Of a stretch of 43,041 nucleotides of DNA, positions 1 through 43,041 are shown one piece after another. Both the position numbers and the translations under genes were made by a program. The stretch spans positions 1 to 43,041 of the IMG/VR virus record IMGVR_UViG_3300047440_000138; one strand, written 5' to 3'. Under the pieces are notes generated by a model. It worked only from the letters and a program-made list of their open reading frames with translations. It was not told the DNA's origin and made no database searches. Each line of letters starts with the position of its first letter. The stretch's first letter is position 1. Source of the stretch: a virus.

Positions 1-36
1 GGACGACACACAGCCGCCGCAGTGGGGACAGGTCAC
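1..36 (-). CDS. Zinc-ribbon protein, N-terminal fragment cut by the window edge
   Basis: Only the first 12 codons are present, from a GTG at 36 that overlaps the stop of the upstream gene as GTGA. They read as a CPHCGGC zinc-knuckle start. The gene runs off the left edge. If the window were circular, the frame would continue into the last bases, but not in the frame of the zinc-ribbon gene found there. So either sequence is missing at the junction or the two are different genes. Confidence 0.45.
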   Translation of the reverse strand, partial: MTCPHCGGCVSS

Positions 37-191
37 GCGCGCCCATCCATGAACGTGAACTGCTGTTGCTTGTCAGTCCCGATCTTGGCGCAGTGCGTAC
101 ACCCTTTACCGTTCCCGATCGGCGGGTTGTAGTGGTTCAGGTGCGGCGTCCCATAGCTGCAGGTCAGCCGCTTACGCTTCGCTTTCTTCAT
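33..191 (-). CDS. Small Cys/His-rich protein, 52 aa
   Basis: The protein has a basic start (MKKAKRKR) followed by Cys and His residues, ending in a CTHC pair, which suggests a small metal-binding fold. The ATG overlaps the upstream stop as ATGA and its own stop overlaps the next start, so it is translationally coupled within the early operon. The function is unknown. It belongs to a run of Cys-rich mini-proteins at the end of the operon. Confidence 0.6.
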   Translation of the reverse strand: MKKAKRKRLTCSYGTPHLNHYNPPIGNGKGCTHCAKIGTDKQQQFTFMDGRA

Positions 192-385
192 GGCTGTAAC
201 CTCACCAGCGGCACGTCGAAATGCTCATCCCGACAGTCCTCTGAACAAAACTTCTCGCCGGTTTCAAACGCCACAATCACCCGCTCGGGTAACGCGCGCA
301 GACAGGTGACGCAGCGGTTCGCCCGGTCGACTTGTGCGAGCTGCTGATTACGCTGGCGACGCGCGACGATCGCTTTCCGGTTCAT
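188..385 (-). CDS. Small zinc-ribbon protein, 65 aa
   Basis: A basic N-terminal helix (about residues 1-20) is followed by CVTC (about 25-28) and a second pair in CSEDC (about 47-51). This is the spacing of a treble-clef or zinc-ribbon finger. Start and stop both overlap neighbouring genes by 4 bases. It could bind nucleic acid or protein, but I recognise no specific family. Confidence 0.65.
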   Translation of the reverse strand: MNRKAIVARRQRNQQLAQVDRANRCVTCLRALPERVIVAFETGEKFCSEDCRDEHFDVPLVRLQP

Positions 386-597
386 CGTTGACCGAACCTA
401 CTGAACCCATGATCAACCTTCACGAGTCTCGGCTTCCGCCGGCGTGGATGTGCGGCCTCTGCCACAGCCTCGACAAAGGAACCCCATTTCACGCCACACC
501 AACCACAATACGAATCGGTGAATTCGTCCTGATTGATATAGAACGGTGCGTCAATTCGCGTGCCTTCCTTCCCGCAGGTTCGGCAGTGGTCGCTCAT
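382..597 (-). CDS. Small zinc-ribbon protein, 71 aa
   Basis: Two CxxC knuckles (CRTC near the start and CGWC near residue 31) surround a short acidic segment, and a basic tail follows. This is a classic four-cysteine zinc ribbon. The ATG at 597 overlaps the stop of the replication-protein gene, so the two are coupled. Its position directly after the replication initiator suggests an early, DNA-related role, but that is inference. Confidence 0.7.
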   Translation of the reverse strand: MSDHCRTCGKEGTRIDAPFYINQDEFTDSYCGWCGVKWGSFVEAVAEAAHPRRRKPRLVKVDHGFSRFGQR

Positions 598-1463
598 GAT
601 GCCTTAGCCTTCTGCCGAACCTCGCGCGCAATGAACTGCACGCAGGTTTCAGCGTTCACGCACCGGGGATCGTGACGACAGCCCATGCGAACCTTGTAAA
701 CCTCGCGCGCGTGCCGCATCTCTGCAACGGTAAAGTCAGGCTCACTCTCCGGCATCACCTCATCCTGCCATCGGCCCTGATTGAGCCAGGTCGATGGGTG
801 CGGGATGTATTGCCCACCGTCACGCGTCCACTGCAGCGTACCGGCCTGTTCGGCGACCGCGGTCAACATGAGTGCGAGTAGGTCAGCATCGGGGCGCCGC
901 TTTTGCCACGCGCGCCAGGCTGAATCCTTCCCTACCTTCTTCGGATAGGCCGCCCAGAATTCAGCGAACCGTTCCCGCAGGCCGTGAGCCGTAGCCTCTT
1001 GCCTGTAGCCGTTAGCCGTTAGCCGTTCGCGCCCGCCCGCGTGCGTGGGGTGCGGTGATGTTTCTGGAACTTTGCTGGAACGAAGCAGCAACAATGCCTG
1101 CGTATCGTCGGAACATTTCTCGAAGACTTCGCGCACCGGGATCGGGTTACTGGACTCCCGCGGATAGCGCACTTTCTGGAAGTCCTGCCAGTCCCATTGG
1201 CACACGTACCGGCGACCCTGGTGTTCGAAATCCATGAGAAGCCCGATGTCCACAAGCGTGCGTAGGGCGCGCTCAACCACCTTCGCCGGCTTGCGCGCCA
1301 GCACATCGTTCGCCTCTTGCAGCGTCACACCAGACGCCCGCATAACACCGTAGTCATCAGCCTTCACGAGATATGTCGCCCATACCCTGAACTCGAAGTC
1401 CGTCAACTGGCCGATCTTTTCGCTCTGCCCCATGCGCGGGTGAAGGAAGCGATCCTGTGGCAT
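594..1463 (-). CDS. Phage replication initiator / replisome organizer-like protein
   Basis: The 289-residue protein has two parts. Residues about 1-110 look like a winged-helix DNA-binding domain, starting MPQDRFLHPRMGQSEKIGQL and including FRVWATYLVKADDYG. The C-terminal part (about 163-230) carries FAEFWAAYPKKVGKDSAWRA and HPSTWLNQGRWQDE, signatures shared by many temperate-phage replication proteins. A variable linker (about 130-162) separates them, and the DNA encoding it holds tandem 7-bp repeats. By analogy with lambda O, it would bind the origin inside its own gene and recruit host helicase. No polymerase or helicase gene is seen nearby. The start follows the upstream stop directly (TGAATG). 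Confidence 0.8.
   Translation of the reverse strand: MPQDRFLHPRMGQSEKIGQLTDFEFRVWATYLVKADDYGVMRASGVTLQEANDVLARKPAKVVERALRTLVDIGLLMDFEHQGRRYVCQWDWQDFQKVRYPRESSNPIPVREVFEKCSDDTQALLLLRSSKVPETSPHPTHAGGRERLTANGYRQEATAHGLRERFAEFWAAYPKKVGKDSAWRAWQKRRPDADLLALMLTAVAEQAGTLQWTRDGGQYIPHPSTWLNQGRWQDEVMPESEPDFTVAEMRHAREVYKVRMGCRHDPRCVNAETCVQFIAREVRQKAKAS
981..1027. repeat. Tandem 7-bp iteron-like repeats, candidate replication origin
   Basis: Three perfect head-to-tail copies of AGCCGTT lie at 1007-1013, 1014-1020 and 1021-1027. A near copy (AGCCGTA) is at 987-993 and a related GCCGTGA at 981-987. They encode the low-complexity linker of the replication initiator. Because 7 is not a multiple of 3, the repeat is a DNA-level feature rather than a repeated peptide. 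Iterons inside an initiator gene are the known layout of lambda-type origins. No AT-rich stretch is obvious beside them. Confidence 0.5.
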
Positions 1464-1664
1464 TCACCGCACCCGCCGCAGCCGCGGCGCCTCGTCTCTG
1501 GTATCCACGCGGAAGGCTTCCCTTCTGATCTGCTCAGCCTGCTCGCGTCGCTCCCGGCTCCGTCGTTCCAGGGCTTCGTCGTGCCCCACGAAGCGATAGT
1601 GATCCCGACTGAGCGGGGCGATGGTCGGTTCGGTGTTCGTGCATCTGAAAGGCCAGAGCCGCAT
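1464..1664 (-). CDS. Small basic, charged hypothetical protein, 66 aa
   Basis: The C-terminal half is a highly charged Arg/Glu helix (RRSRERREQAEQIRREAF). The stop directly abuts the start of the replication initiator, and the start lies one base after the stop of the preceding 55-aa gene. It therefore sits inside the coupled early operon. No family is recognised. Confidence 0.55.
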   Translation of the reverse strand: MRLWPFRCTNTEPTIAPLSRDHYRFVGHDEALERRSRERREQAEQIRREAFRVDTRDEAPRLRRVR

Positions 1665-1832
1665 TTACACCGTCCCTGCCGGCGCGCAGTTGACGACGTG
1701 CTCACTGACCGCCTTGAGTTGAAAGTTCTGGTTCTGACAGACCACCGGGAACTGACAGACCGCGCAGATCCAGATCAACGGATCCTTCACGGCCGGTAAG
1801 CAGTGCCCGAAGGCGAACGGCTGGTAGCTCAT
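1665..1832 (-). CDS. Cys-rich mini-protein, 55 aa
   Basis: Read from ATG 1832, which overlaps the stop of the HNH-like gene as ATGA. The product starts MSYQPFAFGHC and has a CAVC pair and further cysteines, consistent with a small metal-binding knuckle. It ends with TAA immediately before the next ATG. It fills an otherwise empty stretch of the operon, which supports it as a gene. Function unknown. Confidence 0.6.
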   Translation of the reverse strand: MSYQPFAFGHCLPAVKDPLIWICAVCQFPVVCQNQNFQLKAVSEHVVNCAPAGTV

Positions 1833-2335
1833 TCGGCCGGCTTTCTGGGCGACCGGATCCGGCCGTCCTTGTCGCTGAGGGTTTCCTTCTCGATCGTCCC
1901 GTCGTCCCGGCGCCAGATGAACAGCCGCGCATTCCCGCAGTCCTCATCGCCTGGTGTGACGGGTTCGTGATCAAACCGCATGAATCGGCCGTCGTTCTTG
2001 CAGCGCACCTTCCGCAGCCGATTGAGGTACTTCGAAATCAGGACGCAGTTCGTCGGATCGAGGATGCGCGTCGCATCGTCCGAACGCAGGATCGTGTGAT
2101 CGACTTCACCGACTTTGTTCGGATCGCTGCCAGAGCGCGCGAGTTTGACGCCGGTCGCGCGACAGATCCCGCGATCACGGTCCCACACCGCCGCACGGTT
2201 GGCGTCTTCCGCCTTCTTCTTCGACTGACGTTTCTCTTGCCGCTCGATCACGGGCGGTGTGCCCTTCTGTTCGGCGCGCTTCGTGGCTTGCTGATCGCCC
2301 AGCGTCGGCCGCGACTTCATAAAATCGAGGTTCAC
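1829..2335 (-). CDS. HNH-like endonuclease
   Basis: The 168-residue product starts at GTG 2335, overlapping the upstream stop as GTGA. After a basic Lys/Arg-rich segment (about 20-50) comes an HNH-like core: CRATGV, then VDHTILRSDDATR, then PTNCVLISKYLN. The DH and the conserved Asn match the fold, but the last His of a standard HNH is not obvious. It lies between recombination and replication genes, so a role in recombination or DNA processing is likely. A homing-type nuclease is an alternative. Confidence 0.6.
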   Translation of the reverse strand: MNLDFMKSRPTLGDQQATKRAEQKGTPPVIERQEKRQSKKKAEDANRAAVWDRDRGICRATGVKLARSGSDPNKVGEVDHTILRSDDATRILDPTNCVLISKYLNRLRKVRCKNDGRFMRFDHEPVTPGDEDCGNARLFIWRRDDGTIEKETLSDKDGRIRSPRKPAE

Positions 2336-2550
2336 AGGTTGCTCGCCAGTTCTGCCGTGTAGGCGTCTTCCCGCTTCCACTGACAGCCCTCGCAGACGAA
2401 ATCAGGGTTCGGTGTGCAGTCGGCGGTCAGGTGATATTCAGGACAGATCACCTCTGGAGAGCCGTCGTAGTTTTCTTCCCAGGTGCCGGGGCACTCGGTT
2501 TTCGCCTTGCAGTCCGCGCACGGGTGATGGTGGACTTTGACTCTCGGCAT
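2332..2550 (-). CDS. Cys-rich zinc-binding-like protein, 72 aa
   Basis: Seven cysteines occur as CADC, then CPG, CPEY, DC and CEGC, with His residues near the start (VKVHHHPCADC). This could hold two zinc ions. The stop overlaps the HNH-like start, and the gene directly follows the NinB-like gene. No family is recognised. It is one of the Cys-rich series in this operon. Confidence 0.6.
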   Translation of the reverse strand: MPRVKVHHHPCADCKAKTECPGTWEENYDGSPEVICPEYHLTADCTPNPDFVCEGCQWKREDAYTAELASNL

Positions 2551-2982
2551 TTAGGCGGCCTCCGATTCATCGGGCAACGGCACGACGATCCCGAACTCGG
2601 TCGCTGCAAACCGCACGCCCCATTCCATGAGCGTGGAGAATTCATCAGTCGTCAGATCGGAGCTGCGCTTGTTCGGTAATTCCTGCTGCAGCTTTTCGTC
2701 GTGGTGTGTCCCGAAGCATTTGGCGACGAGCGCGTAATGCACGTCCTCGTGTTCGTGCTGGTCGTAGCCGAGCCCTTCAGCGATGAGCGGAATCGCGACG
2801 CCCCACCACCACGCGTTCTGAGCAAGACTCCGCTGGTTCCGATGCTTCCGCACGGTGATGTCGACGTCGCAGCCAGCCAGCGATTTGAAGTACTGCTGCC
2901 GACTCGGTGCCTCAGACAACATCAGCCCGAAGCGTCCCGACTCGTCGATGTGGCCGTGGAAGACAGGAATCGGTTTCGCCAT
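2551..2982 (-). CDS. ninB: NinB-like recombination protein
   Basis: The 143-residue protein carries the family pattern around KHRNQRSLAQNAWWWGV (about 50-66), followed by a helical region containing TTDEFSTLMEWGVRFAATEFG. NinB/Orf proteins of lambdoid phages bind single-stranded DNA and help load recombinases. Here it sits below an ERF annealing protein and a YqaJ exonuclease, making a full phage recombination module. ATG 2982 overlaps the upstream stop as TGATG. Confidence 0.75.
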   Translation of the reverse strand: MAKPIPVFHGHIDESGRFGLMLSEAPSRQQYFKSLAGCDVDITVRKHRNQRSLAQNAWWWGVAIPLIAEGLGYDQHEHEDVHYALVAKCFGTHHDEKLQQELPNKRSSDLTTDEFSTLMEWGVRFAATEFGIVVPLPDESEAA

Positions 2983-3152
2983 CACGCCGCCTTCCGCGCG
3001 AACCGCGCACACCAGGCATGTCGACACCGGGCGCAGGAGTAGAACCGCTCAGACGGTCGCCCACAGTGGCCACAGCGTCCCATCGCACGGCGACAGGCAC
3101 GACGCCGACGTTCGGCCGCTGCCCTGACGGTTCGTGTGTGCTGGGTCGGCAT
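2982..3152 (-). CDS. Small zinc-ribbon protein, 56 aa
   Basis: A basic N-terminus precedes CGHC and CARC knuckles (GRCGHCGRPSERFYSCARC) and a final HAWC, typical of a zinc ribbon. ATG 3152 overlaps the upstream stop, and its stop overlaps the NinB-like start. It probably binds nucleic acid. The exact role is unknown. Confidence 0.65.
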   Translation of the reverse strand: MPTQHTRTVRAAAERRRRACRRAMGRCGHCGRPSERFYSCARCRHAWCARFARKAA

Positions 3153-3541
3153 CAGGCCACTCTCGCCCATGTATTACCAGCGCGTCGGACAAGGTTCTTT
3201 GCTTTCAAGATCGATAGCGCGTTCGACCGATCCTTCGGGTCCATTTCTGCGGTCTGCTTGATCAGTTCCTTCGCCGTCATGCCCATCGGCGCGCGACCGA
3301 GAACAGTCAGAATGAGGTTGCGCCTCGTTTCTGCCTCATTCCTATCGCCTGCCGGCCGCGGCTTCTTCCGAGGTTCGACCTTCGGCGCGGTAAGCGGCAA
3401 CGCCTGCGGCGTCCCGTTCACGCCCCACACACGCGACAGGTTCTCAATCGCGAGTTCGATCGCATCGAGCCGCGCGGCCAGCGGGAGGCGTTCATCGCGC
3501 AGGGCCGCGATCGTGTCGGTAACGTGTTTGGGCGTTGCCAT
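3152..3541 (-). CDS. Hypothetical protein with C-terminal winged-helix-like domain, 129 aa
   Basis: The N-terminal half is helical, a Pro/Lys/Arg linker lies at about 52-66, and the C-terminal half (about 70-129) reads like a winged helix: RNLILTVLGRAPMGMTAKEL, then LSILKAKNLVRRAGNTW. Such domains usually bind DNA. It is coupled by overlaps to the YqaJ-type exonuclease upstream and a zinc ribbon downstream. It could regulate the operon or act in recombination. Confidence 0.6.
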   Translation of the reverse strand: MATPKHVTDTIAALRDERLPLAARLDAIELAIENLSRVWGVNGTPQALPLTAPKVEPRKKPRPAGDRNEAETRRNLILTVLGRAPMGMTAKELIKQTAEMDPKDRSNALSILKAKNLVRRAGNTWARVA

Positions 3542-4191
3542 CAGGCCACCGCCAGCGCCAGCTTGTCGACCGACTCAACTTCCGCCTGCACTTCGTCGAG
3601 AAACAGCCTGGCCGCGAGTTCGTACGACGCGATCGCCGCTTCGTCTCTCGGCACCCGCACGAGCTTGAGCTGTAACGGATCGGGAAAGTCCGGGTTATAG
3701 GAAATCCAATCGCACCACTGTGCCCCGGTGATCCAGAGCTGATGGATGATCTGCTTCATGTATTCATCCGGCACGACGCCCGTGCGGAGGTATTCCAGGT
3801 GCGTCGCGGCGAGCGGACACTTCGCTTCGACCAACCCGTCGAGGTCGCCGACAATGCCGTCCGGGGAACAGCCCGCCATCAGCGTTGGGTGCGAGATGAA
3901 TCCCACCGTCGTCAGCAGTTCACCCGTCAACCCCTCGTAGAGCGCGCGAGCATCGGCTTCGCGCTCGGATCCGATCCGCATGGCGTCGGTCTGGAAGTTC
4001 GATTCCTGCGCTTTGCCCGTGACCTGCTCGAGCATCAGCCGGACGCGGAGATTTCGCCGGCCCGCTGCTTCCTGCTTGTCACGTCGCGTGGTGAGCATGT
4101 CGGCGGCGACTGAGCTGGTGAGCCGTCCGCATCGGAGTTGAAACCATTCCGGCGACCGCTGCTCGCAGGCGTGAATGATGCGGGCGATCAT
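3541..4191 (-). CDS. YqaJ-family phage exonuclease (lambda Exo-like)
   Basis: This 216-residue protein has the YqaJ viral recombinase pattern: RSPEWFQLRCGRLTSS (about 11-26), GSEREADARALYE, GCSPDGIV with the metal-binding Asp, LVEAKCP with the ExK pair, and QIIHQLWITG. These are the active-site motifs of lambda Exo-type PD-(D/E)xK nucleases, which degrade the 5' strand at DNA ends. It is coupled by ATGA to the ERF gene, its expected partner in single-strand annealing recombination. I chose ATG 4191 because of that overlap. Confidence 0.88.
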   Translation of the reverse strand: MIARIIHACEQRSPEWFQLRCGRLTSSVAADMLTTRRDKQEAAGRRNLRVRLMLEQVTGKAQESNFQTDAMRIGSEREADARALYEGLTGELLTTVGFISHPTLMAGCSPDGIVGDLDGLVEAKCPLAATHLEYLRTGVVPDEYMKQIIHQLWITGAQWCDWISYNPDFPDPLQLKLVRVPRDEAAIASYELAARLFLDEVQAEVESVDKLALAVA

Positions 4192-4964
4192 CGGCGCGCC
4201 TCCGCTTTCGCCTTGATAACTTTCCAGACTTGCGCCTGGTGCTGGGTCAGGTAGAGCGTATGTTTCCGCAACGAGGACCGGAAGGTCGATTGCAATTTCG
4301 CGATCCCCTCGTCGGCCACGGCGCGCAGGTCGTTCAGCCATTCGTCGTATCCCTCTGGCGGGGTTGCCGCCCCGTTCCCGTTGCGTGGTGCCGTGGCCGC
4401 GTTGCCATCGTCATCGTCTTCGCCTACGGCCACGTTGAAAATCATCTTCAGCAGATAGCGCATCCCGTAGGACACGGCCGAGCCGGTCGCGTGCGTCTTC
4501 GTCATCGCGTCGCCGCCTTTGGCCCCCTTACCGTCTGCCGGCATGTCGATGTGGTACTGCTTTGAATGCCCGGCGGTATGCACGACGTCGCAGATCACGC
4601 GCACATGCTCGGATAACGTCGAGTCGCCCGTGTTGAACGTCAGGCCGAATCCGCTCGACGTGTAGATCGGCCGCAGGGCTTTATCGATCGCGGCATACGA
4701 GGCGTAGCGGCTGTGTGTCTGCGGGTTGCTGGCATCGGCCGCGATGGGCCGCATATTCGCTTGCGCTTCAGACATCGCGATGTTGAACGCGTCGGCCGCG
4801 CGCTTCGCCTCAGACCGTTCGAACAAGGCAACGAGGTGTTCGATCTTCTGGACGTCCGCGTTCGGATCGCACGCGAGTCGTTCGAACATTTTCACGATGC
4901 CGCCCGATCCGATCACGCGTGGCGCCGGTTCTCGTGTTTGTAATTCCACTGTCGGAATCGCCAT
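4188..4964 (-). CDS. ERF-family single-strand annealing protein
   Basis: The 258-residue product matches ERF annealing proteins: KRAADAFNIAMSEAQANMRP, the SRYASYAAIDKALRPI block, FGLTFNTGDS, and ATGSAVSYGMRYLLKMIFNV, followed by an acidic DDDDG stretch. ERF proteins anneal complementary single strands and help circularise injected phage DNA. ATG 4964 is preceded by a strong AAAGGAGAAGG ribosome site. An 80-base gap upstream with no gene may hold a boundary or promoter. The C-terminal part (about 180-258) is helical and less conserved. Confidence 0.88.
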   Translation of the reverse strand: MAIPTVELQTREPAPRVIGSGGIVKMFERLACDPNADVQKIEHLVALFERSEAKRAADAFNIAMSEAQANMRPIAADASNPQTHSRYASYAAIDKALRPIYTSSGFGLTFNTGDSTLSEHVRVICDVVHTAGHSKQYHIDMPADGKGAKGGDAMTKTHATGSAVSYGMRYLLKMIFNVAVGEDDDDGNAATAPRNGNGAATPPEGYDEWLNDLRAVADEGIAKLQSTFRSSLRKHTLYLTQHQAQVWKVIKAKAEARR

Positions 4965-5044
4965 TGCCTTCTCCTTTGATGTTGCCCCGATGCCCTGCCC
5001 GTGCTCGGGACCACACACGCATCACCCGGAGGTGGGCGGCAGCT

Positions 5045-5194
5045 CTAGGCGCTGATCGATGCCACGACACGCGGCTTGCGCGCCGGGGTGTTCTTCTGCT
5101 GCTGCTTCAAGCGATCGATCGCCGCGCGCAGCACCGCAATTTCGCTTTCGAGTTGGTCGATCGCTTTCTCAACGGCCGATTTCTTTTTGCTCAT
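5045..5194 (-). CDS. Small coiled-coil protein, 49 aa
   Basis: The product starts MSKKKSAVEKAI and forms one amphipathic helix with heptad-like Leu/Ile/Val spacing (IDQLESEIAVLRAAIDRLKQ), then a basic tail. A GAGGT-type ribosome site lies just upstream. It fills a gap in the operon. It may be a small accessory or scaffold-type protein, but no family is recognised. Confidence 0.55.
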   Translation of the reverse strand: MSKKKSAVEKAIDQLESEIAVLRAAIDRLKQQQKNTPARKPRVVASISA

Positions 5195-5196
5195 GG

Positions 5197-5427
5197 CTAC
5201 CTCGTGGGATCAAAGTCAGGACGCACCGGCACCAGCGTTGAACGGTCCAGCGCGCCGAAGATGTCGTCCGCGCTCAGTTCTCGGCTGTCGTCGAGGACAT
5301 ATTTCAAACAGGTCGGACAGGTCGGTTCGTCCGAGTGCTCAGTCGATCGCACCCAGCGATTGCAGGCCGCCAGTTGATCGCGGCCGTTGCGTTCGGTCAG
5401 GGCTGGGATGTAGTGCGTATCGCTCAT
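5197..5427 (-). CDS. Small CxxC protein, 76 aa
   Basis: The protein contains a CPTC knuckle (PTCPTCLKYV) and one upstream Cys, with an acidic second half. ATG 5427 overlaps the upstream stop as ATGA. This is a small conserved-looking early protein of unknown role. It may use a two-Cys half-knuckle, so zinc binding is uncertain. Confidence 0.55.
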   Translation of the reverse strand: MSDTHYIPALTERNGRDQLAACNRWVRSTEHSDEPTCPTCLKYVLDDSRELSADDIFGALDRSTLVPVRPDFDPTR

Positions 5428-5645
5428 TGGAAATTGCCCTTCTGAAAATCCGCACGCACCCGACGCCGCTGCCCGTTGATCGCGTGCTGAATCAAGATGT
5501 CTTTCCGCTGATCGGGACTCAGGCGATACGGTGCCGAGATCCGCACGGTTCGCCGTGGGCGGTTCACGGTGCAGACCAGCCAACACGCACCCACGAATCC
5601 GCCAGCCGCACAGGCCACCACGAAGACGTGCCACAGGCCGGTCAT
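5424..5645 (-). CDS. Small membrane protein, 73 aa
   Basis: One transmembrane helix (about residues 3-27, GLWHVFVVACAAGGFVGACW) is followed by a basic, probably cytoplasmic domain (YRLSPDQRKDILIQHAING). ATG 5645 overlaps the previous stop. Located in the early operon, it might act in superinfection exclusion or as a membrane anchor. Nothing in the sequence proves a role. Confidence 0.55.
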   Translation of the reverse strand: MTGLWHVFVVACAAGGFVGACWLVCTVNRPRRTVRISAPYRLSPDQRKDILIQHAINGQRRRVRADFQKGNFQ

Positions 5646-5743
5646 CGGAGCACCACGGTGAGCTGATGCAACGTCGGCGCGGTGAGCAGGTAGACGTTCC
5701 AGGTGATCAATCCGGCGATGCAGACTTCGAGCAGAATCTTCAT
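5642..5743 (-). CDS. Tiny membrane peptide, 33 aa
   Basis: Starts MKILLEVCIAGLITW and is almost entirely one hydrophobic helix. The ATG overlaps the stop of the XRE regulator, and its stop overlaps the next start. Its position between two real genes and the operon-wide overlap pattern are the main support. Function unknown. Confidence 0.4.
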   Translation of the reverse strand: MKILLEVCIAGLITWNVYLLTAPTLHQLTVVLR

Positions 5744-6099
5744 GCGGTCCTCTTGATCGAAATCGTGGTGTGGACTTCGACGCCGCCTTCGGCCAGCGCC
5801 GCGAGCGCGATGACAACGGGCTGCTGCATTTCCGGCACGTTGAAGTAGGCCGCGAGTTGCTGCGTTTCTTTGCCGTGTTCCCAGCGCGAGAGCTGGGCCT
5901 GATCGGAGTGCCCGAATTTCGCGGCGAGTTCTTTTTGGCTCAGCCCAGCAATCTCGCGCGCCCGAGCGAGAGCGTGTCCAACGCGCTCGACCCAAGGGTT
6001 CGCAACTTTCTTGAACTCGGCCTTCGCCATCGACGGCGACACGTTCTCAAGTCTTTGGCGATGACGCGCGAGCGCCGATTGAAAGAAGGTAAAAGCCAT
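5740..6099 (-). CDS. XRE-family helix-turn-helix regulator
   Basis: The 119-residue product has a clear HTH: VGHALARAREIAGLSQKELA with a recognition helix in SDQAQLSRWEHGKE (about residues 40-80), followed by a short C-terminal domain. Such proteins control phage early or lysogenic promoters. It lies second in the leftward early operon after the excisionase-like gene. The start is uncertain: ATG 6099 or the in-frame ATG 24 codons later, neither with a strong ribosome site. Confidence 0.75.
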   Translation of the reverse strand: MAFTFFQSALARHRQRLENVSPSMAKAEFKKVANPWVERVGHALARAREIAGLSQKELAAKFGHSDQAQLSRWEHGKETQQLAAYFNVPEMQQPVVIALAALAEGGVEVHTTISIKRTA

Positions 6100-6106
6100 G
6101 ACGAAC

Positions 6107-6370
6107 TCACGCCCCTTTCAACACCGACTCGACGCCGCGCCGCTGCGCCCACTGATCCAGATGGTCCCGACGAAAGCGGTAGTTCCTTCCGACGCGCCCG
6201 TAGGGCAAACGGTGATCGCGAATCAACCGCATCAACGCCGTGTGCGACCCCAGCCCCAAGTGATCCACCGCACCGCGCCAATCGATCCAGGCGTAGTACG
6301 CGAGTTGATCGACCTGGTGGCGATGCTCAGTGAGCGGCTGGACCGACTGGAAACGCGCTACCCGCTTCAC
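6107..6370 (-). CDS. Excisionase-like / HTH_17-type DNA-binding protein, 87 aa
   Basis: The domain at about 25-80 reads as a MerR/AlpA-type winged helix: WRGAVDHLGLGSHTALMRLI, then HRLPYGRVGRNYRFRRDHLD. This is the usual form of phage excisionases and small directionality factors. It starts at GTG 6370, just after the stop of the previous HTH gene. A longer reading from 6598 only adds out-of-frame translation of that gene and is rejected. With the tyrosine integrase present on the other strand, it is a good Xis candidate. Confidence 0.65.
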   Translation of the reverse strand: MKRVARFQSVQPLTEHRHQVDQLAYYAWIDWRGAVDHLGLGSHTALMRLIRDHRLPYGRVGRNYRFRRDHLDQWAQRRGVESVLKGA

Positions 6371-6372
6371 GA

Positions 6373-6579
6373 CTAGCTCGCCTTCCGCCGGCGTGGATGT
6401 TGGCGCGCGTCGAGGAAGCGGCGGATTTTGAACATCGACCGCTCGCTCGGATGGGATTTCCCATTCAGCAGCTTGTGCAGGATGCTCGTGTCCTTGAATC
6501 CCATCTCGCGCGCCAGCTCGTTGTACGAGCGGTCCTCTTCGAGTCGAATGCGATTGATTTCGTTTAGTTCGTGTTCCAT
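6373..6579 (-). CDS. Small HTH protein, Cro-like, 68 aa
   Basis: The product begins MEHELNEINRIRLEEDRSYN, and the next segment, AREMGFKDTSILHKLLNGK, is an XRE-type HTH. It is the first gene after the leftward promoter (-10 at 6597-6602), with a very short leader, and its gene is divergent from the repressor-like gene. Size and position match a Cro-type early regulator. The longer reading upstream crosses the promoter and is not used. Confidence 0.7.
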   Translation of the reverse strand: MEHELNEINRIRLEEDRSYNELAREMGFKDTSILHKLLNGKSHPSERSMFKIRRFLDARQHPRRRKAS

Positions 6580-6596
6580 GACTTGTGTGTAGTGAC

Positions 6597-6626
6597 AATC
6601 TAGACTAGTGCTGTGTCTCATGTCAA
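6597..6626 (-). promoter_or_regulatory. Leftward early promoter
   Basis: On the minus strand, a perfect TTGACA (-35, at 6626-6621) and TAGATT (-10, at 6602-6597) are separated by 18 bases. Transcription would start near 6590, about 11 bases before the ATG of the Cro-like gene, giving an almost leaderless mRNA. One copy of the ACTAGTGCT repeat lies inside the spacer, so a bound repressor would block polymerase. Confidence 0.65.
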
Positions 6627-6649
6627 GCGTAGATTTCATAACTAGTGCT
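6604..6649. repeat. Candidate operators: two ACTAGTGCT repeats
   Basis: Two exact direct copies of ACTAGTGCT lie at 6604-6612 and 6641-6649, 37 bases apart (about 3.5 helical turns). The first is inside the leftward promoter spacer. The second lies between that promoter and the repressor-like gene. A 7-bp inverted pair (ACTTGTG at 6581-6587, CACAAGT at 6659-6665) flanks both. Spacing and location fit operators for one of the HTH proteins encoded on either side. Confidence 0.45.
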
Positions 6650-6709
6650 AGCGCCCAGCACAAGTCTTTGCTTACTGTCTGGTGTGTGGGAAAAGTCGCG
6701 GATTTTCAG

Positions 6710-7129
6710 GTGTTTAGGGGGTTTCTCGACGAGGCCGAATCACTCTATGGCCTGAAGAAAACAGTCGCCGAGCGGATCGGGATCGACGCTGCCCACTACA
6801 CGAAGGTGTACAAAGGCGAAGCCTACGCCCTGAACATCGAGAATTGTTTGCAGCTGGCGCGGCTCATCGCGCGCCGTCCCTCAGACGTGTTGCGCGCCGC
6901 CGGCAAGGGGGATCTTGCCGACCTGCTCGACGCGACGTACGGCGAGACGCGGTACGAGCCGATCCCTGGTGGGGCTAAGGGCGCGGAATTGTTACGGCGC
7001 TGGGCCGAGTTCGACGACGAACAACGGGACGCGCTGTTGACGGTACTGCGGGGGATGCCGAAGCAACCAACCGAAGCCCCGGCGCCGGCGGCACACAAGA
7101 AGGCCGCACGTACTGTTCGCCGAGCGTAA
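6710..7129 (+). CDS. Lysogeny repressor-like HTH protein
   Basis: The conserved part starts at about 6716 (FLDEAESLYGLKKTV) and includes an HTH-like region: VAERIGIDAAHYTKVYKGE. Further on are ENCLQLARLIARRPSDVLRA and a helix, FDDEQRDALLTVLRGMP, common near the C-terminus of phage repressors. A basic Ala/Lys tail follows. The gene is divergent from the Cro-like gene across the operator region. Start codons are ambiguous: GTG 6710, GTG 6686 or ATG 6620 are all in frame; I chose 6710 because it leaves both operators outside the gene. There is no protease domain, so induction would not be LexA-like. Confidence 0.65.
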   Translation: MFRGFLDEAESLYGLKKTVAERIGIDAAHYTKVYKGEAYALNIENCLQLARLIARRPSDVLRAAGKGDLADLLDATYGETRYEPIPGGAKGAELLRRWAEFDDEQRDALLTVLRGMPKQPTEAPAPAAHKKAARTVRRA

Positions 7130-7265
7130 GCATCGCGGTGCGTTGCTGCTCATTCATCGCGAGGAACATCCGCAAGAGCCGCTGAGCCGCCGACGCAGAC
7201 GGCAGAGCTTTCCGCACGACGGAGAGCGAAGGGCGAACGAAGGAGTCAGACGACGCGAGGCGCAT
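6975..7265 (-). CDS. Possible antisense small protein overlapping the repressor 3' end, 96 aa
   Basis: ATG 7265 has a GGAGGG ribosome site 9 bases upstream and lies 25 bases below a good minus-strand promoter (7290-7318). The first 40 residues contain LLRMFLAMNEQQRTAMLTL, which resembles the C-terminal helix of the repressor itself (LLRRWAEFDDEQRDALLTVL) and lies just beyond that gene's stop. The last 50 residues run antisense to the repressor and look like shadow translation. It may be a real short gene, a remnant of a repressor paralogue, or chance. Confidence 0.3.
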   Translation of the reverse strand: MRLASSDSFVRPSLSVVRKALPSASAAQRLLRMFLAMNEQQRTAMLTLGEQYVRPSCVPPAPGLRLVASASPAVPSTARPVVRRRTRPSAVTIPRP

Positions 7266-7289
7266 TGCGAACGGCCCTCCACCCAACGA

Positions 7290-7318
7290 GATATAGGCAA
7301 GCGGGGAAAGTGTAGCAA
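7290..7318 (-). promoter_or_regulatory. Predicted minus-strand promoter antisense to the repressor gene
   Basis: TTGCTA (-35, at 7318-7313) and TATATC (-10, at 7295-7290) are spaced by exactly 17 bases. Transcripts would run leftward through the 3' end of the repressor-like gene. It lies in the roughly 280-base gap (7130-7413) that has no plus-strand gene. It could drive the 96-aa ORF or an antisense RNA. Confidence 0.45.
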
Positions 7319-7413
7319 ACGTAAACGCCGATACCTCAACAATTTCACGGAAATCTTTCTACGTCCTTATTGACCTGCCATGTCATTCGCATCGAGTAGG
7401 AGCTGAATCGCCG

Positions 7414-7659
7414 ATGTCAGCCAAAGTCCTACGTATCGCCGGGTGGAATCCCCACATGGACGGCCTGAGCAATCCGCGCCCGCCGGCCGTGCCCGCCACG
7501 CTGAACATCACGCTGGAGGAGTACTACGCCGCCGCTGGTGCGATCGGCCTGCTGTCCGCGCAACTGCACGAACCCGATCCCGAGTGGGCGATGAAATGGT
7601 CCTTCGAATTTGGCGAGCGCATGGCGAAGGAAGCGCGGCGCCGGCGCAAACGTCGATGA
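7414..7659 (+). CDS. Hypothetical protein, 81 aa
   Basis: The product has an N-terminal Pro-rich segment, then a helical part (LNITLEEYYAAAGAIGLLSA, then PEWAMKWSFEFGERMAKEA) ending in a basic run of Arg/Lys. GGAG lies about 10 bases upstream of the ATG. Its stop overlaps the next gene as ATGA, so it heads the integrase operon. No family is recognised. Confidence 0.6.
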   Translation: MSAKVLRIAGWNPHMDGLSNPRPPAVPATLNITLEEYYAAAGAIGLLSAQLHEPDPEWAMKWSFEFGERMAKEARRRRKRR

Positions 7660-7832
7660 GAGCCACGATGACGAAGCTCCTAATCGGCGTCGCCATCGTC
7701 GCGGCGTTCCGATTCTTTTGGCTGGCTGATTCGGCACGGCATGAAGCGCCGTTCTCGCATGGACAGTGGAGACTGCTGGGCTTCTCCGCGATCACGGCGG
7801 CCGGCGCCGTGGGCTGGTGGGGCCGTCGCTGA
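7656..7832 (+). CDS. Small membrane protein, 58 aa
   Basis: Starts at ATG 7656, overlapping the previous stop. Two hydrophobic helices (about 7-22, LLIGVAIVAAFRFFWL, and about 39-55, LLGFSAITAAGAVGWW) suggest a two-pass membrane protein. Its stop overlaps the integrase ATG. Genes of this type near integrase often act in superinfection immunity, but that is inference. Confidence 0.6.
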   Translation: MRATMTKLLIGVAIVAAFRFFWLADSARHEAPFSHGQWRLLGFSAITAAGAVGWWGRR

Positions 7833-8896
7833 TGGGCCTGTTCACGCGTCCCGATTCGCCGTACTGGTGGTTGTGGTTGGAAACAACCCGCCAGAAGGAA
7901 CGCACCGATATTCGCATCGGCACCACGACCGATCAGCGCACCGACAGCCGACGACTGGCGAGCGATCGGTATCACCAGCGCATGAACGAGCTCGCGGCCA
8001 GGTTGTACAAACTGCCGTCCGCAATGCCGGCGATTCGCTTCCAGAAGTACGCCGACGACTACGCCCCGACGATCGCCTTGCACAAAGGCGCCGAGCGCGA
8101 ACGGGAAATCCTGAAGACCTTGACGGCGTTCTTCGGAAGCGATGTGTTGTCGACGATCGATCCCGATCGCGTCAAGCAGTTCATGGCCGCGCGCCGGGTG
8201 ACGGTCAGCGCCAGAACCGTCAACCGCGAAGTGGGGCTGCTCAAGTCGATGCTCCGCGACGCCGTGCCGAAGTACCTGAACACCTCGCCGCTCGCCGGCA
8301 TGAAATACCTGCCGACGACCAAACCACGCCGGCGATTGATGACCGAGGCCGAGGAACGCAAGCTGCTGGCGAAGGCGAACGTCTATGAAACCGCCTTACT
8401 CGTGCTCGGGATCGACGGGTTGATCCGCATGGGCGACCTACTCGACTTGAAACGGACAGACCGCCGCGGCGCCTGGTTGCACATTCGGGATCCGAAAGGC
8501 GGGGATTCGTACGACGTGGCGTTGTCGGCTCGAGCACGGCGCGCGCTGGATGACCTGCCGAAGAAACACGACTACTACTTCGCGGTCTACCGCGGCGCCG
8601 TCACCGCGCGCGATCGACGCAGCCGGATCCGCCGCGTCCTGAAACGCCTGTGCCAACGCGCCAAGGTGCCCTACGGACGCGCAAAGGGTGGGATCACGTT
8701 CCATTGGGCCACGAGGAAAACAGGTGCCACACGGCTCATCCTCGACCGCCAGGCGCCTGTTCCAGCCGTGCAACGGCAAGGCAACTGGAAGACGGCCGAT
8801 GTGCTGTTGAACATCTACGCCGAGGCCGACCGGAACGCCCAGCAACAGGCCGTCCGACTCCCGAGCCGTTCCCGTGGTAAGCGAAAGTCTGCGTAA
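7832..8896 (+). CDS. int: Tyrosine recombinase / phage integrase
   Basis: This 354-residue protein has the catalytic set of tyrosine recombinases: Arg199 (GLIRMGDLLDLK), His291-x-x-x-Arg295 (HWATR, matching box II HxxxR), Trp319 (GNW, replacing the common second His) and the nucleophile Tyr329 (NIYAEA). The N-terminal part holds the arm- and core-binding domains. ATG 7832 overlaps the previous stop as TGATG-type coupling; longer readings upstream are out-of-frame shadows. The stop lies about 25 bases before the tRNA-derived att core, the standard int-attP arrangement. It catalyses integration into a tRNA-Ala gene. Confidence 0.93.
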   Translation: MGLFTRPDSPYWWLWLETTRQKERTDIRIGTTTDQRTDSRRLASDRYHQRMNELAARLYKLPSAMPAIRFQKYADDYAPTIALHKGAEREREILKTLTAFFGSDVLSTIDPDRVKQFMAARRVTVSARTVNREVGLLKSMLRDAVPKYLNTSPLAGMKYLPTTKPRRRLMTEAEERKLLAKANVYETALLVLGIDGLIRMGDLLDLKRTDRRGAWLHIRDPKGGDSYDVALSARARRALDDLPKKHDYYFAVYRGAVTARDRRSRIRRVLKRLCQRAKVPYGRAKGGITFHWATRKTGATRLILDRQAPVPAVQRQGNWKTADVLLNIYAEADRNAQQQAVRLPSRSRGKRKSA

Positions 8897-8922
8897 ATGC
8901 TCAATGTTTCTCGTGCGCATCC

Positions 8923-8972
8923 CCGCCTTCGCAATGCGGAGGCCGCGGGTTCGATCCCCGCGCCGTCCACCA
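8923..8972 (+). other. attP: attP core: 3' half of a tRNA-Ala(CGC) gene
   Basis: Positions 8923-8972 fold as a tRNA 3' half. The anticodon arm is CCGCC / TGCGG around loop TTCGCAA (anticodon CGC at 8930-8932). A 5-base variable loop follows (8940-8944), then a T arm GCGGG-TTCGATC-CCCGC (8945-8961), acceptor strand GCCGTCC (8962-8968), discriminator A and encoded CCA (8970-8972). U70 in the acceptor would pair with G3, the identity mark of tRNA-Ala. There is no 5' half: upstream is the integrase stop. A phage restores the tRNA 3' end on integration, so this is attP and not a working tRNA. Confidence 0.8.
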
Positions 8973-9132
8973 ACGTTTCCGAGTGGAGGGACCGTCTGAT
9001 GTCCCGAGCACAACGCCCGTTCCAGTCCGTCAGAGTCCGACTTTCGCCGGTTTGTATTCCCGATCCATTCCCGGCCGGCGGATCCTGTCTCCTGAGCGAT
9101 ACACCGTCCTGTTCTGCTACGCCCAACGTTTC

Positions 9133-9138
9133 TATACT
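9133..9138 (+). promoter_or_regulatory. Possible -10 element before the TadG-like gene
   Basis: TATACT lies 9 bases before ATG 9147. No good -35 element is seen at 16-18 bases upstream, so the promoter is doubtful and the transcript would be nearly leaderless. The rest of the 174-base gap from 8973 to 9146 holds the right arm of attP; I see no gene in it. Confidence 0.25.
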
Positions 9139-9146
9139 GGTGAGCT

Positions 9147-10199
9147 ATGAAGTCTGAACGCGGAGCGATTCTCGTCCACGTCGCGATTGCCCTGGTCGCC
9201 TTGACGGCGTTCTCGGCCTTCGTGATCGACCAAGGCATGATGTACGTGGGCAAACGCCAAGCCCAGAACGCGGCCGACGCCGGGGCGTTGTCGGCTGCGA
9301 TTCACCTGATGGAGCAAGGCGACGATCTGGCCGGAGCCCGAGTCTCGGCCCAGACGTTCGCCCGGCAGAATGGGGTTATGGGCGAGTTGTTGGACCCGGC
9401 CGAAATATCGGTCGATCTGCCGATCCCCTGCCCGCCCGGCACAGGCACCAGCGGCATTTCCTGCGTCAAGGTCGATCTGCATCACATCCTCCCGACGTCG
9501 TTCGCCCGGCTCGTGGACATCAATTCCCAAGGGATCGCCGCGACCGCGACGGCGCAGCTCATCGGCGCCAATCAAGCCGACTGCCTTCGACCGTGGTTCG
9601 TGCTCGACAAACCGGCTCCAGGCTATACCACCGACGACATTGGCGACACGTTCGTGCTCGACAGCCGGATCACGCCGTCAGGCTTCGGCAAGATCGATGT
9701 CGGCTCAGGCGAAAACGACGTGGTGAACTCCGTCCATCATTGCGTCGACAATCCCGGCGACTTCGCGATCGGGGAAACCGTCCCGACCCAGACCGGCGCC
9801 GCTGGGAACCCGACCGCGAAAGCCGTCAACGACGTGATCGATTGGGATCCAACCGCCTATTACGACCCCATCACGAAAACGATCAAGGATAGCTGCGCGC
9901 CAAATTGCTACTGCAACGGTGACATCTGCCCCAATGCCGCGAAGGGCATGAGCCCGCGCGTCTTCGTGGCCCCGCTGTGTGACCCTGTGGCCGATACGGG
10001 GTGCGTCAGTGGCGGGAACGGCTCAACACACACCATCACGATCACGAAGTTCCTGTCGTTCTTCGTCACCTTCGCGCAAGCGCACGGCAACGACATCGAG
10101 ATACGAGCGATCCTCGTCGGTGGAGCGGGAGATTTAGGACCAGGGGAAGGGTCGCCCGTGGAATCGGCTTTCCTGAAGATCGTCCGACTCGTGCGGTGA
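9147..10199 (+). CDS. TadE/TadG-like Flp pilus-assembly protein
   Basis: The N-terminus (about residues 5-50) is the Tad pilus signature: RGAILVHVAIALVALTAFSA forms the membrane helix, then VIDQGMMYVGKRQAQNAADA and GALSAA. In hosts such proteins are minor pseudopilins of Tad/Flp pili. The remaining roughly 300 residues are extracellular-type, with a Cys-rich patch (CAPNCYCNGDIC, about 251-262). The gene is just right of attP and points away from the structural genes, the classic place for cargo picked up from a host. It could alter host pili, which many phages use as receptors, but this is inference. No other tad genes are present. Confidence 0.65.
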   Translation: MKSERGAILVHVAIALVALTAFSAFVIDQGMMYVGKRQAQNAADAGALSAAIHLMEQGDDLAGARVSAQTFARQNGVMGELLDPAEISVDLPIPCPPGTGTSGISCVKVDLHHILPTSFARLVDINSQGIAATATAQLIGANQADCLRPWFVLDKPAPGYTTDDIGDTFVLDSRITPSGFGKIDVGSGENDVVNSVHHCVDNPGDFAIGETVPTQTGAAGNPTAKAVNDVIDWDPTAYYDPITKTIKDSCAPNCYCNGDICPNAAKGMSPRVFVAPLCDPVADTGCVSGGNGSTHTITITKFLSFFVTFAQAHGNDIEIRAILVGGAGDLGPGEGSPVESAFLKIVRLVR

Positions 10200-10369
10200 A
10201 GCGCGTCGCGTGGGTCGTCGTCGCCCTGGTGCTGATCGGCGGTGCGTTTACCGCCAAGGAAATCTACCCGACGCAGAAATGGTGGATGCGCGCGGGGTAC
10301 GTCTGGTTATGGGACACCACCAACAGGATCACCGGGAACGACTTCCCGACGCCCGATCGCTTCAAGTAA
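10196..10369 (+). CDS. Small membrane protein coupled to the TadG-like gene, 57 aa
   Basis: GTG 10196 overlaps the TadG-like stop as GTGA. Residues about 4-20 (VAWVVVALVLIGGAFTA) form one transmembrane helix or uncleaved signal, and a Trp/Tyr-rich tail (MRAGYVWLWDTTN) follows. The coupling implies a joint role with the TadG-like protein. Function unknown. The 71 bases after it, up to the convergent gene end at 10441, hold only a short weak hairpin (10396-10411). Confidence 0.6.
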   Translation: MKRVAWVVVALVLIGGAFTAKEIYPTQKWWMRAGYVWLWDTTNRITGNDFPTPDRFK

Positions 10370-10440
10370 CTGAACAGGTCAGTCTGCCGACGCGCCCACT
10401 GGGGGGAGTGGACGTTAGATGAGCCGACAGGCCGACCCGA

Positions 10441-10656
10441 TCAGATCCTTACGTCCTTCGCCGTCACCACTACGCAGGACGGCGTAACCCAGCTATGCGC
10501 GCAGACTTTGCACTGAAAGTGACTGCCGCGTTCATCGGCCACTTTCCAGATGTGAACGCGTGGCCCCTTGTCGACTGTCGCTTCGAGATTGAACGCCCCG
10601 CACTTGGGACACTCTTCCTCTGGTAACGCCGCCATTCGCGTCCAACCGTCTTGCAT
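10441..10656 (-). CDS. Zinc-ribbon protein, 71 aa
   Basis: CPKC (about 17-20) and CKVC (about 49-52) are separated by a beta-rich spacer, a standard zinc ribbon. It is the last gene of the minus-strand late region before the convergent cargo genes. An overlapping 69-aa frame (10532-10741) begins with an acidic segment but then only shadows this gene, so this frame is preferred. Possibly a transcription or DNA-binding factor. Confidence 0.6.
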   Translation of the reverse strand: MQDGWTRMAALPEEECPKCGAFNLEATVDKGPRVHIWKVADERGSHFQCKVCAHSWVTPSCVVVTAKDVRI

Positions 10657-10685
10657 GGAAAGGTCCGTCCTCTAAGTCTGCGGGG

Positions 10686-10982
10686 TCAGGATCGCGATCG
10701 TCGAGCTCGCACCCGTCGAGCGTTTCGGCGTCGTTTTGCATGAGGCACCTCGAGCAGCCGATAGGCTGGAACCGAGACTACGCCGCCGTCGATCCGTCGA
10801 ATTTGTTTCGTCGTACGTTCCGCGAGGTTCGCCGCCACCAGCATCGAGACGCGCAATTCCGCTTGTTTCCGCCCACACCCGAACACGTCGGTCAATTCCT
10901 TCAGCGTGAACGCGTCGGTGTCTGGGAGAGCCGAGGTTTTCGCGGCTTCTAGGGCCGACAGCCAATCGTCACGGGTGATCAT
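10686..10982 (-). CDS. Winged-helix-like DNA-binding protein, 98 aa
   Basis: Starts at ATG 10982, overlapping the phosphoesterase stop as ATGA. FTLKELTDVFGCGRKQAELR with MLVAANLAERTTKQIRR reads as a winged HTH (about 22-60), followed by a strongly basic tail (AKRRRNARRVRARRSRS). It may regulate late or lysogenic genes. Longer upstream readings are out-of-frame overlap with the phosphoesterase. Confidence 0.6.
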   Translation of the reverse strand: MITRDDWLSALEAAKTSALPDTDAFTLKELTDVFGCGRKQAELRVSMLVAANLAERTTKQIRRIDGGVVSVPAYRLLEVPHAKRRRNARRVRARRSRS

Positions 10983-11827
10983 TCCTCCACACTCCGATCG
11001 ATCGACCACACCCGCCGGCGGTAGTAGAACTCTTCGTCGCCTTGTCGAATCAAGATGCCGCCGAACTGCGGTTCGCTGATGCGCGCCCCTGGAATCTTCC
11101 AGACGTACGGCGTCTTCAACTGCCACGCCGGAGTCACAATCGCCGCGGCATAGCCTTTCGCGGAATTCAGGTCGACCGCGATACTGCGGTGCCGATGCGA
11201 CCGCACGATAAAATCTGGCGGTTCGCGGTGCCAGCGCGCCGCCTCGACGTATTCGGCCGTGAGCTCCGCATTGACCGCCGAGGCTTCATGGGCCGCACTG
11301 CCAGTCGTCCCGACGTGATGCAGTAAATGCACCAAACAGGAACCCACCCGTTTCCAGAGGTCGAATCGCGCGTGCTGCCCTTCCTCGTTCGGCTTCGCGC
11401 CGAGGGATCGGGCTAGTCGTTCTTCGTTCTCGCCGGACTGTCCGACGTGCGCTTCGGTCCCGCGAATGTGGTAATAGGTGCCGCCAGAGTCCTTGCACTG
11501 CTTGACGATCGGCCGCAACACCAGTTCCGCGATCCGCGACTGGTCTTCAAGGTTGTGACTGATCTGCGTCGTGGAATTATGGTGTCGGCCGTCCACGGCG
11601 TCGCCGTTGTGGACGACATCGAACGGCTCGCCTTTCGTTACCTCCGGCACCCAGGTGTCCCAGAACTCGCGCCAGAGCGCATACATTTGCCCCTGCGCTT
11701 TCGAGATCCGATACGAGCCGCCGCCATCGAGCGGAATGACGCCGGGAGGTGCCAGTCCCAGCCGGCACCCGCAGTGTGTGTCAGAGACGACGATCAGATT
11801 CTTAACGCGCCGATCACGCTTCGCCAC
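10979..11827 (-). CDS. Calcineurin-like metallophosphoesterase
   Basis: The metal-binding motifs are in order: SDTHCG (about 15-20), NGDAVDG (about 74-80), GTEAH in place of the usual GNHD/E (about 123-127), and a late RSHRH (about 209-213). The protein is 282 residues, starting at GTG 11827 just after the upstream stop. Such enzymes hydrolyse phosphodiesters (nucleotides, nucleic acids or phospholipids); the substrate is not evident. The GTEAH variant still offers a His and an acid. It lies below the lysis genes, an odd place for a DNA-processing enzyme, so a role in host takeover or lysogenic conversion is possible. Confidence 0.8.
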   Translation of the reverse strand: MAKRDRRVKNLIVVSDTHCGCRLGLAPPGVIPLDGGGSYRISKAQGQMYALWREFWDTWVPEVTKGEPFDVVHNGDAVDGRHHNSTTQISHNLEDQSRIAELVLRPIVKQCKDSGGTYYHIRGTEAHVGQSGENEERLARSLGAKPNEEGQHARFDLWKRVGSCLVHLLHHVGTTGSAAHEASAVNAELTAEYVEAARWHREPPDFIVRSHRHRSIAVDLNSAKGYAAAIVTPAWQLKTPYVWKIPGARISEPQFGGILIRQGDEEFYYRRRVWSIDRSVEE

Positions 11828-11998
11828 TTAGCTGCGCCGGGCGATCCGGCTGTCCACGTCGAGCATGATGCCCGCGAGCACCTGATCGTCGTCGGCTTTC
11901 GAGGCGAAGTATTCCTTCACCTTGTCGTAGGTCGTCACGCCGAGTTGCAAGAGCATGATCGCGACGTTCACTTCGTTCTGGAGTTGGGTGATGTCCAT
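11828..11998 (-). CDS. Small helical hypothetical protein, 56 aa
   Basis: The product starts MDITQLQNEVNVAIMLLQLG and continues with a helical, acidic C-terminus. ATG 11998 shares one base with the stop of the lipoprotein gene (TAATG). It fills the space before the phosphoesterase. No family is recognised. Confidence 0.55.
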   Translation of the reverse strand: MDITQLQNEVNVAIMLLQLGVTTYDKVKEYFASKADDDQVLAGIMLDVDSRIARRS

Positions 11999-12420
11999 TA
12001 GTTCCCCGCAATCTTCGACAGCAGCGCGATCGCCGCATCGAGGGCTATGTTGACTTTCGAGGTGACGCCGGACGTGGCATCAGAGGCCGGCAGCGCCAGC
12101 GCGATCGCCTGCACCGAGCGCAGGGTCTGAATCAGATCCGGCAACGTCTTCGGCACGGTGCCGCTTTTCGGTGTGGCCTGAATCGCCGCTGTGACGGCTT
12201 TCACATCCAGCAGCGCCGCTTTGATCTTCGGGTTCAGCGCATCGCATTGCGCCTGAGAGATCGCTTTGGCCGCGCAGGCCGCGAACTCGGCATCGTCCAC
12301 GGCGGCGACGGCCGATGCCACTGTGTAATCGACTTGAACGGCCAGATGGCGGGCTTTCGCGCAGCCCGCGCCCAGCATGAAGGCGAGTAGAACAGCCAGT
12401 GATAAGGTGACACGTTTCAT
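11998..12420 (-). CDS. Small secreted lipoprotein, 140 aa
   Basis: ATG 12420 has an AAAGGAG site 7 bases upstream. The N-terminus (KRVTLSLAVLLAFMLGAGC) is a lipoprotein signal peptide with lipobox LGAGC (Cys at about 19). The mature part is helical and Ala-rich, with two further Cys (AACAAKAISQAQCDALNP). Its place near lysis genes suggests an outer-membrane spanin-like or cell-envelope role, but it is longer than typical Rz1 and not Pro-rich. Confidence 0.65.
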   Translation of the reverse strand: MKRVTLSLAVLLAFMLGAGCAKARHLAVQVDYTVASAVAAVDDAEFAACAAKAISQAQCDALNPKIKAALLDVKAVTAAIQATPKSGTVPKTLPDLIQTLRSVQAIALALPASDATSGVTSKVNIALDAAIALLSKIAGN

Positions 12421-12432
12421 AGACACACTCCT

Positions 12433-12666
12433 TTACCCGACGATTTTTCCGTACGCGGTGATGCCGACTGCGGTCGTGACGCCGCCCTGTACCCAGCGCA
12501 GCGTGGCCGTGTTCCAGTCGAATTGCTTGAACTCGTTCCAGCGGTGAAAGCCGAGGAACACGTGATAGTCCACGACGGCCCCGCCGACCGCGCCCGCGAT
12601 GAACGCCTTCACGAGCGGGAATTGCAGAAACAGGTGGAGTGCGTGGAGCAGCCCAATCAGGCCCAT
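12433..12666 (-). CDS. Small membrane protein, possible holin, 77 aa
   Basis: Starting at ATG 12666, two hydrophobic helices are seen (about 2-30, GLIGLLHALHLFLQFPLVKA into FIAGAVGGAVV, and about 58-72, VQGGVTTAVGITAYG). The start overlaps the preceding 46-aa gene. Size and topology fit a class II holin or a membrane accessory, but it is separated from the lysozyme by a terminator and a glycosidase-like gene. The longer reading from 12828 only shadows the preceding gene. Confidence 0.55.
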   Translation of the reverse strand: MGLIGLLHALHLFLQFPLVKAFIAGAVGGAVVDYHVFLGFHRWNEFKQFDWNTATLRWVQGGVTTAVGITAYGKIVG

Positions 12667-12797
12667 GAATGCTTCCCCTTGTGTCCAGCCTTTCGATCGC
12701 AGCGCGTCATCGCGCCAGGCGGCGTGAGTTTTTGCTTCCAACAGAGCTGCACCTTCGGCCCCGGCACGTCGGGCACCTTCACAATGCGTTTCGTCAT
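12657..12797 (-). CDS. Small phage protein with CxR..GHxGxHSW motif, 46 aa
   Basis: Starts at ATG 12797 (ATGA overlap with the glycosidase-like gene). The product ends in MTRCDRKAGHKGKHSWA, a Cys/His pattern common to many short phage proteins and probably metal-binding together with an upstream Cys (QLCWKQ). Its stop overlaps the next gene by 10 bases. Role unknown. Confidence 0.6.
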   Translation of the reverse strand: MTKRIVKVPDVPGPKVQLCWKQKLTPPGAMTRCDRKAGHKGKHSWA

Positions 12798-14179
12798 GGT
12801 CTGATCGGCGCGATGAACTCGCGGCCATCTCCTAAGCGTTTTGAGTAGACCCGCTCACACGGGCACGGCGCCGGCCCCGGCTCGAGGTCGTCGCGGTGGA
12901 TGTAATAGCCGTCTTGGAATTCCAGCGGCACCGAGCGCGCCGCCTTCGCAAACTCGATCGCCAGCGTGAGCTCGGTCCCCGTCCACAGCGTCGAGTCCTT
13001 GCCGTGGATGCTGTGAAACGCGCAGCCGGCGTTAAGCAGCACACACCCGCGGCCGATGTCCTGCCAATGCGCCACACTGCCGTCGTTGTCTGGTGCGCGC
13101 GCGGTTTCGTTGATCACGCACGGCACGTTGTAGGGATCAGCCACATCTGACCAGCAGTTATGCACGACCTTGCGCGGCTGTGAACTGTGGTACGTGGCGT
13201 AGTCCCAAAGCGGAAAGACCGGCTGCGAATCCTGCGTACTCGACCCGTGCGAGGCGAGAATCGGCGGCGGCGGGCGTTGCATCCGATCGAGCGGGACGCC
13301 AGCGTTCGCCGGGTTGTCGGCTTCGTTGATCAATTCCAGCCGGACATTCGTCAGCGGTGCCACGGCTGCGATCAGGCTGTTCCAATGCGCGACCATCTGA
13401 TCGGCGGTGCTGAAGAACGACCCGTACGGCCCGGTGAACCCGACGAATTCGATCCGCAGATTCCGTTTCGCCGTCAGCTGCGACAACTTTGGGATCAGGC
13501 CCGTATACAGGTCAGGATGCTCTGAGGGGACCAACCGCCCGATCAGGGGCACGTTGTAGGCGGTGAACACGCGGAGCGTCGTAAACCCAAGCTGTGACCG
13601 CTGGACGAGCACCGGATCGACGTCCTCGCCATTCGCCAACCGCCCGAGCAGGTTGAAATCAGAGGCTTCGATGTCGGTCACGCGCTCGCCGGTGTCTGAC
13701 TGGAAGAACAGCCCGGCCCGCAACCACCGCGGCAGGATCACGATCGAGAACTCCAGCCGCACGTCGGGCAGGTTTTGGATATTCCCTTCGAGGCTGAACA
13801 ATTGCAGGGCGAACTCGACTTGCGTCACTTGCCGTTCTGGCGCCGTGATGATCAGGTGCGCGCCCCAGCCTTCAGGGGTGGAGGGATCGAGCACGCAGTT
13901 CGCGCGCTTCACGCCATCCGGTAAGGGATCCATCTGGCAGCCGACCCGCCGGCCGTCGTCCGTCAGGAGTTGCGCGCTGGGGTTCGGCGCGTTGCGGATC
14001 GTGATCGCGACGACCCGCGCGCCTGGTGGTGGTTTTGGCGTGATGATCGGCGGCCGTGGCGGGACACAGGCCGCGAGGATCAGCAGCGCAATCATCCCGA
14101 AGATCCCGGCGAACCACACCACAACCCAGCCCAAATAGCTGAGTCGTTCGCGCCAGTCTCGGGTTGTTGCCGTTCGCAT
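12794..14179 (-). CDS. Membrane-anchored, glycoside hydrolase-like lipoprotein
   Basis: The 461-residue protein starts at ATG 14179 with GGAAGG 6 bases upstream; the longer reading to 14224 starts inside a terminator stem. A transmembrane/lipoprotein signal covers about 15-38, with lipobox LAAC (Cys38), then a Pro-rich linker (39-53). Residues about 120-430 look like a TIM-barrel glycosidase of the clan A type: RVFTAYNVPLIGRL (203-216), ELINEAD with Asn285-Glu286 as candidate acid/base, and VINETAR with Glu358 as candidate nucleophile. The spacing of about 72 residues is plausible. It may trim cell-surface glycans, for lysogenic conversion or release. The enzyme class is inferred from motifs only. 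Confidence 0.5.
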   Translation of the reverse strand: MRTATTRDWRERLSYLGWVVVWFAGIFGMIALLILAACVPPRPPIITPKPPPGARVVAITIRNAPNPSAQLLTDDGRRVGCQMDPLPDGVKRANCVLDPSTPEGWGAHLIITAPERQVTQVEFALQLFSLEGNIQNLPDVRLEFSIVILPRWLRAGLFFQSDTGERVTDIEASDFNLLGRLANGEDVDPVLVQRSQLGFTTLRVFTAYNVPLIGRLVPSEHPDLYTGLIPKLSQLTAKRNLRIEFVGFTGPYGSFFSTADQMVAHWNSLIAAVAPLTNVRLELINEADNPANAGVPLDRMQRPPPPILASHGSSTQDSQPVFPLWDYATYHSSQPRKVVHNCWSDVADPYNVPCVINETARAPDNDGSVAHWQDIGRGCVLLNAGCAFHSIHGKDSTLWTGTELTLAIEFAKAARSVPLEFQDGYYIHRDDLEPGPAPCPCERVYSKRLGDGREFIAPIRP

Positions 14180-14195
14180 TAGAATCCTTCCCGAC

Positions 14196-14245
14196 AAAGC
14201 AAAAGCCGCCACACCGACGCGCATCTCGCGCGACTAGTGGGCGGC
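14196..14245 (-). terminator. Rho-independent terminator after the lysozyme gene
   Basis: On the minus strand, GCCGCC-CAC (14245-14237) pairs with GTG-T-GGCGGC (14214-14205) with one bulged T. An inner CGCGC/GCGCG stem lies within, and TTTTGCTTT follows. This ends the structural/lysis transcript; the glycosidase-like gene starts about 17 bases past the T run, so its expression must come from readthrough or a separate promoter that I cannot identify. A longer 7-bp inverted repeat (ATTCCCC/GGGGAAT, about 14270-14322) lies between this and the lysozyme stop. Confidence 0.75.
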
Positions 14246-14333
14246 TCCTGCCCATCGGCTCTTGTCAGATTCCCCGCGCGTCGAGCGTCAACGCGTTGCG
14301 GCCGGCCAGCCTAGGGGAATCGATCGGAGGTCG

Positions 14334-14759
14334 TTAGTTCAGTTCGTCAAATCCTGTTCTGAGCATTCTGGCGAGTCGGTTGTATCGGTTCATGTTCTGC
14401 TTCGCGGCGGTCGAGTTCAGCAGTTCCGTCGCCGCGGTCGCGAGGTCGCCGATCGCGAGCGCGTGAATCATCTTCGCGAACCCGCGGAACCCGTTCGCGC
14501 CGAGGTTGAACCGCACGTCGACGATCACCCGTTGCCGCACGTCGTCGAGTGCAGGGAACCATGCGAACGACGCGAGATCATGTAGGCATTCGTCGATGTC
14601 GTGATCGAGCAGCGCGAATGCTTCCGCACTTGAAATGCCCTTCGCCTGCAGGTTCCGCCCGACCCCGATCGTGAGGATCCCCTGCGTGTCGGCGTAGGGT
14701 TTCAGTTTCAACCCTTCGTGATCGACCAACTGATTGACGAGCTTCTGTCGGTCGGTCAT
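14334..14759 (-). CDS. T4-type lysozyme (GH24 endolysin)
   Basis: The 141-residue enzyme keeps the full catalytic triad of T4 lysozyme with identical spacing: Glu15 (DHEGLKLKPYAD), Asp24 and Thr30 (ILTIGVGRN). In T4 these are Glu11, Asp20 and Thr26. The fold continues through FNLGANGFRGFAKM and NRYNRLARMLRTG. It cleaves peptidoglycan between MurNAc and GlcNAc to lyse the host. There is no signal peptide, so it needs a holin. It is coupled by ATGA to the membrane coiled-coil gene upstream, a probable lysis partner, and is followed by a terminator. Confidence 0.92.
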   Translation of the reverse strand: MTDRQKLVNQLVDHEGLKLKPYADTQGILTIGVGRNLQAKGISSAEAFALLDHDIDECLHDLASFAWFPALDDVRQRVIVDVRFNLGANGFRGFAKMIHALAIGDLATAATELLNSTAAKQNMNRYNRLARMLRTGFDELN

Positions 14760-14986
14760 TGGCGATACACCAAGCGGTCCAGTTTTTCTTCAATCCGCAC
14801 TAGACGCCGCTCCAGGTCATTGCGTTGACTTTCCAGCACCGAGAGGCGTTTATCGAACCCGTTCGCCGTCGTGTTGTACGTCACCAAAATCGACACCACG
14901 ATCCCCAACACCCACGCGACCGCCTGCCACTTGATGCCGCGGCCATCGAATTGCGTCTCGTCAGGATTCGTGATGCTGTTCATCAT
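14756..14986 (-). CDS. Membrane coiled-coil protein, possible holin or spanin, 76 aa
   Basis: The start is taken at ATG 14986, with AAAGGG just upstream (another ATG is 3 bases further on). One transmembrane helix (WQAVAWVLGIVVSILV, about 20-36) is followed by a coiled coil (RLSVLESQRNDLERRLVRIE). This N-in, C-out layout resembles phage i-spanins or hemolysin-XhlA-like lysis proteins. Coupled to the lysozyme gene. Confidence 0.65.
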   Translation of the reverse strand: MMNSITNPDETQFDGRGIKWQAVAWVLGIVVSILVTYNTTANGFDKRLSVLESQRNDLERRLVRIEEKLDRLVYRQ

Positions 14987-15044
14987 TCCCTTTAGCACCA
15001 GATCGTTGCGACGGAGTTCGGCCTGGTCACTAGCGCCACCGCTA

Positions 15045-16415
15045 CTAGCAGAAAATGACACCGCGCATGCCGTTCTGAATGATTCCAGCTATGTCACCAC
15101 CGATAGTGCAGGTGCCGTTTGCGCCCTTTTCAATCCACGCGGCAAAGTGATAACCGATACCCGGATAGCCACGATACGTTCCTGTCGCGGTTACGTGAAT
15201 CGATGTTGCTGTAGCGTTAAGTGCACTCTGCGTGAATCCAGAGAACGCTGACGTGCTGTCGAGGCCCACGCCCACTTTAAAACCAGAAGTTGAGTTACTT
15301 CGTAAATCAGCGGAACTACGAACATCAAGGTCAACCAATGTCGCGGCATCACCTGAGACCCACGCCACCTGGTTTCCGGCGTTAGCATTGGCTTGTTGCC
15401 AACTGTTCGTTGTCCACGACCACGAATCGGTGGTATCAATAACATCAAGGGGTCGTGGAACTTGATTGTAGGCATTCCACACAAACCGTTTCCCGCCGAC
15501 TTGCGAGGTTCGAGCCATGCCGCCACTATCGGCAACCGTGTTCGCGCCGTCCGCGCGAATCACGCCCACGTAGCGATAGGCGGGCGTTCCACTCAGCACC
15601 AAAATGCCGTTCTGATCCACGAGCGTTTCGGATTCCGTCGTGTCGTTCGTCCAGTCGGCCCCGAGGACGATCTGCGGGGTGCCAGCGTTGTAGTCGATGT
15701 AGACGTTTTTGTTCTTGCCCGAGGTGATCGTCAGCGCTTTGGTGATCTGGGTGACCGACTTCAGCACGACCGTCGTGCCATCGTAGAGCGCGATCTGTCC
15801 GTTCGTTTTGGCTTTCCCGCCAGGTGTGCAGGGCGTCCAGTAGATCGTGCCCTGCGCCGTCCGATCCGATGTCGATACCGGGACGCCGGTTTCCGTTGTC
15901 AGCCGTCCCTCACAGATCGCTGGCGCCGCGACACTCGTGATCGACGTGGCCCCTGAGAACACCACGGATTGCCCGCTGGCCGGCGAACCCGTCGTCGTGA
16001 CGGTCCCCGCCCCGCCGCTGGCCGGTGCATTCGGACCACCGAATAGAATCGCTTCCGGTGTCGCGGAGGCTGTGAGCGCGTACCCGAAATCGCCTTCGAC
16101 CTGCGGCGAACTATGCGGCGTGGCTTGCCCGGCGACCGTGTGCGTCTTCAGGAATTGCCCGCGTGTCGCCGCCGTGTTCAGGTTGATTTTCGGGCAGTAC
16201 CCGCATGTCACGACGAGGCCGGTCGCATTGTTTGCGATCCCGTTCGGTTCAAGAATGACCCCGATCCCGCGCGTGGAGAGCGCGCCGGTTGCCGTGGTCG
16301 TGAATCCGTAATCGTTCGTGTTGTCGAGAATCACGACGTCGCCGTAATTCAGGTTGCCGCCTGATTTGTTCGTCAGGAGCGCGACGACGGATCGGTTCAG
16401 GGCTGTGCTAGACAT
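15045..16415 (-). CDS. Fibre- or appendage-like virion protein, 456 aa
   Basis: This is a long, Gly/Thr/Ser-rich, beta-type protein with few charged residues, as in phage fibres and head or tail appendages. The N-terminal half (about 1-130: VVALLTNKSGGNLNYGDVV and on) is a domain often seen in head-fibre proteins. A low-complexity turn (GTVTTTGSPASGQ, about 135-147) links to the C-terminal half, which probably meets the host surface. It follows the ejection genes and precedes lysis genes, the usual place for receptor-binding proteins. No tailspike active site is seen. Confidence 0.6.
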   Translation of the reverse strand: MSSTALNRSVVALLTNKSGGNLNYGDVVILDNTNDYGFTTTATGALSTRGIGVILEPNGIANNATGLVVTCGYCPKINLNTAATRGQFLKTHTVAGQATPHSSPQVEGDFGYALTASATPEAILFGGPNAPASGGAGTVTTTGSPASGQSVVFSGATSITSVAAPAICEGRLTTETGVPVSTSDRTAQGTIYWTPCTPGGKAKTNGQIALYDGTTVVLKSVTQITKALTITSGKNKNVYIDYNAGTPQIVLGADWTNDTTESETLVDQNGILVLSGTPAYRYVGVIRADGANTVADSGGMARTSQVGGKRFVWNAYNQVPRPLDVIDTTDSWSWTTNSWQQANANAGNQVAWVSGDAATLVDLDVRSSADLRSNSTSGFKVGVGLDSTSAFSGFTQSALNATATSIHVTATGTYRGYPGIGYHFAAWIEKGANGTCTIGGDIAGIIQNGMRGVIFC

Positions 16416-16926
16416 TGGCGATCACGTACTCCATCGTGAGAATGTGTCCGGCCGTGGGCGCCGCGCCAAAGGTGACTTGCGCGCGATTCGCCGAGAGCGT
16501 GTAGCCGGTCGGGTCTTGAATCGATCCGTTGTCCGCAATCCATTCCAGGTATTCCGCGATGTCGAGCAGATTGAAGATCGTCGTCGCTCCGTCCCCGAGC
16601 AGCCGCATCAACCCGTGCAAATGCCCGCCGACACTGCTGCCGCCTGATCCGCTCGCGCTGATGGTGCGTACGCCCGCCACGGAGTCGTCGAACGTGATAT
16701 TCGTGCCCGCCACTTCGCGCCGGGAGTTCGCGAGTCGTGCCGTCTCGTTCGCGGTCGTGAGGTACGTCGCGTCGTTCGGCGCTGCGCCAATTGCCGCCGC
16801 TGTCGAGGTGTACGGAATGACCAGTTGATTGCCGGCCGGATCGGTCCCGACGACGCCGCCCGAAGGTGAACCCAGCACCCCGACGCCAGCGAAGGGCCGC
16901 TTGCGTCCTCGTAGTGGTGATCTCAT
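16408..16926 (-). CDS. Fibre-associated virion protein, 172 aa
   Basis: A basic N-terminus and Gly-rich stretches lead into a Thr/Ala-rich region (YLTTANETARLANSRR), then GSGGSSVGGHLHGLMRLLGD and a beta C-terminus (TLSANRAQVTFGAAPTAGHI) found at the ends of phage appendage proteins. Its stop overlaps the 456-aa fibre gene and its start overlaps the giant ejection gene. Probably an adaptor or trimerising fibre part. Confidence 0.5.
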   Translation of the reverse strand: MRSPLRGRKRPFAGVGVLGSPSGGVVGTDPAGNQLVIPYTSTAAAIGAAPNDATYLTTANETARLANSRREVAGTNITFDDSVAGVRTISASGSGGSSVGGHLHGLMRLLGDGATTIFNLLDIAEYLEWIADNGSIQDPTGYTLSANRAQVTFGAAPTAGHILTMEYVIANV

Positions 16927-19900
16927 CGGTGCGCCTGCTGTTTCGGCGGCGGCCCGAACAAGAGTTCCGAGAGGTCGCCCTTCCCTTCCATGACGCGCAT
17001 CAGTCCTTCAAACGTTTTTTCGATCTGATACACCGGCACCCCGTAGAAGCCGCCCGCCAATTCGGCGGCACTCTTGGACGCCTTCACCACTTTGTCGGTG
17101 TCTTGGCTCCTGATCGCGTTGGCGGTCTGGTTCAGCAACCGAATCGACGTGCCGAACGGCGCAAACGACGCCGGCCCCTGATAGTCCGGTGACGATAGGG
17201 CATTCGCGACTTCCCGCAGGCCGACGAACATGCCCATCGTGTGAGCAAATGCATCGCTGAACAGCGTCCACGACCACGAATCGCGCTTGTGGACCTGATG
17301 GAAAATCGCCGACAGCAGTACGAGCGGTGCGACGTTCAGCAACGTTGCGTCCATCACCTTGCGGCCGACGGTCTGATCCTTGTGAAAAATCTCGTAGTTC
17401 TGCCGGTGTAACGACAGCCCGTACGTCATAAACGTCGAGAACATTTTTCCGACGTAGTTGCGCTGTACCGATGCCTGATCGAGCAACCGGCCACCACCGA
17501 AGGCATCAGTAATGGCGGCGTCCGCGCGATCAGTGGCGCGGGCGCGGTCCTCTGGATGTTCGCCGAGCGCCTTGTGATAGGCGGCGAGCCACGTCGGGAT
17601 TTCCGCCATCTGAATAATCTTGTGAATCCCGTAGAGGTACGAATCGCTCACGCGATGGGAGAGTTCGGGATCGACGCCGATGCCCGACAGCGCGTCACGA
17701 AATGCGGCGGCCCACGGCCCACGGTTCAAGCCGATGTCGTTCTTGATGCTGCCCAACCCCTCCATGCGAGTCGACCAGCGATTTTTCATCAACGACGAGT
17801 TCGCTTCGACAAAGGCGGCCGAGTTCTCTGAATCTTTCGCGCTCCCGAGCCACTGCGGAATCGCTTTCGCGACGTCTGACCAACCCACGCGGACCATGCC
17901 GCTCGTAATGTTCGTGACGTGGCGTACCATCGTCGCAAAGTTCCACGCGAGCCGGGCCATCATGTAGCCCTGACGCACCGAGTTGATCGACCGATACCAC
18001 CCAGGTGGAGGCGTAGGCCCGATCGCCATGTCGCGGAACGCCGCCCGAATCTCGTTGTAAAACTGATCGCCCTTGTGCTCGTAAATCGCTTGCTGAATGT
18101 CCTTGCGGCCGAGAATCCGGCCGGTGTCGATCAACATCTCCCGGTGCGTCAGATCGTGGATGACCTGCTGTAAATGTTCGCCGACCACTTCAAGATCGGC
18201 CCGCAGCGGGATGCGAGTGTGTTCCGTGCGCGCTTCGGTGTGTCCGTTCGCAGTCTGGGCGCGCATGTGCGACGACTGCTCGATGATCTTGGCGAATGAG
18301 GCTTCATCGAATCCGCTCGCGCGCGCGCTGGATCGCCCTTCATAGGCGATCGGGTAATACCAGCCCGGCATATCACCGTGCGCGGTGCTGAACGGCGTCG
18401 GTTCAACCCACTTCGGCTCGACGCCGGTCACGCGCTTGTACAGCGTCCCGATCTGGCCCTTATAGGAGTTGATCAGGTCAGCCGTGTCTCGCACGTATTT
18501 CCAGTCTTCAGCCGTCAACGTGTCGAGAATCGCGCGGATCTTCGGTTCGGTGAGCGGGCCGGAGTTCCCGACCCCCGCAGACATCAACCGTTCGCGGTTA
18601 CCTTCGTTGCCATAGTTCAGCGCGACAACCAGCCGTGCGGCTGTGGACAAGCTGCCGACGCCGGGGATCGGCGTTTTCGCGTACCGCTCGCTTTCCCGGC
18701 CCTTGAACCGTTCGTCGTTGATTGCCGCCCACCGCTGGGCGGCGTCGTGGCCCATCACAACTTCGGCGTTCTGCGCTTCGTGCGCTGGCCGCCACACATG
18801 ATCGAAGAAAAACCCATCCTTGTAGCCGTCCAACTGACGCAGGAGGAACGGCATCGGCAGGTGGCCGAGTTCAGCCGCAACGAGCTTGCGCTTTAGGTTC
18901 GTCCCAGGCAGCCGTGGTTCCAGCGGCAGCACCTTCGCGCCAGATGAGTTCTCCGCGATCGACTGTGCCCCTTCGGCGCCGAGTTGATCGAGTTCGCGCT
19001 TGTCTGCCGCGCGGAGCAACTTGTTTTTGAACCGCGCCCAATGCTCGATCGACTTCGCGGCGTCATAGACACCGCGGAGTTCATCGACGGAGATGTCCCG
19101 GTAGTTCGCGCGGCGGGCGTCGTTCAGCAGGTCCGGCGGGATCGCGAGTTCGTGCCCTTGCCCCAATTCCTGCTCGACGAACTTCGCCAGCGATGCGCGC
19201 TTCCCGAGCTCCAGATTCGTGACGCGGGCGAAATCGTAACGATCACGCAGGCCGTCGATCTGCTCGAGATACCCGCCGCCCGCCTTGCCGATCCGTTCGC
19301 GGGTGACGGCTTTGTCGAAATGAGGGCCGAGATACTCACGGGCTTTGTCGCTGAATTCTCTGGCCGCGAGGGCTTCCCGGTAGTGGGCAAGGTTGATCAA
19401 TTCCTGTTGTTTGGCCTGAATGGCACCTTGTCGATCGCCGGCGGCGAGCAGATCGAACGCCTTCTGACTGGCGCGCTGCGCGGCCATCAGGAACAGGCCC
19501 GGCTTGACATCACGGACCTTCGTACTACCGATGCGCTGTTCGGCCATCGACCGCAGCAGACGGGCCGGAGGGATGATCCCGCCTTTCCCTTGCGCGCCCG
19601 CGAGCGCCGCCAGTTCCGCCTCAACCACCTTATCGCGATGAGTGGCGACGGCTTCCTTCGCCGCATCGGCGAACCGGCCATCGAGCACGACATCACCGTG
19701 CGTCTCGACCATTCGGCGTTGTGCTTCGGTTTCAACGGCTTGATTGAACGGGACGGCCGACTTCAACGCCTGCACGAGTTCATCGCCCGACGCGAACCCG
19801 AACATGTTCGCGGCGGTTTCCACGTCGATCCCGCCGTCCACTCGGTAGGCATCGTGCTTGCGGAGGGCTTTCAACGTGTCGGCGTCGTAATGGGCGAGGC

Positions 19901-22900
19901 TGTCCTTCGAGAGCTTGATCGGCTCGGTGTCGTTGACGCCGTTACGGATCGCGTCGAGAGCACGGTAGACCGGCTGCGCTTTGAGTTCGTCGCCGACCTG
20001 CGCGGCGACCTTGTCCTTCTCGGTGTTCCACCAGGTTTGCCGCTCACGTTGCACCGCGACGAGAGCTTGCTTTTCCAGATCGGCCCGCGCGCGTTCACTG
20101 GCGTCGGCGACGGTCGTGCGGTACTTGGCGAATTGCTCGTCGCTCATCCCGGCGGCTTTCGCATCGGTAAACAACGGCCGGACGTCGCCTTCGGTTTCAG
20201 CCTGCTTGATCGCGTCGTCGCTCGCCAGCAACCGATCGAAGACCTGTCGGACTTCTGGCGAGACGTTGACAGCCAATCCCTTGATCGAGCGATACACCCC
20301 GACGAGCCACGCACGGAACCGGGCGAACACCGGCCGCAGTTCCGCGCTCGGGGCTTTTCCGTCCATCAGGTAGGATTCAAAGCCACGGGCAAATTGTTCG
20401 TGCTGCTGCGTGCTGAACCCGACGCCGCGATGGTCCTCGTCGGCGAACCACTCTTGCACCGTCGCCATGTCGGCGAGGATCTGCTGTTGTTCGTCCGTCC
20501 GCTCGGCGGGCGCGATCTTGGCGATTTCATTCGAGAGATCATCGAGCACACCGAGGAAAAGGTGTCCTGATTCGTGGATTACCGAACTCAGATCCGCGCC
20601 TTGAAACAGGTCGATCCTGGTCTGCTCATTGCCGAATGTGATCTTGGCGCGCTCGCCTTGAAACAGCGTCGACTGCTGGCCCTTCTTCGACGGCTTCGCA
20701 ACCTCTGACGTCAGCGAAAACGGCGCGGCAAACTCCGGTGTTTTGTTTTCCGTGTCACGCACGGCGCCGACATCTGCGGGCAGTCGCGGCTGTTGCTCGC
20801 CCGTGCTGAGCGTATCGAACAGCCCGCCCGCGTCAGGCTTTGCGCCTTGATTGAACGAGTTTGGATCGAATGAGGTGTCGCCGCCCGTGTCGACCGCATC
20901 GCTTTCCAGTGACTTGTCGATCGCATCCGAGAGCGCATCAGTGAATTCGACCGGCGCGACCGTGCCCCACGACGGCGGAAGTTCCGGCGGCGACATGGAA
21001 TCGTAGTGTCCGGCCGCCCGGTTCTCGGCCACACGCAGGACACCTTCGGCGAGGTTGTTATGCACGTCGCCGGTCGCGAGCAGTTTACTGATCGCCTCAG
21101 CGACCTTGCCGCGCGTCGCGCTGTTCTCGCGCGCCAGTTCTCCCTTGCGCGCACCGCTCGACACCTTGTTCAGCGGAGCAAAACCGAGGACGTCGTGATA
21201 GACCGCCGCGCCTGCACTGCCGGCCACCACCTGCATGTCGCCGCCGGCAGCGTTGCCATGCTTGCCGGTTTCATCGCCGAGCCAGTTCCACGTCCGGCCG
21301 ACGAACGGGAACGTCTCCATTTCGTCGCGGATTCGTTCAATCTCGCGACGGACTTCCGGGGTAATGCGGGCTTGGTTTTCTTCTAGTGGACGACGAACGA
21401 AGGCTTCGTCGATGCCGGCGGGGGAGTGTATCCGGCGTGGTTCAGCGCTAGGGCCATTGCCTGCCCCTTCTCCACTCCCGCCTTGATCAGCGCGAGGCTG
21501 TTCTGCAGGACTGCTTGAAACGACTGGCCGGACTGGAGTTTCACTGGCGGCATTGCGTCCCTTATCCTGTGCTGGCGTGGTGCCTGTGTCAAGTCCTTCA
21601 CGCTGGATCTGCAACCCGTACCGCTTGAACAATTCGGCCGGATCCACACCGGCCCGTTGCCCGAGTGTCCCGAAGGCCGATTCGTACAACGTCGCGTAAC
21701 TCTCAGCCGTGGACTTCTCGAACCCGGCCGCGGTCAGCTGATCGATCATGTGCTGGCGGATCGGTTCGGTAGGCGGTTGGTTCGAACCTTCAACCTGTTG
21801 CTGGCGTTCGGCGTGGAACGCGGTTTCGAATGTCTGCGCTTCTCGCGCATTCATCTGCTCGGGTGCCAGTCGGAGTTCATTCGCAAAGAACGCGTTATGT
21901 TCGGTCGGCCCGATCTTCACGGCATACGCCGCCGTGGGAATGGCGAGGTCTTCACCCGTGCGGACCGCGCGATCGTACGCCTCCGGGTTGCCGACGACAT
22001 CAGCCGCCACCACCCGAGGATCGAGCCCCTTCCCTTGCCAGTACGCCGTCCACGACTCAATCGGGGCGTACAGGGTGTCCGCGCCGGACTCTTTGACCTG
22101 TCCGTGAATGAGTTCCGCCGCCTTCTCCGGGGACCGCTGGACCGTCTTGGATTCGGCTGCTGTCTCGCCCAACTTCTCGACGAAATGCGCCGTGCCGTGG
22201 CCCACGACGGTCATCGTGCCGGCCGCCGCGAGGGCACTGACAACCGCGCCCCCGATCTCGCTCGGCTGCTCCTTGAGCCAGTCGGCCAAGGTCTTGTCTT
22301 TGTTCGCTGGCAGGAAGGCCCACGCGTTCAGGTTTTGGAGCTCGGTCTGAATTGGCATCAGAGTCACGGCCGGTAGGATCTGATGCGCTAGTGTGGTAAT
22401 CAGCCCGCTTTTCGCGGCGAGATCCCCCAGCATCCGTTCCGCCGGAACGAAGCTCACGGCCGCCTGAATCGCGCCGTCGATCGCGCCCGTCGCCTCCGAC
22501 TTGCCCACCGATAACCCCTGCTTGCGCGCCGTCCCGTAGGAACTGCCGAACCCCTGCGCGGCAAACATCGCGGCGAGACTCACACCGCCCGATACGGCCC
22601 CAGCGATGAGCGCAGGGACCATCTGGCCAGCGCCTTCGATGCCGCTGTAGATGTTGCGCTCGATGAAGCCTGCGCCCGTCTGTGGCCCTCTGACGCGGTT
22701 GGCGAGGTCTTCCAGGTATTTCGCCTTCCGGGCCGATTCTTCTGCGAGGGCCGGATGCCCGGTCGCTTCGCCGACCGCTTCAGGAATGCCGTACAGGCCG
22801 CGCGCCACATCCAACGGGAACGCACCGACCGCGCCCGCGAGGTTCCGGCCGTAGCCCAGCACCTTTTCAAACGTCGACAACGCCGGCAGATCGTCTTTCG

Positions 22901-23222
22901 AAACAGCCGCATTCGTGACGGACTGCCCGAGCCAGTCAGCGGTCTGTGGCGACTGTTTCAGCGTTTGGGCGGTTTGCTGCTGCTCGTGACGTTGCTTGAT
23001 CGCATCGAAGTTCTTCAGGATCAGGTCGGTCGGCAGTCCGGTCGACTTCGAAATCTCGGTCGCTTGTGCGGCCTGTTCGGGGTTGATGGGTTGCGCGGCC
23101 TGAGTGGCAACACGGGCCTTCGTGTCCACCTGTCCGTACAGGTTCGCGATCGTCTGGTCGTACGTGTTCGGCGGTTCGCCTGCCGCGTCCGTCAACGGCT
23201 CGTCGTACTGGTTCAGCGGCAT
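16923..23222 (-). CDS. Giant internal virion / DNA-ejection protein (T7 gp16-like position), 2099 aa
   Basis: One uninterrupted 2099-codon gene follows gp14- and gp15-like genes, the T7 ejectosome order. N-terminal part: helical, with hydrophobic Gly/Ala-rich segments (about 110-350) that could enter the membrane. About 540-600: low-complexity linker. About 640-740: a globular region (TWNWLGDETGKHG). His883-Glu-Ser-Gly-His887 is a metallopeptidase-type HExxH motif inside VIHESGHLFLGVLDDL. The C-terminal quarter resembles large polyvalent phage proteins (LAWNFATMVRHVTNITSG, VGKMFSTFMTYGLSLHRQN). It is thought to be packaged and injected with the DNA. No lytic transglycosylase motif is recognised. 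Confidence 0.75.
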   Translation of the reverse strand: MPLNQYDEPLTDAAGEPPNTYDQTIANLYGQVDTKARVATQAAQPINPEQAAQATEISKSTGLPTDLILKNFDAIKQRHEQQQTAQTLKQSPQTADWLGQSVTNAAVSKDDLPALSTFEKVLGYGRNLAGAVGAFPLDVARGLYGIPEAVGEATGHPALAEESARKAKYLEDLANRVRGPQTGAGFIERNIYSGIEGAGQMVPALIAGAVSGGVSLAAMFAAQGFGSSYGTARKQGLSVGKSEATGAIDGAIQAAVSFVPAERMLGDLAAKSGLITTLAHQILPAVTLMPIQTELQNLNAWAFLPANKDKTLADWLKEQPSEIGGAVVSALAAAGTMTVVGHGTAHFVEKLGETAAESKTVQRSPEKAAELIHGQVKESGADTLYAPIESWTAYWQGKGLDPRVVAADVVGNPEAYDRAVRTGEDLAIPTAAYAVKIGPTEHNAFFANELRLAPEQMNAREAQTFETAFHAERQQQVEGSNQPPTEPIRQHMIDQLTAAGFEKSTAESYATLYESAFGTLGQRAGVDPAELFKRYGLQIQREGLDTGTTPAQDKGRNAASETPVRPVVSSSPAEQPRADQGGSGEGAGNGPSAEPRRIHSPAGIDEAFVRRPLEENQARITPEVRREIERIRDEMETFPFVGRTWNWLGDETGKHGNAAGGDMQVVAGSAGAAVYHDVLGFAPLNKVSSGARKGELARENSATRGKVAEAISKLLATGDVHNNLAEGVLRVAENRAAGHYDSMSPPELPPSWGTVAPVEFTDALSDAIDKSLESDAVDTGGDTSFDPNSFNQGAKPDAGGLFDTLSTGEQQPRLPADVGAVRDTENKTPEFAAPFSLTSEVAKPSKKGQQSTLFQGERAKITFGNEQTRIDLFQGADLSSVIHESGHLFLGVLDDLSNEIAKIAPAERTDEQQQILADMATVQEWFADEDHRGVGFSTQQHEQFARGFESYLMDGKAPSAELRPVFARFRAWLVGVYRSIKGLAVNVSPEVRQVFDRLLASDDAIKQAETEGDVRPLFTDAKAAGMSDEQFAKYRTTVADASERARADLEKQALVAVQRERQTWWNTEKDKVAAQVGDELKAQPVYRALDAIRNGVNDTEPIKLSKDSLAHYDADTLKALRKHDAYRVDGGIDVETAANMFGFASGDELVQALKSAVPFNQAVETEAQRRMVETHGDVVLDGRFADAAKEAVATHRDKVVEAELAALAGAQGKGGIIPPARLLRSMAEQRIGSTKVRDVKPGLFLMAAQRASQKAFDLLAAGDRQGAIQAKQQELINLAHYREALAAREFSDKAREYLGPHFDKAVTRERIGKAGGGYLEQIDGLRDRYDFARVTNLELGKRASLAKFVEQELGQGHELAIPPDLLNDARRANYRDISVDELRGVYDAAKSIEHWARFKNKLLRAADKRELDQLGAEGAQSIAENSSGAKVLPLEPRLPGTNLKRKLVAAELGHLPMPFLLRQLDGYKDGFFFDHVWRPAHEAQNAEVVMGHDAAQRWAAINDERFKGRESERYAKTPIPGVGSLSTAARLVVALNYGNEGNRERLMSAGVGNSGPLTEPKIRAILDTLTAEDWKYVRDTADLINSYKGQIGTLYKRVTGVEPKWVEPTPFSTAHGDMPGWYYPIAYEGRSSARASGFDEASFAKIIEQSSHMRAQTANGHTEARTEHTRIPLRADLEVVGEHLQQVIHDLTHREMLIDTGRILGRKDIQQAIYEHKGDQFYNEIRAAFRDMAIGPTPPPGWYRSINSVRQGYMMARLAWNFATMVRHVTNITSGMVRVGWSDVAKAIPQWLGSAKDSENSAAFVEANSSLMKNRWSTRMEGLGSIKNDIGLNRGPWAAAFRDALSGIGVDPELSHRVSDSYLYGIHKIIQMAEIPTWLAAYHKALGEHPEDRARATDRADAAITDAFGGGRLLDQASVQRNYVGKMFSTFMTYGLSLHRQNYEIFHKDQTVGRKVMDATLLNVAPLVLLSAIFHQVHKRDSWSWTLFSDAFAHTMGMFVGLREVANALSSPDYQGPASFAPFGTSIRLLNQTANAIRSQDTDKVVKASKSAAELAGGFYGVPVYQIEKTFEGLMRVMEGKGDLSELLFGPPPKQQAHR
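21383..21553 (-). CDS. Possible nested gene inside the giant ejection gene, 56 aa
   Basis: In the +1 frame relative to the giant gene, ATG 21553 has an AAGGGA ribosome site 4-5 bases upstream and encodes 56 residues. The core (QNSLALIKAGVEKGQAMALA) resembles small phage proteins with an IKAGKxxxQAxAIAL pattern. The 49-aa protein at 31086-31235 here has a similar QNVAIALKQAGK end. The giant protein at this place is a disordered Pro/Ser/Gly linker, so dual coding would cost little. It may still be chance. Confidence 0.4.
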   Translation of the reverse strand: MPPVKLQSGQSFQAVLQNSLALIKAGVEKGQAMALALNHAGYTPPPASTKPSFVVH

Positions 23223-24904
23223 TACCGCTTCCCTGCCTGATCCGCGATGTACACCTGCAGCACGGCGTCATCGGTCACCGCGCGACCGTCGCGCTGTAGT
23301 TTCTTCTCGATCAGCGCCTTGTCAGCGCGCGGCACATCGTCGATCGTCAGCCCGATCAATCGCTTGCCGGTGACATTCGGGACGAACGGATGCAAGAGGC
23401 CATTCCAGAACCCACCCGGCACCATGACCACGCGCGAAATCAGATCGCTGGCGATCTTGTCGATGTCCTGCTTCGTCGCTTTTTTGTCGCCGTTCAGATG
23501 TTCGAACGTCTTCACCTGTTGGGATACCGCATCATGGAACCGCGCGACAAGCGCTACGTTGTCTTTGTCGCTCGTATCGATCCCGGCGGTGTGCAGTGAG
23601 TCAACGACGATCTCGTTGACCGACCTGAAATCGTTGTTCAGATCATCAGCCTTTGGCTTGTCGCCTTTGCGAATCGCGCTCTGGAGATCCGCGAGGTTCG
23701 TAAATTGCGACTTCCCGAGTTTGCCGAGATAGGTGATCAGATTCAATTTCGCGAAGCCTTCGGGATCCCGGTCGGCCTGCTGCTTCAACTGATACCACTG
23801 CGTGAGCTGCGCGGACGATTCCCCGTCGCCGTCTGCCTTGAGGTTCCGCTTTGCGTAGAGTTCCAGAGACGACCGCTCGCCGACGGTCAGTTGTGACCAG
23901 GTGGACGCGGGCACCGCGCGAATCCCGCCTTTGTCGATCAGGTTTGCCGCGTTGATCGACAACTGCTCGTGCTGTTCCCTGTCCTGCACGTTCTTAATCT
24001 GCTGATCGTGTTCGACGTAGGACTGCACCTTGTCGCGGAGTTTGGGATCGGAAATCTCTTTGACCATCGACTCGGCTTCACCCAGCGACGTCGCTTTCGC
24101 GGAAATCTCGTCGGCCTTCCGCTGCGCGTCGCCTTGCAGTGACCCTTCCTCGATCGCGCGCTGGACGGCCGCCAACTTGTCGCCGGTGATTTGTCCTTTC
24201 ACCGCATCGAAGTAGACCGAGGCCGCTTGATCCTTGTTCTGCGACAGCAGGTTGTCGATCACACCGACGTGCGTCGCGGACTGGTACTCTGCGAGCTTTT
24301 CCGCTTTGACTTCTGGCGACCAGCCCTGCCGCTGAGCGAAGCTGTCTGTCACCACTTGCTGCCGTTGGAGTTCGGTATTCACGCGAACGGGATCAGTCGC
24401 ATTCGCCGCCGCCGCTTCGATCGAGGTTTTGATCGACGCGTCGTACGTGTCGTTGGCGTAGCGATCGGCTTCGACCGAACCGTGTCGATCGAGCGTGCTC
24501 ACGATGCCCTCGCGCCGGCGCGTCGCCAGCCGCATCGCCGCATCCTGTTGCCGGGTGTTCAGGTTCCCGAGGGCTTCCTTGCTGAACTCATCGAACTTCT
24601 CGGAGTAATCCGCCGACAGCCCGACCGCATCCTTGCCTTTGACGGTGTTCAGGACACCCGTTTGCGGGTCGTAGAGGTTCTGGTGCTCCCACTGTGCGAG
24701 CTGGTTGTCGTAGTCGGTCAGGGCCACCGTGTCGGCGTGGTCCCGTGCGTCCTGCTGGATCTGCCGGTACTGATCGGACGCGAACCGCCCCACGCTGTCG
24801 AGCACACCCGCGCCAAAGGCTTCGGCACCAGGCACGTACGTTTGCCGAACGTCCGGCAACGGCCGAGGCGTGACTTGCCGTGTCAGCAGAGGGACGCGCG
24901 GCAC
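23222..24904 (-). CDS. Internal virion protein (T7 gp15-like position), 560 aa
   Basis: The gene starts at GTG 24904 with GGAAGG upstream; the longer reading shadows the previous gene. The protein is almost entirely helical and rich in Gln/Asp/Lys (NTRQQDAAMRLATRRREG, HDQQIKNVQDREQHEQ), without cysteine, as expected for phage ejection proteins that line a channel. Its stop overlaps the giant gene start as TAATG, and it follows the gp14-like gene. Together these three form the DNA-ejection machinery. Confidence 0.7.
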   Translation of the reverse strand: MPRVPLLTRQVTPRPLPDVRQTYVPGAEAFGAGVLDSVGRFASDQYRQIQQDARDHADTVALTDYDNQLAQWEHQNLYDPQTGVLNTVKGKDAVGLSADYSEKFDEFSKEALGNLNTRQQDAAMRLATRRREGIVSTLDRHGSVEADRYANDTYDASIKTSIEAAAANATDPVRVNTELQRQQVVTDSFAQRQGWSPEVKAEKLAEYQSATHVGVIDNLLSQNKDQAASVYFDAVKGQITGDKLAAVQRAIEEGSLQGDAQRKADEISAKATSLGEAESMVKEISDPKLRDKVQSYVEHDQQIKNVQDREQHEQLSINAANLIDKGGIRAVPASTWSQLTVGERSSLELYAKRNLKADGDGESSAQLTQWYQLKQQADRDPEGFAKLNLITYLGKLGKSQFTNLADLQSAIRKGDKPKADDLNNDFRSVNEIVVDSLHTAGIDTSDKDNVALVARFHDAVSQQVKTFEHLNGDKKATKQDIDKIASDLISRVVMVPGGFWNGLLHPFVPNVTGKRLIGLTIDDVPRADKALIEKKLQRDGRAVTDDAVLQVYIADQAGKR

Positions 24905-24905
24905 G

Positions 24906-25427
24906 TTAGCTGAACCTTCCTTTGTTGCCCGGTGATGTCCGCGGCGAGGTCGAGCGCGTCCCCCCACTCCCGAACCCATACTTGGCCCCGAGCAGTGTCG
25001 TCGCCCCACTCAGCGCGGAACCAGCCGCCCCGTAGTACTGCGCGGTCGCCGCCTGGTTGCCTGCCATGCGTGACTGTTGCGCCTGCACCTTGTAGCCCCA
25101 CGCTTCGCGCTGAGAATCAAGGCGGATCTGTTGCGCGTCGAGCTCGCCCAGATACGCCGTATCCGCTTTCACATCGACCGGCGAGCCCGTGCCGACATCG
25201 ACGTTCTGCCCAGCGAAATCAGCCGTCTGCGAGCCTTCGAGCACCTTGACGCCTTGACGGTAGTTCCCTTCGGCGACTTTGCCGCGATCGAGCGCGTCCT
25301 GCGCTTGGAGCTCCGCGACCTGCGCGTTGTATTCCCCGGCTTTCTTTGCGGCGCGGCCCGCCTGGATGTGGCCGGCGACGTTGATCGCCGTGTCGGCGAC
25401 GATCGCGATGGTGAGTCCTACCGGCAC
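24906..25427 (-). CDS. Internal virion protein (T7 gp14-like), 173 aa
   Basis: The first helix (GLTIAIVADTAINVAGHIQAG) can span the membrane. A helical core (GEYNAQVAELQAQDALDRGK) follows and resembles the A/E/Q-rich helices of gp14-type core proteins, and then a Gly-rich tail (GAAGSALSGATTLLGAKYGF). It starts at GTG 25427, overlapping the GNAT-like gene. It is probably released into the outer membrane during ejection, as in T7. Confidence 0.7.
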   Translation of the reverse strand: MPVGLTIAIVADTAINVAGHIQAGRAAKKAGEYNAQVAELQAQDALDRGKVAEGNYRQGVKVLEGSQTADFAGQNVDVGTGSPVDVKADTAYLGELDAQQIRLDSQREAWGYKVQAQQSRMAGNQAATAQYYGAAGSALSGATTLLGAKYGFGSGGTRSTSPRTSPGNKGRFS

Positions 25428-26140
25428 AGCAGCACCTCCATACCGTCGTGGGTGACTTCCACAATGGCGTCGCGAACGTCAATCACGATCGGGCGACTCC
25501 GCACGATCGCGATCAGCCCGTAGCCCGCGCTCCCGGCCCAGATGTTGTAGAACTTCACGGCCTTGTCGACGTTCCCGGCCTGCAGCATCAACGCCGTCGC
25601 ACCGACCATGTAGTCGTGAACCGGATCATCGTCGTGCGGTTCGAGTGCCGAGCCAGCGGCCTGTTTCGCCGCGGTCAATTGCTCATGGAACGTTTCGCCA
25701 ACGGCTCGCGCCGCGTCGCAGCCGAGCGCCCAGCGATCGATCGAGAGATGAAACACCGTGCCAGACATGCCCTGCCGTGTCTCAAACAGCGGCCGGAACC
25801 CAGAGCGTCGAGCGGCCACGTCAGCGCCACGGTTCTCGGTCGGCACGAGTGTGCGCCCCTCAATGCAGTCCGTTTTCGTGAACATGTACTGCGCGACGTC
25901 CCGCATGAGATCAGCGGCTTCCTTACCTTGCCCGTCCGGCAGGAACATCGAATGCACGTCGTACACGCCAGAACCGAGCGCGATCAGGAGCATCGCCCCG
26001 TGTTCGGATTCGAAGGCGACGTTGTACGGATCTGAGAACAGCGCCGACATGTCGATCGGCCCGTCACCGCCGAGAAACGGTCGTACGTCGGGATGATTGG
26101 CGACGGCGTTCGCGTGTCGCGCGTCCATCGTGCGCCTCAT
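25418..26140 (-). CDS. Phage GNAT-like (gp13-type) protein, 240 aa
   Basis: ATG 26140 overlaps the tail tubular B stop as ATGA. The first 150 residues have the fold pattern of phage GNAT-like proteins: NHPDVRPFLGGDGPIDMS, LIALGSGVYDVHSMFLPDGQ, a helix, then TENRGADVAARRSGFRPLFE. The acyl-CoA loop is only weakly kept, so catalysis is doubtful. Homologues sit in podovirus tail/core clusters. The C-terminal half (HDDDPVHDYMVGATALMLQA) is virion-associated in character. Its exact role in assembly is unknown. Confidence 0.6.
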   Translation of the reverse strand: MRRTMDARHANAVANHPDVRPFLGGDGPIDMSALFSDPYNVAFESEHGAMLLIALGSGVYDVHSMFLPDGQGKEAADLMRDVAQYMFTKTDCIEGRTLVPTENRGADVAARRSGFRPLFETRQGMSGTVFHLSIDRWALGCDAARAVGETFHEQLTAAKQAAGSALEPHDDDPVHDYMVGATALMLQAGNVDKAVKFYNIWAGSAGYGLIAIVRSRPIVIDVRDAIVEVTHDGMEVLLCR

Positions 26141-28371
26141 CCCCCGACTCCCGTCTGCAGAATCAACCCCAGCACATTGCACGGCAGCGGATCGGTGTGA
26201 CGCAGGTACACCCGCCCGCGGGGTTCCCACGTCGCCGTGATGTTCACGTCGATCGGCCCGCTCTTGAGGCCCGTCGTCGCTTCCCACGGTTCCGGCTTCG
26301 AGGCGAGTAAATGCGTATCATCCGGCCCGGAGAGGAGACTGCCAGCGGTGCCATGCACGATCGCGGTGATGCCCTGCACGCGTTTGCGCTTGTCCCGCAG
26401 GCTCGTGCCGTCCGCGTCGAGGTCCAGCGTGATCAGGTCGCAGTTCTGAATCGGCAGGCCAATTTGCACGACCGACGCGGCCACGGCCAGATCGGGCGTG
26501 AGTGCCCCGGCTGAAATGGTGTAGGACGTGCCGGCATCCACGCCGTCAGAAATCACCACCCCATCGGCCAGCACCGCGACGCGTTGGCCGTTCAGATGAC
26601 TCAAGCCGGTAAAGTGTGTCGCTGCCGCGCCGTCATAGGTCAGCCCGCAATCGACGTAGAAGGCATCTTCCAAGGCGTCCGCTTCGGCCTGAAACGGCGC
26701 TTCGAGCTTTTCGATGTACCGCACGGTCGAGCCATTGATCGTGCGCTTCACGATCGCGTACAGCGTGTCGACGCCGGCCGCGGTGTCCGGCAGCACGGCG
26801 ATCGACTCGACGAGCCCACTGGCCGCCGTGGTGCGGTGCCGGTGCCACGCGACGACTTCCTGTTCCTTGACGTAGGTCACCCCGAGCAGCCAGCCGTCCG
26901 AGCGCACCACCCACACGACCGGATGCGGATACCGGGTAAAGGCTATTTCTAGGATGCTCACGCCTTCGAACAGGTGCGAGGCCAGCAGGTTCAGATCGAC
27001 CGGCGAGAACCCGCCTTGTGACTGATCGAAGTCCAGCGCCCGCATCGCCGTGCCAAGCGCTTGCGCGTAGATGATCGAATTCCCGATCACTTCCGGCCGG
27101 ACGTTCACGCTGGCGCCGATGTAGCCGATCTGCACCGCGTTGATCGACGTCGGACGAATCACCCCGGCATCGTCACCCTTGACGACCCATTCGCCCTCGT
27201 CGGTCAAAATAACGAGGCTTTGCAATCCGACCAGGTGCGCGACGGGGTTCAAATGGTTGCCGGCGAGGTTGAACGACACCGCATCGTCATCCTCAAGCGG
27301 CACCGAGGTCGAGTAGTTGTGATACGCCCCGACCTGCGAGCCTTCGACGTCCTCCGGGTTCACCTTCGTGCGGCCCATCCACAACCGCTGTTGGTAGTAG
27401 GCCGCGGTTCCTGGATAGTTGTTCGTCGTGGCGAACAGCGTGCGCGTCACCGGCGGCGTCACGGTGTAATCCGGCTGATAGCCGGGATCCTTGAAGCTGT
27501 TCGAACTCGCGACGCCCACGAACCCGTAGATGCCATTCCCCACCGGATCGAGGAACACGTAGTACTCGGCCGCGCCGGTGACCGCCGTCCAGCCGAGCAC
27601 GTTCGGCAGGGCCGTTGTTGGCGCCGCGCAGGCCGCTATCGTGATCACCGCAGACGGGTACGACTTCTCGTACGTCTCTGTTTTCGCGGTGACGAGCACG
27701 TATTTCATCGTGAGCGCGCCGGCGGCACCAGGCGTGCCAGTCAGGCCAGCGATCGGCGGCCCAATCGACGGCGCCGTGGTCATCTGCACGAGCACCCAAT
27801 CCGTGTGCCCGAGGCGTTGGAGTTCGTACGGTGGGTAGCTCGGATGCGTCAGCGTCAGGACGTCAGCCGACTGCGTGACGTGAATCCGTGGCACGTCGGC
27901 CACGAGGTAGGGCGTTGGGACTTCGTAGATCGTCCCGGTCAGCGGATACCAGTACAACACGTTCGGCGGGACGTGGTTGATGTGGGCGAGGATGCAGTAG
28001 TAATTGATCCCGCCCGACACGACCAGATCCCCGGCGACGTAGTTCGTGGCCCCGTTCCAGGCGGCGACGCCGGACACGACGACCTGCGCGCCGTGCCAGT
28101 AGAACCGCACGTACAGATCGCCGAATTCCAGCAGGTAGGTCTGATCGTCGCCTTCGAAGACGAACCGCCTGAGCTTCGCGGCTTTCGTCGAGTCTTTCGT
28201 CGTCGCGACATAGCGCAAGCCCGGTCGCTTGGTGATCCCGCCTTGCTGCTGAATGATGAAATTTTGGCAGAGCGCAACGCCGTGGGCATACTTCGCCTGA
28301 TCCGCGCGGGCGTACATGCTGGGCGCGAGTTCCCCGCCGACGAACGACCGTTGCAGTAGCGGCTCGGTCAT
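26137..28371 (-). CDS. Tail tubular protein B / nozzle, with carbohydrate-binding-like insert
   Basis: The 744-residue product starts at ATG 28371 (ATGA overlap with tubular A). The N-terminus matches T7 gp12-type nozzle proteins: SFVGGELAPSMYARAD, then LCQNFIIQQQGGITKRPGLR, then FEGDDQTYLLEFGDLYVRFY. Residues about 105-141 hold a chitin-binding-like module, AWNGATNYVAGDLVVSGG followed by YYCILAHINHVPPNVLYW. A nearly identical module is in tubular A. The rest is beta-rich, including DDAVSFNLAGNHLNPVAHLV. It forms the tail tip on the portal-adaptor ring, and the module may touch surface sugars. Confidence 0.85.
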   Translation of the reverse strand: MTEPLLQRSFVGGELAPSMYARADQAKYAHGVALCQNFIIQQQGGITKRPGLRYVATTKDSTKAAKLRRFVFEGDDQTYLLEFGDLYVRFYWHGAQVVVSGVAAWNGATNYVAGDLVVSGGINYYCILAHINHVPPNVLYWYPLTGTIYEVPTPYLVADVPRIHVTQSADVLTLTHPSYPPYELQRLGHTDWVLVQMTTAPSIGPPIAGLTGTPGAAGALTMKYVLVTAKTETYEKSYPSAVITIAACAAPTTALPNVLGWTAVTGAAEYYVFLDPVGNGIYGFVGVASSNSFKDPGYQPDYTVTPPVTRTLFATTNNYPGTAAYYQQRLWMGRTKVNPEDVEGSQVGAYHNYSTSVPLEDDDAVSFNLAGNHLNPVAHLVGLQSLVILTDEGEWVVKGDDAGVIRPTSINAVQIGYIGASVNVRPEVIGNSIIYAQALGTAMRALDFDQSQGGFSPVDLNLLASHLFEGVSILEIAFTRYPHPVVWVVRSDGWLLGVTYVKEQEVVAWHRHRTTAASGLVESIAVLPDTAAGVDTLYAIVKRTINGSTVRYIEKLEAPFQAEADALEDAFYVDCGLTYDGAAATHFTGLSHLNGQRVAVLADGVVISDGVDAGTSYTISAGALTPDLAVAASVVQIGLPIQNCDLITLDLDADGTSLRDKRKRVQGITAIVHGTAGSLLSGPDDTHLLASKPEPWEATTGLKSGPIDVNITATWEPRGRVYLRHTDPLPCNVLGLILQTGVGG

Positions 28372-29135
28372 CGGGTGTTCGTCCACTCCGCATCGCCGTT
28401 CTTCGGCATCTGTGATTCACGCGTCGCCACGGTCGCCGCGAGTTCGGTCGCGAGCGGATAGACCGCCATGCAGGTTTTCGTGACCTTGTCGTCTTTCGCG
28501 AGGGACGGCGCCAGATAGGCCGCCAGCCGCCAGGTAAACGCATCGATAAACAGGTCATCCGCCCAGAGGTGATCACAATCGATCACGGTGTATTCAAGGA
28601 CGGCGAACCGTTCATGCACGTAGAGCAGCAGGCCGTTCGCATCCCGGCCGACGCGAAACGGGGGAGGGTTTTCGTTGTACGTCCGCGCCATCGACGCCGA
28701 CGTGCCAGACGGCAAGAACCGCCGCGCGAACAGACAGTCGCTCGGCCAGCGATAGGCGTACGTCCAATCGCCGTTCGCCTGACTGAGCACGGTCAGGTTC
28801 CAGTACGTGCCGTTCGGGGGTAGGTGATTGATATGCGAGAGGATGCAGTAGTAATACAGGCCGCCGACGCTCACCGTATCGCCGACTGCGTACGTCTGAT
28901 CGGCCGCCCACGCCTGCACGTTGTCGTCGTCACTGGTCGCTGGTCCCTGCGTCTGCACGAGTTGCAAATATTTCGTCGCAAACGGCCACGGGAACTGGCG
29001 CAGCGTCGCGCGGAGGACGTGATCAAAGACGATCCCGCCGGTGTAGGCTTCGCGCGTCGCGTCGCTGATCGCGGTGACGCCTTTCGAGACGCCGATTTTC
29101 AAGAGCGCCAGATTCAGCAGTTGGACCGAGGTCAT
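28368..29135 (-). CDS. Tail tubular protein A (gatekeeper), with carbohydrate-binding-like insert
   Basis: The 255-residue protein starts at ATG 29135, overlapping the upstream stop. The family pattern is clear: LLNLALLKIGVSKGVTAISD, then a helix ending FPWPFATKYLQL, then WTYAYRWPSDCLFARRFLPS and FIDAFTWRLAAYLAPSLAKD. Between them (residues 76-112) a module has been inserted: WAADQTYAVGDTVSVGG then YYCILSHINHLPPNGTYW, the CBM5/12 chitin-binding layout. It forms a ring between portal and nozzle. Readings upstream of 29135 are overlap with the previous gene. Confidence 0.85.
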   Translation of the reverse strand: MTSVQLLNLALLKIGVSKGVTAISDATREAYTGGIVFDHVLRATLRQFPWPFATKYLQLVQTQGPATSDDDNVQAWAADQTYAVGDTVSVGGLYYYCILSHINHLPPNGTYWNLTVLSQANGDWTYAYRWPSDCLFARRFLPSGTSASMARTYNENPPPFRVGRDANGLLLYVHERFAVLEYTVIDCDHLWADDLFIDAFTWRLAAYLAPSLAKDDKVTKTCMAVYPLATELAATVATRESQMPKNGDAEWTNTR

Positions 29136-30625
29136 GGCAGCACATCCGGGTTCAGCAGGCCAATTTCCTGCACGTTCACGTCGTACGGCGTCGCCCACGA
29201 GCCAGCCTGCGCGACGCGCGCCGAAGGATCGACACAGCCCATTGCTGGCGGGATTTCGTCCGCGCCCCAGCAGCCCAGCGCGGGCGGGGTGTTCTGACAT
29301 TCGGCCCCGCCGCCACCGCCACCGCCGCCTGTCGTTCGATAGAGCAAAAACGGACAGGACTGCGAATGCCCAAATCCGGGCCACGTATCCGACGAATTGC
29401 CCTGAAATAGTCCCTCTTCGAATTCGACATTGACCACGGATCGCACGGTGAATCCGTCCGCAGCGTTGATTTCTCGGAATTCGTCGAGGCCGTCGCTGAG
29501 TCCAGGTTGCAGCCACACCCAAAAATGCGACGTGTCGACCGCGCCCGTGAGCCGATCGACGTAGTGGGTACTAAAGAGGTAGGTGTTTAGCACCACACCC
29601 GCCGCGTCATAGCGAATTACGGTGTCTTGAGTCAGCGGCTTGACGAAGCGCACGACCACGGACCCATCGCCCAAGACGACCATTGAATCGTCGGCTAAGG
29701 TCGGCCCCAACGTGCTCCACCCAGCGCCCGGTCCAGCCGTCAGGTCAGAGAGGGCGACGTTATTGATCACGTCCCAACGATGCACCGCCGAGGTCAGGCT
29801 TTCGGTGTAGTACAGGATCGCGTTGTTTGCCGAAGCACCTAATCCCGTCACCCGACTAGCCGGCGCCATTGCGCTCCCGATCGTCAGCGTGGCGTTGATC
29901 GTGCCGTCACCGAGGACGATCTGAACGCGCGCCAATGCCCCGACGCCACCGCCGGCGTACCATCGATCGCCACTGAGCGCGGAACGGATCGGTCGCGGAT
30001 CAAATCCCGGTTGCGCGTGTGTCGCGACGGTGTTGAATTGATTGTCGAGGACTCGCCACCCGTCGAGTTCATCGTCCTCTAACAACATCAGGCCGGACGG
30101 GAGAGAATCCCCAGCTTCACCCGTTGGCATGTCGAGGATGAAATCGAGGACCGAGCCGGTCACCTTGCTGAGAATGGCGAGCGGGAACCCTATCGTGTCA
30201 TCGTTCACGATCAGATCGCCATCGGCGTAGGAGGCCGGCGCAAACTCCGCGAGACGCAGACTCAGGAGCGCAGGGATTGGCGTGCCGGACAATTTTCTGA
30301 TTCTCAGAAAGTAGACGGTGTTCGGCGCCACCGGCCACTGCGACGGCAGTCCTTGCGTCGCAGCTTGAAGGCTTGGATTGATGTCGTACGACACGGGCGC
30401 GGCGGCTGGACCTAACCAGATGTCGACGTTCGGAATATAGGTACTGCCCGCATCACGCCACGGATTGAGCTCGATCACTTTGGCAGTTGGCGAGGTAGTG
30501 AATTTCACCCACACCGTGTACACAACTCCGGCGTCATCGACGCGTTGCTGGTAGTGCAGTTCTGTCGTGCTGAGCGTACCCAGGTCGATCGCCGTGAGCG
30601 CCGAGACGTTAGTAGGAGCCGCCAT
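29132..30625 (-). CDS. Beta-rich virion protein with poly-Gly tail, 497 aa
   Basis: ATG 30625 overlaps the stop of a 41-aa membrane gene as TGATG; the longer N-terminus from 30748 only shadows that gene. Beta repeats such as GDGTINATLTIGSAMAPASR and NAILYYTESLTSAVHRWD suggest a beta-propeller of several blades (about 180-420). A run of eight glycines leads to a Cys-rich tail with PPALGC and PPAMGC repeats. Placed between head and tail genes, it is likely a tail or head decoration protein. No enzymatic motif is seen. Confidence 0.6.
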   Translation of the reverse strand: MAAPTNVSALTAIDLGTLSTTELHYQQRVDDAGVVYTVWVKFTTSPTAKVIELNPWRDAGSTYIPNVDIWLGPAAAPVSYDINPSLQAATQGLPSQWPVAPNTVYFLRIRKLSGTPIPALLSLRLAEFAPASYADGDLIVNDDTIGFPLAILSKVTGSVLDFILDMPTGEAGDSLPSGLMLLEDDELDGWRVLDNQFNTVATHAQPGFDPRPIRSALSGDRWYAGGGVGALARVQIVLGDGTINATLTIGSAMAPASRVTGLGASANNAILYYTESLTSAVHRWDVINNVALSDLTAGPGAGWSTLGPTLADDSMVVLGDGSVVVRFVKPLTQDTVIRYDAAGVVLNTYLFSTHYVDRLTGAVDTSHFWVWLQPGLSDGLDEFREINAADGFTVRSVVNVEFEEGLFQGNSSDTWPGFGHSQSCPFLLYRTTGGGGGGGGAECQNTPPALGCWGADEIPPAMGCVDPSARVAQAGSWATPYDVNVQEIGLLNPDVLP

Positions 30626-30750
30626 CAGCGGCCCCTCAACGCGCGCAGCAACAAATACAGCCAGCCCGCCCAGAACGAGCAGTAGCAGACAAACAGCACG
30701 GACCAGAAGGCCACGTACCACGCCGGCGGGCTGTTCACGAGTCGCCACAT
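30625..30750 (-). CDS. Tiny membrane protein, 41 aa
   Basis: The ATG at 30750 overlaps the upstream stop as TGATG, and its own stop overlaps the next gene the same way. The product is one Trp/Phe/Cys-rich membrane helix (WYVAFWSVLFVCYCSFWAGW) with a basic end. It sits among structural genes, an unusual place for a membrane peptide. The exact start/stop overlaps support it. Confidence 0.55.
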   Translation of the reverse strand: MWRLVNSPPAWYVAFWSVLFVCYCSFWAGWLYLLLRALRGR

Positions 30751-31070
30751 CAGCCGTTCAGGACGTCCCGATCGCCGGTGGGAATGCCGAATTTATCCGC
30801 GTTCACCTGGTCGTGATGCCGACGCAGCGCTTCCTGCGATCCGACGTTCCGTTCGGGCGTGTCTTCCTCCACGACCTGCATCCAGATTTTTGAGAAGATG
30901 CGCGGCAGCTTCGGATCACACTTGGCATCCTTCGGATTGCTCGGATCGGGCGCCGGTCCTTCGAGGACGAACACGCTCCCGACGTGGCGGTACGCATCGC
31001 CGTAGTACCCGTCTTTGATCGCCCGCACCTTGACGCGAATCACGGCCGGCGCAGTGGTCACTTTCCCCAT
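30750..31070 (-). CDS. Conserved-looking phage protein, 106 aa
   Basis: The product has a beta-rich N-terminal half (VIRVKVRAIKDGYYGDAYRH then VGSVFVLEG) and a polar C-terminal half. The first part is a pattern I associate with small head-proximal podovirus proteins. It is encoded between the Bbp16-like decoration gene and tail genes. The start has GGAGTGT upstream. Function unknown, probably structural or assembly. Confidence 0.6.
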   Translation of the reverse strand: MGKVTTAPAVIRVKVRAIKDGYYGDAYRHVGSVFVLEGPAPDPSNPKDAKCDPKLPRIFSKIWMQVVEEDTPERNVGSQEALRRHHDQVNADKFGIPTGDRDVLNG

Positions 31071-31085
31071 CAGTCACACTCCTGG

Positions 31086-31235
31086 TTAGTACTTGGTCGA
31101 CTTCCCGGCCTGCTTCAGCGCGATCGCGACATTCTGCGCGTGCGTGCGTTTCTTGCCGGCCGCGGTCTGCGAGTTCGACAACTCGCGAATGTTCGCGCTG
31201 ATCGTTTTCTGACTGCTGCCGTTCTTGAGTGGCAT
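31086..31235 (-). CDS. Small basic protein, 49 aa
   Basis: The protein is short and Lys/Gln/Ser-rich. It starts MPLKNGSSQKTISANIREL and ends QNVAIALKQAGK plus a basic tail. This matches the pattern of small phage proteins with repeated AIAL and AGK motifs. An 11-bp UUCG hairpin lies just upstream of its ATG, after the decoration gene. Role unknown. Confidence 0.55.
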   Translation of the reverse strand: MPLKNGSSQKTISANIRELSNSQTAAGKKRTHAQNVAIALKQAGKSTKY

Positions 31236-31246
31236 GGCGACACCGA

Positions 31247-31272
31247 GACGCTGAGCCCGAAGGCCCAGCGTC
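31247..31272 (-). promoter_or_regulatory. Stable cUUCGg hairpin after the capsid decoration gene
   Basis: On the minus strand, GACGCTGGGCC and GGCTCAGCGTC form an 11-bp stem (one G-U pair) closed by a TTCG tetraloop on a C-G pair, the extra-stable type. It begins 15 bases after the decoration gene's stop and ends 12 bases before the next ATG. There is no T run, so it is more likely an mRNA stabiliser or processing site than a terminator. Confidence 0.7.
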
Positions 31273-31286
31273 CCCAAGTGGTCGAC

Positions 31287-31745
31287 TTACGGGATGTAGT
31301 TCTTCGCGTAGCTCATGGCGAGCGGGGCGAAGAGGTCGTGCGCGGTGAAGTACGAACTCACCGTGATCGTCGCGGCGCCGCCCGTGGGCACGTAGCGGCA
31401 ACCGATGAATCGCAACATGCCGGCGACCGGCAGCGCGTTCGGGAATGGCAGGAAGAACGTGTACCCCGCGACGAGGTCCGCGTTCAGCTTGGTGACGGTA
31501 ACCAACGAAATGAGGCCCGCCGAGAGGGCCGCATCCGTGGTCTGGATGATTTCGAACGTGGCGCTGGTGAGCGAGGCGGCCACATCGACCGAGATCGCAA
31601 AGCCCATCGGGACGCCGCTGGCGATCAGCCGCTTGGGCGGGGTGCCCGTGCCGCCTGGTGTGCCCAGGTCGATCGAGCTGGTCGAGACGGCCGAGGCGGT
31701 GACCGCCTGTGCCGCCGAGACTTTCAACAGAGAGTCGACATACAT
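31287..31745 (-). CDS. Capsid decoration/cement protein (Bbp16-like), 152 aa
   Basis: Starting at ATG 31745 with GGAGAA upstream, the protein has the Bbp16-type layout: DSLLKVSAAQAVTASAVST, then IDLGTPGG, a beta core (TSATFEIIQTTDAALSAG) and a final RFIGCRYVPTGGAATITV beta pair. In Bordetella phage BPP-1 this protein cements the capsid. It directly follows the major capsid gene here, as expected. Longer readings overlap that gene out of frame. Confidence 0.75.
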   Translation of the reverse strand: MYVDSLLKVSAAQAVTASAVSTSSIDLGTPGGTGTPPKRLIASGVPMGFAISVDVAASLTSATFEIIQTTDAALSAGLISLVTVTKLNADLVAGYTFFLPFPNALPVAGMLRFIGCRYVPTGGAATITVSSYFTAHDLFAPLAMSYAKNYIP

Positions 31746-31785
31746 GAACGGTTCTCCTTCGAGAAAAAGTGGGTGAACGTCCCGG

Positions 31786-32922
31786 TTACGAGACGAGCGT
31801 TTCCGCGTTCGTGAGCTGATCGGACAACCGCACCGGCACGTCGCCGAAGACGAGGATCCGCTTCCCGTCAAAGTTCTCGTAGGTCAGCCCGCCGCCCGAG
31901 CCCACGGACTCGCGCGCTTCCCGGCGCAGGAGCCGCCGCATCGTGCGGTTCATGTAGAACACGCGACGCCCGAGCATGTTCGGGATCGTTTCGATCGCGG
32001 TTTCCATGTTCGTGATGATCGTTTTGATGTTCGCCGCGTCGGTGTCGCTGATGTCGATGTTGCAGAGGCGCACGACGTAGCGCCAATCGCGGAGGGCGAT
32101 TCCGGCTTTCCACTGGAACCGCTCCTGCATGACGCGCATACGCGACCCAGGCAGGCCGGCGGTGACTTCGGCGGTGACTTCGCCGTAGTCGTTGTGTTGC
32201 AGACCGGCAATCGAGCCCTTCGGGAAAATGCCCGTGCAGGTGTCATCGCCCCAGCTCACCAACCAGATCGAGGCGTTGTCGGAACCGGAGCCGCCGCACT
32301 TGATCACGTTCGACCCGTTCGGCGCCGTCGAGAGCGAATACCGAACGCTCAGCCCGTTGAACTGCTCCTGGTTCAGTCCGGCGTTGCCGTAGAACAGGAC
32401 GCGCGCGAGTTCCTGGTTCATGGCTTCGATGAACGCGCGCGCTTCGGACAGTCGGAAGGCGGCCGTTTCGCCGTTCAACTTATAGACGTCGATGTCGACT
32501 TCCGACCACGCTTCGAGGATGCCGCAGCCTTCGTCGATCTGCGCGGTGATCGACTTGCTCGGGGTGATGCCAGCGTTCAGTAAGCGCCAGGCAACGGTCG
32601 GCAACCCGACGCGAACGCTGGTGCGGTGCCCGGTCGGCAGGTTGCCTTCCATCCAGTTCATATCCGTCAAAATGTCGTTGCTCTGGTTCAAGAGTTCGAC
32701 GAGGGCCGCGGCTTTGCCGTCTGGGTCCATGCGCTTGACGATTTCCGCGAGGGTGAGGTTGCCGACGCCGAGCGCCGCGACGCCCACAGCGCCGACGCCG
32801 ATGTAGTACCACAGCGTGTGACTCTGAACGGCGCCCGCGCCGCCCATCGCCGCATTCGCCACACTGACGCCGAGCGTCAGCAGCGACAGAAAGACCAACA
32901 GGATTCGACTCAAAACGCGCAT
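31786..32922 (-). CDS. Major capsid protein with an unusual signal-peptide-like N-terminus
   Basis: From about residue 55 the 378-residue protein matches HK97-fold capsid proteins of the BPP-1 type: NLTLAEIVKRMDPDGKAAAL, NWMEGNLPTGHRTSVRVGLP, AFRLSEARAFIEAMNQELAR, VLFYGNAG and VRLSDQLTNAET. The first 54 residues are strange: MRVLSRILLVFLSLLTLG then VSVANA|A is a textbook Sec signal, and WYYIGVGAVGVAALGVG (38-54) is a second hydrophobic helix. ATG 32922 has a perfect AAGGAG 7 bases upstream, so the ribosome really starts there. Internal GTG codons near residue 46 lack such a site. Confidence 0.88.
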   Translation of the reverse strand: MRVLSRILLVFLSLLTLGVSVANAAMGGAGAVQSHTLWYYIGVGAVGVAALGVGNLTLAEIVKRMDPDGKAAALVELLNQSNDILTDMNWMEGNLPTGHRTSVRVGLPTVAWRLLNAGITPSKSITAQIDEGCGILEAWSEVDIDVYKLNGETAAFRLSEARAFIEAMNQELARVLFYGNAGLNQEQFNGLSVRYSLSTAPNGSNVIKCGGSGSDNASIWLVSWGDDTCTGIFPKGSIAGLQHNDYGEVTAEVTAGLPGSRMRVMQERFQWKAGIALRDWRYVVRLCNIDISDTDAANIKTIITNMETAIETIPNMLGRRVFYMNRTMRRLLRREARESVGSGGGLTYENFDGKRILVFGDVPVRLSDQLTNAETLVS

Positions 32923-32933
32923 GAACGTGCTCC

Positions 32934-33557
32934 TTACGCCTTCGCCTCTGGGTAGAGGGTTTGGGCGATTGTTTTTTGTGGGGTGGACTGACCGCCTGGG
33001 GTGGTCGGGCCGTCTTCCTTGAACTTCGCGCCGAAGCGCGACAACGCGCGGACGAGCAGCTTGTTGTTGCCGAGGCCAAGGCGATCGATGAATGCTTTGG
33101 CTTCAGCTTCCTGCTCGCCAAACAGTTCCTTGATGCCGCGCGCTGCGTGCTTCAACGTCGTCTCGTACTTCGTGCCGCCGAGTTCGGGATCCGCTTTCAG
33201 ATCCGCGCCTTCTTGATCAAGTTGCGCGATCGCGGCGACGAGCGCGGTGTTCTGGGCTTCGACGTACTTCTGCGCTTGCTCTTGCGTGAGCCCGAGCGCT
33301 TTCACCTCGCCGCGATACCGATCGAGGTCGGCACCCGTGAGGGGCGATTTCTCCGGCAGCGTGAGCGCGTAACTCTCAGGGACGTGGGGCGCAGTGGCCT
33401 TCCGGTCATCTGTGGTCGTCGCGGCTGCCTTCGTGCCATCGGCTTGCGCCGTGGTGTCGGTCGCGGCTTTCGAATCGGCCGTCTTCGTGTCCGCTGATGT
33501 CGTATCCGCCTTCGTGGTGTCGGCGGCTTTGGTGTCGTCTGCTGTTGCTGTTGCCAT
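32934..33557 (-). CDS. Capsid scaffolding protein, 207 aa
   Basis: ATG 33557 has an AGGAG site. The first 60 residues are low-complexity Thr/Asp/Ala/Lys repeats (ADTTKADTTSADTKTADS), then the scaffold core: VPESYALTLPEKSPLTGADL, LGLTQEQAQKYVEAQNTALV, a DPELGG turn, and FIDRLGLGNNKLLVRALSRF. It would guide capsid assembly and then leave the head. It lies just above the capsid gene. A possible upstream hydrophobic extension is translation of the terminator region and is rejected. Confidence 0.8.
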   Translation of the reverse strand: MATATADDTKAADTTKADTTSADTKTADSKAATDTTAQADGTKAAATTTDDRKATAPHVPESYALTLPEKSPLTGADLDRYRGEVKALGLTQEQAQKYVEAQNTALVAAIAQLDQEGADLKADPELGGTKYETTLKHAARGIKELFGEQEAEAKAFIDRLGLGNNKLLVRALSRFGAKFKEDGPTTPGGQSTPQKTIAQTLYPEAKA

Positions 33558-33584
33558 GTCGTTCGCTCCTGAAAAAGTCGGGAG

Positions 33585-33636
33585 CAAAAGAAAAAGGGCC
33601 AGCACCAACCGCGATTCACGCGATCAGCACTGGCCC
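33585..33636 (-). terminator. Rho-independent terminator or attenuator above the scaffold gene
   Basis: GGGCCAG (33636-33630) pairs with CTGGCCC (33602-33596) on the minus strand, with a smaller inner hairpin, followed by TTTTTCTTTT. It stands within the late operon, 28 bases before the scaffold start, so it would lower transcription into scaffold, capsid and tail genes unless antiterminated. Confidence 0.75.
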
Positions 33637-33666
33637 TCTTCCAGTTGCGTCCCCTTGTCCGTGGCC

Positions 33667-33706
33667 CCGCTGAGGTAGCGGCGTCCTCGCGCGGATCAGG
33701 CGCGAG
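33667..33706. promoter_or_regulatory. Two hairpins in the 172-base gap above scaffold
   Basis: CCGCT/AGCGG (33667-33681, 5 bp) and CTCGCGC/GCGCGAG (33686-33706, 7 bp) stand side by side just upstream of the terminator. The gap from 33558 to 33729 holds no gene. Together with the terminator this is a structured leader. No -10/-35 promoter is recognised in the gap. Confidence 0.4.
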
Positions 33707-33729
33707 CTAGGCCATCGGTCAAACTCGGT

Positions 33730-33987
33730 TTACTGCATCGTCAAGATTCTCGCGGCCGGATCATCCGCCGGCGTCGCCTCGCCTCGCAGAAACGCGCAGC
33801 ACATCTCGACGAGATCCGCCCGTTCCTGCATGTCGTACAGCGTCAGCAGCGCCCGCGCCCCACGCACCAGCGCAATCGCGATGATGCCCGGCTCGGTGTT
33901 GCTCCGATATTTCCGCATCTGCAGCGCCATCTCGGTTTCGATGCGCTCCAGTTGTCTGATGTCTTCCGCGGTGCTGGTCAGTCTCAT
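33730..33987 (-). CDS. Small helical protein, 85 aa
   Basis: Starts at ATG 33987, overlapping the previous stop. Two or three helices (STAEDIRQLERIETEMALQM, then RGARALLTLYDMQERADLVE) and a short C-terminus. It is the last gene before the structured gap, so it may mark the end of the first late transcript. Not recognised. Confidence 0.55.
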   Translation of the reverse strand: MRLTSTAEDIRQLERIETEMALQMRKYRSNTEPGIIAIALVRGARALLTLYDMQERADLVEMCCAFLRGEATPADDPAARILTMQ

Positions 33988-34349
33988 CGTGTGCCCATGT
34001 GCAGGCGCGCGGCCCGCACCCACCGAATTTGCATCCGTGCTTCCCATTGACTACAGCCGAACAGCCGCGCGATCGTCGCAATCCGCCAGCCAAACTCGTC
34101 CCGCAGATGCCACATGATCCACCTGGCGAGACTCTGCCGGCGGTACCGTGCGGCCGGTAACGCCCATAACTGATCGACACGGTCCCGGCGAAACCACAAC
34201 CCACGGACCTTGCCGGCGCGCTTCACCGGCGTGAGCCAGCCCGTTCGCACCGCTTCGCGAATGATGCGGATCGGATCGCCGGGAAACTCCCGATGCGAGG
34301 GGCGATTCGCGACCACTTCGCCGAGCGAGATTAGGGGCGCTGGCGGCAT
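33984..34349 (-). CDS. Basic HTH-like protein, 121 aa
   Basis: A first part (DPIRIIREAVRTGWLTPVKR then LWFRRDRVDQL) looks like an AlpA/MerR-type helix-turn-helix. A second basic helical part (WHLRDEFGWRIATIARLFGC with SQWEARMQIRWV) looks like another HTH. A DNA-binding protein encoded among virion genes could be a late regulator. The adjacent terminator makes that attractive, but it is not proven. Confidence 0.55.
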   Translation of the reverse strand: MPPAPLISLGEVVANRPSHREFPGDPIRIIREAVRTGWLTPVKRAGKVRGLWFRRDRVDQLWALPAARYRRQSLARWIMWHLRDEFGWRIATIARLFGCSQWEARMQIRWVRAARLHMGTR

Positions 34350-34880
34350 TTACTTGACGACCGCCGTGATGGTGTACGTGGCGCCGACTGGCGAACCAGA
34401 AGGCCCGGTGATCTTCTCTCGCACGCGAATGCGATCCCCCCACGGACCTTGCCGGGCCGAACCCGCCGCGAGCGATTCCTGTGTGACCGCTGAACCCTGC
34501 GTGATGTTCGTCGAGGCCGCGGTCGTCACCGTGGCCGCGACCGCCGCACCGCTCACCATGAAGCGCTGTGTCGTCGCACCGGCGCCGAGCGCATACGTCA
34601 ACGAGGACACCAGATCGTCCCAGGTGGTTCCACCATCGACGGAATCTTCGAGCCAGATTTGCAACGTCCCCGTCGCCGTGCCGGCCGCGGTGATGTTGAT
34701 CAGGATGTCCATCTGCTCGAAGCCAATCGGCGGCAGCAGGACGGTGTTCCTGGTCAGCGTGGTCGCAGCCACGCCGGAGACTTGGGACGGCTGGATCGTG
34801 ATAAAGCCGCCCTGTGCCTGCAGTGGCCGAGAGGCCACCAGCACCAGCAGCGCGCCCGCGAGGATGAGACGTCGCATCAT
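34350..34880 (-). CDS. Virion-type protein with N-terminal signal peptide, 176 aa
   Basis: ATG 34880 has AGGA 5 bases upstream. The start, MMRRLILAGALLVLVASRPL then QAQ|GG, is a clear Sec signal. The mature part is beta-rich (TLQIWLEDSVDGGTTWDDLV, then SARQGPWGDRIRVREKITGP), as in tail or head decoration proteins. It lies between other structural genes, so a virion protein with a signal peptide is again unusual. It might instead be a secreted effector. Confidence 0.6.
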   Translation of the reverse strand: MMRRLILAGALLVLVASRPLQAQGGFITIQPSQVSGVAATTLTRNTVLLPPIGFEQMDILINITAAGTATGTLQIWLEDSVDGGTTWDDLVSSLTYALGAGATTQRFMVSGAAVAATVTTAASTNITQGSAVTQESLAAGSARQGPWGDRIRVREKITGPSGSPVGATYTITAVVK

Positions 34881-34888
34881 AGGAGTCC

Positions 34889-35440
34889 TCACAGAATCGT
34901 GACCGCGCCACGAATCGGGAACAGGGTGTATTCAATGGTGTACGGCGGCGTTTCCGTCAGCGAGCCGGTCGGCTGCAGTTTGTACGTCACGACGTTCGCG
35001 ACTGAGACGTCAGCCGTGAACGCCAGCGTCAGCGTGTTGGCCGCTGATACCGACTTCGCTTCGTTCGCCGCGACGTAGGTGATCGCGCCAACAACAACAG
35101 TCGCTTTCGCGTTCGCTGAGTACGTGAAGATGCCCGTAATTGTCGCGAAGTCTGTTCCGTCACCTTCGCGCACGGTGAAGATGCCCATCCCGCCGATCAT
35201 CGACGACGCCGGGACCACAACCGCGAACAGTGCCGTCGCCGAACCATCCACGATCGTTTTCGCCGTGGGATTCAGGAATATTTTGTTCTGCCCGTTCGTG
35301 TCATTGACAACACCGTTCGCCAACACGGGCGTCGACAGGTTCAGGCCAACCACCGGCACCAGTGTTGTAATAGATTGACCGTCGTCAGCCACGGTCATAA
35401 TCGGATGCGCGAGCCGATCACGTAAAATGACTTCAGGCAT
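34889..35440 (-). CDS. Beta-rich virion protein, 183 aa
   Basis: The product starts MPEVILRDRLAHPI and continues as an almost all-beta, Thr/Val/Ala-rich sequence without cysteine (VSAANTLTLAFTADVSVANV). This is typical of head decoration or tail-wall proteins. Its start overlaps the Bbp19-like gene by 8 bases. No specific family is recognised. Confidence 0.55.
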   Translation of the reverse strand: MPEVILRDRLAHPIMTVADDGQSITTLVPVVGLNLSTPVLANGVVNDTNGQNKIFLNPTAKTIVDGSATALFAVVVPASSMIGGMGIFTVREGDGTDFATITGIFTYSANAKATVVVGAITYVAANEAKSVSAANTLTLAFTADVSVANVVTYKLQPTGSLTETPPYTIEYTLFPIRGAVTIL

Positions 35441-35810
35441 TCGTCTGCTCCTGTGTGGCTAAGGTCATGGCGACCGCCTCACTTTCCGCGTCGGATCGTT
35501 TCAACCGGGCCGTGGCTTCCGCCAGCATGTCGAAGTACCGCGCCGGATGCTGCGTCATAATCTCCGTTCGCAGATCCAGCCCGTGTTCACGACGACCGAG
35601 AAACCGATTCACGTCGTCAGGTGGACCGCTCACCTTGTCGTCGATGCCGGCGCGCTCCAGTTCCATCCACACGAAATGCCGGCCGGTTGGTGTACTCAAC
35701 TGCGCGACGAGCACATTGAAGCGTTCGTCTTCGGTGCGCTGCTCTTTGCGTTTCCCGTACTTCACCTGATCGGGATCCGCTGAGTTCTTCACGACCGCGC
35801 GCGCACTCAT
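35433..35810 (-). CDS. Bbp19-like head protein, 125 aa
   Basis: Residues about 35-110 fit the Bbp19 pattern: TPTGRHFVWMELERAGIDDK, FLGRREHGLDLRTEIMTQHP and FDMLAEATARL. In BPP-1 relatives the gene sits among the portal and head genes, as here; its start overlaps the portal stop as ATGA. Its exact role is unknown but it is likely a minor head or assembly factor. Confidence 0.7.
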   Translation of the reverse strand: MSARAVVKNSADPDQVKYGKRKEQRTEDERFNVLVAQLSTPTGRHFVWMELERAGIDDKVSGPPDDVNRFLGRREHGLDLRTEIMTQHPARYFDMLAEATARLKRSDAESEAVAMTLATQEQTNA

Positions 35811-37564
35811 TGCGTCACCCCTGCGAGCCCGGAGGCGAGCCGCGTCAGCGCGGTATCACCGTCCATTGGGGTTTGACCGAGACTCTTCGCGCCGGCACCG
35901 AGGTTCTTGAGTTGTTCCGACTGCGCTTGCGCCTGTTGCTGTTTCGCGCGGTTCTGACGAATTGCCGCGACCGCGTCGTCGTCACGGAGGATCGACGGAT
36001 CTACGCCGAAGTTATCCGCCTGCGTCCGCGCATAGGCCACGTCGTCGAGGACGTCCATGAGGCCCGGATCGATTTGCGCGAGCGGCAACAGTGTGCTGGT
36101 CACAAAGCCTTCGTTGACCCCGAGCGCCGCCATCTTCCGCGCCTGCGCGAGAATCGACACGAACTCAGGAATCAGTTCCACGCCTTCGACGTCCGGCGGC
36201 GGCGGCGGAATCAACCTGTGCCGCCACATGATGTGGAACGCGCGATTGATGATCGGCTTCAACAGCTCGCGGCCGGTCGAATCCAGCACCGGGCCGAGCA
36301 GCACAAGCTTTTCCTGGTGCCGTTCCTCAATCTCCCGTGCGGTGCGCGGTTGCACCCCGCCCTGTTCGTCCATCTGCTGAATCATCTGAAACAGGTCGCG
36401 ATACCATCCTTCATTGATCCTGGCTTGCACCCCGTAGATCCGCCGTTCCATCGCCTGCACATCGGGTTTTATTTCGTAGATCGGCTTCATGCCGCCGCGC
36501 TCGAAATTGCTCACGTACGTCGTGTCGCCGGGAATCTGCGAGACTTTCTGCGTGCGGAGTTCGGTCGACGCTTGCATCGGCGGATTGAGCTGCTTTTCGA
36601 TCGCCTGGTCCGTGCGTTTCTGCATCAACTGCAGTTGTCGAATGTCGCCGATCGTGGTCATCGCCGGGCAATCGGTGCCGTAGGTGTCTTCCGCATTCAC
36701 CGACCACCGCGGCGCCATGATCGGGAACTCCTCGAACCCCGATTCCCGCAGGTACTGCCCGCCGTCGCTGGCCTTCTCGTAGTGACAGGACGCGAAGGGA
36801 AACGCTTTCGAGCCAATCGCGTACTCGTCGTCGTCCCCGCGGCGCGGCGTCACGTACCAGCACACATCGACTTGGGTTTCGTACCGACCTTCGCGCCAGG
36901 CGTTCACCACCACCCGTGAGAACCGGGACAGATCGGGCGCGGTGCCCGGCACGAGGTTCGCGCCGTCCTGCCCGCCGAACTCTTCCACGAGCTGCCACAC
37001 GGTCAACGTGTAATCACGGATGAACGTCGCGACTTGTCCCCGGCGATCGTTCCCGAGGTAGTAGCTGCCAATCGGGTACGGGTAGAACGCGAACAAGTCG
37101 TCAGGGTCTTCCAGCATCCCCAGCGCGGCCGTGCCGAACGTCGCCATATCGCCGTAAATCATCGGCAACGCGTGGTAGAAGTTCGACAACCCAAGGACGG
37201 TGTACAACCGCTGTTCGACGTCGTAGAGCCACGCCTTGACGGGCGCGAACTTCCCCAGCGCGGGATCGGCGACACCGAGCTTGAACCACGGCCGCGCGGG
37301 GTTCGTCATGCCCGCATGAAGCCCAGCCCGCAATGTCTGCCACGCTTTGACCTGTGTCGAGTCGATGATCTTGGTGTTCTTCCGGCTGCCGTTGTTGCGG
37401 TCTGTTGGCCCCATCCACTTCGGCCGAGTCGGGCAGATGTAATCCGCGCAGTCCCGCCACTGTGTCTCAAACTTCGCGCGCTCCGATCGCAACGTCGCGA
37501 ACAGCCATTGCAGGCGTTGCCGCTTCGTGATCAGGTCGCTGGTCGGGAGTTCGGCCGCTGGCAT
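35807..37564 (-). CDS. Portal protein (head-to-tail connector)
   Basis: The 585-residue protein matches podovirus connectors: TQWRDCADYICPTRPKWMG near the start, STQVKAWQTLRAGLHAGMTN, PMIYGDMATFGTAALG, then NAWREGRYETQVDVCWYV and IYGVQARINEGWYRDLFQMI, and a Gln/Ala-rich tail. It forms the 12-fold ring for DNA entry and the base for tail assembly. It comes after terminase genes, in normal order. Coupled to both neighbours by overlaps. Confidence 0.92.
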   Translation of the reverse strand: MPAAELPTSDLITKRQRLQWLFATLRSERAKFETQWRDCADYICPTRPKWMGPTDRNNGSRKNTKIIDSTQVKAWQTLRAGLHAGMTNPARPWFKLGVADPALGKFAPVKAWLYDVEQRLYTVLGLSNFYHALPMIYGDMATFGTAALGMLEDPDDLFAFYPYPIGSYYLGNDRRGQVATFIRDYTLTVWQLVEEFGGQDGANLVPGTAPDLSRFSRVVVNAWREGRYETQVDVCWYVTPRRGDDDEYAIGSKAFPFASCHYEKASDGGQYLRESGFEEFPIMAPRWSVNAEDTYGTDCPAMTTIGDIRQLQLMQKRTDQAIEKQLNPPMQASTELRTQKVSQIPGDTTYVSNFERGGMKPIYEIKPDVQAMERRIYGVQARINEGWYRDLFQMIQQMDEQGGVQPRTAREIEERHQEKLVLLGPVLDSTGRELLKPIINRAFHIMWRHRLIPPPPPDVEGVELIPEFVSILAQARKMAALGVNEGFVTSTLLPLAQIDPGLMDVLDDVAYARTQADNFGVDPSILRDDDAVAAIRQNRAKQQQAQAQSEQLKNLGAGAKSLGQTPMDGDTALTRLASGLAGVTQ

Positions 37565-37746
37565 CAGTGCTTCCCTCCGACACTCGCCAAGGTAGCCGGC
37601 ACGATCCGGCGCTGTTCCTCGACGCCTTTGATCGCATCCTTCGCCAATTCAATCAACCCGAGCGCGGTGACCTTGCTGTCGAATTCGCCCGTCACGGACA
37701 ACTGCCCGGCGTCGTCGAGCGCGATCACGATGTGTGCTTTCGCCAT
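37564..37746 (-). CDS. Small conserved-looking protein, 60 aa
   Basis: A beta start (KAHIVIALDDAGQLSVTGEF) and a helix (ALGLIELAKDAIKGVEEQRR). Its stop overlaps the portal start and its start overlaps the upstream gene. Small proteins of this kind precede the portal in several podoviruses. Function unknown. Confidence 0.6.
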   Translation of the reverse strand: MAKAHIVIALDDAGQLSVTGEFDSKVTALGLIELAKDAIKGVEEQRRIVPATLASVGGKH

Positions 37747-38420
37747 CAGTACCCCAACACCGTCGGCTTACTCGTGGAGGGCGCGCCCGAACCAAAGCCG
37801 CCGAGAATCGTTCCGCGTCGCCCGCCACGCTGGGCCATCGCTCGCGCGCGTGCCGCGGCCTGGTTCGCGGCCTCGTACGGACTGCTACCGGCCGTGGGCG
37901 GCGACGGTGGGCCACTGCTGCCAGCCGCCGAACCTTTCACCGGCGGCAGTCGCGTAATCCCCGCGTGACCGGCACGGTAGGCCGGATACCCGCCTTGCCC
38001 GAGCGCGGTTGACGTGGTGCCCGAGCTCGTGCCGGTCGTGGTGCCAGGGGTCGGCGTTCCGCCCGTGGTAGGCCCAGCCGTCTGGTACTGCTTGGCCCAA
38101 TCCGAGTAGGGGCTGAACTTACCGTTCGACAAGACAATCGAGCGGTTCGGGTCGTACGTGCCGTTCGGATTGTTCGTCCACGACGGCGCGCCGGCGCCTG
38201 GTGCGTTATCCGAGTTGAACACGAGGTCGTAGACGTTCCCGCCGGTGTCCACGAGCGCGTCATTGCTCGCCAGCGTGTTGTTCGCGTGCGTGGTTCTGGC
38301 GACGTTGTAGCCCTGCCCTTGGAGGTAGGGGAACAGCCCTTCGAAGGCTTGCTGCGAATAGGGATGCGCTGCTTGGTACTCAGCGATTGCATCCTTGAGC
38401 GGCTTGGTAGGTGATGCCAT
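37746..38420 (-). CDS. Structural-type protein with RRGTIL C-terminal motif, 224 aa
   Basis: The N-terminal half (DAIAEYQAAHPYSQQAFEGL and on) is globular. A Gly/Thr/Pro repeat linker (GGTPTPGTTTGTSSGTTST, about 119-137) follows, then a basic tail (RAMAQRGGRRGTILGGFG) and a final Val-Leu-Gly-Tyr. A C-terminal RxGTIL plus LLG-type end is seen in T7-group proteins encoded next to the portal. Probably a head-completion or virion-associated protein. Confidence 0.55.
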   Translation of the reverse strand: MASPTKPLKDAIAEYQAAHPYSQQAFEGLFPYLQGQGYNVARTTHANNTLASNDALVDTGGNVYDLVFNSDNAPGAGAPSWTNNPNGTYDPNRSIVLSNGKFSPYSDWAKQYQTAGPTTGGTPTPGTTTGTSSGTTSTALGQGGYPAYRAGHAGITRLPPVKGSAAGSSGPPSPPTAGSSPYEAANQAAARARAMAQRGGRRGTILGGFGSGAPSTSKPTVLGY

Positions 38421-38609
38421 TTAGACGCCCCACAGCTGATCGAGTGACGGTTCCAGTGGAGCGTGTTTCTCTGCACGAGGACGCCGATACAGCAATTCCT
38501 CAATCTCTGACATGGAGAGCAGCCGCACCGGCCCCAAACGGGCACCGTCGCCGAACTGATACCTTCGTGGCAACGTCTCGCGCGTCTTCTGCAACCGTTG
38601 CTCAGGCAT
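38421..38609 (-). CDS. Small hypothetical protein, 62 aa
   Basis: Starts at ATG 38609, 8 bases inside the previous gene, and ends just before the 224-aa gene. The sequence (LLSMSEIEELLYRRPRAEKH) shows one helix and basic patches. No family is recognised. Confidence 0.5.
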   Translation of the reverse strand: MPEQRLQKTRETLPRRYQFGDGARLGPVRLLSMSEIEELLYRRPRAEKHAPLEPSLDQLWGV

Positions 38610-38805
38610 CGGCACACACCTTGATCGACCGCAGGAACCGCCGATCGAAGCTCTCAATCGCATGTTCCCCGACCGGCCAGTTCGTATCCGGCAGGTCGCC
38701 TTCATTCGGCGCGGGAGAGTCCTTCAGCCGTCGCTGTTCGTCCTGCCACTGCTTCAACGACATCGAGTGAATCCGGCGGCGTTCCTCTTTGGAAAAGAAC
38801 GACAT
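38602..38805 (-). CDS. Small charged protein, 67 aa
   Basis: Starts at ATG 38805, overlapping the large terminase stop as TGATG. An N-terminal helix rich in Lys/Arg/Glu (FSKEERRRIHSMSLKQWQDE) leads to a Pro-rich middle. It might assist packaging. Not recognised. Confidence 0.5.
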   Translation of the reverse strand: MSFFSKEERRRIHSMSLKQWQDEQRRLKDSPAPNEGDLPDTNWPVGEHAIESFDRRFLRSIKVCADA

Positions 38806-40325
38806 CAGCCCCGCCCTTCCGCGTACGGATCCCAATCGAGTGCAGGCTTCCGCGCATTCTGGGCCAGCGCGAAGACACCCTGAGCTTGTGCCGGCATATC
38901 GACCAGGCCGAACGTGAGCGCGAGCGCATCGGCCAGATCCGGCGAGCGGCCCAGCCGTTTCTTGACTTGATCTTTCTCTTCAAGCAGAAACTTGCCCTTG
39001 CTGAACGTGTAGGTCGGCGTCGTCAGTTCGCCGGTGAGCTCAGGGACGGACGGCAGCGCGCCGCCCCGCTTGACCCATTCAGCCATCGCGAACCAGATTT
39101 CCGCGCGTCGGTTCGCATACCGCGGATCGTGGGCCGGTGCCGCGAACTGCACGTCGATCGGGCTGAACCCGTTCGCGCGCATGACGTCGACTGCGCCAGC
39201 CGCCCAACCACCCGTGGCATCGAAGAAGGAGATTTCCGCGCCCCAATGCTGCTGGGCCTGCATCGCTCGGTTCGCAATGTCGACCGACACCGACGAGCCG
39301 CGGTCGTGCCGCATGATGATCGGCCGGAACGCCGCGAGTCCTTGCCTGGGGAATCCGACCGTGCGATCGTCGCCGTAGCGGGACACGTCCCAGCCGACGC
39401 GCTTCTGTGCCCAGCCGAATTGATCGTCGGTCAGATGCCGACCCATCGCGGCTTGCACCTCGTCGACTCCGAGCAGGGAATTGATCGACGACGGCGGGAA
39501 CTCTCCGAGAATTGTCGCTTTTACCCAGGCGTTGTCTCGGCCATAGAGCCGAATCTGTTCGCGGGCGTTCTCGATGTTGACCCGCTTTGAACGGTTCGGA
39601 TCGTCCGGGTCACCAGTCACGCGAACGATGTACCAGACGCCACCGTTCTGCGCGGCGTGATGCAGCGCGCCTTCCAGACTCGTCGGGTTGCCGCCCTGTA
39701 GGAGCTTTGCCCAGCGATACGCCGACGAGAAAATCTGCTCACCCGATCGCAGCACCGGGACGGGAATGTCGCCAGACTCGTCGAGCGTCACCATGACGTC
39801 TTTCGCATGGAGTCCCGACAACGTGCGGCCGAGCGCTTCCTGGTCGGCGCGCTTGCTCCAATTGCGGGCTTCGATGAACCACGTTTCGGGATGGTCGACG
39901 GACGAAAACCGCGTCGCCGTCCAGCGGAACGCGAGCTTGAGGTATTCCGACCGGGACTGCCACTTCGACAACGCCGGCCATAGGTTGCCGCTCAAGTTGT
40001 CTTCAGTGATCGAGGTACAGAGCCCTTGCGGGTGCTCCCCCTTCGAGCCGTAACAGGCGATGAAGTTGAGGTTCAGCACCGCCAAGATCGCCGTCTTGCC
40101 AGGCCCTGTGCAGGCTTGCAGGCTGATCCGCAACTTGTCTGGATCCTGCGACGGGAACACGTCGAACACGCGCTGCTGCCACGGATCGCCGGCTTCGAAC
40201 TTCAATTCCTCGTACGCGAACTGCGCCGGGTTTTCCCGCCAGCCACGAACCCGCGCGCCGGCGCGAGCGAGGGCGCTATCAGCCACGCAGGACACCAGCA
40301 GGACGGCAAAGAGGATGCGCTTCAC
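38805..40325 (-). CDS. terL: Terminase large subunit with signal-like N-terminus
   Basis: The packaging ATPase/nuclease, 506 residues. Walker A ACTGPGKT is at 71-78 and Walker B VMVTLDE at 177-183. The nuclease aspartates are Asp313 (GWDVSRYGDD), Asp369 (FFDATGG) and Asp466 (SPDLADAL). It docks on the portal and pumps DNA into the head. The start is GTG 40325, overlapping the small subunit stop, with GAGG 5 bases upstream. The first 20 residues (KRILFAVLLVSC then ADSALA) look like a cleavable Sec signal, which a cytoplasmic motor should not have. A start at an internal GTG near codon 14 would remove it but lacks a ribosome site. Confidence 0.9.
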   Translation of the reverse strand: MKRILFAVLLVSCVADSALARAGARVRGWRENPAQFAYEELKFEAGDPWQQRVFDVFPSQDPDKLRISLQACTGPGKTAILAVLNLNFIACYGSKGEHPQGLCTSITEDNLSGNLWPALSKWQSRSEYLKLAFRWTATRFSSVDHPETWFIEARNWSKRADQEALGRTLSGLHAKDVMVTLDESGDIPVPVLRSGEQIFSSAYRWAKLLQGGNPTSLEGALHHAAQNGGVWYIVRVTGDPDDPNRSKRVNIENAREQIRLYGRDNAWVKATILGEFPPSSINSLLGVDEVQAAMGRHLTDDQFGWAQKRVGWDVSRYGDDRTVGFPRQGLAAFRPIIMRHDRGSSVSVDIANRAMQAQQHWGAEISFFDATGGWAAGAVDVMRANGFSPIDVQFAAPAHDPRYANRRAEIWFAMAEWVKRGGALPSVPELTGELTTPTYTFSKGKFLLEEKDQVKKRLGRSPDLADALALTFGLVDMPAQAQGVFALAQNARKPALDWDPYAEGRG

Positions 40326-40882
40326 GCGGCGGCCTCATCGGAACGCGAAGCCTCCAGAACGTCTTCCAACGAGAACGAGTGCTTGTGCTCAACCTTGTCG
40401 TGCAACATCCCGAGATGTCGACACAGCAACGTCAGCGCCCCGATCTTGTCGGCCGCGCGCACCTTGACCAGCGAATCCTCGACCGTGACTTCGCTGTCGT
40501 CGGTGGAAATCTTGGTGCGTTTCTCGCGCGAGACTTCAACGGATGTGATGACGGCCGCAACATCATCGGAGAACTCGTCCGGTCGCTTCAGTCGGCCGGT
40601 TTCATCAAACAGGTTGCGAATATCGGAGAACCCAATACGCGCCAGTTCCTTCAGTACGCGGACCTGCGTCACGTCAGACTGTTCTTCGATCTTGCTAACC
40701 TTGACGGTCAGCGCGGCCCGAATGTTAGCCTTGGTTAGCAAACGCGAGGCGGTGACCTTCGCGCTGTTTTTAGCGTAACCAGCGAGAACAGCGGCTTTTG
40801 CACCGTTTCCCGCAGCTTCGCCGATGTAGGCGCGGACGAAACGCCGTTCCTTCTCGGTTAGCTTTTGGGTGGGAACTGACAC
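40322..40882 (-). CDS. terS: Terminase small subunit
   Basis: Residues about 8-60 give the HTH recognition domain of this family: LTEKERRFVRAYIGEAAGNG, AAVLAGYAKNSAKVTASRLL, and then NIRAAL. ELARIGFSDIRNLFDETGRL and the KVRAADKIGALTLLCRHLGM block complete the pattern. It binds the packaging site and feeds DNA to the large subunit. About 80 bases upstream hold no gene. Confidence 0.88.
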   Translation of the reverse strand: MSVPTQKLTEKERRFVRAYIGEAAGNGAKAAVLAGYAKNSAKVTASRLLTKANIRAALTVKVSKIEEQSDVTQVRVLKELARIGFSDIRNLFDETGRLKRPDEFSDDVAAVITSVEVSREKRTKISTDDSEVTVEDSLVKVRAADKIGALTLLCRHLGMLHDKVEHKHSFSLEDVLEASRSDEAAA

Positions 40883-40963
40883 CGCAACAGAGTGTGCGGT
40901 GAATGGCTGAGGAACACTAGATGGTAGCGGGTAGAGTCCTAGCTATTCCTTACTTTCCCTGTT

Positions 40964-41170
40964 TCACGGGGAACACCAACCGTCCGTTGCTGGTTTCTGT
41001 CCGACTGGCGACTTGTCTGTTCTTTTTGAGTGACGCGCGCGGTACTCGCGCTGATATTCCGTGTGACACTGGCGACACCATCGCTGGTTTGGCCGGCGCT
41101 GGCGCTTACCGCATTTACTACACAGACTTCCAGCAACAGACGTATAGAACTTCTGGACGTGCCAAGCCAT
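40964..41170 (-). CDS. Zinc-ribbon protein, 68 aa
   Basis: CSKC (about 17-20) and CRQC (about 32-35), within GKRQRRPNQRWCRQCHTEYQ, form a compact zinc knuckle; a basic tail follows. ATG 41170 follows the upstream stop directly (TAGATG). Basic zinc ribbons like this often bind nucleic acid and lie near HNH or terminase genes. Confidence 0.6.
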   Translation of the reverse strand: MAWHVQKFYTSVAGSLCSKCGKRQRRPNQRWCRQCHTEYQREYRARHSKRTDKSPVGQKPATDGWCSP

Positions 41171-41404
41171 CTACCCTGCCTTTCGATCCATGTGACACCG
41201 CCGCCGAAAGGCGACGAGCTCGATCACTTCAATTTTCCGCCGGCGCCCGAGCACCAGGTAATCGAGCTGCCGTTCCCGTAACCACTTGTCCAACGTCTTG
41301 ACGTCCACTTCAAGGTACACGGCCGCGACACGCAGGCTCACCGACGTCGTGGGATGCTCGAGCGGTGCGCGTTTGTCGATCCGTCGTTCCGGGCCTCGTG
41401 GCAT
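41171..41404 (-). CDS. HTH (excisionase/MerR-like) DNA-binding protein, 77 aa
   Basis: SLRVAAVYLEVDVKTLDKWL then RERQLDYLVLGRRRKIEVIE give the HTH_17 pattern of recognition helix and wing (about 22-65). It is distinct from the excisionase-like gene at 6107. Placed above the terminase genes, it might control the late operon. Confidence 0.65.
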   Translation of the reverse strand: MPRGPERRIDKRAPLEHPTTSVSLRVAAVYLEVDVKTLDKWLRERQLDYLVLGRRRKIEVIELVAFRRRCHMDRKAG

Positions 41405-41410
41405 CGGTGA

Positions 41411-42163
41411 CTACTCCCGGTGACTACGTTGCGGTAGATCCTGTCCGTCGACGCCGGCCGTCAGCGGTGCGACGCGCGTGAAATCTTCTTGCTTCATCTC
41501 TCCCTGTGTGGCGCTGGAGGCGGAGAGGACGGCCGAAAGAATCTCGTCCTTCAGCGCATTAAATTGAGCGATTACGCGGTCTTGGTCAAAGGTCGGCGCT
41601 GAACGATACGCATAGGCCACCGCATCAAACTGTTCGCCATCCAACCAGTCAGCCAACCGTTGGCGCAGCGCGGCGAGCTGCTGGCGGGCCTCCGCGAGGG
41701 CGGTTTCGGCCTGCTTGGCGGCATGAACAAGTTCTTCCCACTGAGATGCATTTCCTCTCGTTAAGGCATAAGATAACCGACGCAACATCGACTGCTCGTT
41801 CTCTCTATAGGCTGCTTCTAACTTTACGAGGTCTGTGAGCTGCTGGTCCTTGGCGGTGAGGGCGTCCCGCAGGGCATCGCGTTGGGTGCGATAGTCATCA
41901 CGCTGCCACGTCATCACCCTCACGTCTTCTTGCAGCCCCTCCACCGCTCGTGCGTGGGAGGCCACAAGGTCATCCAGGAGATAGTCACGGACGTGCAACA
42001 TACCCTGCTCGTAGCCTTCCCAATAGGCGCCTAGGCTCGTCGTGCCCCAGCCGCACTCCTCACGCATCTTTTGGACTTGTTCAATCCGCTCGTTGAATGC
42101 GGACTGGTCTATCGCCGTCAGGCGCGGATTATCCTTGAACACTGGCCGGTCGTCCTCAGGCAT
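41411..42163 (-). CDS. Coiled-coil hypothetical protein, 250 aa
   Basis: The middle (about 70-170) is a long coiled coil (EDVRVMTWQRDDYRTQRDAL; QAETALAEARQQLAALRQRL) between two small ends. There is no signal peptide or enzyme motif. It is encoded just before DNA-binding and terminase genes. It may be an assembly or early takeover protein. Not recognised. Confidence 0.55.
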   Translation of the reverse strand: MPEDDRPVFKDNPRLTAIDQSAFNERIEQVQKMREECGWGTTSLGAYWEGYEQGMLHVRDYLLDDLVASHARAVEGLQEDVRVMTWQRDDYRTQRDALRDALTAKDQQLTDLVKLEAAYRENEQSMLRRLSYALTRGNASQWEELVHAAKQAETALAEARQQLAALRQRLADWLDGEQFDAVAYAYRSAPTFDQDRVIAQFNALKDEILSAVLSASSATQGEMKQEDFTRVAPLTAGVDGQDLPQRSHRE

Positions 42164-42201
42164 AGGGGAGAGTCCTCACGAGCAGAAAATACAGAACACA
42201 G

Positions 42202-42507
42202 TCATTTAGCGCGCGTGGTCAAATGGGGTGAACCCCTCGCTGACCTACCGCGCCGACCCATGGGGATCATTAGATTCAACGCGTCGTCCACGCTGCGGAT
42301 CACCGGCCAACTCGTCTCGGCTTGCGCCACGGTCTGCCGCCCCTTCGCCGCCTTGATCTCGAAGGCCCACAGCCCGCCCAAGAACCGCACCAAAATATCG
42401 GGCGCCCCTTCCCCTGAAATCATGGTCACGTGCGCCCCGAGCTTACGCAGCGCGTCCACGATGTCCTTTTCGTTCGCATCGCGCTTGCGGACTTGCCCGA
42501 CTCTCAC
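42202..42507 (-). CDS. VRR-NUC domain nuclease, 101 aa
   Basis: Starts at GTG 42507 (GTGA overlap). The PD-(D/E)xK core is visible: a first helix (EKDIVDALRKLGAHVTMISG), then GAPDILV (catalytic Asp) and WAFEIKAAKGRQTVAQ (Glu-x-Lys, then Gln). Stand-alone VRR-NUC proteins in phages are structure-specific nucleases thought to resolve branched DNA before packaging. The longer reading upstream is out-of-frame overlap with the RyR gene. Confidence 0.8.
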   Translation of the reverse strand: MRVGQVRKRDANEKDIVDALRKLGAHVTMISGEGAPDILVRFLGGLWAFEIKAAKGRQTVAQAETSWPVIRSVDDALNLMIPMGRRGRSARGSPHLTTRAK

Positions 42508-42884
42508 GCAGTTGCTCCCTGGTGGAGTTGCGCCGATGTAAACGCCGCGACGATGTTGCCGAACAGGTAATCCTTCATGCGCTGCTCGACCGGCAGTTCG
42601 TCGTAGGGCACGAAACACGGGTGCTCCCGCTTCTCAGCATCCTTGACCGGCCCGAACGTCCAGCCGGCATCGGCCTTTTCTTTCAACCACGAATCGTGCG
42701 AGGCTGACGGCGCAGGCATGATGCCGAGCTTGTGACAATCCAGGTGGAACTCAACACCATTGATCGCTGATGACCGTTGCCAGTCCGGCGCGTTCTCCCA
42801 CGACGGCTGCGAGTCGTCGCCGATGGTCTGACAGTAGGCGCGATTGGTTTCGTGCGCGATGCGAGCAATCTGTTCGATATTCAT
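42504..42884 (-). CDS. RyR-domain protein, 126 aa
   Basis: The start at ATG 42884 has AAAGGA upstream. The RyR signature is complete: IARIAHETNRAYCQTIGDDS, WENAPDWQRSSAINGVEFHL, then HDSWLKEKADAGWTFGPVKD, HPCFVPYDELPVEQRMKDYL and a final helix. RyR domains occur in phages and defence-related genes and are thought to bind a small ligand or nucleotide. Here it is coupled to a nuclease gene. Its function in phages is unknown. Confidence 0.8.
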   Translation of the reverse strand: MNIEQIARIAHETNRAYCQTIGDDSQPSWENAPDWQRSSAINGVEFHLDCHKLGIMPAPSASHDSWLKEKADAGWTFGPVKDAEKREHPCFVPYDELPVEQRMKDYLFGNIVAAFTSAQLHQGATA

Positions 42885-42904
42885 GCTGTTCCTTTCGTTG
42901 ACGG

Positions 42905-43041
42905 TCAAATCGCGATGCCCTTCTGTTTTCTGGCGTACCGAGCTCGCGCCTTCTCGCTTTGCAGCACTCGACAGTCCCGGCAGTACCACTTGTGTTCCTC
43001 GCCTTTGAGCTTCTTCCGTCCGCATCGCACACAACACCCGC
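42905..43041 (-). CDS. Zinc-ribbon protein, C-terminal fragment cut by the window edge
   Basis: The last 45 residues of a gene running in from the right edge. CVRC and CRDC knuckles surround a Lys-rich spacer (GRKKLKGEEHKWYCRDC), with a basic helical tail. The frame begins two bases in from the edge. The overlapping longer frames here lack the knuckles and are rejected. Confidence 0.6.
   Translation of the reverse strand, partial: GCCVRCGRKKLKGEEHKWYCRDCRVLQSEKARARYARKQKGIAI

Follow-up and report, generated by a model that had tools for sequence, protein, structure and literature searches.

The stretch of DNA analysed here (the window) is a virus record of 43,041 bases that encodes a GP7-family major capsid protein, a portal matching Head-tail_con (both Pfam), and a tail adaptor and tail nozzle pair of the type known from BPP-1 and epsilon15. 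The adaptor gene (tubular A, phrog_394; 28368..29135, minus strand) codes for a protein of 255 aa that matches PHROG 394, a family of 190 positions, at E 5e-29 over residues 1-255. The nozzle gene (tubular B, phrog_376; 26137..28371, minus strand) codes for 744 aa and matches PHROG 376 at E 7e-177; a match to the Carin-1 nozzle (8ck1_A) at E 7e-106 establishes homology to a solved podovirus tail nozzle, and the profile of the nozzle alignment also matches LME-1 9efk_M. An AlphaFold model of the adaptor superposes on the Carin-1 connector (8ck1_E) with Z 20.9 and an rmsd of 3.5 over 199 residues, and on T7 6r21_M with Z 12.5; this single-chain model contains the helix bundle and the beta fibre dock of a T7-type tail adaptor. 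The adaptor and nozzle backbones are thus alike over their whole length to those of Carin-1, a Cobetia phage (PDB 8ck1), the chains of which lack the two inserts described below and run on across both sites.

Between the capsid genes and the adaptor lies an open frame of 538 aa, taken from the ORF list and the sequence (29132..30748, minus strand), which overlaps the adaptor start by four bases (ATGA). Its product matches no family in Pfam or PHROGs, and the phage collection, in which 49 records match the adaptor, contains no relative. The C-terminal part is weakly similar to the frame upstream of the adaptor in locus L206 (27% over 160 aa, E 0.006), and the protein may be a short relative. 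In many relatives the adaptor forms the C-terminal part of a single frame of ~1100-1600 aa; it lies inside an open frame of at least 430 aa, mostly more than 1,100 aa, in 29 of 216 loci. Examples are L019 (971-4573), L021 (1004-4570), L022 (189-3869) and L186 (44-3709), where it makes up the last ~200-260 residues of ~1,190-1,230 aa, and in L022 and L186 there is no Met near the expected adaptor start.

Elsewhere in the window, the N-terminal part of a protein of ~2,099 aa (21001-23222) matches LPD22 (E 6e-18). Downstream of the tail genes (12794-16926) are three proteins of 476, 456 and 172 aa with no Pfam or PHROG match that are candidates for fibres or spikes; a search for solved relatives of the 456-aa protein (15048-16415) found none, the one match being at E 0.45.

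Sequence and predicted fold of the inserts

The adaptor and the nozzle each contain a CBM5/12-like segment, at residues 73-112 of the adaptor (28800..28919, minus strand) and residues 102-141 of the nozzle (27949..28068, minus strand), referred to as the A and B inserts respectively. Both include the motif W...Y..GD.V followed by YYCIL.HINH.PPN..YW. The two segments align without gaps with 23 of 40 residues identical (score 136), and the likeness ends where the segments end; with both removed, the best local alignment of the two proteins scores only 37. A search of the record with the nozzle as query recovers the adaptor segment at E 4e-12.

Searches with the whole proteins match Pfam CBM_5_12 at adaptor residues 75-102 (E 7e-5, 23.1 bits) and nozzle residues 104-131 (E 2e-4, 21.7 bits), both below the curated cut-off of 26.2, which a 63-residue B segment searched alone passes with 26.9 bits. 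Among 43 B segments from the window and the surveyed loci, 38 match CBM_5_12 at E<=0.01, and Y16, G19, Y29 and W46, including the core Tyr and Trp, are invariant in all. A profile built from the B segments retrieves chitin deacetylases (E 1e-7) as well as ChiA1 (E 8e-6).

The structure model of the B segment (63 residues, built from the 43 sequences) has a core pLDDT of 92-95. Foldseek with this model returns mostly chitin-binding proteins and phage fibres, none at E < 0.001, the domain being small. Pairwise comparison with VIA-align gives Z 7.1 with chitinase C (1.6 A over 46 residues), Z 7.0 with a V. cholerae chitin deacetylase (1.0 A over 45 residues) and Z 4.2 with ChiA1 1ed7 (over 40 residues, 35% identity). 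A Z of ~7 is middling by itself, but the sequence matches point the same way as the structure comparison, to a small three-stranded CBM5/12 fold, as predicted. The CBM5/12 layout that a preliminary description had proposed from the letters of the two genes is supported.

Insertion sites in the adaptor and nozzle

The A insert lies between model strands 61-63 and 126-129, in the block of beta strands that separates helices 2 and 3 (28-47 and 194-212), and is itself modelled with low confidence (pLDDT 52-75). T7-type adaptors combine a helix bundle with a fibre dock of five strands and an embracing helix at the C terminus, and the fibre is gripped between the adaptor dock and a dock on the nozzle (PMC6702177, PMC10575957); given this layout, the strand order of the model would place the A insert within the predicted fibre dock. 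The segment is missing in seven other aligned adaptors and is thus an insertion. In the alignment with 8ck1_A, which has no counterpart to it, the B insert is flanked by the equivalents of residues 107 and 110, in a loop that probably faces outward on the nozzle.

The distribution of both segments was surveyed in loci that encode homologous tail proteins. The nozzle loop is 17 residues or shorter in 113 of 226 loci, contains a CBM-like insert in 75 and another insert of at least 60 residues in 37, with one fragment. These counts leave out L204, L207, L222 and L230, whose contigs are already represented by other loci, and differ from population rates, loci L179-L195 and L200-L240 having been fetched with insert-bearing queries; scans with the nozzle alignment gave inserts consisting only of the CBM-like module in 27 of 80 viral loci (L019-L098) and 5 of 80 genome loci (L099-L178). 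Some of the inserts classed as other also have a CBM-like part (L059, L084, L097, L129 and L133); in the loops of L059, L084 and L129 this part apparently follows other repeats. FCCH-like inserts of ~80 residues fill this loop in L001, L237 and further loci; those of L001 and L237 pass the E1_FCCH cut-off (43.7 and 32.1 bits against 29.5), and the insert of L044, of ~63 residues, is a fourth kind with no good match. The B site is therefore a variable loop of BPP-1/epsilon15-like nozzles that is empty, CBM-like or occupied by an unrelated FCCH-like domain. Vibrio phage PS25B.1 has a nozzle (L016, 2992-5310) annotated as 'chitin-binding type-3 domain-containing'; the loop at the B site of this protein is short, with an FCCH-like stretch farther along the chain, and the annotation may be wrong.

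The adaptor site is rarely filled in the surveyed loci. Out of 216 with an adaptor, 204 are short, ten contain a CBM-like insert (eight distinct sequences) and one is intermediate; the one remaining locus, L011 (adaptor at 2449-3255), has an FCCH-like insert at the site of the window's CBM insert (E 1.4e-5, below the cut-off). A scan with the L011 adaptor for a second adaptor of this kind found only L011 itself, and a scan of viral contigs with the window's adaptor alone found no relative. Caulobacter phages Jess A, RapA, BL94 and SR18 and the Manatee Spring phages ctQRb9 and ctEw122 have a CBM5/12-like segment in the nozzle gene as in the window; for Jess A, ctQRb9 and ctEw122 the loop that holds it is shown to be the one used in the window. 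Unlike in the window, the Jess A adaptor (L015) lacks an insert, and none was found in those of loci L198 and L199.

The aligned nozzles and adaptors and the surveyed loci that lack the segments reject the idea that these are a native part of all tubular proteins and agree with the earlier proposal of an insertion into both. They map two insertion sites for accessory domains onto conserved podovirus tail rings. No paper about a CBM insert in a nozzle or adaptor was found among open-licence papers judged by title or opening abstract.

Origin of the two inserts

The resemblance between the two genes had been attributed to duplication between neighbours, in part from the visible similarity of their DNA. 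This similarity is real (63% identity over 120 bases) but adds nothing beyond the likeness of the proteins: the same protein segments written in random codons drawn from both genes have 63.3 +/- 2.6% DNA identity, and identical residues use the same codon in 15 of 23 cases against 13.6 expected.

A recent tandem duplication, with one of this phage's two inserts serving as the template for the other, would account for the 23 identical residues in adjacent genes, but the nearest relatives of both inserts are in other phages. The A insert is closer to those of L021 (62%) and L019 (60%) than to the B insert beside it (58%), and the B insert is closest to that of L183 (85%), the adaptor of which has no insert. 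A tree of 77 inserts over 40 columns, which is few, and with an unsettled bootstrap, also joins the window's A insert to the A inserts of L019 and L021 (98/73) and its B insert to that of L183 (99/72). Together with the codon-resampling control, these results reject a recent duplication for this lineage, and we consider it highly improbable.

In the same tree a group made up of seven of the eight distinct A inserts and the B insert of L218 (95/85) nests within a broader set of B inserts, which would fit an old copy from B to A. The long-branched A insert of L208 falls elsewhere, and a single clade of all eight A inserts is not rejected by the AU test (p 0.32). In a tree of the adaptor backbone from which the insert was removed, the carriers occupy three places, and its starred branches force at least three changes. 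Since the A insert groups with those of other phages and its carriers are scattered on the backbone, these phylogenies indicate that it predates the lineage of this phage, with loss or movement since then. An old B-to-A transfer is plausible as its simplest source, the direction resting on 40 columns.

Candidate roles of the modules

Each of the two tail rings of this BPP-1/epsilon15-like podovirus has a single module of predicted CBM5/12 fold in what would be a peripheral loop. In the adaptor it would sit within the fibre dock; in the nozzle it fills a loop that in relatives is empty, holds this module as well or contains an FCCH-like domain. If the stoichiometry is of the T7 type, the modules would be displayed up to 12 times (adaptor) and six times (nozzle) per virion.

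The preliminary description saw in the stacked rings a possible source of many-fold avidity for a host sugar, a proposal that the absence of the usual ligand residues weakens. Two adjacent aromatics, Tyr-Trp or Trp-Trp, matter for binding in CBM5 modules, and the core is made up of another Tyr and another Trp (PMC8449059). By mapping the ligand positions through sequence spacing from the conserved strand Tyr, we find an aromatic at either position of the pair in none of the 77 distinct inserts. An aromatic occurs in the following loop in nine, two of these being Trp (L034 and L099). The CBM12 of ChiA1 depends on one loop Trp, Trp687, and may use a residue other than the CBM5 pair. The inserts thus share the fold, the core aromatics and the Pfam profile with the CBM5 and CBM12 modules of chitinases and chitin deacetylases and lack the CBM5 ligand-binding aromatic pair. 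Assigning a phage tail protein to CBM5/12 does not by itself imply sugar binding, as here the fold is kept and these residues are gone. The pair of CBM5/12-fold inserts in the two rings is real, and at most a putative sugar binder.

It is nonetheless possible, if doubtful, that the modules are auxiliary adhesins, forming weak sugar-binding sites round the tail (18 with T7-type stoichiometry) that add avidity for a host glycan, not necessarily chitin, when the phage adsorbs. In addition to the fold itself, this would be consistent with the fused upstream proteins of L022 and L186, which have a further weak CBM_5_12 match in their N-terminal part, that of L186 also having a weak lectin-like match (Laminin_G_3); the N-terminal part of L022 has no relative among solved structures or in the phage collection. 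In Vibrio phage OWB both tubular proteins, A and B, attach to a membrane protein of Vibrio, the host receptor, and to the cells (PMC7241545), so ring proteins can touch the host. Against a role in adhesion stand the missing aromatics, the unrelated FCCH-like domain that fills the same loop in related phages, and the places where the fold occurs in solved phage tails.

Three such structures contain matches to the fold, in each case as part of a fibre or spike. The match in the A-1(L) short fibre (133-187) is inside the joint domain (111-215) that binds the baseplate wedges (PMC10966104); that in Milano gp124 (25-95) is inside the tail-binding module (1-175; outlined in PMC10811340); and that in the 7-7-1 long fibre (73-120) is inside the anchoring region (1-120; outlined in PMC12796354). 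The carbohydrate-binding module of the A-1(L) neck fibre did not bind host cells (PMC10966104). The window differs from these three phages in having the fold inside ring proteins, which in T7-type tails hold the fibres.

Because the ligand aromatics are missing, the fold is found in virion-anchoring parts of three solved tails and the A insert lies in the predicted fibre dock, we favour, with moderate confidence, a structural docking or spacer role over sugar avidity. The modules would then act as compact domains on the tail surface to which another virion protein is docked or by which it is braced, and candidate partners are the fibres or the upstream protein, which is translationally coupled to the adaptor here and fused to it in relatives. 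Some observations point the other way. The low pLDDT of the A insert may reflect a flexible tether that is free to touch the cell, the OWB proteins bind a receptor, the ligand positions were mapped by spacing, and the solved examples are only three. If the docking role is correct, such modules would offer phages a simple route to attach new fibres to an old tail.

The patchy presence of the modules, with at least three changes among carriers on the adaptor backbone, and the several unrelated insert types at one site would also be expected of passengers, neutral or slightly useful domains that have spread at tolerant surface loops of tail genes with neither a specific partner nor a ligand. We think this quite unlikely, given the four residues that are invariant in 43 B segments from very diverged phages, a conservation that suggests selection on the fold at least.

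A more specific form of the docking role, which we put forward tentatively and regard as rather unlikely, is that adaptor and nozzle carry matched, swappable docking modules flanking the fibre socket, the pair making up an interface that can be exchanged to hold a fibre or else the large upstream protein, which in some relatives is fused to the adaptor. The module type in the adaptor would then tend to equal that already in the nozzle. In all ten loci where the A insert is CBM-like the B insert is CBM-like too, many of these being near relatives that represent few independent events, and L011, with its FCCH-like adaptor insert, has a large nozzle insert with only a weak FCCH hint (E 0.19).

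Follow-up and report, generated by a model that had tools for sequence, protein, structure and literature searches.

Capsid gene and its N-terminal leader

The 43,041-nucleotide stretch of viral DNA analyzed here (IMG/VR record IMGVR_UViG_3300047440_000138, in the following referred to as the window) raises the question of why a phage major capsid protein (MCP), of a type that is assembled in the cytoplasm, should begin with a signal-peptide-like sequence. In the preliminary description, an ideal ribosome site was noticed 7 bases before the start codon, the first 24 residues were considered to fit a Sec-type signal peptide with ANA|A cleavage, a second hydrophobic helix was placed at residues 38-54, and the HK97-type homology was proposed to start only near residue 55. 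Membrane-guided capsid assembly, a hydrophobic scaffold-like arm that is later removed, and two initiation sites producing a membrane form and a capsid form were offered as readings.

Re-examination of the gene confirmed this observation. The open reading frame is intact, and its ATG is preceded by AAGGAG at a distance of 7 nt, overlapping the scaffold gene's stop. The N-terminus reads MRVLSRILLVFLSLLTLGVSVANA|AMGGAGAVQSHTLWYYIGVGAVGVAALGVGNLTLAEIVKR, with hydrophobic segments at about residues 7-19 and 37-53 and ANA|A at position 24/25 (Table 1). The protein was identified as a BPP-1/epsilon15-type MCP by a match to Pfam PF20911 (GP7; E 2.4e-117, 391.7 bits against a cut-off of 27), starting at residue 66, and to PHROG 212, starting at residue 53. 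Alignment with BPP-1-group capsid proteins, which had been suggested beforehand as a way of locating the beginning of the homology, placed it slightly earlier than proposed: residue 51 aligns with residue 4 of the BPP-1 MCP (Bbp17, PDB 3J4U; E 1.4e-87), so that the canonical start corresponds to residue 48 and the first 47 residues are extra. The capsid domain was also aligned with the epsilon15 MCP (gp7, PDB 3J40). The gene order scaffold/protease - MCP - Bbp16 cement protein is that of the reference loci.

Table 1. Features of the window discussed in the text (all coordinates refer to the window).
Feature	Position	Strand	Remarks
Major capsid protein gene, BPP-1/epsilon15 type, long form	31786..32922	-	378 aa; ATG at 32922
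Shine-Dalgarno sequence AAGGAG	32930..32935	-	7 nt before ATG 32922
N-terminal leader	32782..32922	-	Residues 1-47; absent from the canonical (short) form
Hydrophobic helix 1	32866..32904	-	Residues 7-19; signal peptide h-region/TM1; approximate dG -0.84
c-region with ANA|A	32848..32863	-	Possible signal peptidase I site after residue 24
Hydrophobic segment 2	32764..32814	-	Residues 37-53; merges into the canonical N-terminus; possible stop-transfer TM2; approximate dG +1.5, marginal
Canonical capsid domain	31786..32781	-	Residues 48-378
Upstream gene, PHROG 458 (labelled protease)	32934..33557	-	Position held by the putative protease/scaffold gene in BPP-1-group phages; ATG start with SD; 11 nt before MCP
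Bbp16-type cement protein gene	31287..31745	-	Downstream of MCP; retained in long and short loci
Terminase large subunit (TerL) gene	38805..40325	-	Second signal-like leader (MKRILFAVLLVSCVADSALA...)
Sequence upstream of the scaffold start	33558-33619	-	In frame, but before the SD-preceded ATG; possibly a regulatory element
Small protein of unknown family	34350-34892	-	Near the head genes; classical signal peptide
Integrase gene	7766-8896	+
TadE/G-like (PF13400) pilus-type gene	9147-10199	+	Directly after the integrase gene
PHROG 9880 protein	16923-23222	-	2099 aa; unknown function

Distribution of the leader among related phages

To evaluate whether the leader is a peculiarity of this phage, four scans of viral contigs and one scan of genome contigs were performed, resulting in 149 distinct MCPs with an assignable start. 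In total, 57 of these relatives possess a leader of 35-57 residues (long forms; e.g., MRFLTLLILLLVAALAVDVGAATTIVTVHAAGGSGWLAYVGTGLAVFGVALGTGNLTLADWAKR in L015, L numbers denoting the loci of relatives), whereas 92 start at the canonical MAxLGxxxLTLADWAKR (short forms). In contrast to the window, the isolates with an annotated MCP that were inspected in GenBank, including BPP-1, epsilon15, BcepC6B and isolates of Pseudomonas, Caulobacter, Xanthomonas and Vibrio, start at the canonical Met (MAxLxxxxxTLxD), the leader thus representing an added region and not a failure of homology. Homologues with the same ribosome site but no hydrophobic N-terminus had been named in advance as evidence that would speak against the observation. 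Homologues without the leader are represented by the 92 short forms, but these start at a ribosome site of their own at the canonical Met, showing that the leader is labile, not that it is spurious. Long forms reside in GC-rich contigs (mean 0.66, 55 of 57 above 0.60), while short forms range from 0.37 to 0.72, 37 of them also being above 0.60.

Hosts were also sought for these phages, but none was identified: the scan of genome contigs yielded six loci, all of them short, and whole-genome searches of about 700 genomes from two phyla revealed no close relatives beyond the starting genomes (the N-termini of the 11 distant hits were not examined). No tRNA was detected in the window. One of the records considered, L205 (PQ492659.1, Limnohabitans phage DC33), is filed under Inoviridae although its 39-kb genome carries a BPP-1-type capsid protein, and is probably misclassified.

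Long and short forms interleave on the capsid tree. A capsid-domain tree with outgroups requires at least 21 long/short changes, comprising 10 gains and 11 losses under equal costs, and a single early gain with 28 losses appears only if gains cost three times as much. Singletons such as L005, L009 and L011 are short next to long relatives. Either the leader is exchanged by recombination at the scaffold/MCP border or it is repeatedly lost and regained, and Gly at the junction in most members favours few origins. The leader is consequently not needed for this capsid fold. Frequent gain and loss would also fit an arms race or host-dependent tuning, in which a regulatory leader, by co-translational targeting or slow synthesis, tunes MCP dosage or timing or hides nascent MCP from cytosolic defence systems that sense capsid proteins, without membrane-bound assembly. 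However, there is no direct evidence for this reading, and a purely regulatory leader need not keep the second hydrophobic segment or the charge bias described below; it is therefore regarded as unlikely.

Translation start sites and coding constraint

An SD was found at the upstream ATG in 52 of 57 long genes and at the canonical ATG in 89 of 92 short genes. None of the 57 long genes has an SD-preceded start codon 6-20 residues before the DWAKR anchor, and only 10 have any ATG there. Moreover, the canonical Met is kept in only 2 of 57 long forms, Gly standing at this position in 47. A GTG at residue 46 of the window protein could in principle start a short form, but two initiation sites are not supported by these data, and this reading, already largely refuted in silico, is considered very improbable.

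The scaffold stop lies 6-34 nt before the MCP start in long and short loci, apart from one short locus with 174 nt, and a separate small membrane gene upstream of the short forms was not seen. An artefact or a non-coding upstream region was rejected on the basis of SD placement, open frames of different in-frame lengths in 57 genes, and pairwise pN/pS values below 1. The pooled pN/pS amounts to 0.60 in the leader and 0.23 in the body, indicating that the leader is coding, but free to change within a hydrophobic pattern. A sequence similar to that located just upstream of the scaffold start in the window was also found upstream of the scaffold starts in L015, L019, L029, L030 and L041.

Features of the leader

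The leader consists of a basic n-region, a strongly hydrophobic helix, an Ala-rich c-region, a loop almost without Lys/Arg, and a second, weaker hydrophobic segment. All 39 long forms of the first set have 12-residue KD maxima of 2.27 or more within the first 28 residues, compared to at most 1.86 in 24 short ones. Approximate insertion energies, calculated from central-position values from the literature with a simple weighting, averaged -1.07 kcal/mol for helix 1 and +1.46 for segment 2, whereas the best stretch in short forms reached +6.4; SignalP and DeepTMHMM were not applied. Segment 2 is glycine-rich and, in some members (L047, L152 and L197), too short for a clear span. It runs into the canonical N-terminus, which is followed by Lys-Arg. 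The same K/R follow in short forms (2.89 against 2.79 K+R in canonical residues 9-24), so that this part is inherited and is not evidence for topology. An AlphaFold model of the full MCP was poor (pLDDT 63), while a model of the first 75 residues showed a helix at residues 2-27 (pLDDT 83-90 over residues 1-20) and a low-confidence helix at residues 36-51, representing weak evidence only. Among PDB sequences, no match to the leader was found at E <= 1, and thus no homology to a solved inovirus coat protein.

In an alignment of 28 leaders, Arg2 (27 of 28) and the Ala after the helix (26 of 28) are the most conserved positions before Gly47. This Ala, at the putative -1 position, is preceded at -3 by V/L/I in 25 leaders and followed by Ala in 19, the helix ending in [VLI]-x-A|A. 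The ANA|A of the window obeys the (-3,-1) rule. However, a small home-made signal peptidase I (SPase I) weight matrix built from 26 E. coli signal peptides gave the site itself no support (-0.1; the best site in the window is elsewhere and scores 5.6), and the leaders scored lower on average than E. coli signal peptides (5.8 against 12.0, leave-one-out). The conserved Ala and the weak matrix scores point in different directions regarding cleavage, which itself was not assayed, and the matter is left undecided here. The basic n-region and hydrophobic h-region of a Sec-type signal peptide, on the other hand, are present.

The charge distribution was evaluated in 32 leaders being less than 45% identical. 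Their loops contain 3 K/R in 486 residues, compared to 909 in 9785 residues (9.3%) of the body (p 2.7e-16), and 29 of 32 loops have no K/R at all, while D/E are kept (34, against 1122 in the body). This corresponds to the positive-inside pattern and indicates translocation of the loop. A hydrophobic arm without membrane insertion, acting inside the cell as a scaffold-like or chaperone-binding element and clipped from the procapsid, perhaps by the product of the upstream PHROG 458 gene, is not excluded: many tailed phages remove N-terminal delta domains, the family of the neighbouring gene is labelled protease, and the leader evolves fast. However, such an arm does not predict a basic n-region, a loop free of K/R but not of D/E, or a conserved V/L/I-x-A|A c-region, nor does it explain the conserved Arg2. 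Furthermore, MCP N-termini of this group face outwards (PMC3863775), not towards an internal scaffold, and short relatives use the same scaffold family without a leader. This reading is thus deemed rather unlikely.

Possible role of the leader in capsid assembly

Of the readings proposed in the preliminary description, membrane-guided assembly fits the data best, the two-start reading fails and the removable arm is merely not excluded, so that the earlier interpretation is supported in part. In the explanation favoured here, with moderate confidence, the leader is a membrane-insertion module fused in front of a normal HK97-fold capsid protein. As the chain emerges, helix 1 (a signal peptide or signal anchor) would be inserted in the cytoplasmic membrane through Sec and/or YidC, the short loop would cross to the periplasm, and signal peptidase I would probably cut after the conserved Ala in many members. 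The second hydrophobic segment would stop transfer, so that the capsid domain stays in the cytoplasm, tethered by its N-terminus. If this marginal segment does not insert, Sec would export the capsid domain, which makes no sense for assembly. Because the N-terminus of the BPP-1 MCP lies on the external surface of the shell (PMC3863775), procapsids would assemble with their outside against the membrane and be freed later by proteolysis or at lysis. The sequence data themselves demonstrate the leader, its translation start, its conservation pattern, its charge asymmetry and its lability, whereas insertion, cleavage, tethered assembly with docking, and release are inferred.

On paper, the arrangement of signal, short translocated loop, hydrophobic segment and basic cytoplasmic continuation is that of the M13 (Inoviridae) procoat, the precursor of the major coat protein pVIII and a YidC substrate processed by signal peptidase (PMC8920935). 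By analogy, the long MCP is predicted to be inserted with its loop outside and the capsid domain in the cytoplasm. There is no sequence or fold homology between the two, the long MCP having a 331-residue HK97-fold domain and an icosahedral shell instead of a single helix; its insertion by YidC/Sec and its processing were not measured. Membrane-linked head assembly has a precedent in T4, the proheads of which start on the inner membrane through the portal gp20 with gp40 and YidC (PMC9958956). In T4, the portal is tied to the membrane through chaperones, whereas in the phages studied here the signal is on the MCP and the portal has none.

Alternatively, the outward-facing leader could remain on the finished virion and make it sticky towards hydrophobic surfaces, lipids or cells. 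The external N-termini of BPP-1 and a labile distribution resembling that of surface decorations would fit this view, but hundreds of exposed, TM-grade helices should aggregate, and the Ala c-region suggests processing; this possibility is considered unlikely. No virion data were available. A more far-reaching reading, according to which the whole icosahedral shell is built from membrane-anchored subunits docked by the outer face to the inner membrane, so that particles bud into or keep a lipid coat outside the capsid, is not excluded by the evidence, but is improbable. A lipid membrane in the virion, the criterion for membrane-containing phages such as the Tectiviridae, was not looked for, since no virion was available.

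The capsid protein family itself is known, while the recurrent leader, a putative membrane-targeting module, is new: no paper describing such a leader on a tailed-phage MCP was found in literature searches, which covered a partial library with crude full-text terms. Tailed-phage capsids are taken to assemble free in the cytoplasm or, in T4, on a membrane-bound portal. A recurrent export or anchor signal on the subunit that makes up the shell would mean that a sizeable, uncultured branch of phages builds heads on the membrane, and the 21 or more switches between close relatives provide natural pairs for testing what the signal does.

Signal-like N-termini of other proteins

To determine whether the trait is restricted to the MCP, other proteins encoded on the same contigs were inspected. 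Portal (0 of 74), cement (0 of 56), scaffold (0 of 36) and a tail protein (0 of 60) never begin with a comparable hydrophobic stretch, while 5-7% of other called genes do; a control with another MCP family was not completed. The leader of the MCP is not a chance feature, recurring in 57 distinct relatives under coding constraint while these four proteins never have it; the lack of such a signal on portal, scaffold and cement at the same time counts against the favoured explanation. The exception is TerL, for which a signal-like hydrophobic leader was detected in the window, L015 (1307-2857) and L034 (3744-5273), all with long MCPs, corresponding to 3 of 24 TerLs in long loci and 0 of 29 in short loci. 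TerL has no second hydrophobic segment, leaving its topology uncertain.

Several small virion-like proteins carry classical signal peptides in both kinds of loci (L014:8044-8370, L044:7511-7933, L048:7949-8906, L095:666-986 and 1764-2912, L034:7952-8518, and L085:7769-8176), the C-terminal part of L095:1764-2912 matching PHROG 673 (head scaffolding protein). The small protein of unknown family encoded near the head genes of the window was also found in L004, L011, L012 and L017, its signal being present in most homologues and absent from L009/L010. Furthermore, the pilus-type gene following the integrase gene of the window represents phage cargo or is host-derived, and the 2099-aa protein matches PHROG 9880 over its C-terminal 1200 residues or so.
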